Shown: one piece after another, positions 1-39,061 of the stretch
Position numbering within the stretch: the first letter of the stretch is position 1
Layout: each line of letters starts with the position of its first letter
Assembly: GCF_000787775.1 (NCBI RefSeq)
Contig: NZ_BBPM01000006.1
Coordinates: 190,708 to 229,768 of the forward strand
Reading direction: 5' to 3'
DNA from: Streptacidiphilus carbonis
GTDB lineage: Bacteria; Actinomycetota; Actinomycetes; Streptomycetales; Streptomycetaceae
DNA: 39,061 bases
The notes under the pieces: generated by a model
Told to the model about the DNA's origin: nothing
The model's database searches: none
The model's input: only the letters and a program-made list of their open reading frames with translations
Made by a program: the position numbers and the translations under genes

Positions 1-28
1 GGGGGGGGACCCCGGGCCCCCCGCCCCG
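1..28. other. G/C hairpin at window edge
   Basis: A run of eight G is followed within nine bases by a run of six C (17-22), so a short G/C stem can form. It may be the tail of a terminator of a gene outside the window. The rest of 29-199 holds the leader of the next gene, and I see no clear promoter in it. Confidence 0.2.
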
Positions 29-199
29 CCCGTAGCCGTTCCGACAACTGCCGGCCGCACCGTAGGACTTCCGTAAGGCAGCCGCCGCCCCCCAGGGGCG
101 CTCCGACGCTGTGTCATGGATGCACGCACCAGACACAGCCGGCCAACGGCGGGACGTACGGACGTACCGACTCCCGCTTCGAATCGGAGACGTGAGCGG

Positions 200-1867
200 A
201 TGACCTACACAACCAGACCGGCCCACCACGGCAGCAGGCGGCTGCCGCGCCCCGACCGGCAGAGCCGCGGCGGGCGACTGCTGCGGGCCCTCTTCGGCGC
301 GCTGAGCGGACTGGTCGCGGCGTTCGCCGCGCTCGCGGTCGCCGAGCTGGCGGCGGTCCCCGTGCGCCCCCAGGCGAGCCCGGTGACGGCGGTGGGCGAA
401 TCGGTCATCGACCGCACCCCTGGCGCGCTGAAGGACTATGCGGTCCGCAACTTCGGGACGAACGACAAGCTGGTGCTGCAGCTCGGCATCCTGGTGCTGC
501 TGGCCCTGTTCGCCCTCGGGCTGGGCCTGCTGACGCTGCGTTGGCGCCGCGTCGGCTCGGCCGGCGTGCTCGCCTTCGGGCTGCTCGGCGCGGTCTCGGC
601 GATGTCCCGTCCGGACGCGCAGCGCTTCGACGCCGTGCCCTCGGTGATCGGCGCGGTGGTCGGCGCGGCGGTGCTGTTCCTGCTCGCCGGACGGCTGACC
701 GTGCAGCCCGAGGCACCCTCATGGCAGGACGGGGGGAACGGCCCGGACGACAGCGGGCGCGACGCCGCGGGTTCGGAGTTCGACCGTCGCGGCTTCGTCC
801 TCACCGCGCTCTCCGCCTCGGCGGTGTCGCTCGGGGCCGGGCTGCTGGGCCAGAAGCTCAACGCCGTCGGCACCGAGAAGGCCGCCGCCTCACGCGCCGC
901 GATCAGCATCCCGACCCCGCGCGCCAGCACCAGCGCGGCACCGGTCGGCGTCGACCTCAAGGTCCCCGGACTGAGCCCCTTCATCACCCCCAACCCGTCC
1001 TTCTACCGGGTCGACACGGCCCTGGTCGTCCCGACCGTCGACGCCAACACCTGGCGGCTGCGGATCCACGGGACCGGCGTCGCCAAGGAGTTGGACATCA
1101 GTTACAAGGAGCTGGTGGCCCGGGGCGTGATCGACCGCGACATCACGGTGATGTGCGTGTCCGACGAGGTCGGCGGCAACTACATCGGCAACGCCCGCTG
1201 GACCGGCGTCCCGCTGGCGCCACTACTTCGGCAGGCCGGGGTGGTGCCTCCGTCCAAGGGCGGCCCGGCCGACCAGCTCGTCGCCCGCTCGGTCGACGGC
1301 ATGACGATCGGCACCCCGGTGGAGGCCGTGCTGGACGGCCGCGACGCGCTGCTCGCCGTCGGGATGAACGGTGAACCGCTGCCGTTCGCCCACGGCTTCC
1401 CGGTCCGCATGGTCGTGCCCGGCCTGTACGGCTACGTCTCGGCCTGCAAGTGGCTGCAGGAGCTGGAACTCACCAGGTTCACCGACTTCGACGCCTACTG
1501 GGCCCGGCGCGACTGGTCGGCGCAGGCCCCGATCAAGACCGAGTCCCGCATCGACACCCCCAAGAGTTCGAGCAAGCTCACCTCGGGCAAGGTCGCGGTG
1601 GCCGGGGTCGCCTGGGCCCAGCACAAGGGCATAGCCAAGGTCGAGGTGCGGGTGGACGGCGGCGCCTGGCACACCGCCGACCTCTCCGCCCAGGACTCCG
1701 TCGACACCTGGCGCCAATGGGTCTGGCAGTGGCCCGCCACCCCTGGCCCGCACCGCCTGGAGGTACGCGCGACGGACCGCACCGGCTACATCCAGACCGA
1801 GCAGAAAGCCGCCACCCGCCCCAACGGCGCCACCGGCTTCCACAACGTGGCCGTCAATGTCGCCTGA
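200..1867 (+). CDS. Membrane-anchored molybdopterin-dependent oxidoreductase (sulfite oxidase fold)
   Basis: 555 residues. The ATG at 200 is chosen because GGAG lies 10 bases upstream; an in-frame ATG at 116 has no such site. About four hydrophobic segments fill residues 27-170. A fifth follows a twin-arginine-like motif (DRRGFVLTALSAS), and the rest should be extracytoplasmic. The sulfite-oxidase-type Mo-cofactor domain contains the motif VMCVSDEVGG, whose Cys is the expected molybdenum ligand. A C-terminal Ig-like Mo-oxidoreductase dimerisation domain follows (about residue 450 onward, with GVAWA and VEVRVDGGAW). The layout matches the five-TM actinobacterial molybdenum proteins (SCO3746 type) reported to use Sec for the first helices and Tat for the last. 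The substrate is unknown. The gene appears monocistronic; the next gene is convergent. Confidence 0.9.
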   Translation: MTYTTRPAHHGSRRLPRPDRQSRGGRLLRALFGALSGLVAAFAALAVAELAAVPVRPQASPVTAVGESVIDRTPGALKDYAVRNFGTNDKLVLQLGILVLLALFALGLGLLTLRWRRVGSAGVLAFGLLGAVSAMSRPDAQRFDAVPSVIGAVVGAAVLFLLAGRLTVQPEAPSWQDGGNGPDDSGRDAAGSEFDRRGFVLTALSASAVSLGAGLLGQKLNAVGTEKAAASRAAISIPTPRASTSAAPVGVDLKVPGLSPFITPNPSFYRVDTALVVPTVDANTWRLRIHGTGVAKELDISYKELVARGVIDRDITVMCVSDEVGGNYIGNARWTGVPLAPLLRQAGVVPPSKGGPADQLVARSVDGMTIGTPVEAVLDGRDALLAVGMNGEPLPFAHGFPVRMVVPGLYGYVSACKWLQELELTRFTDFDAYWARRDWSAQAPIKTESRIDTPKSSSKLTSGKVAVAGVAWAQHKGIAKVEVRVDGGAWHTADLSAQDSVDTWRQWVWQWPATPGPHRLEVRATDRTGYIQTEQKAATRPNGATGFHNVAVNVA

Positions 1868-1883
1868 GCCGCGCTACCCGCGG

Positions 1884-2399
1884 TCACTCGTCGTCGGCCA
1901 GCCGGAAGGCCAGCTCCGTCTCCCATTTGCTGCTGTCGGGCTGGGTCCGGGGATCGGTGAGATAGCTCTCGATCCGGCACCCCCACCGGTCGCCGGCCTC
2001 AGTCGGCACCATGTCCCACCGCAGCCCGGCCGCGGCCGCCCGCTCCAGCAGCAGCGCCGTGGCCCCGACCAGCCCGTCGAAACCGCCGACATGGGTGTGC
2101 AGCGCGTAGCGACCGCCCGGCAGCACCCCGAAGAACAGGTCCCCCTCCCCCTCCGCAGCCGGCCCGGCGACCGGAACCCCCGCCTCGACCTCCAGTCCCC
2201 GCTCCATGTCGATCACGTCGTACTTCAGAAACGGCGCCCCCGCCGGCGCGACCCCCAGGGCGGCCAACCGCCCGATCACCTCGGGGATCCGGTGCGCAAC
2301 GGTGTCCACGGACTCCATCGCCACGACCGCGCGAACCCCCGCATAGGGCTGCGCAGCACGCTCGACGATCACGAGCGGCACATCAGTGTCAGCATTCAT
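1884..2399 (-). CDS. GyrI-like / AraC effector-binding domain protein
   Basis: About 171 residues from the ATG at 2399 (MNADTDVPLV), preceded by GGAGG at ideal spacing. An in-frame ATG at 2432 has no comparable site. The whole protein looks like a stand-alone effector-binding (GyrI-like) fold: a beta strand with PYAGVRAVV, a middle PFLKYDVID block, the acidic VEAGVPVAGPAA strand, GGRYALHTHVGGFDGL and a C-terminal WETELAFRL. In this superfamily the domain binds small hydrophobic or cationic ligands, either fused to AraC/MerR DNA-binding domains or alone; no DNA-binding domain is present here. It lies convergent to the molybdenum enzyme and 49 bases upstream of a GNAT gene on the same strand. 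The ligand cannot be inferred. Confidence 0.8.
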   Translation of the reverse strand: MNADTDVPLVIVERAAQPYAGVRAVVAMESVDTVAHRIPEVIGRLAALGVAPAGAPFLKYDVIDMERGLEVEAGVPVAGPAAEGEGDLFFGVLPGGRYALHTHVGGFDGLVGATALLLERAAAAGLRWDMVPTEAGDRWGCRIESYLTDPRTQPDSSKWETELAFRLADDE

Positions 2400-2448
2400 A
2401 CCCGGTAGACCTCCGACAACAGCAAAAGTCATCGCTCAGCACTCACTG

Positions 2449-2907
2449 CTACTGGTCGACAGCAACCGTGCCAACCAGTGACTTGAACAGGTGCACGTCC
2501 GCATGGCCCCCGGGGATGCCCAGCGTGCGTCCGGTCTCGGTATAGCCGTGGCGCTGGTAGAAGCCCGGAGCCTGGAAGGTGAAGGAGGACACGGCGACGC
2601 GGTCGCACCCCCGTCGTCCGGCCTCCGTCTCGGCTGCCTGCAGGATCCTGCTGCCCCAGCCGTCCTTGCGGCTGTCGTCACGCACCCAGAGCATCTCGAT
2701 GCCGCACAGTCCGCCCCAGGTCCAGGCGGCCAGACCGCCGACCAGTTCGCCCGCCTGGTCGGTGACCTTGACCGAGAGCGTGCCGTAGTCGTCCGCACCG
2801 GTGGCGGCCGTGTTGAAGGCGGTCAACTCCTGGCTCAGCCGCTCATTGAGTTCGGCGTCGCGTTCGCCGATGGTCAGGGCCGGATCGTCAGCAGGGTGCG
2901 TCGTCAC
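2449..2907 (-). CDS. GNAT family N-acetyltransferase
   Basis: A single GNAT domain. The acetyl-CoA pyrophosphate loop is visible as RKDGWGSRIL, followed by the helix AAETEAGRRGCDRVAV and the late strand-turn APGFYQRHGYTETGR, where the Tyr of FYQRHGY is the usual general-acid position. The substrate is unknown. The start is uncertain: GTG 2907 (VTTHPADDPAL) is preferred because the N-terminal 13 codons upstream look non-conserved, but a GTG at 2946 is also open, and neither has a good ribosome binding site. A TACT-like element just upstream of 2907 would allow a leaderless transcript. It is divergent from the gene at 3040. Confidence 0.82.
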   Translation of the reverse strand: MTTHPADDPALTIGERDAELNERLSQELTAFNTAATGADDYGTLSVKVTDQAGELVGGLAAWTWGGLCGIEMLWVRDDSRKDGWGSRILQAAETEAGRRGCDRVAVSSFTFQAPGFYQRHGYTETGRTLGIPGGHADVHLFKSLVGTVAVDQ

Positions 2908-2981
2908 GGGGCGGAGTATGTCACTTCCGCGGGCTCCGCAGCACACGACTGTTCGCGACGCTCGGGTGTCAGCGAGGCATC

Positions 2982-3009
2982 TTGGCCGTCGTGGCTCATC
3001 GGCTACATT
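2982..3009 (+). promoter_or_regulatory. Candidate promoter for the gene at 3040
   Basis: TTGGCC (2982-2987) and TACATT (3004-3009) are separated by 16 bases and placed about 30 bases before the ATG at 3040. The fit to a housekeeping sigma promoter is moderate. Confidence 0.4.
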
Positions 3010-3039
3010 TTCCCTGACAGTTCGTCATCAGGAGGATTC

Positions 3040-3504
3040 ATGCCGTACGTCGTCGATTTCGTTACCGTGTCCACCGTCGGCCTGGAATCGTCGCCGGTCG
3101 CGGAGGCCCTGGCCGGACTTCGCGCCAACGAGGCACGCTATTTCAAGAACAAGTACGACCATGTTTTCACCGTCAGCCCCGCGAGTGAGGAGCCGGAGGC
3201 GCTCGAATGGGTGACGCGCATCCTTGCCGACGAGCGCGGCATCGTCATTGCGTCACGTCCGCTGGAGGTCACTTCCTTTGAGGTGGCGGGTATTCGCATG
3301 GCGTATGTGTTCTACGAGTCCGGCCTCTCCATCAACGTGATGTACGACATCGAGGCCACGGGGAAGCGGGCAGTCGGGTTCAAGCTGTCGGAGGGCATGG
3401 AAATCCCCGAGGAGCTGGCGTCGAATTTCAAGTTCGCGCGCCAGAAGTCGAAGCTGGCCGGCGTGATCCGCGGATCCTACTTCGTGATCAAGGGCGAGTA
3501 CTGA
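3040..3504 (+). CDS. Hypothetical protein, 154 aa, lower GC than neighbours
   Basis: The start is fixed by a full AGGAGG at 3030-3035 before the ATG. I do not recognise the family. The protein is soluble with no signal peptide or membrane segment. It alternates strands and helices, begins MPYVVDFVTVSTVGLES, has a Lys/Phe/Tyr-rich middle (ARYFKNKYDHVFTVSP) and ends FKFARQKSKLAGVIRGSYFVI. Codon use is unusual for this window, with more A/T in third positions (GTT, TTT, ATT), and GC is visibly lower than in flanking genes. This fits recent acquisition. Its last 17 bases overlap the convergent cysteine hydrolase gene. No function is proposed. Confidence 0.8.
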   Translation: MPYVVDFVTVSTVGLESSPVAEALAGLRANEARYFKNKYDHVFTVSPASEEPEALEWVTRILADERGIVIASRPLEVTSFEVAGIRMAYVFYESGLSINVMYDIEATGKRAVGFKLSEGMEIPEELASNFKFARQKSKLAGVIRGSYFVIKGEY

Positions 3505-4054
3505 GTTCGAAGTCGACGTCCTTGGTGACGACCGTTCCCGCCGTGCGCCCCGGGGCGGTGTGATGGGTCCAGTAGAGGTTGGTGTGGGCGATGACCAGGT
3601 CCGGGGAGGGGGCGCCCCAGGCGGTCTGGTCCTCCGTCGTGTGGGCGTCGGCGACCAGGGTCACGTCGTAGCCCCTGACGAACGCGCCGTGCAGGGTGGA
3701 GCGGATGCACTCGTCGGTCTGGGCGCCGGCCAGGAAGAGCCGTCCGACGGCCAGGTCCGAGAGCGCGGACTCCAGCGTGGTCTCCTCGAAGGAGTCGCCG
3801 TAGCTCTTCTCGACCATCGGCTCGCCCTCGGCCGGGGCCAGCTCGGGGACGATCTGCCAGGCGTCGCTCCCCCGGGCGAGCTGCTCGTCCGCGTGCCGCA
3901 CCCAGATGACGGGGATGCGCTCCCGCCGGGCCCTGTCGACCAGGACGGCGATGTTGTCCACCACCGAGTCGCGCTCATGCGCGCCCTCGACCACGCCGTT
4001 CTGCGCGTCGACGACGACAAGCGCGGTGTTGGGCCGGTCCTGCAGTGTGGTCAT
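3488..4054 (-). CDS. Cysteine hydrolase of the isochorismatase-like family
   Basis: 188 residues, the usual length. The three catalytic positions of the family are visible: Asp16 in ALVVVDAQNG, Lys83 in VEKSYGDSF and Cys116 in AQTDECIRST. Members hydrolyse amides or enol ethers (nicotinamide, N-carbamoyl compounds, isochorismate); nothing here selects among them. The C-terminal segment DVTLVADAHTT is typical. The first Met (MTTLQDRPNT) is used. The CGNR regulator gene lies 63 bases upstream on the same strand, so the two could be cotranscribed. The 3' end overlaps the convergent gene by 17 bases. Confidence 0.9.
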   Translation of the reverse strand: MTTLQDRPNTALVVVDAQNGVVEGAHERDSVVDNIAVLVDRARRERIPVIWVRHADEQLARGSDAWQIVPELAPAEGEPMVEKSYGDSFEETTLESALSDLAVGRLFLAGAQTDECIRSTLHGAFVRGYDVTLVADAHTTEDQTAWGAPSPDLVIAHTNLYWTHHTAPGRTAGTVVTKDVDFELSTRP

Positions 4055-4117
4055 CGTCGTCTCCCCGCGATTCGGCCGGTGGTCCGGTGCCCACCGTAGA
4101 CCGCCGCACTGACAACG

Positions 4118-4780
4118 TCAGGAAGTGGCGGCCGCTTTCGTACGCCGGGCGTAGGCGCGGGCCGCGCGGGCGCGGTCGCCGCAGCGGACCGAGCACCAGT
4201 GGCGCCGGGCGTGGGTCCGCAGCAGGAAGCGCCGGCACGGGGCCGAGCCGCAGGCGGCGAGCCGGTCGGCGTCGGCGCCGGTGAGCAGGTCGGCGGCGTC
4301 CGCGGCGAGGACCGCCATCGCGCGGTCGGCGACCTGGTCGGCCGGGTGCGGCTGGGCCCGGTACAACCCGAGGGACGGCTCCCAGGCGAGCAGCGCGGCC
4401 GCCGGGGCGAGCGTCATCGCGTCGTTGACCGCGTGCAGCGCCTCCGGCGGGGCGGGAAGGGCCTCGATCCGGGTCGCGATCAGCGCCCGCACCTGCTCGC
4501 GGAGGTCCCGCAGCCGCGCCGCGCACACCTCCTGCAGCGCCGCGCCGTCCCCTGCCAGCCCGTGTTCGACCAGCCACTCGGTGGCCGCGGCCGGCGTGCC
4601 GAGCAGGTCCAGGATCCGACCGCCGGGCAGCGCCGGCGCGCTGTTGGCGAAGTCCAGGGCGGGGTAGCGCTCCGCGCCCGGCGCCGGCGGAAGGGCCGCG
4701 TGGTCCCCATCAGCGCGGTCCCCATCGGCGCGGTCCGGATCGATGCGGCCTGGATCAGCGGTCTGCTTCATGTCTCTCAT
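4118..4780 (-). CDS. ABATE/CGNR zinc-finger transcriptional regulator
   Basis: 220 residues. An N-terminal ABATE domain (YPALDFANS at about 39-47, then helices with LLGTPAAATEWLVEHGL) is followed by a C-terminal zinc finger. Cys pairs are visible in AACGSAPCRRFLL and RRHWCSVRCGDRARAARAYARR. The eponymous CGNR tetrad reads CGDR here, a conservative change in the helix thought to contact DNA. The ATG at 4780 is preceded by AAGG six bases upstream; an ATG at 4771 is an alternative. The first 35 residues contain a DRADGD duplication, likely disordered. The gene is divergent from the MBL hydrolase at 4860 with 79 bases between them, so that gene is a likely target. Confidence 0.87.
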   Translation of the reverse strand: MRDMKQTADPGRIDPDRADGDRADGDHAALPPAPGAERYPALDFANSAPALPGGRILDLLGTPAAATEWLVEHGLAGDGAALQEVCAARLRDLREQVRALIATRIEALPAPPEALHAVNDAMTLAPAAALLAWEPSLGLYRAQPHPADQVADRAMAVLAADAADLLTGADADRLAACGSAPCRRFLLRTHARRHWCSVRCGDRARAARAYARRTKAAATS

Positions 4781-4788
4781 GTTAAACC

Positions 4789-4818
4789 TTGCGCTTCTCC
4801 GTGAGAATCGACTAGCTT
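4789..4818 (+). promoter_or_regulatory. Candidate promoter for the MBL hydrolase gene
   Basis: TTGCGC (4789-4794), an 18-base spacer and TAGCTT (4813-4818), followed by a leader of about 35 bases. It lies in the short divergent region with the CGNR regulator gene. Confidence 0.35.
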
Positions 4819-4859
4819 CACATCACGGCAAAAGTTGCTTTCAAACGTGAGGACACATC

Positions 4860-5639
4860 ATGGGCGACACCCGTACGACCGCTGAGCAGACCCCCGTGCG
4901 CGTCTTCGGCGGTCCCACCGCGCTGATCGGGTTCGGCGGCCTCATCTTCCTCACCGATCCGGCCTTCGACGGCCCCGGCGACTACTCCCGCGGCAAGGGG
5001 CGGTCACTGACCAAGACGGCCCCGTCCGCGATCGACCCGGCCGACCTGGGCCCGGTCGACGCCGTGCTGCTCTCCCACGACGAGCACCCCGACAACCTGG
5101 ACGACTCCGGCCGGGCCCTGCTCGCCGACATGCCGCTGGTGCTGACCACCCGCGGCGGGGCCCAGCGCCTGGGCGGCACCGCACGCGGCCTCGCCCCCTG
5201 GGAGTCGGTCGACCTGCCCCGCCCCGACGGCGGGACGGTGACCGTGACCGCGACACCCGCCCAGCACGGGCCCGAGGGCTGCGAGCCGATCAGCGGCGAG
5301 GTCGTCGGCTTCGTCCTGACCGCGGCCGACCTGCCCTCGGTCTACGTCAGCGGGGACAACGCCTCACTCGCCCTGGTCGAGGAGATCGCCGCGCGCTTCG
5401 GCCCCGTCGACACCGCCGTCCTGTTCGCCGGAGCCGCCCGCACCGGGCTGTTCGACGGCGCGCTGCTCACCCTCGACAGCGCCCAGGCCGCCCAGGCCGC
5501 AGCCATCCTGGGTGCGCGCAGGGTGGTTCCGGTCCACTTCGACAGCTGGGCCCACTTCACCGAGGGGCGCGACGAACTGGTGAAGGCCTTCACCGCGGCC
5601 GGCCTTCTCGACCGCGTCCAGTTCGGCCAGGCCGGCTGA
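4860..5639 (+). CDS. MBL-fold metallo-hydrolase
   Basis: 259 residues. The metallo-beta-lactamase metal motif is present as LLSHDEHPDNLD near residues 63-74 (His-X-X-His-X-Asp), with downstream ligands likely in PAQHGPEG, VYVSGDNASL and VPVHFDSWAHF. The arrangement resembles the UlaG-like/RomA-like branch, which acts on lactones, phosphodiesters or lipid amides; the substrate is not evident. GAGGAC precedes the ATG. No signal peptide is seen, so it is cytoplasmic. It is transcribed away from the CGNR regulator gene and converges on the histidine kinase gene with only 35 bases between stops. Confidence 0.9.
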   Translation: MGDTRTTAEQTPVRVFGGPTALIGFGGLIFLTDPAFDGPGDYSRGKGRSLTKTAPSAIDPADLGPVDAVLLSHDEHPDNLDDSGRALLADMPLVLTTRGGAQRLGGTARGLAPWESVDLPRPDGGTVTVTATPAQHGPEGCEPISGEVVGFVLTAADLPSVYVSGDNASLALVEEIAARFGPVDTAVLFAGAARTGLFDGALLTLDSAQAAQAAAILGARRVVPVHFDSWAHFTEGRDELVKAFTAAGLLDRVQFGQAG

Positions 5640-5674
5640 GGCCCCGTCAGCCCGCCTGCCGAGGATCCGGGACT

Positions 5675-7159
5675 CTACGGATCGACGCAGGGAAGGTCGA
5701 GGCGGAACTCGGTGCGTCCCGGGCGGCTGCGCACCGTCAGCTCGCCCTGGTGCGCCGTGACCACGGCGTGGGCGATGGCCAGCCCCAGGCCGCTGCCGCC
5801 GTCGGTGCGGGAGCGGCCCCCGCCACCGCGGGTGAACCGTTCGAACAGGGTGGAGCGCAGCGACTCGGGGATACCGGGACCGTCGTCGGCGACGACGAGC
5901 CGTACCAGGTGCAGCGGTTGCGGGAGCCGGGACAGGCACACCCGCACGGTGCTCCCCGCGGGGGTGTGCAGCCGGGCGTTGGACAGCAGGTTGGCCACCG
6001 CCTGGTGCAGCCGGTCCTTGTCACCGGTGACCAGCACCGGGGTCTCCGGCAGGTCCAGTACCCAGTGCTGCCCGGGGCCGGCCACCTGGGCGTCGGACAC
6101 CGCGTCGAGCACCAGCAGGGTGAGGTCCACCTCCTCGCGGGCCAGCGGCCGTCCGGCGTCCAGCCGGGCCAGCAGCAGCAGGTCGTCGACGATCGCGCCC
6201 ATCCGCACCGACTCCGCCTGGATCCGGGTCAGCGCCCGCGCCACCTCGGGCGCCTGCGGCTGCGGGTGCAGCCGGGCCAGCTCCGCGTGGCCGCGGATCG
6301 CGGCCAGCGGGGTGCGCAGCTCGTGGCCGGCGTCGGCGGCGAAACTGCGCAGCCGCTCCTCGGAGGAGTGCCGGCTGGCGAGCGCGGTCTCGACGTGGCC
6401 GAGCATCCGGTTGAACGCGGTGCCCACCTGCCCGACCTCGGTGTCCGGATCGCTGTCCGGGAGGCGCGGCGGCAGCGCCACCGCGCCGCTTTCCAAAGGC
6501 AGTTCGGTGACCCGCACCGCCGTGGCGGCCACCCGGTCCAGCGGACGCAGCGACAGCCGCACCCACAGCGCACCGGCGACGCCGGTCACCGCGAGCGCGA
6601 TCGCGAAGACGGTCAGCTCGACCATCTCCAGCCGGTGGACCGCCCCTTCGACGCCCTCCAGCGGCATCCCGGTGATCAGGATGTCCTGGTCCCGGCCGGC
6701 CACCGCCCTGACCCGGTAGTAGCCGTCCTCGTGCAGGTCCAGGTCGTGGACGCTGCCGTCGGTCGGCAGCGCCTTGATCGCGGCCAGCTCGGCGGCGGAG
6801 AGGGTGACCGCGTCGGCGCCGACGTCGGCGTCGTCCGCGTCCCCGTCGACGATGGCGGCCTGGGCCAGCCGGCCGTCCGCGAGCCGGGCGCCGAAGGTGC
6901 CCACCGACTGCGCGCGGGTGTCCCCGGGGAGCCCGCCGGCGTCGGGGTGCTCCAGGCTCTGCGCGTAGCGGACCCCGGACTGCACCAGCTGCTGGTCCAC
7001 CTTGGAGACCAGGAACCCGTGCAACGCCACCGTGGTCGCGATGCCGACCGTGGCGCAGGCCAGGGCGAGCAGCACCAGCAGCCCGCTGATCAGCCTGGCC
7101 CGCAGCGACCGCGGCAGCCTGATCCGCCGGGTTCGGGAGCGCGGCAGCGACCGCTTCAC
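5675..7159 (-). CDS. Two-component sensor histidine kinase
   Basis: 494 residues starting at the GTG that overlaps the response regulator stop (GTGA), a sign of translational coupling. Order: short basic N-terminus, TM1 (about 24-46), an extracytoplasmic sensor of about 140 residues rich in Asp, TM2 (about 185-205), a HAMP linker (LRPLDRVAATA, EVGQVGTAFNRML), the H-box AGHELRTPLAAI with the phosphorylated His, an N-box NLLSNARLHT, and the HATPase G boxes DDGPGIPES and GSGLGLAIA. It is a standard OmpR-associated kinase. The ligand is unknown. Context suggests it governs the divergent flavocytochrome/FMN-protein pair. Confidence 0.95.
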   Translation of the reverse strand: MKRSLPRSRTRRIRLPRSLRARLISGLLVLLALACATVGIATTVALHGFLVSKVDQQLVQSGVRYAQSLEHPDAGGLPGDTRAQSVGTFGARLADGRLAQAAIVDGDADDADVGADAVTLSAAELAAIKALPTDGSVHDLDLHEDGYYRVRAVAGRDQDILITGMPLEGVEGAVHRLEMVELTVFAIALAVTGVAGALWVRLSLRPLDRVAATAVRVTELPLESGAVALPPRLPDSDPDTEVGQVGTAFNRMLGHVETALASRHSSEERLRSFAADAGHELRTPLAAIRGHAELARLHPQPQAPEVARALTRIQAESVRMGAIVDDLLLLARLDAGRPLAREEVDLTLLVLDAVSDAQVAGPGQHWVLDLPETPVLVTGDKDRLHQAVANLLSNARLHTPAGSTVRVCLSRLPQPLHLVRLVVADDGPGIPESLRSTLFERFTRGGGGRSRTDGGSGLGLAIAHAVVTAHQGELTVRSRPGRTEFRLDLPCVDP

Positions 7160-7884
7160 CGGGGTTCCCGCAGGACGTAGCCGACGCCGCGGACGGTGTG
7201 GATCAGCGGTGCGTACCCGCTGTCCACCTTCTTCCGCAGATAGCTGATGTAGAGCTCCACCACATGCGCCTGGCCGCCGAAGTCGTAGGACCAGACGGCC
7301 TCCAGGATCTGGGCCTTGCTCAGCACCCGGCGCGGGTTGGCCAGCAGGTAGCGCAGCAGCTCGAACTCGGTCCGGCTCAGCTCCACCGGCGTGCCCGCGC
7401 GGCGGACCTCCCTGGTGCCCTCGAACAGTTCCAGGTCCGCCAGCGCCAGCCGCTCCCCCCGGTCGGTCTCCGACCGCGGGTCCGTCCCGGCCCGGCGCAG
7501 CAGTCCGCGCAGCCGGGCCACCACCTCTTCCAGGCTGAACGGCTTGGTGACGTAGTCGTCCCCGCCCGCGGTGATGCCGGCGATCCGGTCGTCGACCGCG
7601 TCCTTGGCCGTGAGGAACAGCACACAGACCCCGGGCGCCTCGGCGCGCATCCGCCGCAGCACCTCCAGCCCGTCGAAGTCCGGCAGCATCATGTCCAGGA
7701 CGACCGCGTCGGGACGGAAACCGGCGGCCACCGCGACCGCTTCGGCGCCGTCGGCCGCGGTCCTGACCTCCCATCCGTCGTAGACCAGGGCCTGGGCCAC
7801 CACCTCGGTGAGATCCGGCTCGTCGTCGACCACCAGCGCACGCGGCGGTCCGACCTGGGGACGGCGAGAGGAATCAGGAGACAT
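7156..7884 (-). CDS. OmpR/PhoB-family response regulator
   Basis: 242 residues from the ATG at 7884 (MSPDSSRRPQ). An in-frame ATG at 7932 would add 16 residues of low-complexity sequence, and neither start has a convincing ribosome binding site. The receiver domain has acidic pocket Asp20-Asp21, phosphoacceptor Asp64 (VVLDMMLPD), the Thr of LFLTAKD and the Lys of VTKPF. The C-terminal winged helix (LSRTEFELLRYLL, VVELYISYLRKKVD, TVRGVGYVLR) is of the PhoB/OmpR type. It is coupled to the kinase gene by a 4-base overlap and divergent from the flavocytochrome gene. Confidence 0.95.
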   Translation of the reverse strand: MSPDSSRRPQVGPPRALVVDDEPDLTEVVAQALVYDGWEVRTAADGAEAVAVAAGFRPDAVVLDMMLPDFDGLEVLRRMRAEAPGVCVLFLTAKDAVDDRIAGITAGGDDYVTKPFSLEEVVARLRGLLRRAGTDPRSETDRGERLALADLELFEGTREVRRAGTPVELSRTEFELLRYLLANPRRVLSKAQILEAVWSYDFGGQAHVVELYISYLRKKVDSGYAPLIHTVRGVGYVLREPR

Positions 7885-7885
7885 A

Positions 7886-7899
7886 GCATCACATGATGC
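7886..7899. promoter_or_regulatory. Short inverted repeat at the response regulator start
   Basis: GCATCA-CA-TGATGC: perfect 6-base arms two bases apart, immediately before the ATG at 7884 on the minus strand. It could be an operator or a small translational hairpin. Confidence 0.3.
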
Positions 7900-7973
7900 A
7901 CCCCCGCGGGACGCACCCGAGGCCACCGGCATGCCTGTGGATCAGCTGTGACCTGCGGCGGAACCCCCGGGTT

Positions 7974-7995
7974 TCAGAAGGAACTCAGAGGGACC
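7974..7995 (+). promoter_or_regulatory. Candidate OmpR-type direct-repeat operator
   Basis: Two head-to-tail 11-mers, TCAGAAGGAAC and TCAGAGGGACC, match at 9 of 11 positions with exactly one helical turn of spacing. This is the arrangement bound by PhoB/OmpR-family regulators. A looser third copy (TCAGGGTGA) lies at 8000-8008. The site is in the divergent region between the response regulator gene and the flavocytochrome gene, about 80 bases before the latter's ATG. Confidence 0.5.
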
Positions 7996-8071
7996 GGTGT
8001 CAGGGTGAAGTCCTGCGGCCCGGTGTTCCGGGCAGCGGGCCACGAACCGAGGACCCAGGCTGAGGAGACCC

Positions 8072-9469
8072 ATGACGAGCACCGTCGGAGCGCGCCACAG
8101 CGCCGACGCGCGCCGCGGATCACCCGCGTCACGGCGCGGCGACCGGGCCGCGCTGCTCGCGCCGGCGCTGCTCACCGCCATCGGGCTGGGCGCGGCCGTC
8201 GTCGTCTTCCTGTGGTGGAACAACACGGCCTCGGTGGTCTCCACCGCGGCGTGGATCACCAATGCCGGACGGCTCTGCGGCCTGCTCGCCGGATACGCGG
8301 CCCCGGTGCTGGTGGTGCTGATGGCCCGAATACCGCTGATCGACCGCACCCTGGGCAGCGACCGGCTGGCCCGCTGGCACGCGATGGGCGGCCGCTACAT
8401 GGTCGGCCTGGTGCTGTCCCACGTCCTGCTGATCATCTGGGGTTACGCGCTCACCGACCACAACGGGCTGGTCCACCAGACCGCCCAGCTGGTGTTCCAC
8501 TACCCCGACATGCTGAAGGCCACCATCGGCACCCTGCTGCTGCTCGGCGTCGGGGCGGTCTCGGCCAGGGCCGCGCGCCGCAGGCTCAGCTACGAGACCT
8601 GGTACTACCTGCACCTGGCCACCTATGTGGCGATCTTCCTCACCTTCTTCCACCAGCTCGCCAACGGCGCCGAGTTCGTCCTGGAGGCCAAGGCCAGGAT
8701 CGCCTGGTACGGGCTCTACGTGGGCTCGGCGGCGCTGATCCTGTGGTTCCGCTTCGCCGTCCCCACCATGCTGGCGTTCCGGCACCGGCTCAGGGTCGCC
8801 GAGGTCCGGCCGGAGGGCCCCGGGGTGCACTCGGTGTTCATCACCGGACGCTTCCTCAACGAACTCGCCGGCGCCACCCGCAGCGGACAGTTCTTCCGCT
8901 GGCGCTTCCTGCAGCGCGGGCTGCTGCTGGCCGGCAACCCCTACTCGCTGTCCGCCCCGCCCAACGCCGACTACCTGCGGATCACCGTCAAGGACCTCGG
9001 CGGCCACAGCGCGGCGCTGGCCCGGCTGCGTCCGGGGACCAGGGTCTTCGCCGAGGGTCCCTACGGTGCCTTCACCGCGGACCGGCGTCCCGGCCGGCGG
9101 GGCAAGGTGCTGCTGTTGGCGGCCGGCGTGGGGATCACCCCGCTGCGGGCCCTGTTCGAGTCCATTCCGGCCCGGAACGGCGAGCTGACCCTGGTCTACC
9201 GGGCCAGCAGCGAGGACGATCTGATCTTCCGGGCCGAGCTGGAGTCGATCGCCGAGGCGCGCGGCGCCAGGCTGTACTACCTGGTCGGATCCCGGTCCCG
9301 GATCGGTGAACCGCTGCAGGCCAGAAGCCTGCTCGGGATCCTGCCCGACCTGCGCGAGCACACCGTCTTCCTGTGCGGCCCGGACGGGATGACCCGCACC
9401 GCGCACGAGGCCCTGGAGACGGCGGGCGTCCCCCGCAACCGGATCCACCACGAGTCGTTCGAGTTCTGA
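8072..9469 (+). CDS. Ferric-reductase-like flavocytochrome (ferredoxin reductase family)
   Basis: 465 residues. The N-terminal half is a ferric-reductase-type membrane domain of about six helices with candidate haem histidines in RWHAMGGRY, LVLSHVLLII, YYLHLATYV and FFHQLANG. It continues into a ferredoxin-NADP reductase-like module: FAD-binding barrel with NPYSLSAPP and EGPYGAF, then a nucleotide-binding domain with AAGVGITPLRAL and the terminal FLCGPDGM and HESFEF. It should move electrons from cytosolic NAD(P)H across the membrane to an extracytoplasmic acceptor. GAGGAG precedes the ATG. The gene at 9485, 15 bases downstream, encodes an exported FMN-binding protein, the likely electron partner. 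Confidence 0.93.
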   Translation: MTSTVGARHSADARRGSPASRRGDRAALLAPALLTAIGLGAAVVVFLWWNNTASVVSTAAWITNAGRLCGLLAGYAAPVLVVLMARIPLIDRTLGSDRLARWHAMGGRYMVGLVLSHVLLIIWGYALTDHNGLVHQTAQLVFHYPDMLKATIGTLLLLGVGAVSARAARRRLSYETWYYLHLATYVAIFLTFFHQLANGAEFVLEAKARIAWYGLYVGSAALILWFRFAVPTMLAFRHRLRVAEVRPEGPGVHSVFITGRFLNELAGATRSGQFFRWRFLQRGLLLAGNPYSLSAPPNADYLRITVKDLGGHSAALARLRPGTRVFAEGPYGAFTADRRPGRRGKVLLLAAGVGITPLRALFESIPARNGELTLVYRASSEDDLIFRAELESIAEARGARLYYLVGSRSRIGEPLQARSLLGILPDLREHTVFLCGPDGMTRTAHEALETAGVPRNRIHHESFEF

Positions 9470-9484
9470 GGAGAGGCGTCCCCG

Positions 9485-9973
9485 ATGCGTCGCACCGTAC
9501 TGACCGCCGGCGGCACCGCCCTCGGCGTGGCACTGCTGCTGGCCGCCAAGCCGCACCACAGCGTGGCCGTCGCGGTCCCCGCGGTCACCGCTCCGGAGCA
9601 GCAGTCGACGACCGGCGCCTCGTCCGGCACGTCCTCCGGCGCATCGTCCGGCAAGTCCCCCGGCGCGTCCTCGTCCGCAGGCACGACGAAGAGCACCGGC
9701 GTCCGCAGCATCACCGGCGGCTCGGTGGACACCCGCTGGGGCCCGGTCCAGGTCAAGGTGACCTTCAACGGCTCGAAGATCACCGCCATCGACGTGGTCC
9801 AGCAGCCCGACGGCAACCCCCGCGACCAGGAGATCAACTCCCAGGCGATCCCGATCCTCACCCAGGAGGCGCTGGCCGCGCAGAGCGCCAACATCGACGC
9901 GGTCTCCGGGGCCAGCTACACCAGCGAGGGCTACATCGGTTCGCTGCAGAGCGCGCTCGACGCCGCCAAGTGA
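9485..9973 (+). CDS. Exported FMN-binding domain protein
   Basis: 162 residues. An N-terminal hydrophobic segment (residues 5-21) is followed by a Ser/Thr/Gly-rich linker (about 40-70) and an FMN-binding domain. In this domain WGPVQVKVTFNGSKI leads to the signature VSGASYTSEGYIGSL, matching the SGA(T/S)-type site where RnfG/NqrC-like proteins carry FMN phosphoester-linked to Thr or Ser. It probably accepts electrons from the flavocytochrome encoded immediately upstream. GAGGAG lies before the ATG and the two genes form an operon. The flavin transferase ApbE, which loads such domains and is often adjacent, is not in this window. Confidence 0.9.
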   Translation: MRRTVLTAGGTALGVALLLAAKPHHSVAVAVPAVTAPEQQSTTGASSGTSSGASSGKSPGASSSAGTTKSTGVRSITGGSVDTRWGPVQVKVTFNGSKITAIDVVQQPDGNPRDQEINSQAIPILTQEALAAQSANIDAVSGASYTSEGYIGSLQSALDAAK

Positions 9974-10013
9974 CCCGCCGGCCCCGCACCGCCGACCGTC
10001 CCACCCGCTGCGG

Positions 10014-10715
10014 TCATCCCACCAGCTGCGGATAGAGCCCGAGAAGGTTCCCGGACAGCCCCCGCTTCACCTGCCGCGACACCTCGTCCACCAGCACCTC
10101 GGCGGCGTCGGCCTCGATGCCGTCCAGGGCCTGCCGGGCGACCTCGTCGGGCGAGGTCTTCGGGGCGTCGATGTGGGCGACCAGGTCGGTGTCCACATAG
10201 CCGACATGCAGTCCGGTCACCTGGATCCCGCGCGGCCGCAGCTCCAGCCGCAGCGAGTTGGTCTGCGACCACAGCGCGGCCTTCGAGGCGCTGTAGGAGC
10301 CGGCCAGCGCCACCCAGGACAGCGCGGAGTGGACGTTCAGCAGGTGGCCGCCGCCGTTGCGCTCGATGATCGGCGCGAAGGCCCTGGCCGTGAGCAGCGG
10401 GCCGTAGAAGTTGGTCTCGAACTCGGTGCGGACGTCCTCGACCGGCGAGTCCAGGAACGACGCGTTGACACTCCGCCCGGCGTTGTTGATCAGGATGGTC
10501 ACGTCCTGCGCCTGGGCCGCGGCGGCCGCCACTGCGGCGGGGTCGGTCACCTCCAGGGCGAGCGGGACTGCTTCGGGGTGCCGGACGGTGGAGGCGTCGC
10601 GCGCGGTGGCGTAGACCTTCTTGGCGCCGCGCCGGTGGAGCTCCTCCACCAGTGCCTTGCCGATGCCCCGGCTGCCGCCGGTGACCAGAACGGTGGCGCC
10701 TGCGATCGCTGTCAT
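10014..10715 (-). CDS. SDR-family oxidoreductase
   Basis: 233 residues from the ATG at 10715, preceded by GGGAG. A classical short-chain dehydrogenase: cofactor loop TGGSRGIG near the N-terminus, NNAG at about 72-75, catalytic Ser in NVHSALSWVAL and the YSASK active-site Tyr/Lys. An Arg-containing segment after the second strand (YATARD) favours NADP(H). The substrate is unknown. The C-terminal LLGLYPQLV is hydrophobic. Two near-identical palindromes lie just upstream (10760-10804), so expression is probably repressor-controlled; no regulator gene adjoins it. Confidence 0.92.
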   Translation of the reverse strand: MTAIAGATVLVTGGSRGIGKALVEELHRRGAKKVYATARDASTVRHPEAVPLALEVTDPAAVAAAAAQAQDVTILINNAGRSVNASFLDSPVEDVRTEFETNFYGPLLTARAFAPIIERNGGGHLLNVHSALSWVALAGSYSASKAALWSQTNSLRLELRPRGIQVTGLHVGYVDTDLVAHIDAPKTSPDEVARQALDGIEADAAEVLVDEVSRQVKRGLSGNLLGLYPQLVG

Positions 10716-10759
10716 GGTGTCTCCCTCGATGGAACGGATCGGTCGAATGGACCGCCGGA

Positions 10760-10804
10760 TGGAAACTGATCGGTTTCCACTCAATGTACACCGATCTGTT
10801 TCCA
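10760..10804. promoter_or_regulatory. Double palindromic operator upstream of the SDR gene
   Basis: Site 1 (10760-10779) is TGGAAACTGATCGGTTTCCA, palindromic except for one symmetric pair. Site 2 (10785-10804) is TGTACACCGATCTGTTTCCA, which departs from the same dyad at only a few positions. The centres are 25 bases apart. The size and form resemble TetR-family operators placed over the SDR promoter on the minus strand. Confidence 0.6.
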
Positions 10805-10971
10805 TCCGCGACCGTCCTCCTGGACGCGGCCGGGGTGTCCGGCCCACCCCGGTAGCCCCGTCGGCCCGTCCCCTCCCACGGCAGTTCGAACCGTGGCCCC
10901 GGATGCTGCTAGCCTCTGCGCACTCCACCGTGACTGACACGGTGCCACAACAGCAAAGAGGACGGGGACCC

Positions 10972-11457
10972 ATGGCGATACGCCGGGCCAAGATGAAGGC
11001 TCAGGTCATCGAGAAGCTCTCCCAGGCGGCGCCGCCCGGAGAGACCTTCATCGCCTGCGTGCACACCGAGACCGGGCCGAGCCCGTGGCTCAACGCGATA
11101 TTCGACGAGATCCCGCTGGTCGGTGTGATCGTCGCCTTCACCCGGAAGTTCTACTTCCTGACGCTGACCAACACCTCCATCGTGGTGAACTCGGCCAGCC
11201 GCTGGACCAACCGTCCCGGCGACGTGGTCGCGGTGTTCCCGAGGGCCGGCTTCCCGGTCAGCCGGATCAAGCGGGCGTCGGTCTGGAGCTCGATGTACGT
11301 CGAGCTCAACCAGGGCTCCAAGCCGGTCCGGCTGAACGTGCACCGCTACTGGCGTGCCGAGCTCGACCAGCTGATCGCCGCGTTCCCGCAGGCGGCCGTG
11401 TTCACCGGCACCGTCCCCGGCCAGGCGGCCGGCCAGGACGCGAGCAAGACCGTCTGA
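10972..11457 (+). CDS. Conserved-looking hypothetical protein, possible PH-like fold
   Basis: 161 residues from the ATG at 10972 with AGAGGA upstream. I do not recognise a named family. It begins with a basic helix (MAIRRAKMKAQVIEKL), then has a run of short beta strands: FIACVHTETGPSP, IVAFTRKFYFLTLTNTSIVVNS, VVAVFPRAGFPVSRIKRASVW, VELNQGSKPVRLNVH. It closes with a helix ELDQLIAAFPQAAVF. This strand pattern resembles bacterial PH-like domains, but that is inference. There is no signal peptide. It is divergent from the SDR gene and convergent with tpg. Confidence 0.8.
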   Translation: MAIRRAKMKAQVIEKLSQAAPPGETFIACVHTETGPSPWLNAIFDEIPLVGVIVAFTRKFYFLTLTNTSIVVNSASRWTNRPGDVVAVFPRAGFPVSRIKRASVWSSMYVELNQGSKPVRLNVHRYWRAELDQLIAAFPQAAVFTGTVPGQAAGQDASKTV

Positions 11458-11478
11458 CCTGATCAGCCGTCAGCACCG

Positions 11479-11511
11479 ACGGGCCCCGGCCGCGACGCGG
11501 TCGGGGCCCGT
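11479..11511. terminator. Bidirectional hairpin terminator
   Basis: A near-perfect stem runs from ACGGGCCCCGGCCG to its complement ending at 11511, with a tiny loop and one G-U pair. It lies between the convergent ends of the gene at 10972 and tpg. Confidence 0.65.
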
Positions 11512-11538
11512 CATGCGGTGAGGGCCCGTCATGCGGTC
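11504..11538. repeat. 16-bp direct repeat
   Basis: GGGCCCGTCATGCGGT occurs at 11504-11519 and 11523-11538, the first copy overlapping the terminator stem. It is probably a local duplication. Confidence 0.6.
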
Positions 11539-11545
11539 GGACCCG

Positions 11546-12100
11546 TCAGTACGACAGGTCCAGGTAGTCGATCCCGTTGAGGTCCACCACCAGGCCCTGG
11601 GCGCGCCGGCCGCGGTCCTTGAAGTACATCTCCTGCAGCCCCTGGGCGACGATCGCGGCCAGCCGCTGCTCGGTGGCCCCCGCCGCGTGGGCGTCGAAGA
11701 GCTGCTGGGCGTAGGCGGGCGGGAGGTGCTCGGTGATCCGGCGCAGCCGGGGGTCGTCGGTGGACCCCGGGGCCGCGGTGAAGCCGAAGCGGGCCCGGGT
11801 CTCGACGGTGATGCCGCCGCTGTCCACCGCGTGCTTGACCGCGCGCCTGCGGACCAGCGGCTGCCAGCGCCGCTTCACCTCGGCGTCGATCCGGGCCGCG
11901 ATGGCCTGAGGCGGCTGCCTGCGGGTCCCCTTGAGGTAGCGCTCGACGGACCGCTGGGAGACGCCCAGCAGTTGAGCCGTGGCCCGGGTGGTGCCGAGCT
12001 GCTTGACCAGGAAGCCGACCCGGGCCGCGGTGGACACCGGCGGCTTCCGGGTGAAGGTGTCCTCGGCCGCGCGATCCAGACTGTCGCCGATCGTTCCCAT
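11546..12100 (-). CDS. tpg: Telomere terminal protein Tpg
   Basis: 184 residues, the usual length for Streptomyces Tpg. Diagnostic blocks: N-terminal MGTIGDSLDRA, a helix-turn-helix-like segment GVSQRSVERYLKGTRR (about 46-61), KRRWQPLVRRRA, the block TRARFGFTAAPGSTDDPR, and the C-terminal NGIDYLDL. Thr114 falls in PGST, the position at which S. lividans Tpg is deoxynucleotidylated. By family knowledge the protein primes end-patching of the 3' overhang of linear replicons and stays covalently attached to the 5' ends. It follows tap by 17 bases on the same strand, the standard tap-tpg operon. An upstream GGGAG spans the tap stop. Confidence 0.95.
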   Translation of the reverse strand: MGTIGDSLDRAAEDTFTRKPPVSTAARVGFLVKQLGTTRATAQLLGVSQRSVERYLKGTRRQPPQAIAARIDAEVKRRWQPLVRRRAVKHAVDSGGITVETRARFGFTAAPGSTDDPRLRRITEHLPPAYAQQLFDAHAAGATEQRLAAIVAQGLQEMYFKDRGRRAQGLVVDLNGIDYLDLSY

Positions 12101-12117
12101 GGCGCTGCCCTACTCCC

Positions 12118-14223
12118 CTACTCCCCGCCCGCGGCGGCGTCGGTGCCCTTGATGTGGCGAGCCGGATTGTGTTCCTGGTCCAGGAGTTGGGCCGCCCAGA
12201 GGAAGCTCTGGGTGCCCTCGTGCTTCACCATGCCCGGGCTGACCCCGAGCCGGAACCCGCCCGGCATCGGCTTGCCGGTGGCCGCGTCGTACGGCAGCAC
12301 GTCCAGCGGCGAGGGCCCCGGCGAGGGGTAGACCACGCAGTCGGACAGCACCGCGACCGGGTAGAGGTCGGCCCTGGTGGCCAGCGCCAGCATCTTGCGG
12401 TGCATATTGATCCGCGCCGCCGAGATCACCGCGGCCCGGATGTCGGGGCGCCAGGTGGGCCGCTCCAGTGCGGGCCAGCGCTCGCCCGGGCGGTGCCGGG
12501 CCCCCTGCGGGCGCTCGCGCAGCTTGCCGATACCGCCCTTGACGGTGGCCTTGATGGCGGAGAGCACCGCGGCCCGCCCGGGGTCCTGCTCCTTGTGGTG
12601 CTCCATCGCGGCCAGGAATTCCGCCGGGCCCAGCGCCGCCGTGACGCCCAGTTCGGCCATGGTGGCCAGATAGGCGTCCCGCAGCCGCTGGTACCAGGGA
12701 TCCAGGTAGGCGCCGTGCTCCGGACGCAGCCAGCCCTCCAACGGCTGCACGCCGTGCCCGAGTTCGACCGCGTAGGCCACCGTCGGAGTGGCGTACCAGG
12801 CCGGTCCCTGCGGCTGCTCCCCGTCGGGGGTGAACGGGTTGGGCAGCCGGGGGTCGAAGGCGATGTGCGAGAGGTCGACGAACCAGGACCCGGGAAGCGT
12901 CTTGTCGAACCGCGGCTGCTGGACGTGGACCGGCGCGCCCAGGCCGAGGTTGAGCCGGTTCGCCGCTGCGGCGAAGGCCATGTTGACGTCCACGCCGACC
13001 GCCCAGGGCAGTTCGCACTCGGCGTCGGTGAGCAGCTCCGGGTCCCGGATCCACTCGTAGGCCTCCTCGTCGAGCACCTCGCCCTCGGCCCGGCCCACCG
13101 CGACCGGATGCTCGTCCGGGGCCTCGGGCGGGGCCGGGTCGACCGCCGTCGTGAGCGAGCCGGGGACCGGTCCCGACGTCCACACCCCGTCCTCGCCGCG
13201 GACCGCACGGGTGGGCGGGCGCAGCGCGGTCATCAGCTCCAGTCCGGAGACGGCGGTGGAGCCGCGGGGGGTGATCACCCGGGTCGCGTAGTCGCCCAGC
13301 ACCTGGGCGAGTTCGGGCGGCGGCAGAGCGGCGGCGTCGTTCCAGGCCCGGGTGTCCAGTGCCTCCCAGGGCAGCACCGCGAGCTGCACGCAGCGGCGCC
13401 GGCCGCCCTCGGTGGGACGGTAGATCCGGGCCCAGGGGCCGAACCCACGCTTCGTCAACTGCCATTTGGCCTTGGCCAGTTGCTTGACGACGGGGTGGTT
13501 GTCGGGCAGCCGCAGGCCGCGCCGGTCCGCCAACTCCAGGGGTAGTCCCAAGGATTCGGCCGCGGTCGCGGTGAGGACGACCAGCGGGTCGCCGTCCTTG
13601 CCGGATCGGTGCAGCCGGGGCGAGCCGATCTGCGCCTGCTCCAACGCCCACTCCACCAGGGCGGGCAGGGTGCGGGCCGGGCAGTCCAGGACCAGGCCGC
13701 CGATGCCGTACGCGGTCCCGTCGCCGTCCAGGACCAGCAGCGGGCCGTTGGCGAAGCGGCGCTCGACCGCCTCCTCCGCACCGGCCTGCGGCACCCGGTC
13801 CTGCGGCGCTGTGGCTCGGCGCGCGGGTGCGGGGACGGGCGCGCGCCGGGGGGCTGGTGCGGGCACCGACGTGGTGGCGGGCGCCGAAGCCGGTGCGCGT
13901 GACGGGGCGGCCGCCGCTGCGGGCTCGGGCTCGACTTCGGGCGCGGCCTCGGGCTCGACCGGTGCCGGGAACCGCTGGGCGAGGCCTTCCAGCAGCCGCC
14001 GGTAGGCCTCCCGCTTGTCGCCCGACGGCTCGCTGCGGCCCTCCTCCCAGGCCTGCACCGACGCCGGACGGGTCCGCAGCGCCTGGGCGACCGCGGCCTC
14101 GGTGAGTCCGGCGGCCCGTCGCAGCCGGACCCGTTCCTCGGGGGACGGCAGGACCTGGCCCGACTGCACCGCGGCCAGCAGGGCGTCGACGCCCGCGAAC
14201 AACGGGTCGGGCTGGTCGGACAT
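12118..14223 (-). CDS. tap: Telomere-associated protein Tap
   Basis: 701 residues, starting at the ATG at 14223 with AAGGAGG upstream. The N-terminal DNA-binding region is an XRE-like helix-turn-helix (RLRRAAGLTEAAVAQALRT, then VQAWEEGRSEPSG, about residues 27-65). An Ala/Pro-rich linker spans about 90-150. The long C-terminal region shows Tap-like blocks such as LVLDGDGTAYGIGGLVLD and WAVGVDVNMAFAAAANRL. In S. coelicolor Tap binds the telomeric 3' overhang and recruits Tpg, so this protein should act at the ends of a linear replicon. It forms an operon with tpg. It is divergent from the DNA glycosylase gene. Confidence 0.94.
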   Translation of the reverse strand: MSDQPDPLFAGVDALLAAVQSGQVLPSPEERVRLRRAAGLTEAAVAQALRTRPASVQAWEEGRSEPSGDKREAYRRLLEGLAQRFPAPVEPEAAPEVEPEPAAAAAPSRAPASAPATTSVPAPAPRRAPVPAPARRATAPQDRVPQAGAEEAVERRFANGPLLVLDGDGTAYGIGGLVLDCPARTLPALVEWALEQAQIGSPRLHRSGKDGDPLVVLTATAAESLGLPLELADRRGLRLPDNHPVVKQLAKAKWQLTKRGFGPWARIYRPTEGGRRRCVQLAVLPWEALDTRAWNDAAALPPPELAQVLGDYATRVITPRGSTAVSGLELMTALRPPTRAVRGEDGVWTSGPVPGSLTTAVDPAPPEAPDEHPVAVGRAEGEVLDEEAYEWIRDPELLTDAECELPWAVGVDVNMAFAAAANRLNLGLGAPVHVQQPRFDKTLPGSWFVDLSHIAFDPRLPNPFTPDGEQPQGPAWYATPTVAYAVELGHGVQPLEGWLRPEHGAYLDPWYQRLRDAYLATMAELGVTAALGPAEFLAAMEHHKEQDPGRAAVLSAIKATVKGGIGKLRERPQGARHRPGERWPALERPTWRPDIRAAVISAARINMHRKMLALATRADLYPVAVLSDCVVYPSPGPSPLDVLPYDAATGKPMPGGFRLGVSPGMVKHEGTQSFLWAAQLLDQEHNPARHIKGTDAAAGGE

Positions 14224-14330
14224 GGTGCGGGGCCTCCTTCGACGGGCAGCCGACTGGCGGCGCTCCTGGATGCTAACGCAGTGGGGAGGCCGTTCAACGG
14301 ACCGTTGCCGGAGCGGGCACACTGTCGTGC

Positions 14331-14891
14331 GTGAAGCCCACAGCCGAGCAGCTCGCCGCCGCGCCCGACCTGACCATCCCCGATGTGACCGCCCCCGGAC
14401 TGCGGGTGCTGTTCTGCGGCATCAACCCCGGGCTGTGGTCCGGGGCCACCGGCCACCACTTCGCCCGACCCGGCAACCGGTTCTGGCCCGCGCTGCACCG
14501 CAGCGGTTTCACCCCGCGCCAGTTGAAGCCGGAGGAGCAGCGGGAGCTGCTCGGTTTCGGCCTGGGCATCACCAATGTCGTCAGCCGGACGACCGCAAAG
14601 GCCGACGAGCTGACCGCCGAGGAGTACCGCCAGGGCGGTCTGGCGCTGCGTGAGCGGGTGGAGCGGTTGCGGCCGAGGGCACTGGCGGTGCTGGGGATCG
14701 GCGCCTACCGGGTGGCCTTCGACGCACCCCGGGCCGTGGTCGGCCCGCAGGCCGCGTCCATCGGCGGGACGGCCGTGTGGGTGCTGCCCAACCCCAGCGG
14801 CCTGAACGCCCATTACACCCTGGACGCGATCGCCGAGCGCTTCCGCGAGCTGCGGCTGAGCGTGGACGCCCCGGACACCGACAAGGCGTGA
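14331..14891 (+). CDS. mug: Mismatch-specific uracil/thymine DNA glycosylase (Mug/TDG)
   Basis: 186 residues from a GTG start. Family motifs are clear: LRVLFCGINPGLWS, whose Asn is the Mug catalytic-loop residue, GHHFARPGNRFWPAL, LGFGLGITNVV, and the wedge-loop region LPNPSGLNAHYTL. The enzyme excises uracil or thymine mispaired with guanine, a relevant repair in very GC-rich DNA. It is divergent from tap with 107 bases between starts, and convergent with the wall hydrolase gene. The upstream region has no strong ribosome binding site, so a leaderless or weakly translated message is possible. Confidence 0.95.
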   Translation: MKPTAEQLAAAPDLTIPDVTAPGLRVLFCGINPGLWSGATGHHFARPGNRFWPALHRSGFTPRQLKPEEQRELLGFGLGITNVVSRTTAKADELTAEEYRQGGLALRERVERLRPRALAVLGIGAYRVAFDAPRAVVGPQAASIGGTAVWVLPNPSGLNAHYTLDAIAERFRELRLSVDAPDTDKA

Positions 14892-14924
14892 GGGGCGCGG
14901 CCGGATCCGCCTCGCCCCTCACGC
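14886..14924. terminator. Bidirectional hairpin terminator
   Basis: GCGTGAGGGGCG (14886-14897) and CGCCCCTCACGC (14913-14924) form a perfect 12-bp stem with a 15-base loop, overlapping the mug stop and facing the convergent wall hydrolase gene. Confidence 0.65.
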
Positions 14925-14941
14925 TCGGAACTGGTGCTGCG

Positions 14942-16378
<1,437 letters not shown>

Positions 16379-16586
16379 CCTCCGGCGGCAGGACTCGGCG
16401 TTCCGGAGTTGTCGGTTCCGCTTAAGTGCGAACGCCAGAAAGGTAGCCAGACCTTCATTCAAACCACAACAGACTGTGGGATCGATCACGCCCCGGTTCC
16501 ATGATTCACAGGTTCCCGACCCCGTTTGCCGCACACGGTCACACGACCGAAGGATCAGTCGCCGCCGAGCAGATAGCGTAGGTACC

Positions 16587-16643
16587 GGCCCGGGGACCAT
16601 CCCGGGCCCGGGTAGATCCGACGACAGTCACATCCGACGACAG
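16587..16643 (+). promoter_or_regulatory. Inverted and direct repeats in the leader of the RR-flavoprotein gene
   Basis: GGCCCGGG (16587-16594) and CCCGGGCC (16601-16608) form an inverted repeat. TCCGACGACAG then occurs twice (16617-16627 and 16633-16643), 12 bases before the ATG at 16656. These could be regulator sites or a leader structure. Between the riboswitch and this point (16379-16586) I see no other supportable element. Confidence 0.35.
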
Positions 16644-16655
16644 GGCGGGGCGCCG

Positions 16656-18341
16656 ATGGCGACGACGACCGGACCGGAGAGCTCCAGGCGACCGGTGATC
16701 GTGACCGTGGACGACGACCCGGCGGTGTCCCGGGCCGTGGCCAGGGACCTCCGGCGCCGCTACGGCGAGGACCACCGTATCGTCCGGGCAGAGTCCGGCG
16801 CCTCGGCGCTTGAGGCGCTGCGGGAGATGAAGCTGCGCGGCGAGCTGGTCGCGGTGCTGCTGGCGGACCACCGGATGCCGGAGATGAACGGCATCGAGTT
16901 CCTGGAAGCGGCCATGGACATCTACCCCCAGGCCCGCCGGGTGCTGCTGACCGCCTACGCCGACACCGGCGCCGCCATCGACGCCATCAATGTGGTCGAC
17001 CTGGACCACTACCTGCTCAAGCCGTGGGACCCGCCCGAGGAGAAGCTCTACCCGGTGCTGGACAGCCTGCTGAAGGCCTGGCTGGCCGCCGACCCGCACC
17101 AGGTGGAGGAGACCAAGGTGGTCGGCCACCGCTGGTCGGCCCGCTCCTCGGAGGTCCGCGAGTTCCTGGCCCGCAACCAGGTCCCCTACCGCTGGTACCC
17201 GGTCACCGAGCCCGAGGGCCGGCAGCTGCTGGCGGCGGCCGGCGAGGACGGCAGCCGGCTGCCGGTGGTGGTCACCACCGACGGCGACGCGCTGGTCGAG
17301 CCCACCAACGAGGAGCTGGCCCAGCGGGTCGGCCTCTCCACCACCCCGGCCGCCGACTTCTACGACCTGATCGTCATCGGCGGCGGCCCGGCCGGCCTGG
17401 GCGCGGCCGTGTACGGGGCCTCCGAGGGGCTGCGCACCGTGCTGATCGAGCGCACCGCGACCGGCGGCCAGGCCGGGCAGAGCTCACGGATCGAGAACTA
17501 CCTCGGCTTCCCGGACGGCGTCTCCGGCTCCCAGCTCGCCGACCGGGCCCGGCGCCAGGCCACCAAGTTCGGCGCGGAGATCCTGACCGCCCGCGAGGTG
17601 ACCGGCTTCGAGGTCTGCGGCTCGGCCCGCACGGTCCGCTTCGCCGACGGCACCTCCATCTCCGCCCACACCGTGATCCTGGCCACCGGCGTCGCCTACC
17701 GGCAGCTGACCGCGGCCGGCACCGACGAGCTGACCGGGCGCGGGATCTTCTACGGAGCGGCGCTGACCGAGGCGGTGGGCTGCGCCGGTCAGGACGTGTA
17801 CGTCGTCGGCGGCGCCAACTCGGCCGGTCAGGCCGCGGTCTTCCTGGCCCGCGGCGCCAAGTCGGTGACCGTCCTGGTCCGCGGCGGGTCGCTGACCGCC
17901 TCCATGTCGCACTACCTGGTCCAGCAGGTCGAGGCCGACCCGGCGATCACGGTCAGGACCGGGACCGAGGTGGTCGCGGCCCGCGGCGAGGACCACCTGG
18001 AGGGGCTGACCCTGCTGGACACCGCGACCGGCCGCACCGAGGAGGTCGACGCCCAGTGGCTGTTCGTCTTCATCGGCGCGGTGCCGATGACCGACTGGCT
18101 CGACGGTGTGGTGCTCCGCGACGACCACGGATTCGTGCTGGCCGGCCCCGACCTGGGCGAAGCCGGCCAGCACTCCGGCGGCTGGCCCCTGGACCGCCCC
18201 CCGCACCACCTGGAGACCAGCGTCCCGGGCGTCTTCGTGGCCGGCGACGTCCGGGCGGAGTCCGCCAAACGCGTCGCCTCGGCCGTCGGCGAGGGCGCCA
18301 TGGCCGTCATGTTCGTCCACCGCTACCTGGACAAGCTCTGA
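16656..18341 (+). CDS. Response regulator fused to a thioredoxin-reductase-like flavoprotein
   Basis: 561 residues. Residues 12-140 are a receiver domain: Asp19-Asp21 acidic pocket, phosphoacceptor Asp71 (LLADHRMPEMNG), Thr99 and Lys122. Residues about 155-228 look like a glutaredoxin/thioredoxin-type fold (REFLARNQVPYRWYPV, LPVVVTTDG) with no cysteine pair. Residues 234-561 are a low-molecular-weight thioredoxin-reductase-like flavoprotein: FAD loop VIGGGPAGLGAA, TGGQAGQSSRIENYLGFP, second nucleotide loop VYVVGGANSAGQAA and VFVAGDVR near the end. Where true thioredoxin reductases carry CxxC, this one reads IFYGAALTEA, so it cannot reduce thioredoxin in the usual way. No DNA-binding domain is present. 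It is first in an operon with a histidine kinase and a UBP-type zinc finger protein. Confidence 0.93.
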   Translation: MATTTGPESSRRPVIVTVDDDPAVSRAVARDLRRRYGEDHRIVRAESGASALEALREMKLRGELVAVLLADHRMPEMNGIEFLEAAMDIYPQARRVLLTAYADTGAAIDAINVVDLDHYLLKPWDPPEEKLYPVLDSLLKAWLAADPHQVEETKVVGHRWSARSSEVREFLARNQVPYRWYPVTEPEGRQLLAAAGEDGSRLPVVVTTDGDALVEPTNEELAQRVGLSTTPAADFYDLIVIGGGPAGLGAAVYGASEGLRTVLIERTATGGQAGQSSRIENYLGFPDGVSGSQLADRARRQATKFGAEILTAREVTGFEVCGSARTVRFADGTSISAHTVILATGVAYRQLTAAGTDELTGRGIFYGAALTEAVGCAGQDVYVVGGANSAGQAAVFLARGAKSVTVLVRGGSLTASMSHYLVQQVEADPAITVRTGTEVVAARGEDHLEGLTLLDTATGRTEEVDAQWLFVFIGAVPMTDWLDGVVLRDDHGFVLAGPDLGEAGQHSGGWPLDRPPHHLETSVPGVFVAGDVRAESAKRVASAVGEGAMAVMFVHRYLDKL

Positions 18342-18347
18342 CAGGCG

Positions 18348-18398
18348 CCGGCGGGAGGCACGCCGCCGGAGCGGACTACCGCTGCCCTGCGGCAGTGG
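18348..18398 (+). other. Two hairpins in the intercistronic gap
   Basis: CCGGCGG/CCGCCGG (18348-18354 and 18363-18369) and CCGCTGCC/GGCAGTGG (18379-18386 and 18391-18398) can each fold. They could attenuate or protect the message between the flavoprotein and kinase genes. No T-tract follows. Confidence 0.35.
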
Positions 18399-18416
18399 AT
18401 ACGGGAGACTGGTCCC

Positions 18417-18464
18417 ATGGCAACCAGGAAGACGGAGTTGACGTCGGCTCGGGTCGGGCCGTGA
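18417..18464 (+). CDS. Possible 15-residue upstream ORF coupled to the kinase gene
   Basis: An ATG at 18417 has GGGAG at 18403-18407. It opens a short frame encoding [15 protein letters not shown], and its TGA overlaps the GTG start of the kinase gene (GTGA). It may be a leader that couples translation to the weakly preceded kinase start. Alternatively, a frameshift in the deposited sequence may separate the true N-terminus from the kinase frame. Nothing shows that the peptide has its own function. Confidence 0.35.
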   Translation: MATRKTELTSARVGP

Positions 18465-19972
18465 CGGGCGGGGCGGGCGGCGTCGCGGGGCAGTGTTCGC
18501 CGGAGGAGCTGCGGGGGCTGTTCCTGTTCGAGAAGCTGACGTTCGAGCAGTTGGCTTGGCTGTGCCGGAAGGGGCGGGTGGAGGCCTTCGAGCCGGGCCC
18601 GGTCTACACCGAGGGGGAGCCGGCCACCTGCTTCTACGTCATGGTCGAGGGCACGGTGGTGCTGTCGCACCGGGTCGGCCCCGACGACGTCGAGGTGAAC
18701 CGTTCCTCCAGTCCCGGGGTGTACGCGGGGGCGTTCCAGGCCTATCTGGGCGAGCGGGTCCCGCAGGTGTACATGAACTCGATGCGGGTGGTCTCGCCCT
18801 CGCGGTTCTTCGTGCTGTCGGCGCATGACTTCGCCGGGATGATGCACGACTGGTTCCCGATGGCCGAGCACCTGCTGGAGGGGCTCTTCTTCGGCACCCG
18901 GACCCTGCAGCAGGCGGTCGGCCAGCGCGAGCGGCTGCTCGCGCTGGGCACGCTGTCGGCAGGCCTCACCCATGAGTTGAACAACCCGGCCGCCGCGGCG
19001 GTGCGCGCCACCGCCGCGCTGCGCGAGCGGGTCGCGCAGATGCGCGGCGCGCTGGGCAAGGTGGCCGGCAAGTCCGGCAAGGCCGCCGGTCTCGACGAGC
19101 TGGTACGGCTGGAGGAGGAGGCGGTACGGGCCGCAGCCAAACAGCCGGTGCTGGGGCCGCTGGAGGCCTCCGACCGCGAGGACGCCCTCACCGACTGGCT
19201 GGACGACCACGAGGTGGCCGAGGGCTGGGAACTGGCCCCGGTGCTGGTCCAGGCCGGACTGGACGCGGACTGGCTGGAGCGGGTGGACGCGGCGATCGGC
19301 ACCGAGGGCCTGGCCTGGGCGCTCCGCTGGCTCACCCACGGCGTGGAGACGGAACTGCTGCTGGGCGAGATCGAGGCGGCGTCCTCGCGGATCTCCTCAC
19401 TGGTCGGCGCGGCCCGGCAGTACTCGCAGCTGGACCGCGCCCCCTACCAGCAGGTCGACCTGCACGAGCTGTTGGACAGCACCCTGGTCATCCTGGGCGG
19501 CAAGACCGGCCCCGGCATCACCGTGGTCAAGGACTACGACCGCTCGCTCCCCAGGGTGCCGGCCTTCGCCGCGGAGCTGAACCAGGTGTGGACCAACCTG
19601 ATCGACAACGCCCTGTACGCGATGGCCGGGCACGGCACGCTGACCATCAGCACCCGCGCCGACCACGACCGGGCGGTGATCGGCTTCCGCGACACCGGCC
19701 CCGGGGTGCCCGCGGACATCCAGGGACGGATCTTCGAGCCGTTCTTCACCAGCAAGCCGGTCGGCGACGGCACCGGGCTCGGGCTCGACATCTCCTGGCG
19801 GATCGTGGTGCACCGGCACCACGGCGACCTCCGGGTCGAGTCCGTCCCCGGCGACACCCTGTTCGAGGTGACGCTGCCGCTGACCGCACAGGACCCGGAC
19901 CAGGATCCGGACCGGAACGTCCGACAGGACGCCGACGACGTCAGAGACGCCAACCAGGAAGAGGCACGATGA
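18461..19972 (+). CDS. Histidine kinase with cyclic nucleotide-binding-type sensor domain
   Basis: 503 residues from the GTG at 18461, which overlaps the stop of a 15-codon upstream frame. Residues about 14-140 form a cNMP-binding-type beta roll ([39 protein letters not shown]). The H-box is [13 protein letters not shown] with His171, of the NtrB-like kind. A long insert (about 205-300) precedes the ATP-binding domain: [41 protein letters not shown]. No membrane segment is seen, so it is cytosolic. The natural partner is the receiver domain of the flavoprotein encoded upstream. The stop overlaps the zinc finger ATG (ATGA). Whether the sensor binds a cyclic nucleotide is unknown. Confidence 0.92.
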
Positions 19973-20322
19973 GCGACAACCCGGCGATCGACCCGACCGC
20001 GGTACCGAGCGGTGCCGGCTGTGCGGAGTGCGACGCGGTCGGCGGATGGTGGTTCCATCTGCGGCGCTGCGCGCTCTGCGGCCACATCGGCTGCTGCGAC
20101 AGCTCGCCCTCACAGCACGCCAGCGCGCACGCGGCCGCCTCCGGCCATCCGGTGATCACCAGCTTCGAGCCCGGCGAGGCCTGGTTCTGGAGCTACCCCG
20201 ACGAGCAGTTCTACGAGAGCGGACCGGACCTGGCCGGCCCCGAGCACCACCCGCTGGACCAGCCCACTCCCGGGCCGGCCGGCCGGGTGCCCGCGGACTG
20301 GCGACAGCACATCCACCAGTAG
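19969..20322 (+). CDS. UBP-type zinc finger protein
   Basis: 117 residues, ATG overlapping the kinase stop. Most of the protein is one zf-UBP domain. Candidate zinc ligands are Cys18 and Cys21 (GCAEC), Cys34 and Cys37 ([12 protein letters not shown]), Cys42 or Cys43, His50 (SPSQHASAH), His54 and His60. The flanking aromatic block GWWFHLRR and the downstream [12 protein letters not shown] are typical. In eukaryotes this fold binds the free C-terminal diglycine of ubiquitin. Bacterial members have no assigned ligand that I know of. A C-terminal tail ([13 protein letters not shown]) is short and polar. Translational coupling to the kinase implies a role in the same pathway. Confidence 0.93.
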
Positions 20323-20426
20323 CGCCACCCGCGGGGACGGCGGAATACGGCGACCCCCGGCCGGGTTGTCATGGGCACAGTCGTCGGGGCGCTGCGGGGC
20401 CCCGCGCAGGAGGAGAGGACACGCCC

Positions 20427-20549
20427 ATGAAGGTCCGTCAGTCGATCCGCTCGTTGAAGGCCAAGCCGGGCGCACAGGTCGTCCGCCGGCGCGGCCGGGT
20501 GTTCGTCATCAACCGCCGCGACCCCCGCTTCAAGGCCCGTCAGGGCTGA
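20427..20549 (+). CDS. rpmJ: Zinc-independent ribosomal protein bL36 paralogue
   Basis: 40 residues with a strong AGGAGGAGAGGA upstream. It starts [19 protein letters not shown] and ends RFKARQG, matching bL36. The zinc-binding Cys/His set of the standard form is absent, so this is the C-minus paralogue that replaces bL36 when zinc is scarce. Such paralogues are usually Zur-repressed, but I see no Zur-like AT-rich palindrome in the 100 bases upstream. It sits directly after the zinc finger operon. Confidence 0.95.
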
Positions 20550-20551
20550 TC

Positions 20552-20591
20552 GGCGGTCCGGCAGTCCGGCAGTCCGGCAGTCCGGCAGTCC
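20552..20591. repeat. 8-bp tandem repeat, five units
   Basis: Five head-to-tail copies of GGC(A/G)GTCC, the first with G at position 4 and the rest identical, begin three bases after the bL36 stop. The array is intergenic and likely variable by slippage. Confidence 0.85.
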
Positions 20592-20598
20592 AGGAGAT

Positions 20599-20640
20599 CC
20601 GGTGCTTCGGGAGGTCGGAGCCGGCCTCCCGAAGCACCGG
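20599..20640. terminator. 16-bp perfect stem-loop, likely terminator
   Basis: CCGGTGCTTCGGGAGG (20599-20614) and its exact complement (20625-20640) flank a 10-base loop. There is no T-tract, as is common in Streptomyces terminators. It separates bL36 from the pentapeptide protein gene. Confidence 0.6.
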
Positions 20641-20710
20641 GAACCACAGGGGTGGACCTGGACCCCCTGGCCGCCGGGACGGTGGCCGGGCCGGCGACTA
20701 CGCTTCCCGG

Positions 20711-21523
20711 GTGAGCACCATCGACCCCGCCGCACTGCGGGCCGACTGCGGCAACTGCTTCGGGCTGTGCTGCGTCGTGCCCGCCTTCGCGCGTTCCACC
20801 GACTTCGCCGTCGACAAGGCCGCCGGGCAGGCCTGCCCCAATCTGGGCGAGGACTCCCGCTGCGGCATCCACACCCGGCTGCGCGAGCGGGGCTTCAAGG
20901 GCTGCACCGTCTACGACTGCTTCGGTGCCGGCCAGAAGGTCTCCCAGGTCACCTTCCTTGGCCAGGACTGGCGCAAGGACCCGGGCGCGGCCCGGCGGAT
21001 GTTCGCGGTGTTCCCGGTGATGCGCGACCTGCACGAACTGCTGCGGTACCTCGCGGAGGCGCTGGAGTGGCCCGCCGCCGGTCCCGTCCACGCCGAGCTG
21101 CGCGCTGCCTTCGCGGAGACCGAGCAGCTGACCCTGGGCGGCGCGGACACCCTCCCGGCGCTGGACGTGGACGCGGTCCGAGGGAGCGTCAACCCGCTGC
21201 TGCTCCGCGCGAGTGAACTCGTTCGGGCCGAGGTGCCGGGCCGGCGGCGGGACCACCGCGGGGCCGACCTGGTCGGCGCCAAGCTGAGGGGCGCCGCGCT
21301 GCGCGGCGCCAATCTGCGCGGTGCGCTGCTGATCGGGGCCGACCTGCGCGGCGCGGACCTGCGGACGGCCGACGTCATCGGCGCCGACCTCCGCGACGCG
21401 GACCTGCGCGGGGCGGACCTGACCGGCGCCCTGTTCCTGGTGCAGTCCCAGCTGGACGCGGCCAGGGGCGACCGCGCGACCGTGCTCCCCGCGACGATGC
21501 ACCGCCCGGCGCACTGGGCCTGA
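20711..21523 (+). CDS. Cys-rich N-domain/pentapeptide-repeat protein
   Basis: 270 residues from a GTG start. The N-terminal part is Cys-rich (DCGNCFGLCCVVPAF, CPNLGEDSRCGIH, GCTVYDCFGAGQ). Nine or so cysteines within about 65 residues suggest a metal or iron-sulfur site. A helical middle (MRDLHELLRYLAEALEW) follows. Residues about 185-255 are pentapeptide repeats of the A(D/N)LRG type (RGADLVGAKLRGAALRGANL), predicted to form a right-handed quadrilateral helix. Some pentapeptide proteins mimic DNA and inhibit gyrase, but nothing here shows that. I have seen this combined architecture in Streptomyces annotations, without a known function. Confidence 0.88.
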   Translation: MSTIDPAALRADCGNCFGLCCVVPAFARSTDFAVDKAAGQACPNLGEDSRCGIHTRLRERGFKGCTVYDCFGAGQKVSQVTFLGQDWRKDPGAARRMFAVFPVMRDLHELLRYLAEALEWPAAGPVHAELRAAFAETEQLTLGGADTLPALDVDAVRGSVNPLLLRASELVRAEVPGRRRDHRGADLVGAKLRGAALRGANLRGALLIGADLRGADLRTADVIGADLRDADLRGADLTGALFLVQSQLDAARGDRATVLPATMHRPAHWA

Positions 21524-21531
21524 ACCGACGG

Positions 21532-21571
21532 CCGGCGGGCCCGGCCCGCGCTGCGGAGCCGGGCCCGCCGG
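21532..21571. terminator. Bidirectional hairpin terminator
   Basis: CCGGCGGGCCCGGC (21532-21545) and its exact complement (21558-21571) form a 14-bp stem with a 12-base loop, between two convergent genes. Confidence 0.65.
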
Positions 21572-21596
21572 GCCCCTGCGTGCTGTGTGCCTGGGA

Positions 21597-22154
21597 TCAG
21601 GCAGCGACCGCGGTGGCCTCGGCCAGCTGGGCCACGACCGCCGGGAGCTGCTCGGCGACCTCGGCGTCGTCCTGCGGGTGCAGCTCGGCGAAGCGCACCA
21701 CGGAGCCGGGGATGGAGAGCTTGGCCTCGGCCAGCACGGTGGCGCCGGCCACACCGAGGGCCTTGCGGGCCTCGTCCTGCGCCCACACGCCGCCGAACTG
21801 GCCGTAGGCGGTGCCGACCACGGCGGCGGGCTTGCCGGTGAAGGCGCCGGCGCCGTAGGGGCGGGACAGCCAGTCGATGGCGTTCTTCAGCACGGCGGTC
21901 AGGGTGCCGTTGTACTCCGGGCTGAACAGCAGGAAGGCGTCGGCCTGGCCGGCGGCCTCACGCAGCGCGGCGGCCGCGGCGGGGACGGCGCCCTCGACGT
22001 CGATGTCCTCGTTGTAGAAGGGGACCTCGCCGAGACCCTCGTAGATGACGACCTCGACGCCCTCAGGGGCGTGCTTGACCGCTGCCTCGGCGAGCTGGCG
22101 GTTGTGCGAACCGGCGCGGAGGCTGCCGACGAGGGCGAGAACGCGAACAGACAT
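21597..22154 (-). CDS. NAD(P)H-dependent FMN reductase / quinone reductase
   Basis: 185 residues with CAGGAG before the ATG. A flavodoxin-like fold: FMN phosphate loop VGSLRAGSHNRQLAEA and isoalloxazine loop FSPEYNGTLTAVLKNAIDW, then GKPAAVVGTAYGQFGG. It belongs to the NADPH-dependent FMN reductase family, which reduces flavins, quinones, azo dyes or metals. It is divergent from a TetR regulator gene, with two matching operator candidates in the 119-base gap. An inducible defence against quinone or electrophile stress is plausible by analogy. Confidence 0.93.
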   Translation of the reverse strand: MSVRVLALVGSLRAGSHNRQLAEAAVKHAPEGVEVVIYEGLGEVPFYNEDIDVEGAVPAAAAALREAAGQADAFLLFSPEYNGTLTAVLKNAIDWLSRPYGAGAFTGKPAAVVGTAYGQFGGVWAQDEARKALGVAGATVLAEAKLSIPGSVVRFAELHPQDDAEVAEQLPAVVAQLAEATAVAA

Positions 22155-22194
22155 AACGTGCTCCTGAGAGGTTGGGCAGGGCGTCCACGGAAGT

Positions 22195-22242
22195 GGACTG
22201 TGGTCCGGGTACAGTGGTAGCACGGAAAGCGGACCTGAGTCC
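22195..22242. promoter_or_regulatory. Paired operators between FMN reductase and TetR genes
   Basis: Two GGAC-N4-GTCC dyads occur at 22195-22206 and 22231-22242. The outer halves GAAGTGGACT (22190-22199) and AGTCCACTTC (22237-22246) are exact mirror complements across the gap. A TATCGT at 22262-22267 lies seven bases before the TetR ATG, consistent with a leaderless message whose -35 region overlaps the second site. Confidence 0.55.
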
Positions 22243-22273
22243 ACTTCTTCTCGAGTAGCGCTATCGTTGAGGT

Positions 22274-22921
22274 ATGACCGCGCAACGCCCCCGCCCCGCC
22301 GAGACGCCGTCGCCCTCCCGCGCCGAACTGCCGGTCGTGGACCAGGCACCCCGGGAACGCTCCGACGCCGCCCGCAACCGGGTCCGCCTACTGGAGGCCG
22401 CCGGCGAGCTGGTGCGCCGGCACGGCGCACAGAACGTCACCATGGACGCGGTCGCTGACGCGGCCTCCGTCGGCAAGGGCACGCTGTTCCGGCGCTTCGG
22501 GGACCGCGAGGGCCTGATGCTGGCCCTGCTGGAACACGCCGAGGAGGAGTACCAGCGCGGCTACCTGTTCGGACCGCCGCCGCTGGGCCCGGGCGCGGCG
22601 CCGCTGGAACGGCTGGACGCCTTCGGCGAGGCCACTGTGCGCCACCTGCTCTGCAACATGGACCTCTACCTGGCCGCGGACGCCTGCGCGAGCCGGCGCT
22701 ACACCGTCCCCGCCGGGGTGCTGCGGGTCACCCACATCGCCGTGCTGCTGCACCAGGCCGGGGCGGTGGGCGACGTCGACCTGGTGGCACAGGCCCTGGC
22801 CGGCTACCTGGACCCGGCCCTGGTGCACCATCTGTGCACGCAGCGCGGCTTCTCCCTGGAACGGATCCAGGCCGGCTGGCGCGAGCTGGTGAACCGGGCC
22901 GTGGCACCGCTCCCCGCCTGA
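22274..22921 (+). CDS. TetR-family transcriptional regulator
   Basis: 215 residues. The TetR DNA-binding domain follows a Pro-rich N-terminus: RNRVRLLEAAGELVRRHG, VTMDAVADAASVGKGTLFRRFGDREGLM (helix-turn-helix about 55-85). The C-terminal ligand domain is divergent. GAGG lies only two bases from the ATG, too close to act as a normal ribosome binding site, so translation is probably leaderless from a TATCGT-type -10. It likely represses itself and the divergent FMN reductase gene. Confidence 0.93.
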   Translation: MTAQRPRPAETPSPSRAELPVVDQAPRERSDAARNRVRLLEAAGELVRRHGAQNVTMDAVADAASVGKGTLFRRFGDREGLMLALLEHAEEEYQRGYLFGPPPLGPGAAPLERLDAFGEATVRHLLCNMDLYLAADACASRRYTVPAGVLRVTHIAVLLHQAGAVGDVDLVAQALAGYLDPALVHHLCTQRGFSLERIQAGWRELVNRAVAPLPA

Positions 22922-22968
22922 ACCGCCACAGCCGGGACCAGGGGCGCCGAAGGCACCGCGGCACGACA

Positions 22969-23012
22969 GCAGGGCCGGGCCGCGGACGCGTGGCGTCCGG
23001 ACCCGACCCTGC
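22969..23012. terminator. Bidirectional hairpin terminator
   Basis: Long imperfect stem: GCAGGGCCGGGCC continuing to 22989 pairs with 22992-23012 through G-C and some G-U pairs. It lies between the convergent TetR and S53 peptidase genes. Confidence 0.6.
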
Positions 23013-23066
23013 CGGTGGGGGTGTTCCGGTGGGGGTGTCAGCTCGCAGTGTTCAACTGACGGATCG

Positions 23067-24308
23067 TCAGCCGGTGAAGGCGGTCAGACCGTTCGGGGTG
23101 CCCAGGCCGGTCGGGCCGTCGTAGCCGGTCTCCGCCGTGCAGAGGTAGGCCGGGGAGCAGCTCGCGGTGGAGCCGGTGGTCACGTCGTTGAGCGAGGACG
23201 TGTGGGCGTACAGGTCGGCCGCCGGGTAGCTGGCGCTGGGGGCGCCGGCGTCCGCGAACACCGCGGCGATCAGCGGCGAGGCGACGCTGGTGCCGCCGTA
23301 GACCGCCCAGCCGGAGGCGCCGTAGGTCTGGTAGACCGCAACGCCGGTGGCCGGGTCGGCGACCGCGGAGACGTCGGCGACGGTGCGCTTGGAGCAGCCG
23401 GTGTCCTTCTGCCAGGTCGGCTTGGCGTCGTAGCCGGAGCAGCCCGAGCCCGCACCCTCGGTGCTGCTGGTGGACCACACGCTCTCGGTCCAGCCGCGGG
23501 AGTTGGAGGCCGTCCTCAGCGAGGTGCCGCCGACCGCGGTGACGTACTTGGACGCCGCGGGGTACTCCACGCCGTAGCCGGAGTCACCGGAGCTGGCGGT
23601 GATGGCCACACCGGGGTGGTTGAAATAGCTGCTGTCGTACGACGTGTCGGAGCTGGACTCCGAGCCGCCGTAGCTGTTGGAGACGAACTTGGCGCCCAGC
23701 TTCACCGCCTCGTTGACGGCGGTGCCGAGGTTGGTCATCGACGCGGTCCTGGCCTCGACCAGGATGATGTGGGCGTTGGGGGCGATCGCCGACACCATGT
23801 CCAGGTCCAGCGATATCTCGCCGGCCCAGCCGCTGTTGTTGCTCGGCAGCGAGCTGGTGCTGCCGGTCTGGCTGACCTGCTTGAAGCAGCCGCTGGCCAC
23901 GGTGCAGGCGGGCAGCCCGTACTGGGAGCGGTAGACGGCCATGTCGGCGGCGGCGTTGGGGTCGTTGTAGGCGTCGACGATGGCGACGGTCTGGCCGGCG
24001 CCGCCGTTGGCCGGCAGGTTGTAGGCGCTCAGCAGGCTGCTCGGGCCGAAACCGGACGGGGTGGCGTTCGGGGTGATCCCGAGCGCGTTGACGTGCTCGG
24101 CGGTGCTGGTGACCCGGAGGGCGTTGCAGGCCATCTGCCCCACCGAGTGGATCACCGCACAGGACCGCACCCAGCTGGGATGGGCGGACTGCGCCGTCGC
24201 GGCGCCGGCGGGGGCGGCACCGAGCAGACCGGCCGCGGCCAGCGCCGCCGAGCCGAGCAGCGGGAGAGCGACACGGCGGGGAGTGCGGGGGTTCGGGGTG
24301 GTACGCAA
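23067..24308 (-). CDS. Secreted S53-family (sedolisin) serine-carboxyl peptidase
   Basis: 413 residues from a TTG start with TGGAGG upstream. The signal peptide ends near AGAATA (about residue 38). The catalytic set is complete: Glu164 and Asp168 in WAGEISLDLDMV (family spacing of four), Asp242 in SSGDSGYG, and Ser341 in YGGTSVASPL. The C-terminal YDGPTGLGTPNGL fits the calcium-site region. Only about 50 residues separate the signal peptide from the catalytic domain, so the large pro-kumamolisin prodomain is missing, as in a short actinobacterial subgroup. It probably degrades proteins at acid pH outside the cell. Confidence 0.95.
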   Translation of the reverse strand: MRTTPNPRTPRRVALPLLGSAALAAAGLLGAAPAGAATAQSAHPSWVRSCAVIHSVGQMACNALRVTSTAEHVNALGITPNATPSGFGPSSLLSAYNLPANGGAGQTVAIVDAYNDPNAAADMAVYRSQYGLPACTVASGCFKQVSQTGSTSSLPSNNSGWAGEISLDLDMVSAIAPNAHIILVEARTASMTNLGTAVNEAVKLGAKFVSNSYGGSESSSDTSYDSSYFNHPGVAITASSGDSGYGVEYPAASKYVTAVGGTSLRTASNSRGWTESVWSTSSTEGAGSGCSGYDAKPTWQKDTGCSKRTVADVSAVADPATGVAVYQTYGASGWAVYGGTSVASPLIAAVFADAGAPSASYPAADLYAHTSSLNDVTTGSTASCSPAYLCTAETGYDGPTGLGTPNGLTAFTG

Positions 24309-24618
24309 CGTACTGCCTCCAGATGTGGGGGTGTGACCGGGGGCGTGCGGCTGGTTGCCTCCCCGGTCCGGGGTGGCAACTGCGGAGTACGTTAGGTGAG
24401 ATGTCCATGCCCAGACAAGAGCTGTTCAGCAGTCATCTCACAGCCGTCGCGATCGGAAACACAGCGGAAACACGCACGCTGCGGCGCTCACCGGGTGGAC
24501 ACAAGATCTACCGAAAAAGATCTGATCGTCTGCACACTTTCCCGGCAGTTTCTGCACATGCCTACCGCATATGCGAAAGGATGAGCTGAGTACACGTCAA
24601 TTTCCCCAGGAGACAGCC
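24309..24618. other. Divergent intergenic region with stem-loops
   Basis: 310 bases between the S53 gene and the small gene at 24619. It holds a near-perfect palindrome, GTTGCCTCCCCGG (24354-24366) with its complement (24368-24380, one mismatch), and GTGAGATG (24396-24403) matched by CATCTCAC (24434-24441). The right half is relatively AT-rich and should contain a promoter for 24619, but I cannot place it confidently. Confidence 0.45.
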
Positions 24619-24906
24619 GTGGGCCGTCACGCACCAGACTCCCTACCCACCCCGAGCGCAACTCGCACTCATCTGCGCGTGCTTTCCATCCTGCTCGCGC
24701 GGCACGCCGCCGATCTGCCGGACTCCACCCTGAGCGACACCTCGCGCCAGGACGCGGTGCGCCTGCTCGCCTGGGCGACCTCGGCGGCGGCGCTGGCCGC
24801 GGCCGCGCTGACCGAGAGCGATCCGCAGCAGGCGGTCCGGTACCGGATCCAGGTGCGGGACACCCTCGCCGAGGCGCACGCCCTGGCCTGGTACCCCGGA
24901 GCCTAG
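24619..24906 (+). CDS. Small hypothetical protein, 95 aa
   Basis: The GTG at 24619 is chosen because AGGAGA (24608-24613) precedes it. The frame is open upstream to 24571 without a ribosome binding site. The protein begins VGRHAPDSLPTPS and is mostly two helices: THLRVLSILLARHAADLP, then QDAVRLLAWATSAAALAAAALTE and YRIQVRDTLAEAHALAW. It has no signal peptide or known motif. The helical, Ala-rich make-up would fit a small dimeric or regulatory protein, but no function is proposed. Confidence 0.65.
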   Translation: MGRHAPDSLPTPSATRTHLRVLSILLARHAADLPDSTLSDTSRQDAVRLLAWATSAAALAAAALTESDPQQAVRYRIQVRDTLAEAHALAWYPGA

Positions 24907-25609
24907 GTTCTTCTAGTGAATCCCCACCGCCTCGGGACCTGTGTGTGAACGATCCGGCGGCCAGGGGGAAGGTGCACGACGCCGACCCCGGGGTGGACCG
25001 GGCGGCCCTTTTCGCGGCGGTGCCGCATCAGGCGGCGAACGCCCGCCAGGACCACAGCGCGCCCGCCGCCCCATGGATGCCGATGCCGGCCGCCGTCCGG
25101 CGGCTGATGAGCCGGACCCGCCACGGCACCAGGGTCTGACCCGAGGGCCCGGCGGTCCGTCCGGCCCCGCCCAGCAGGACGAAGGTCCCCGTCTCCGAGG
25201 ACCTTCTCTTCTGCCCCCAGGCTTGTGAACGCCTTCACAATGAAGGCAGGCCTCCGGCGCGACGCCCTCGATGTCCACGGCTTCCACGGCTTCCACGGCG
25301 GGATCCGAGGCCGCGCCATGACCGCCCACACCCTCCTGCCCCCCTGTTCCGGCCGTCGCCTCACCAGCGTCGACGGCGGCCGGTGACCGGCTCCGTCCAC
25401 TCCTGGGGCCTGCACCCCGGAGTGGACGAGCCGGACACTCCGGCGGACCGGTCGACGTCGGCCACTGGGCTGTTGGGGTGGACACGACCTGCGGCCGGCC
25501 CGAAGCGCCGCGCCTGCACCGCCTGTTCCCGGAACAATCGGGGCGCCGGGCCACCGGTGGCCGTCGGCCGGCCACGTGACTTCAGGGCGTGCGAGCAAGG
25601 GAACCCTCC
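24907..25609. other. Long non-coding stretch with a Rex site
   Basis: 703 bases in which I find no convincing gene on either strand. Open frames here lack ribosome binding sites and recognisable sequence. The supportable element is the Rex operator at 25223-25240. A short CTTCCACGG tandem (25281-25298) is also present. The rest may be an untranslated leader of the molybdenum enzyme operon or remnants of decayed genes. Confidence 0.5.
25223..25240. promoter_or_regulatory. Rex (redox-sensing repressor) operator
   Basis: TTGTGAACGCCTTCACAA is a perfect 7-base dyad with a 4-base centre. It fits the Streptomyces Rex operator consensus TGTGAACNNNTTCACA at every defined position. Rex releases DNA when NADH/NAD is high. 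The nearest downstream genes are the cytochrome b561/molybdenum enzyme operon, whose start codon is 370 bases away. Confidence 0.75.
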
Positions 25610-26902
25610 ATGGCGACTGGTGACCACGACGGAGCGACGCCGCGTCCGCCCGGTCCCTTCCGCGCCGGGTTCTGGCGCAGTCCGATCCGCGGCCCGTGGC
25701 TGACGGCGGTGTTCGGACTGGTGCTGCTGGTCGGGATCACGGTCCTGTTCGTCACCGGACTGCTGTCGTACGCCGCCTACAACCCGCGGCTCGGGGCGGT
25801 CAACGACCAGACACCGGGCAAGGGGTGGCTGGGGTTCTACCTGTTCACCTGGCCCACCCACCCCTCCTGGCTGTACCGCTTGAACCAGGGCGTCCATGTG
25901 ACCCTGGGAGTGGTGCTGGTCCCGGTGCTGCTGGCCAAACTGTGGTCGGCCATCCCCAAGCTGTTCGAGTGGCCGCCCACCCGCAGTCCGGCCCACGCCG
26001 TCGAACGGCTCTCGCTGCTGCTGCTGGTGGGGGGCGCGGGGTTCGAGTTCGCCACCGGCATCCTCAACATCCAGTTGCACTACGTCTTCCCCGGCTCGTT
26101 CTACACCCTGCACTTCTACGGCGCCTGGGTGTTCATCGCCGCGTTCGCCGTGCACGTGGGCCTGCGGATCGGCCGCCTGCGCCGGGCCCTGCGCTCGCGG
26201 CGGCCGGAGTCGGTACTGCGCACCGACACCGCCCGTACCCGGCCCGAACCCGCCGACCCCGACGGCCTCGTGGCGGCGTCCCCAGCGGCACCGACGATGA
26301 GCCGGCGCGGAGCGCTGGCCCTGACCGGCGCCGGGTCCCTGGTCCTGCTGGCGGTCACCGCCGGGCAGAGCATCGGCGGACCCTGGCGCCGCACCGCCCT
26401 GCTGGCCCCCCACGACCGGGACCCCGGCACCGGCCCCAACGGCTTCCAGGTCAACAAGAGCGCCGCCGCGGTGGGCATCACCGCCGCGGACATCGGCCCG
26501 GCCTGGCGGTTGACCCTCCACGGCCCCGCCGAGGTGTCGACGTTCACCCGCGAGCAGCTCGCCGCCATGCCCCAGCACGCCGCGGCACTGCCGATCGCCT
26601 GTGTGGAGGGCTGGTCCACCGACGACCAGCACTGGTCCGGCCTGCGCCTGGCCGACCTCGCCGCCCTGGCCGGGGCCCCGGATGCGGGCAGCGTCCTGGT
26701 GGAGTCGGTGGAGCGCGGCGGACCGTTCGGCACCGTACTGCTGGCCGGCAACCAGATCCGCGACCCGCGCTCGCTGCTGGCCCTGCACGTCAACGGCGCC
26801 GACCTGTCCCCGGACCACGGCTACCCGGCCCGGATCATCGTGCCCGCCAACCCGGGGGTCAACAACACCAAATGGGTCGCCCGGCTGACCTTCCGGACGT
26901 GA
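25610..26902 (+). CDS. Cytochrome b561-like / molybdopterin oxidoreductase fusion
   Basis: 430 residues from the ATG at 25610 with AAGGGA upstream. Residues about 25-205 hold four helices of a cytochrome b561-like domain, with candidate haem histidines in LNQGVHVTLG, QLHYVF, YTLHFYGAW and FAVHVGLR. A twin-arginine-like motif (MSRRGALALTGAGS, about 230) starts a fifth helix. An extracytoplasmic sulfite-oxidase-type Mo domain follows, with the ligand Cys in LPIACVEGWS and WSGLRLADLA. The C-terminal dimerisation domain of the first molybdenum enzyme in this window is absent. Haem and molybdenum in one chain suggest electron exchange between the quinone pool and an external substrate. Four bases separate it from the next gene. 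Confidence 0.92.
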   Translation: MATGDHDGATPRPPGPFRAGFWRSPIRGPWLTAVFGLVLLVGITVLFVTGLLSYAAYNPRLGAVNDQTPGKGWLGFYLFTWPTHPSWLYRLNQGVHVTLGVVLVPVLLAKLWSAIPKLFEWPPTRSPAHAVERLSLLLLVGGAGFEFATGILNIQLHYVFPGSFYTLHFYGAWVFIAAFAVHVGLRIGRLRRALRSRRPESVLRTDTARTRPEPADPDGLVAASPAAPTMSRRGALALTGAGSLVLLAVTAGQSIGGPWRRTALLAPHDRDPGTGPNGFQVNKSAAAVGITAADIGPAWRLTLHGPAEVSTFTREQLAAMPQHAAALPIACVEGWSTDDQHWSGLRLADLAALAGAPDAGSVLVESVERGGPFGTVLLAGNQIRDPRSLLALHVNGADLSPDHGYPARIIVPANPGVNNTKWVARLTFRT

Positions 26903-26906
26903 CCGC

Positions 26907-27479
26907 GTGAACCTCCCCGCCCTGCTGCGGCGCCGACCGCGCCTTCATCCCGTACAACGGGTCCGACAGCTGACGAGCCGTCTTCTGCGGTGGTACGGCG
27001 CCCACCCGTTGCACCTGCTCGCCATGGCCTGCTGCTTCGCCCTGGCCGGCTATGCCGCCGTGGAACTCCTGACCGGACGCACCCTGGCGGTCGCCCTGTG
27101 GTTCATCGGCGCCGCCCTGCTGCACGACCTGGTACTGCTGCCCGTGTACGCGGGCGCCGACCTCGGCGCCCAAGCGCTGCTGTCCGAGCAGGGCGGCCGG
27201 ACACGCACCGTGCCGGTCATCAACCACCTCCGGGTCCCCACCGCCCTGTCCGGCCTGCTCCTGCTCGTCTGGTTCCCCCTGATCCTGAACCTCTCCAAGC
27301 CCTACACGGGCGACACCACCCTGAACGAACACCCCTACCTGGGGCGCTGGCTACTGATCACCGCAGCCCTCTACGCCGCTTCCCTCGTGCTGCTCGCCCT
27401 GCGCCTGCTGCGCCACCGCCGCCGGTCACGCCCAGCGGGTCCCCGCGTCCCGGGCTCCGCCGGTCGAACCCGAACCTAG
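26907..27479 (+). CDS. Four-TM membrane protein, partner of the molybdenum enzyme
   Basis: 190 residues from a GTG four bases after the preceding stop, so cotranscribed. Four hydrophobic segments are visible: LHLLAMACCFALAGYAAVEL, ALWFIGAALLHDLVLLPVY, ALSGLLLLVWFPLIL and WLLITAALYAASLVLLAL, flanked by a basic N-terminus and an Arg-rich C-terminus. I do not recognise a named family. A subunit or assembly factor for the upstream enzyme is inferred from position only. Its last 54 bases overlap the convergent PNPOx-like gene. Confidence 0.82.
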   Translation: MNLPALLRRRPRLHPVQRVRQLTSRLLRWYGAHPLHLLAMACCFALAGYAAVELLTGRTLAVALWFIGAALLHDLVLLPVYAGADLGAQALLSEQGGRTRTVPVINHLRVPTALSGLLLLVWFPLILNLSKPYTGDTTLNEHPYLGRWLLITAALYAASLVLLALRLLRHRRRSRPAGPRVPGSAGRTRT

Positions 27480-28013
27480 TCCTCGAACCCAGTCCTCGAA
27501 CCGCCAGCGCGTGGCGCCGTACGGCTCGGCGGTGGCGACGCCGAAGACCGTGCTGACCCGCATCCGGTACAGGTGCCACGGCGGCGGCCCGGCGCTGGGG
27601 GCGTTGAACGGCGCGGTGAAGGCGTCGCCCTCCACCTCCGCGGGCCAGCCCGCCCCGTGGTAGACGGCCGCGATGCTCTTGAGCGTCGCCGCGTCGGTCA
27701 CCCGTGCGGCCTCGCCCTCGATCACGACGTCGATGCCCTGCAGCCGCACCGAGAAGGTGCACGCCGGGTTCGCCGCCAGATTGCGTGCCTTGCGCGCCTT
27801 GGGGCTGCTGGTGAAGTACAGCTCGCCGTCCCGCCACACCGCCCCCACGCCTGCGGCGCTGGGACGTCCGTCCGGGCGCACCGTCCCGAGGAAGGACGGC
27901 ACGGCCGGCCTCGGCATTTCGGCTCCGAGCGCCTGGTCGGCCCTGGCCCACGCCAGCGCCGGGTTGTCGTAGCGGTCGAGGTTGGTCGTCTCGACGGGCT
28001 CTCTGCCGGTCAT
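27426..28013 (-). CDS. Pyridoxamine 5'-phosphate oxidase-like flavin/F420-binding protein
   Basis: 195 residues from the ATG at 28013 with AGGGAGC upstream. The frame is open further upstream to 28181 but lacks a ribosome binding site there. It has a split beta-barrel fold: FLGTVRPDGRPSAAGVGAVW, GELYFTSSPKARKARNLAANP, CTFSVRLQGIDVVIEGEA, and the C-terminal YRMRVSTVFGVATAEPYGATRWRF. The family binds FMN, F420 or haem; the KARNLAANP strand-turn is the usual cofactor-phosphate region. Many actinobacterial members reduce F420-dependent substrates; the specific role is unknown. It overlaps the convergent membrane protein gene by 54 bases. Confidence 0.9.
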   Translation of the reverse strand: MTGREPVETTNLDRYDNPALAWARADQALGAEMPRPAVPSFLGTVRPDGRPSAAGVGAVWRDGELYFTSSPKARKARNLAANPACTFSVRLQGIDVVIEGEAARVTDAATLKSIAAVYHGAGWPAEVEGDAFTAPFNAPSAGPPPWHLYRMRVSTVFGVATAEPYGATRWRFEDWVRGLGSGSTGGARDAGTRWA

Positions 28014-28382
28014 CGGTTGCTCCCTGTCTTCAGGTCTTCGGATACCTGCGGTCTTGTACACCCGCAGAAGGAGACTGCTGCCTTCGGGGAAACTCATCGC
28101 CGGCCCCCGTGCAGCTCGGTCCAGGCCGGGCGGCAGCTGCGCGATGAGCCCGACCCCCGCGAGCACCTGACCGGACGTCATACGCCCAGCTTCGCCCGGC
28201 CGTGATCGCCCCGCCGCACCGGACGACCATCAGGGTGACGTCCGATTTGAGCAGGTCCCGGACAACGATTTGGCAAAGCCGGCGCACAGCCATTACTGCC
28301 ACCACCTCCAGTGTGGTCAAGTCGCTTGGCACACAAGCACAGCAGAAATAGCCGGTGACACCATCCACTCGGGGAGGACCTG
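28014..28382. promoter_or_regulatory. Divergent intergenic region, candidate promoter
   Basis: 369 bases between two divergent genes. TTGGCA (28270-28275) and TACTGC (28294-28299), 18 bases apart, could drive the beta-propeller gene. ACCAC-N7-GTGGT (28301-28317) just downstream could be an operator. I see nothing else supportable. Confidence 0.3.
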
Positions 28383-31007
28383 TTGACCACAGGAATACTC
28401 AGGCACAAGGGCGTCGCGATCGGAGCCCTGGCCATGGCGGGACTGATGGCCGCGATACCGGCGCAAGCCGCGACCGGCGGCGGAAGCGGGGCGGGGATCT
28501 TCGCCCCGGGCGCGGCCAAGGCACTGGCCCAACAGCGGACCGCCGAACGCAGCCACGCAGCCTCTACCGCGGCCTCTGCCGCTGCCGCCCCCGCCGCCGA
28601 CGGCAGCGAGGAGGCGGACGAGATAGCCGAGGGCGCGGCTCAGTGGTCCGAGGCCCGCACCTCCCCCGGCGTGGTGGCGCCCGGTGCCTACGGGGCGGCC
28701 TGGACCGCCCTGCAGGGACTGCCCCGCACCGGCGGCAGCTGGCGGAACGTCACCAACCTGCCCTACAACTCGGACGACACGCGCTACCGCGACTACAACT
28801 CCAATTCGAGCGGCGGCTCGGGCCTGGTGACGGGCAGGATGGCCGCGGTGGCCGCGGACGACGAAGGCCATGTCTACGCCGGCGCGGCCGGCGGCGGGGT
28901 GTGGCGCTCCAGCACCGGCGGCGGCAAGTGGACCTCCATCAGCGACGGGCTGTCGGCCCAGTCCACCGGCGCGCTGGCGCTGGACTCCAGGGACCGGCTG
29001 TGGCTGGGCACCGGTGAGGCCACCACCAACGCGGACGCCTACCTGGGCAGCGGCGTCTACCTGCTCAGCCACCCCGAGCACGGCGCCTTCACCGCCCGCG
29101 ACCGGGTCGGCGGGACCGAGCTCCAAAGCACCAGCATCCATGAACTGCGCTTCAGCGGGACCACCGTGTGGGCCGCGACCAGCGAGGGCCTGTGGTCGCA
29201 CTCGACCGTCCACCTGAACGGCCCCTGGAAGCTGGAGTTCGCCCCCAACCCCGCTTATCTGCCCGGCGGTTCACTGGCGAACGACCCGAGCTCGGCCTAC
29301 AAGAACATCGTCAGCGACATCGCCTTCGACCCCGGCAACAAGGGCCGGGTCGTGGTCGCGGCGGGCTGGCGCTCCGGCGACACCTACAACGGCTTCTACA
29401 CCCGCGTCGGCGGCAGCTGGCAGAAACTCACCTCGCTCGGCGACCTGCCCGCCGACGCCGCCGACATCGGCAGCGTCACCTTCGCCGCCTCCGCGGACGG
29501 CTCGCGCTACTACGCCATCGACCAGTCCCCGGCCGGACTGGCCGCCGGCAGCAACGCCCTGGCCGGCATCTTCGTCTCCAAGTCCGGCTCCCCGTTCGGC
29601 CCCTGGACCCGGATCGCGGACTCCGCCCAGCTCGCCGCCTCCGGCTCCGCCCTCGGCTCCCCCGGCGACCAGGGCTGGTACGACCAGTTCCTGCAGGTCG
29701 ACCCGGGCGATCCGAACCACGTCTACGCCGGCCTGGAGGAGGTCTTCGAGACCAAGGACGGCGGGACCACCTGGACCACGCCGGGCCCCTACTGGAACTT
29801 CAATTTCCCCTGCTGGAGCATCGACCCGACCAAGCAGACCGGCGACTGCTCCCAGACCACCCACGCCGACCAGCACGGGGTGGCGATCGGCAGGTACCAC
29901 GGCAAGAGCGTGCTCTACGTCGGCAACGACGGCGGCATGTACCGGCGGCCGGTGGACGGCTCGGCCGACGCCTCCGGCCACGCGACCGACTGGACCTCGC
30001 TGAACGACGGCACCATCGACACCCTGCAGTACTACTCCGTGGGCGTGGGCAAGGACCTGACCTACGGCGGGGTCTCGGTCACCGGCGGCCTGCAGGACAA
30101 CGGGCAGTCCATCCTCCGCGGCAACGACACGGTGATGGGCTCCAACTTCGGCGGCGACGGCGGCATGACCCTGACCGACCCCGCCAACGGCTGCAACATC
30201 GCCCAGGAGTACGTCTACCTGGAGATCAACGTCACCCAGAACTGCGCCGTCAACAACGGCCTCGGCGCACCGACCACCTACGACGTCCCGCCGCCGGACA
30301 ACGCGAAGTCCCTGGCCCGCTTCATCGCGCCCTTCACCACCGACCTGAAGACGCCCACCACCTGGGTCGCCGGCGGCCAGCACGTCTGGGTGCAGACCCA
30401 GGGCTACGCCATCCGCAACTCCAGCGCCTGGACCAGCGCCTTCGACCTGGGTGACGGACATGTCGCCACCGCGGTCGCCGCCTCGGGCGGAAAGGTCTAC
30501 GCGGCCTGGTGCGGCCCCTGCAACAGCCAGGGCTTCACCCGCGGGATCGCGGTCGGCAACGCCGACGGCACCGGCTGGCAGCAGATCACCCTGCCGGCCA
30601 CCGGCAGCGTGCCCAACCGCTACCTCTCCGACCTCAAGATCGACCCGGCCGACGCCAACCACGTCTACCTGGCCGTCAACGGCTTCTCCCGGTCCTGGAA
30701 CGAGGGGCCCGGCGCCGGCGTCGGACACCTCTACGAATCCCATGACGGCGGCCTGACCTGGAAGGACATCTCCGCCAACCTGCCGGACATCCCCGCCGAC
30801 TCGATCGCCCTGACCCCGGGCGGCGGCATCGCGCTGGGCACCGACCTCGGCGTCGTGTACCGGGCCCCCGGCCGGACCGGCTGGAAGAAGGTCGGCGACC
30901 TGCCCGCCGTGGCGGTGACCCAGCTCCTCACCGGCCCCGACGGCAAGCTCTACGCGGCCACCCACGGCCGGGGCATCTACACGGTCCCGCTCTGGCAGCT
31001 GCGCTGA
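28383..31007 (+). CDS. Secreted BNR/Asp-box beta-propeller protein (sialidase/glycosyl hydrolase-like)
   Basis: 874 residues from a TTG start with GGGGAGGA upstream. The signal peptide ends near PAQA (about 29), followed by an Ala-rich stretch. The mature protein is a large beta-propeller with Asp-box motifs: RSSTGGGKWTSISDG, ETKDGGTTWTT and ESHDGGLTWKDIS. It ends in the family tail YAATHGRGIYTV. It belongs to the WD40/YVTN/BNR-like (Vps10/sortilin-like) group often annotated as glycosyl hydrolase. I cannot identify a sialidase catalytic triad, so it may bind or process an extracellular polymer without being a sialidase. Confidence 0.88.
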   Translation: MTTGILRHKGVAIGALAMAGLMAAIPAQAATGGGSGAGIFAPGAAKALAQQRTAERSHAASTAASAAAAPAADGSEEADEIAEGAAQWSEARTSPGVVAPGAYGAAWTALQGLPRTGGSWRNVTNLPYNSDDTRYRDYNSNSSGGSGLVTGRMAAVAADDEGHVYAGAAGGGVWRSSTGGGKWTSISDGLSAQSTGALALDSRDRLWLGTGEATTNADAYLGSGVYLLSHPEHGAFTARDRVGGTELQSTSIHELRFSGTTVWAATSEGLWSHSTVHLNGPWKLEFAPNPAYLPGGSLANDPSSAYKNIVSDIAFDPGNKGRVVVAAGWRSGDTYNGFYTRVGGSWQKLTSLGDLPADAADIGSVTFAASADGSRYYAIDQSPAGLAAGSNALAGIFVSKSGSPFGPWTRIADSAQLAASGSALGSPGDQGWYDQFLQVDPGDPNHVYAGLEEVFETKDGGTTWTTPGPYWNFNFPCWSIDPTKQTGDCSQTTHADQHGVAIGRYHGKSVLYVGNDGGMYRRPVDGSADASGHATDWTSLNDGTIDTLQYYSVGVGKDLTYGGVSVTGGLQDNGQSILRGNDTVMGSNFGGDGGMTLTDPANGCNIAQEYVYLEINVTQNCAVNNGLGAPTTYDVPPPDNAKSLARFIAPFTTDLKTPTTWVAGGQHVWVQTQGYAIRNSSAWTSAFDLGDGHVATAVAASGGKVYAAWCGPCNSQGFTRGIAVGNADGTGWQQITLPATGSVPNRYLSDLKIDPADANHVYLAVNGFSRSWNEGPGAGVGHLYESHDGGLTWKDISANLPDIPADSIALTPGGGIALGTDLGVVYRAPGRTGWKKVGDLPAVAVTQLLTGPDGKLYAATHGRGIYTVPLWQLR

Positions 31008-31042
31008 CCCCATCGCACTCCGCCGCTCCCTGCGGCACCCAC

Positions 31043-31090
31043 TGACAACCGTGGGTTGACAGTCCGAGCACTGTCAACCTACGGTTGTCA
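31043..31090 (+). promoter_or_regulatory. Promoter embedded in two palindromic operators
   Basis: TGACAACCGTGGGTTGACA (31043-31061) and TGTCAACCTACGGTTGTCA (31072-31090) are 19-base imperfect dyads of the form TGWCAACC-N3-GGTTGWCA, 29 bases centre to centre. Together they form a 20-bp inverted repeat with one mismatch. The -35 TTGACA (31056-31061) lies in the first and the -10 TACGGT (31080-31085) in the second, 18 bases apart. This places the transcript start at about the ATG at 31092. Confidence 0.7.
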
Positions 31091-31091
31091 C

Positions 31092-31838
31092 ATGACGGAT
31101 CCCGTGGAACCAAAGCCAATGACCAACCCCGTCCGGCTGGACGACCTGATCGAGGCGATCAGGAAGGTCCATCCCGACGTGCTCGACCAGCTCTCCGACG
31201 CGGTGATCGCCGCCGACCACCTCGGAGAGATCGCCGACCATCTGATCGGCCACTTCGTGGACCAGGCCCGGCGTTCCGGCGCGTCCTGGACGGACATCGG
31301 CCGCAGCATGGGCGTCACCCGGCAGGCGGCGCAGAAGCGCTTCGTGCCCAAGGCGTCGGAGACGCTGGACCTGGACATGAGCCAGGGGTTCAGCCGCTTC
31401 ACCGTGCGGGCCAGGAACGTGGTGATCTCCTCGCAGGAGGAGGCCCGCACGGCCGGCAACGACACCATCGGCACCGCGCACCTGGTGCTGGGGCTGCTGT
31501 GCGAACCGGAAGCGCTCGCGGCCAAGGCGATCGTCGCCCAGGGCATCACCCTCGACGCGGTCCGCGAGGCTGCCACCGCGACCCTGCCGCCGCGCGCCGC
31601 CTCGGTGCCCGAGCTGATCCCCTACGACGCGCAGGGGAAGAAGGCGCTGGAACTGACTTTCCGTCAGGCCCTGCGCCTCGGCCACAACTACATCGGCACC
31701 GAACACATCCTGCTGGCCCTGCTGGAACTGGAGGACGGCAGCGGCCCACTCAACGGTCTGGGCGTCGACAAGGCCGCCTCGGAGGCCGCCATCGCCCAGG
31801 CGCTGGCCGGATACGCCGTGCCGCACGAGAAGGCCTGA
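31092..31838 (+). CDS. HTH protein with two Clp N-terminal repeats
   Basis: 248 residues. The N-terminal third is helical and contains a helix-turn-helix (SWTDIGRSMGVTRQAAQKRF, about 61-80). Two Clp-N-type repeats follow: FTVRARNVVISSQEEARTAG to IGTAHLVLGLL (about 100-140), and KKALELTFRQALRLG to IGTEHILLALLELE (about 180-220). There is no AAA ATPase, so it is not a chaperone. It may be a regulator that uses the ClpC/ClpA substrate-recognition fold as sensor or adaptor. No ribosome binding site precedes the ATG, and the promoter geometry implies a leaderless mRNA. The flanking operators suggest autoregulation. It converges on the GNAT gene with nine bases between. Confidence 0.9.
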   Translation: MTDPVEPKPMTNPVRLDDLIEAIRKVHPDVLDQLSDAVIAADHLGEIADHLIGHFVDQARRSGASWTDIGRSMGVTRQAAQKRFVPKASETLDLDMSQGFSRFTVRARNVVISSQEEARTAGNDTIGTAHLVLGLLCEPEALAAKAIVAQGITLDAVREAATATLPPRAASVPELIPYDAQGKKALELTFRQALRLGHNYIGTEHILLALLELEDGSGPLNGLGVDKAASEAAIAQALAGYAVPHEKA

Positions 31839-31847
31839 CCCGATCGG

Positions 31848-32339
31848 CTACGCCCAGTCCGTCTCGAAGTACTTCACTGTCTCGTCCTCCCGGACCAGCC
31901 GCATCCCGACCGCCCGCATCACCTGCTGGGACGCCGTGTTGCCGTGGTCGGCGTCGCCCTTCACCACGGTGACGCCCAACGAGCGGGCGAGCGCGAGCAG
32001 TCCGCGCAGGGCCTCGGAGGCATAGCCGTGGCCCTGCGCCGACGGGACCAGGCCGTAGCCGATCACCACGCTGCCGTCCGGCTCGGGGAGCCGGTTGAAC
32101 CCCAGACCGCCGATGGCCGCGCCGTCGGCGCGGCGGCGGATCTCGTAGCCGCCGAAGGGGGCCGGGTCCCCGGAGCCGGCGCAGCGCCGCAGATACGACA
32201 CGGCGCCGCGGACGTCCATCTCGGCCGGATAGTCCGCCGCCCACACCTCCCCCGCCGCCCGCTCCCCCGCCACCAGCCGCGCCGCCTCATCGGGCGTCAG
32301 CGGGTGCAGCAGCAGCCGCGGTGTCTCCAGATCAGCCAT
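31848..32339 (-). CDS. GNAT N-acetyltransferase, RimJ/RimL-like
   Basis: 163 residues, starting MADLETPRLLLHPLTPDEA, the classic opening of the ribosomal-protein-type GNAT group. The acetyl-CoA loop is visible as VPSAQGHGYASEALRGLL, followed by VVKGDADHGNTASQQVMRAVGM, where the Asn-X-X-S block is typical of RimJ/RimL-like enzymes. It ends VKYFETDWA. The substrate is unknown. It lies between the convergent Clp-N gene and the GntR gene, 47 bases from the latter's stop. Confidence 0.92.
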   Translation of the reverse strand: MADLETPRLLLHPLTPDEAARLVAGERAAGEVWAADYPAEMDVRGAVSYLRRCAGSGDPAPFGGYEIRRRADGAAIGGLGFNRLPEPDGSVVIGYGLVPSAQGHGYASEALRGLLALARSLGVTVVKGDADHGNTASQQVMRAVGMRLVREDETVKYFETDWA

Positions 32340-32386
32340 GGCACCTGTCTACCGCATCGCCGACGGCGCCCCCGCGTCAGCCCGCC

Positions 32387-33196
32387 TCATCCCGACGAGG
32401 CGTCAAAACGCAGCTTGGAGGTGATCCGGTAGCGGTCGCCGCGGTAGACGGCGTGGGCGAACTCGACGATCCGACCGGTGGTGTCCCGGGTGGTCCGCTC
32501 GACCTGCAGGATCGGCGCGTAGACCGGGACGTCCAGCAGTTCGGCCTGCTCCGGGTTGGTGACCGCGGGCTCCAGGGTCTGCACCGCGTCGGAGACCACG
32601 ACCTGGAAGCGCTCCCGCAGCAGCTGGTAGAAGTTGCCGCTCTCCAGGTCCTCCGGGGAGAGCCCGGGGACGATGGCGGCCGGCAGCTCCAACTGCTCGA
32701 TGGACATCGGCTCGTCGTCGACGTCGCGGACACGGGTGATCCGCAGCACCGGCTCGTCCGGCCCGATGCCGAGCCGGGCCGCACGCGGCGGTCCGGCCGG
32801 GGCGACGGTGAAGCGGATCACCCTGCTGGTCCAGTCGCCCTCGGCGGGGGGCACCGCCAGTGCGTTGGTGGTGGTGCCGGACATCTCCTGGGTGACCTTG
32901 TGCGGACTGGTGAAGGTGCCTCTGCCCTGTTGGCGGACCAGCAGCCCGCTGCGGGTCAGCTCCTCGACCGCGGCCCTGACGGTGGGTCGGGACACGCCGA
33001 GCTGGGTGGCCAGGTCGCGTTCGGGGGCCAGGCTGGTGCCGGGGCCCGAGCGCTCGATGACGTCGAGCAGATGGCGGCGGACCCGGTCGCGTTTGGCGGT
33101 GGGCAGCCGGCGGGCCGGCTGGGCGGCACCGTTGCCCGTGCCGCTCCCGGCGCCGTTCGCCGTGCCGTTGTCGGTGCTGCTGTCGGTACTGGTCAC
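32387..33196 (-). CDS. GntR/HutC-family regulator with UTRA domain
   Basis: 269 residues from a GTG that overlaps the hexosaminidase stop (GTGA). After a Ser/Gly/Asn-rich tail (residues 1-30), a winged helix-turn-helix spans about 33-98 (LAPERDLATQLGVSRPTVRAAVEEL, GLLVRQQGRGTF). A UTRA ligand domain follows (SIEQLELPAAIVPGL to YRGDRYRITSKLRF). DasR/NagR-type regulators of this class respond to amino-sugar phosphates. It is last in the five-gene sugar operon and most likely controls it through the two matching palindromes at 38162-38174 and 38307-38319. Confidence 0.93.
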   Translation of the reverse strand: MTSTDSSTDNGTANGAGSGTGNGAAQPARRLPTAKRDRVRRHLLDVIERSGPGTSLAPERDLATQLGVSRPTVRAAVEELTRSGLLVRQQGRGTFTSPHKVTQEMSGTTTNALAVPPAEGDWTSRVIRFTVAPAGPPRAARLGIGPDEPVLRITRVRDVDDEPMSIEQLELPAAIVPGLSPEDLESGNFYQLLRERFQVVVSDAVQTLEPAVTNPEQAELLDVPVYAPILQVERTTRDTTGRIVEFAHAVYRGDRYRITSKLRFDASSG

Positions 33197-34776
33197 GCCT
33201 CTATCGTCCCAATCATCCGGGGTGACTGCGTACCGCCCGCGGAGAGCAGCGCGGCGACCCTGCTCCGGTGCACCGCGGCCCGCTCCAGCAGCGAGTCCCG
33301 GTCGTGCGGTCCGGACCGCCAGGCCGTCTCGGCCAGCGCGCACAGCCGGGGGTAGAGCAGATAGCGCGCCTGGGCCGGGGTGGCCACGTACTCGGTCCAC
33401 AGGAACCCCTGCATTCCGAGCACGCCCGGAGAGTCGTCCCGGGCCGGGTCGGCGATCGGCAGCCCGCCCGGCAGCAGGTCGGCGGCCAGCGGGTCGAAGC
33501 GGAGGATGTCGTCGACGGTGACGATCTCCCCGGGCTGCCCCGGCGGCTCGTCGGGGTGGTCGCGCTGCGGGTAGTCCAGGTAGGTGGATCGGTGCGGCCC
33601 CATCACCACCTGGTGGCCGCGGCCGACCGCGAGCACCCCGTGCACCGGGTCGCGCCAGGCGCCCAGCACCATGCCGGCCGGGGGTTCGCCGGAGGCGTGA
33701 CCGGTCTCGTCCCAGCAGACGGTGCGGCGGCCGTGCCCGGCCAGGTGGTCGTGCATCCGGCCCAGGAACCAGCCGTGCAGCTGGGCGGGGTGGTCCAGGC
33801 CCAGCTCGCGGGCGCGCGCCCGGGCCGCCTCGCTCTGCTCCCACTGGGTGGTCGGGCACTCCTCGCCGCCGATGTGCACGTGCCGGGACGGGAAGACCTC
33901 CACCACGGTGTCCAGCACCTGGCGGCAGAAGGCCAGGGTCTTGTCGTCCACCGCCATGATGTCCTCGCTGATGCCCCACTCGGTCCACACCGGCTGCGGG
34001 CGCTCCGGGTGGTTGCCGTACTCGGGGTAGGCGGCCAGCGCGGCCCGGGCGTGTCCGGGCATCTCGACCTCGGGGACCACGGTGATCCCGCGCCGGGCGG
34101 CGAAGGCCACCAGTCGGCGCAGCTCGGCCCGGGTGTAGTGGCCGCTGTGCGGGGTCCCGTCGGTCAGCCCCGATCCCAGCGGGCCGACCTGGGTCTCGGC
34201 CCGCCGGGATCCGACGTCGATCAGCCCGGGCAGCCCGTCCACCTCGAAGCGCCAGCCCTGGTCGTCGGTGAGGTGCAGCTGCAGCACGTTGAACTTCAGC
34301 AGGGCCAGCTCGTCGACCAGTTCCAGCAGGAAGGACAGCGGGAAGAAGTGCCGGACCACGTCGAGGGTGAAGCCGCGCCAGGGCAGTCGCGGGATGTCCT
34401 GGAGGGTGAGGCAGGGCAGGTGGCTGCCGCCGGCGGCGGGGGTGCGCGGGTCCAGCGCTTCGGGGGGCAGCAGTTGACGGAGCGTCTGGACCCCGGAGAG
34501 CAGACCGGCCTCGGCGGTCGCACTGAGCCGGGCCCGGTCGGGACGGATGTCCAGCCGGTAGCCCTGCGGGCCGAGGGCGGAGTCCTCCGGGGTGAGCTCC
34601 AGCCGCAGCCCGGGTCCGGGCCCGGCCGGCCCGGCCGCATCGGCGGGCAGCCCCAGATACTCGGCCAGCAGCGCGGCAGCCGACTCGGCGCCGGGACCAG
34701 CCGAGAGGTGGAGGTCGGGGCCGACGGGGAGGGTGCCCGGACGGGGGGTGAGCTCGCTGGGGCGCGGGATGATCAC
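33193..34776 (-). CDS. GH20 beta-N-acetylhexosaminidase
   Basis: 527 residues from a GTG with AAGGG upstream. An N-terminal GH20b domain (about 1-130) precedes the (beta/alpha)8 catalytic domain: LQDIPRLPWRGFTLDVVRHF, NVLQLHLTDDQGWRFE, VPEVEMPGHARAAL and WTEYVATPAQARY. The catalytic pair occurs in HVHIGGEECPT. Glu306 is the general acid, while the neighbouring position (305) is Glu where most GH20 enzymes have Asp to polarise the N-acetyl group. No signal peptide is seen, so it should act on imported oligosaccharides in the cytoplasm. The dasABC-dasD order (permeases, then hexosaminidase) in S. coelicolor is the same. Confidence 0.94.
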   Translation of the reverse strand: MIIPRPSELTPRPGTLPVGPDLHLSAGPGAESAAALLAEYLGLPADAAGPAGPGPGLRLELTPEDSALGPQGYRLDIRPDRARLSATAEAGLLSGVQTLRQLLPPEALDPRTPAAGGSHLPCLTLQDIPRLPWRGFTLDVVRHFFPLSFLLELVDELALLKFNVLQLHLTDDQGWRFEVDGLPGLIDVGSRRAETQVGPLGSGLTDGTPHSGHYTRAELRRLVAFAARRGITVVPEVEMPGHARAALAAYPEYGNHPERPQPVWTEWGISEDIMAVDDKTLAFCRQVLDTVVEVFPSRHVHIGGEECPTTQWEQSEAARARARELGLDHPAQLHGWFLGRMHDHLAGHGRRTVCWDETGHASGEPPAGMVLGAWRDPVHGVLAVGRGHQVVMGPHRSTYLDYPQRDHPDEPPGQPGEIVTVDDILRFDPLAADLLPGGLPIADPARDDSPGVLGMQGFLWTEYVATPAQARYLLYPRLCALAETAWRSGPHDRDSLLERAAVHRSRVAALLSAGGTQSPRMIGTIEA

Positions 34777-34843
34777 GGTGGCCCTTCATGACGCCGGAAG
34801 TACGGCGGACGGATCGGAGCGGGTGGGAACGGGTCGCGGTCGG

Positions 34844-35683
34844 TCAGTCCTTCACCGCCCCTGCGGTCATGCCGGCCACCAGCCGGCGCTGGATGAGCAT
34901 GAAGAACACCACCACCGGCAGTGCGAACAGGGTCGAGGCCGCGATCAGCCCGCCGTAGTCGGTTCCGGCGCTGGTGCTGAAGGAGACCAGCCACACCGGC
35001 AGGGTGTAGTGGCTCTGGTCCTTCATCAGCACATAGGCGAACACGTAATCGTTCCACGCGGTGATGAACGCGAAGACGCTGGTGGCGATCACACCGGGGA
35101 GCACCAGCGGCAGCAGGATGGTGCGGATGATCCGCACCCGGCTCGCTCCGTCGACCATCGCGGCCTCCTCCAGCTCGACCGGGATGCCCTGCAGGAAGCC
35201 GCGCAGCACCCAGACCGTGAACGGCAGCACCAGCGCCAGATAGGTGAGGGTGAGGCCGAACAGGCTGTTGAGCATGTGGGCGCTCTTCAGGCTGAGGAAG
35301 ATCGGGATCAGCAGCGCGGGCTGCGGGACCATCTGCACGATCAGCACCCCGACCAGGAAGCTGCGGCGGCCGAAGAAGTGGAACCGGGTCAGCGCGGTGG
35401 CCGCGAGGAACGCCACCACGATGGCGAGCAGCACCACGGAACAGGTCACCACGGCGCTGTTGGCCAGGTCGGTGAGGAAACCCGACTTGTGCACGGCGTC
35501 GCTGAAGTTGGCCAGGCTGAAGGGGAAGGGCAGGAAGCCCGGGGTGGGCTTGAGGATGTCGCCGTAGGGCTTGAAGGCGGTGTTGACCATCCAGTAGACC
35601 GGGAAGATCCAGACGGCGCAGAACAGCACGGCTGCGGCGTTGAGTCCGATCCGGCGGGCCCGCGCCGGGAAGGGGACGCTCAC
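34844..35683 (-). CDS. Sugar ABC transporter permease, MalG type
   Basis: 279 residues from the GTG overlapping the MalF-type stop (GTGA). Six helices are predicted: VLFCAVWIFPVYWMV first, then a periplasmic loop (FKPYGDILKPTPGF) and five more. The EAA loop for the ATPase is visible as PVELEEAAMVDGASRVRI. It ends RRLVAGMTAGAVKD, as is usual for the family. Together with the gene upstream it forms the membrane channel for a carbohydrate. No ATPase gene is in the operon, as is usual in Streptomyces, where the shared MsiK ATPase serves. Confidence 0.95.
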   Translation of the reverse strand: MSVPFPARARRIGLNAAAVLFCAVWIFPVYWMVNTAFKPYGDILKPTPGFLPFPFSLANFSDAVHKSGFLTDLANSAVVTCSVVLLAIVVAFLAATALTRFHFFGRRSFLVGVLIVQMVPQPALLIPIFLSLKSAHMLNSLFGLTLTYLALVLPFTVWVLRGFLQGIPVELEEAAMVDGASRVRIIRTILLPLVLPGVIATSVFAFITAWNDYVFAYVLMKDQSHYTLPVWLVSFSTSAGTDYGGLIAASTLFALPVVVFFMLIQRRLVAGMTAGAVKD

Positions 35684-36771
35684 AGGTCTTCTCCTGACCG
35701 CACCAGTCGGCGCACGTAGAGGGCGGTGGCGGCGAGCAGCAGCAGTACCGACACCACCGCGATGGCGGCGCCCTGGCCGAAGGAGTTGCTGCTGAACGCC
35801 TTGGTGAAGGACCAGATCGGCAGGGTGGTGGTGGTCTGGTTGGGACCGCCCCTGGTGAGGATCCAGAGCTGGGTGAAGACGTTGAAGTCCCAGATCACCG
35901 AGAGGATGGTGACCAGCCCGAGGATCGGCCGCAGGAACGGCAGGGTGATCACCCGGAACACCGTCCAGGGCCCGGCCCCGTCCAGCGCGGCGGCCTCGTA
36001 GTAGGGGCGCGGGATCTGCGAGAGCCCGGCGTGCAGGGTGAGTGCCACGAAGGGCACCGACTGCCACACCACCAGCAGCCAGACCAGCAGGAAGGCGCTG
36101 AGGGTGGAGCCGGACCAGTCGCGCTGGGTGAGGTCGCCGAACAGGTGGGTGCGGGTCAGCAGCCAGTTGACGACCCCGTAGACGGGCTGGAACAGCCACT
36201 GCCAGACCAGGCTGGACGCGACATTGGGCACGGCCCAGGCGGCGATCAGGACGAACGTCACGGCGGTGCGCATCCGCCGCCCCAGCCGGCCCATCATCAT
36301 CGCGACCGCGAGCCCGATCAGAAGGGTTCCGGCCACCAGCGCGGCACAGAACCCGGCGGTGCGCAGCAGTACCGGGACCAGTTGGGCGTCCTCCAGCACG
36401 GCGCGGTAGTTGGCCCAGCCGGCCCAGCTGATCCTCCCGGTGAACAGCGCGCGCAGCCCGTAGTCCTGGAAGGAGATGACCACCACGCGCACCAGCGGAT
36501 AGCCCAGCACCAGGGCGAGCACGGCGGCGGCGGGGGCGAGCAGGGTCAGCGGCAGCGCGTTGCGGCGCAGCCGGCGCAGGACGGCCGGGCGGTTCCGGCC
36601 GGTTCGTGGACGGCCCGGTCCGGGGCGGTCCGCGTCGGTGCGGACCGGGCCGGTGGGGCGGACCCCGGACAGGACGCCCGGGGCCTCGGCGGTGGCGGCG
36701 GCATCCGCGGCGGCGCGGCCCTCGGCGGGCCCTGCGGCGGACGTCTGACGGGGCTTCTCGGAGAGCGGCAT
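35680..36771 (-). CDS. Sugar ABC transporter permease, MalF type
   Basis: 363 residues. A long cytosolic N-terminus rich in Pro, Arg and Ala (about 1-68) precedes six helices, starting LPLTLLAPAAAVLALVLGYPL. The EAA motif reads PYYEAAALDGAGPWTVFRVI. The C-terminus RRLVRSGEDL overlaps the MalG-type start. The gene lies three bases after the binding-protein stop, so the set is one transcription unit. Confidence 0.95.
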   Translation of the reverse strand: MPLSEKPRQTSAAGPAEGRAAADAAATAEAPGVLSGVRPTGPVRTDADRPGPGRPRTGRNRPAVLRRLRRNALPLTLLAPAAAVLALVLGYPLVRVVVISFQDYGLRALFTGRISWAGWANYRAVLEDAQLVPVLLRTAGFCAALVAGTLLIGLAVAMMMGRLGRRMRTAVTFVLIAAWAVPNVASSLVWQWLFQPVYGVVNWLLTRTHLFGDLTQRDWSGSTLSAFLLVWLLVVWQSVPFVALTLHAGLSQIPRPYYEAAALDGAGPWTVFRVITLPFLRPILGLVTILSVIWDFNVFTQLWILTRGGPNQTTTTLPIWSFTKAFSSNSFGQGAAIAVVSVLLLLAATALYVRRLVRSGEDL

Positions 36772-36774
36772 CGG

Positions 36775-38097
36775 CTACTGGGCCGCGTTGAGGGCCTGGT
36801 CGAGGTGGGCGTCGAAGTCCTTGGCCGCCTGGGCGGTGGTCTTGCGCCCGGTGGCGATGTCGGCGAAGAAGGTATTGATCGACTTGTCGCTCTCGATGGT
36901 GGCCCAGCCCGGGGTGGCCGGGGTGCCGACGCTGGTCTTGGCGGCCTCGAAGAAGGCGGCGGAGGTGGGCGGCAGTGAGCTCTTGGTGGAGTCGATCAGC
37001 TGGGTGGACACGGGGGTCCAGGCGTCGATGCCGACGATCGCGCCGGTCTGCACGGTCTGGCTGGCGGCGGCCTTGAGGTAGGCCAGGGCCAGCGCCTGGT
37101 TGGGGCTCTTGGTGGCGATGGCCAGGTCCGAGCCGCCCAGGAACACCGGCTGGGTCCTGCCCGCGGTCGCGCTCGGGAACGGGAAGGTGCCCAACTCCCC
37201 CTTGAGCGAAGGCTTGTCCTTGAGCACGGTGTTGAGGCTGGTGTCCAGGATGGTGGCGGCCTTGCCGCCGGCGAACAGTGCCCGCTGGTCCGGTGCGGTG
37301 GTGTCGACGTTGCGCGACGCCGGGCTGGAGTAGGCGTTCTCAAAGGCCTTCCAGGCCTGCAGCCCCTGCTGGGCGGCCGGCGACTCCAGCGCCCCGGTCC
37401 ACTTGCCGCCGCTCTGGGTGGCCAGCTGGCCGCCCGCGTCCCAGACGAACTGCAGCGCCCCGTACCAGTACTGGCCGGGGAAGTAGAACGGCGAGAAGTC
37501 GGCGGCGTGGTCGGCCGCCTTGACCTTGTCCAGGTCGGCGGTGAACTCCGCCAGAGTGGTGGGCGGTGCGGTCACCCCGGCCTTGGACCAGACGGTCTTG
37601 TTGTAGATCACCGCGCGGTTGCCGGCGAACAGCGGCACGGCGTAGAGCTTGCCGTCCACGGTGGCGGGGTCGGCCAGTCCGGACAGCCAGGTCTGACCCG
37701 CCGACAGGTCGGCCCGGTCGGCGGTGATGTCGCTGAGGCCGCCGTTGGCCGCGAACAGCGGGACGTCGGTGTTGCCGATCTCCAGCACATCGGGCGGGTT
37801 GTCCTGCGCCAGCGCGGTGCTGATCTTGGTGTTGATGCTGTCCCACTCCTGGATCTGCACCTTCACCTTGGCGCCGGTGGCCTGCTCGAAGGCGGCGTTG
37901 ATGGCGTCCGTGGCCTTGGTGCTCAGATCGCCGTCCATCATCCAGACGGTGATCGTCTTCCCGGCGGCGGAGGCCGCGCCGGAAGTACCGGCCGATGCGG
38001 CCGACCCGCTGCCACCACTGCCGCCGCTGCCGCAGGCGGTCACGGACAGGGCCATCACAGCGCTGCAGGCAAGCACGGACAGGGCTCTCTTGTGCAC
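36775..38097 (-). CDS. Sugar-binding lipoprotein of an ABC transporter (DasA-like)
   Basis: 440 residues from the GTG at 38097 (VHKRALSVLACSAVMAL), with GAGGAG upstream. The frame is open further to an ATG at 38175, but that would bury the signal peptide. Signal peptide with lipobox VTAC, then a Gly/Ser linker. The mature part is a family-1-type solute-binding protein: ITVWMMDGDLS, ALAQDNPPDVLEIGNTDVPLF, LYAVPLFAGNRAVIYNK and GGSDLAIATKSPNQALALAYLKAA. Similarity to DasA blocks and the downstream hexosaminidase favour chitobiose or another amino-sugar oligosaccharide, by inference. Confidence 0.94.
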   Translation of the reverse strand: MHKRALSVLACSAVMALSVTACGSGGSGGSGSAASAGTSGAASAAGKTITVWMMDGDLSTKATDAINAAFEQATGAKVKVQIQEWDSINTKISTALAQDNPPDVLEIGNTDVPLFAANGGLSDITADRADLSAGQTWLSGLADPATVDGKLYAVPLFAGNRAVIYNKTVWSKAGVTAPPTTLAEFTADLDKVKAADHAADFSPFYFPGQYWYGALQFVWDAGGQLATQSGGKWTGALESPAAQQGLQAWKAFENAYSSPASRNVDTTAPDQRALFAGGKAATILDTSLNTVLKDKPSLKGELGTFPFPSATAGRTQPVFLGGSDLAIATKSPNQALALAYLKAAASQTVQTGAIVGIDAWTPVSTQLIDSTKSSLPPTSAAFFEAAKTSVGTPATPGWATIESDKSINTFFADIATGRKTTAQAAKDFDAHLDQALNAAQ

Positions 38098-38161
38098 GGG
38101 GACTCCTCGGAGAAGGTCGGTCGGTTCGGCCGGTGGGCTGGTGACCGCAGACGCTCCCAGT

Positions 38162-38174
38162 TGACCATTGGTCA
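38162..38174. promoter_or_regulatory. GntR-type operator candidate 1
   Basis: TGACCATTGGTCA, a 13-base dyad in the leader of the binding-protein gene. The same dyad recurs at 38307. Confidence 0.6.
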
Positions 38175-38306
38175 TGTCAATACCTCGTGAAGAAAATGCC
38201 CGCTCCGACCTGCAGAAGCCAGCATTTCCGGGATCAGAAGGGCATTTGAGCCCTTGACAGCCATAGGACAAGGCCTCACCTTGTACGTCATCCGGCAAGC
38301 AGTTAA

Positions 38307-38319
38307 TGACCAGTGGTCA
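38307..38319. promoter_or_regulatory. GntR-type operator candidate 2
   Basis: TGACCAGTGGTCA, identical to site 1 except at the centre. It lies 145 bases upstream of site 1 and 112 bases before the divergent CBM3 gene, so it could serve both promoters. Confidence 0.6.
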
Positions 38320-38430
38320 GTCTGACGGGGCCGACCGGCTGCACCGGGGCCGTACGGGACCCGCTCTTCCTGGCGCGCGGGCCCCGTACGGCGCGCCGTG
38401 TTCGCACCTCCCATTCACCGAGGAGCACCG

Positions 38431-39061
38431 ATGGAGCACGTCCACCCCCACCCCGCACCGCTCACCCCCCTGCGCCGCCGGACCCGCAGGGCGCTGCTGG
38501 CCGGCGCCGCCGCCCTGGTCTGCGGGCTCACCGCGCTGTACCCGAGCGTGCGTCCGGCCCACGCCGACTCCCCCGCGCTGACGGTGCAGTACAAGACCAC
38601 CACCGGGGCCAGCGCCGACGAGGCCGAGCCCTGGTTCCAGGTCGTCAACAACTCGACCAGCGCGGTCCCACTGAGCCAGGTGACGCTGCGTTACTACTTC
38701 ACCGCCGACGGCGCGCCGTCCTACACCTTCGCCTGCGCCTGGGCCGTGGTCAGCTGCGCCAATGTCACCGGAACCGTCGTCGCGCTGACCACCCCGAGCG
38801 CCACGGCCGACCACTACCTGCAGATCAGTTTCGGCAGCGGGGCCGGCTCGCTGGCCCCCGGCGCCAGCACCGGTGACCTGCAGTTGCGGCTCTACCGCAG
38901 CGACTGGCAGAACGTGAACCAGGCGGACGACTACTCGTTCAACGGGGCCGACACCGGTTACACCGCGTCCAGCACGGTCACCGCCTACCGCAACGGAAGC
39001 CTGGTCTGGGGCACCGAGCCGGCCGGTGCCTCCGGGCCGTCCTCCACCCCCACCCCGACAC
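38431..39061 (+). CDS. Secreted CBM3-containing protein, 3' end missing
   Basis: 210 codons are visible and the frame runs off the window. GAGGAGC precedes the ATG. A basic N-terminus and hydrophobic stretch (RRALLAGAAALVCGLTALYP) end near VRPAHA, a signal peptidase site. A family 3 carbohydrate-binding module follows (LTVQYKTTTGASADEAEPWF, LSQVTLRYYFTADG, WNVN-like QNVNQADDYSF). A Pro/Thr/Ser linker begins at the window edge (SSTPTPT), so a catalytic domain such as a cellulase, chitinase or LPMO probably follows. It is divergent from the sugar operon. Confidence 0.9.
   Translation, partial: MEHVHPHPAPLTPLRRRTRRALLAGAAALVCGLTALYPSVRPAHADSPALTVQYKTTTGASADEAEPWFQVVNNSTSAVPLSQVTLRYYFTADGAPSYTFACAWAVVSCANVTGTVVALTTPSATADHYLQISFGSGAGSLAPGASTGDLQLRLYRSDWQNVNQADDYSFNGADTGYTASSTVTAYRNGSLVWGTEPAGASGPSSTPTPT

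Follow-up and report, generated by a model that had tools for sequence, protein, structure and literature searches.

Two-component systems with enzymatic output combine a histidine kinase with a receiver joined to an effector, an arrangement shared by the locus analysed here. In contrast, the effector here is a cysteine-less flavoprotein, and we know of no characterised two-component system with an effector of this kind; a literature search likewise found no such system, though the gene neighbourhood may have been mentioned earlier. The individual proteins have closer described relatives. The flavoprotein shares the FAD/NAD(P) fold of low-Mr thioredoxin reductase (TrxB), with 35% identity to the genome's own enzyme (TrxR) over 330 columns; like AhpF/NTRC-type proteins it holds TrxR-like and thioredoxin (Trx)-fold domains in one chain, and AhpF is among its top Foldseek matches. 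The best profile match of its middle domain is 2lqo, which we take to be mycoredoxin-1. Proteins of the cNMP-Trx-TrxR-like type share the same Trx-TrxR-like core and also lie beside zf-UBP genes, and the zinc finger belongs to the same small bacterial zf-UBP family as the 2ida protein. Burroughs and others in 2011 reportedly treated prokaryotic treble-clef domains, and Hammerstad and Hersleth in 2021 are said to have treated TrxR-like folds, both possibly relevant here.

We lean towards reading the locus as a two-component pathway with a thiol-free flavoprotein output and the zinc finger as a partner, in which the output would be an enzyme-like protein instead of a transcription factor. If so, the histidine kinase would control a flavoprotein with no transcription factor in between.

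The three-gene locus and its neighbourhood

Three co-directional genes, for a flavoprotein, a kinase and a zinc finger, span positions 16656-20322 in the ORF list of the window (the whole stretch of 39,061 nucleotides that was analysed):

16656..18341, + strand: flavoprotein of 561 aa (ATG at 16656), with a receiver, a cysteine-less glutaredoxin/mycoredoxin-like domain and a cysteine-less TrxR-like domain
18418..18465, + strand: ORF of 15 codons, its stop sharing bases with the GTG start of the kinase (GTGA)
18461..19972, + strand: cytosolic histidine kinase of 503 aa, with a CRP-like N-terminal domain, the His171 H-box and HATPase_c
19969..20322, + strand: zf-UBP protein of 117 aa (PF02148, 1.4e-13), with an ATGA overlap with the kinase

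The kinase ends at 19972, and GTG 18461 was taken as the most likely choice of start. The zinc-finger start lies inside the kinase stop (ATGA, 19969-19972), and a 119-bp gap separates the flavoprotein from the kinase, across which the 15-codon ORF may provide translational coupling. The initial annotation had described the three genes and the ATGA overlap at 16656-20322, where the ORFs indeed lie; its observation of a three-gene locus is confirmed, and its interpretation as a whole is partly supported.

The tight linkage that it had claimed extends across the host's order, in which we surveyed 69 loci with a close orthologue, from 68 of 119 genomes (including a broken flavoprotein in L087, a split kinase in L037 and a broken zinc finger in L031). 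All three genes were adjacent in 55/69 loci, beyond chance, and the kinase adjoined the flavoprotein (within 500 bp) in 68/69. With gene starts picked by script, 4-base overlaps were present in the 55 three-gene loci at 52 kinase-zinc finger junctions and 50 flavoprotein-kinase junctions. All three genes also occur together in distant Actinomycetota and in one Acidobacteriota locus, and the system is also present in a cyanobacterium. As for a grouping of the three families in other genomes, it was borne out for the flavoprotein and kinase (across 159 phylum genomes, 22/23 kinase matches lay beside such a flavoprotein or in its gene array). For the zinc finger it held partially (in the same genomes, 10/41 zf-UBP places were <1 kb from such a flavoprotein or separated from it by the kinase alone).

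This last count favours a reading in which the pathway consists of the flavoprotein and kinase alone, with the zinc finger travelling alongside as a loose passenger that serves some separate function. The zinc finger is also missing from 13 of the 69 loci where it could have been seen; all 7 from genus g4 lack it, as do 6 from family f1. Of 80 zf-UBP loci, 52 had none of four sought partner families within the DNA examined, in a table for which the kinase query from L127 was trimmed of its fused zinc finger, and others lay beside transporters (12 had an MFS-type neighbour and 8 a CPA1-type neighbour). However, we consider this reading rather unlikely, given the frequent 4-base overlap with the kinase, the conserved tail specific to operon-type copies (described below), and the finding that zf-UBP follows the flavoprotein even where no kinase adjoins, both in A' loci (6/6, 5 with a 4-base overlap) and beside the paralogous cNMP-type flavoprotein. 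In addition, a cNMP-kinase and zf-UBP are fused in one ORF in a single draft genome (G214, locus L127), one of six kinase-positive genomes of its order. In the favoured two-component pathway, the operon, overlap and fusion suggest that the zinc finger would be a regulatory or docking partner of the kinase and flavoprotein.

Kinase and receiver

16695..17087, + strand: receiver domain, residues about 14-144, with acidic pair Asp19-Asp20 and Lys122 (PF00072, 1.7e-13; model)
16866..16868, + strand: codon of Asp71, the predicted phosphorylation site
18500..18850, + strand: CRP/cNMP-like domain of the kinase, residues about 14-130, pocket motif not conserved
18971..18973, + strand: codon of His171, invariant in 87/87 aligned kinases

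The proposed pairing of a histidine kinase with a receiver (Asp71) agrees with Pfam matches over cut-off to HATPase_c (1.5e-21) and Response_reg (1.7e-13), and no DNA-binding domain was found with the receiver, as had been stated. Asp71 lies in the receiver pocket (ADHRMP begins at residue 70), and the receiver site set is present (acidic pair, Asp, Thr/Ser, Lys).

Cyclic-nucleotide sensing, which the initial annotation had ascribed to the kinase, was rejected as the default for the window kinase, as the pocket motif is gone and the Pfam score is under cut-off. Its cNMP_binding match is 4.8e-5 (23.7 bits vs a cut-off of 27.5), and residues 1-150 reach 27.0 bits against PF00027 (cut-off 27.5), compared with 28.0 and 28.8 in near relatives, 77 in L127 and 65.1 in L129. 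On visual inspection the motif GE...PRxA, presumably the phosphate-binding pocket motif of the CRP/FNR-type cNMP-binding domain, could be seen in L127-L129 but not in the window kinase; the CRP-like domain also matches DNR weakly (4e-4). In sister flavoproteins the N-terminal place is taken by a cNMP domain (over Pfam cut-off in 8/8 tested), which fits a swappable input module. We propose that the kinase's input is a CRP-like domain without a cyclic-nucleotide pocket, that the kinase would phosphorylate Asp71, and that the receiver would act as an allosteric input of the flavoprotein.

The receiver site is intact in 86/87 relatives with a kinase within 300 bp, the exception being cut by a contig end. 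The 42 relatives without such a kinase comprise 10 with an intact receiver, 17 with another N-terminal domain and 15 with a damaged site in the receiver's place (8 of the 15 were scanned, with a weak Pfam receiver in 2 and none in 6). Six A'-type intact receivers have a kinase about 22 kb distant, and in L163 the receiver is intact and no kinase was found. On the tree, kinase presence needs two changes and the intact site one, giving only one or two independent switches, and an independent-pairs test of kinase against intact receiver was not significant with 2 pairs (69 rows chosen from 129, 48 with both labels). In favour of the pairing, distances of REC and of the kinase DHp go together once the flavin domain is accounted for (partial r 0.50, vs 0.27 for the CA domain). 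Against it, stronger partial correlations linked REC to the CRP-like domain of the kinase (0.70) and, controlling for REC, the flavin domain to DHp (0.57). These values, from 24/81 pairs, are only weakly informative.

The signal could also run in reverse, with the flavoprotein sensing NAD(P)H or oxidants, the receiver serving as a phosphate sink or brake, and another receiver being the kinase's real target. The retention of FAD/NAD(P) motifs without relay cysteines is sensor-like, and the genome has other receiver matches besides that of the flavoprotein. However, the kinase nearly always adjoins the flavoprotein receiver, and sister families carry a ligand-type cNMP input at the same N-terminal place, suggesting that it is the flavoprotein that is regulated. 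We judged a reversed signal unlikely.

The flavoprotein and its relay positions

17103..17345, + strand: Trx-fold domain, residues about 150-230, CxxC positions Ser161...Ser164 (profile match to 2lqo, secondary structure in the model)
17355..18329, + strand: TrxR-like FAD/NAD(P) domain, residues 234-558
17757..17768, + strand: Ala368-Ala369-Leu370-Thr371, occupying the CxxC position of TrxR, with Glu372 next (aligned to the genome's own TrxR as a control)
17781..17783, + strand: Cys376, the most widely conserved cysteine (106/129)

The flavoprotein had been called TrxR-like, which holds for its fold (Pyr_redox_2, 6.1e-30, over cut-off); however, both CxxC motifs are lost, and the Trx-fold domain had been overlooked. 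As a single sequence this domain gave no credible solved relative and chance beta-lactamase matches, and as a 15-sequence profile it matched 2lqo ('putative glutaredoxin Rv3198.1') at 1.6e-9, with Pfam Glutaredoxin hits in 3/15 members (best 1.3e-4). Judging from profile and model, the middle domain is a glutaredoxin/mycoredoxin-type thioredoxin fold.

We aligned 129 flavoproteins (8 of 137 were omitted, all <481 aa). None carries a cysteine at residues 161-165, where a CxxC or CxxS was sought, and a relay cysteine at either CxxC motif was found in 0/129. The genome's own TrxR, used as a control, has CATC where the flavoprotein has Ala368-Thr371. All four relay cysteines are substituted, mostly by Ser, Thr or Ala, with the FAD and nucleotide motifs retained (in the TrxR-like domain, the Rossmann motifs for FAD and NAD(P) by Pfam and conserved glycine motifs). 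Other residues are strongly conserved (Gly157 in 129, Ser418 in 127, Trp481 in 126 and Met417 in 124). The protein scores 218 bits against NCBIfam TIGR01292 (TRX_reduct), below the 343.45 cut-off. A thioredoxin reductase identity was ruled out, as the redox-active CxxC is absent, and with all relay cysteines lost, thioredoxin-reductase chemistry should not be assumed. Sequence and fold suggest descent from an NAD(P)H-FAD-CxxC-glutaredoxin relay. As the relay cysteines are replaced and the FAD and nucleotide motifs kept, we would expect the protein either to carry out NAD(P)H/flavin chemistry without thiols or to serve as a switch responding to NAD(P)H/flavin state. If this is true, a complete thiol relay has lost all its cysteines and is nevertheless conserved across phyla, which to our knowledge is unusual.

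It is quite improbable that the flavoprotein is an ordinary thiol-disulfide reductase, whether working through Cys376 or relying on a separate low-molecular-weight thiol, for instance mycothiol. Its middle domain is nearest a mycoredoxin-type protein, a paralogous operon encodes a thioredoxin, and on a Tsukamurella plasmid the next gene after the operon is annotated as S-(hydroxymethyl)mycothiol dehydrogenase. However, that dehydrogenase matched only L218 itself and 3 other searched loci (those at 29-31% identity), and Cys376, though widely kept, is missing in 23/129; the CxxC positions are free of cysteine in all 129. The system also occurs in a cyanobacterium and in one locus of Acidobacteriota, groups that are not known to make mycothiol.

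The zinc finger, and the locus beside known systems

20083..20085, + strand: His39, aligned with the ubiquitin-tail Arg of USP5
20218..20319, + strand: conserved C-terminal tail of the operon-type zinc finger (54 aligned orthologues, omitting the broken copy of L031)

The third product was correctly called a UBP zinc finger: its zf-UBP match (1.4e-13) is over cut-off, it has the Cys/His zinc-ligand positions of the family, its best solved relative is 2ida (4.3e-25), and it is related to USP5 by sequence (8e-4). The suggested ubiquitin-like reading of a C-terminal diglycine fared worse, as the USP5 pocket Arg (which we take to be Arg221) is replaced by His in 141/151 zf-UBP proteins and kept as Arg in 3 (2 of 153 fell outside the motif pattern). 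Binding of a C-terminal peptide tail, such as the diglycine of Pup or another, would link the operon to protein tagging, and it gains from the true zf-UBP family membership, the aromatic residues retained in the pocket region and the presence of Pup in the genome. With that His substitution, though, reading of a ubiquitin or Pup tail is not supported, and the zf-UBP family also occurs in phyla that are not known to have Pup; we regard tail binding as a poor prospect. The zinc finger would then be no ubiquitin-tail reader of known kind, and the operon would offer a defined bacterial setting for finding zf-UBP ligands outside the ubiquitin world. A role in anti-phage defence was rejected, as PADLOC matched none of the three proteins and PHROGs matched only receiver, kinase and flavoprotein parts, with none for the zinc finger; so was a zinc-starvation link via the neighbouring L36 gene, which no searched locus other than the window carried.

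A broader proposal, which we put forward tentatively and hold to be doubtful as a whole, is that bacteria stripped an NAD(P)H-FAD-glutaredoxin relay of its four cysteines and converted it into an allosteric NAD(P)H/flavin switch. Its thiol-free descendants, gated by phosphorylation, would make up a class that is widely distributed but not yet described, with exchangeable inputs (receiver, cNMP or decayed receiver) and a zf-UBP partner reading a new, non-ubiquitin ligand.

Set against known systems, the flavoprotein differs from TrxB in having no CxxC, in scoring below the TRX_reduct cut-off, and in bearing receiver and Trx-fold domains. AhpF has tandem Trx folds with CxxC that feed a CxxC reductase, whereas the flavoprotein has a single Trx fold in the model, lacks cysteine at the redox positions of both domains and carries an N-terminal receiver. 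The CxxC of 2lqo aligns to Ser-x-x-Ser/Thr in the flavoprotein family, and the operon-type zinc fingers add a conserved C-terminal tail compared with 2ida. The cNMP-Trx-TrxR-like proteins differ in their cNMP-type input and in having no adjacent kinase in the loci seen. Those checked are also without CxxC, so the label 'cyclic nucleotide-binding domain-containing thioredoxin-disulfide reductase' is misleading for them; family members are publicly named thioredoxin-disulfide reductase, and the evidence indicates another chemistry.

The operon and its surroundings

The operon consists of three plus-strand genes, the last two of which overlap in the window by the sequence ATGA:

16656-18341, +, flavoprotein gene; Response_reg and Pyr_redox_2 (Pfam)
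18461-19972, +, kinase gene; HATPase_c, with cNMP_binding below threshold (Pfam)
19969-20322, +, zinc-finger gene; zf-UBP (Pfam)

Most orthologues join the flavoprotein and kinase genes by a direct 4-base overlap; at that place the window has a 15-codon ORF (18418-18465), whose terminal GTGA falls on the start of the kinase gene. A c-di-AMP riboswitch (RF00379, 58.8 bits; 16214-16371, minus strand) lies in the leader of a divergent gene for a transglycosylase(Rpf)/LysM/NlpC-P60 protein (14942-16207, minus strand), and the intergenic region is common to this leader and the operon. Directly 3' of the zinc-finger gene lies a gene for a type B ribosomal protein L36 without cysteines (20427-20549), which was not found at the other loci searched. 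A full-text literature search gave no paper on the three-gene set among the matches listed, and our claim of novelty is limited to that search.

Conservation of the gene set

The order sample comprised 119 genomes, including the host's own. Matches were found in 75/119 genomes for the flavoprotein (E ≤ 1e-60), 69/119 for the kinase (E ≤ 1e-60) and 112/119 for zf-UBP (E ≤ 1e-5). Close orthologues (identity of at least 66%) made up 69 loci from 68 genomes, the window counted. The kinase lay within 500 bp of the flavoprotein in 68 of these loci, the exception being cut by a contig end, and the zinc finger lay within 500 bp of the kinase in 55/69. Among these 55, kinase and zinc finger overlapped by 4 bases in 52, and flavoprotein and kinase did so in 50. 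The 14 loci lacking the zinc finger were one at a contig end, all seven of one genus (g4; L072-L078) and six of family f1. A divergent universal stress protein gene was present in at least 41/69 loci within the 1.5 kb upstream examined.

Across 159 genomes of the phylum, 22/23 kinase matches adjoined such a flavoprotein or shared an array with it, the remaining one being a second copy in G191, and 10/41 zf-UBP places were no more than 1 kb from a flavoprotein of this kind or were separated from it by the kinase alone. All three genes occur together again in distant families (genomes G217, G214 and G162). At one locus (L123, genome G245), the cNMP-type kinase occurs three times in tandem beside a single REC-flavoprotein.

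The complete set is also found on plasmids of Streptomyces fungicidicus and Tsukamurella; on those of Caballeronia, Deinococcus aetherius and Gloeothece, the gene next to the flavoprotein encodes a kinase with cNMP and HATPase_c domains. The flavoprotein of a Nostoc plasmid is separated from an ATP-binding protein by two genes, one of them for a transposase. At the Tsukamurella locus (L218, 8580-10288), annotated S-(hydroxymethyl)mycothiol dehydrogenase and MBL-fold hydrolase genes lie 3' of the operon; they were not seen adjoining the other operons searched.

The zinc finger and variant loci

The zinc finger is a true zf-UBP family member (2ida, 4.3e-25; USP5, 8e-4). At the place of USP5 Arg221, which we take to be the ubiquitin-tail arginine position, 141/151 zf-UBP sequences have His and 3/151 have Arg; the C-terminal tail is conserved in operon-type zinc fingers (54 aligned). 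In G214, kinase and zf-UBP are fused in a single ORF with all three Pfam domains. Within its order, 6/36 genomes have a kinase match and one has the fusion; in another of its members, G285, the zinc finger is directly downstream of the kinase.

A zf-UBP alignment was also scanned against the genome collection. By title, the best 80 of 587 confirmed loci came from Actinomycetota, Acidobacteriota, Chloroflexi, proteobacteria, one cyanobacterium, one archaeon and others. The flavoprotein family was within the fetched DNA at 19 of these 80, with the kinase also present at six (L135, L136, L137, L159, L187 and L198, the last titled Acidobacteriia). A CPA1 antiporter was near zf-UBP at 8 of the 80, and none of the four partner families searched for was found at 52, some of them on short contigs. 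When neighbouring ORFs were clustered, 12 loci had a member of an MFS group and 22 a member of a broader flavoprotein group. Genes for zf-UBP were close to DHA2-type MFS exporters or CPA1 Na+/H+ antiporters at L141, L145, L164, L173, L189, L202, L206, L212 and L168, L200, L204. These exporter and antiporter neighbours suggest a wider role for the small zinc finger.

The host genome (8.46 Mb) has three zf-UBP genes, one of them in a paralogous operon (L012, C63, 8764-14125; also L231) encoding ClpB, thioredoxin, zf-UBP and a cNMP-Trx-TrxR-like protein likewise without CxxC; here too the zinc finger goes with a flavoprotein that has no kinase next to it. In family f1 genomes, a variant version (L081-L086 with L098-L101) places zf-UBP and REC-flavoprotein inside a ~22-kb cluster with GlgX, AGE epimerase, GMC oxidoreductase and DJ-1/PfpI genes; at 6/6 such loci the zinc finger is beside the flavoprotein with no adjacent kinase. 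GlgX and AGE neighbours recur on the Nostoc and Gloeothece plasmids (L214, L219). In 15 further relatives (L088-L097, L112, L130-L133), the domain in the receiver place has a damaged phosphorylation site; no kinase was found near these, and of 8 scanned just 2 gave a Pfam receiver match, a weak one.

A flavoprotein without the relay cysteines

The predicted flavoprotein structure (mean pLDDT 82, 17 sequences) runs from the receiver through a beta-alpha-beta-alpha-beta-beta-alpha domain (153-224), overlooked in the initial annotation, to the TrxR-like domain. The best match of the middle-domain profile (15 sequences) was 2lqo (1.6e-9), listed as putative glutaredoxin Rv3198.1, which we take to be mycoredoxin-1; further matches, other glutaredoxins among them, were at 6e-4 and weaker. 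The CxxC of 2lqo aligns with Ser161-x-x-Ser164. None of 129 relatives has Cys at 161-165 (Ser161 in 120), and none has it at 368 or 371 of the TrxR-like domain, where Ala/Ser368-x-x-Thr/Ser371 replaces CxxC in most. Met417 (124), Ser418 (127), Tyr420 (122), Trp481 (126), Glu372 (118/129) and Cys376 (106/129) are conserved. The glycine motifs for FAD and nucleotide are retained. The flavoprotein has thus preserved a thiol relay's cofactor motifs and lost its thiols.

The phosphorylation residues are conserved, and the kinase would transfer phosphate to Asp71 of the flavoprotein, whose receiver would control the attached thiol-free NAD(P)H/flavin protein, with the zinc finger as a putative partner. 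Sister proteins have a cNMP domain at the same N-terminal place, which suggests that this place is an input module.

Foldseek ranked thioredoxin reductases and AhpF highest for the flavoprotein model. The host's own TrxR, which adjoins a thioredoxin ORF, has CATC at the position where the flavoprotein is without CxxC.
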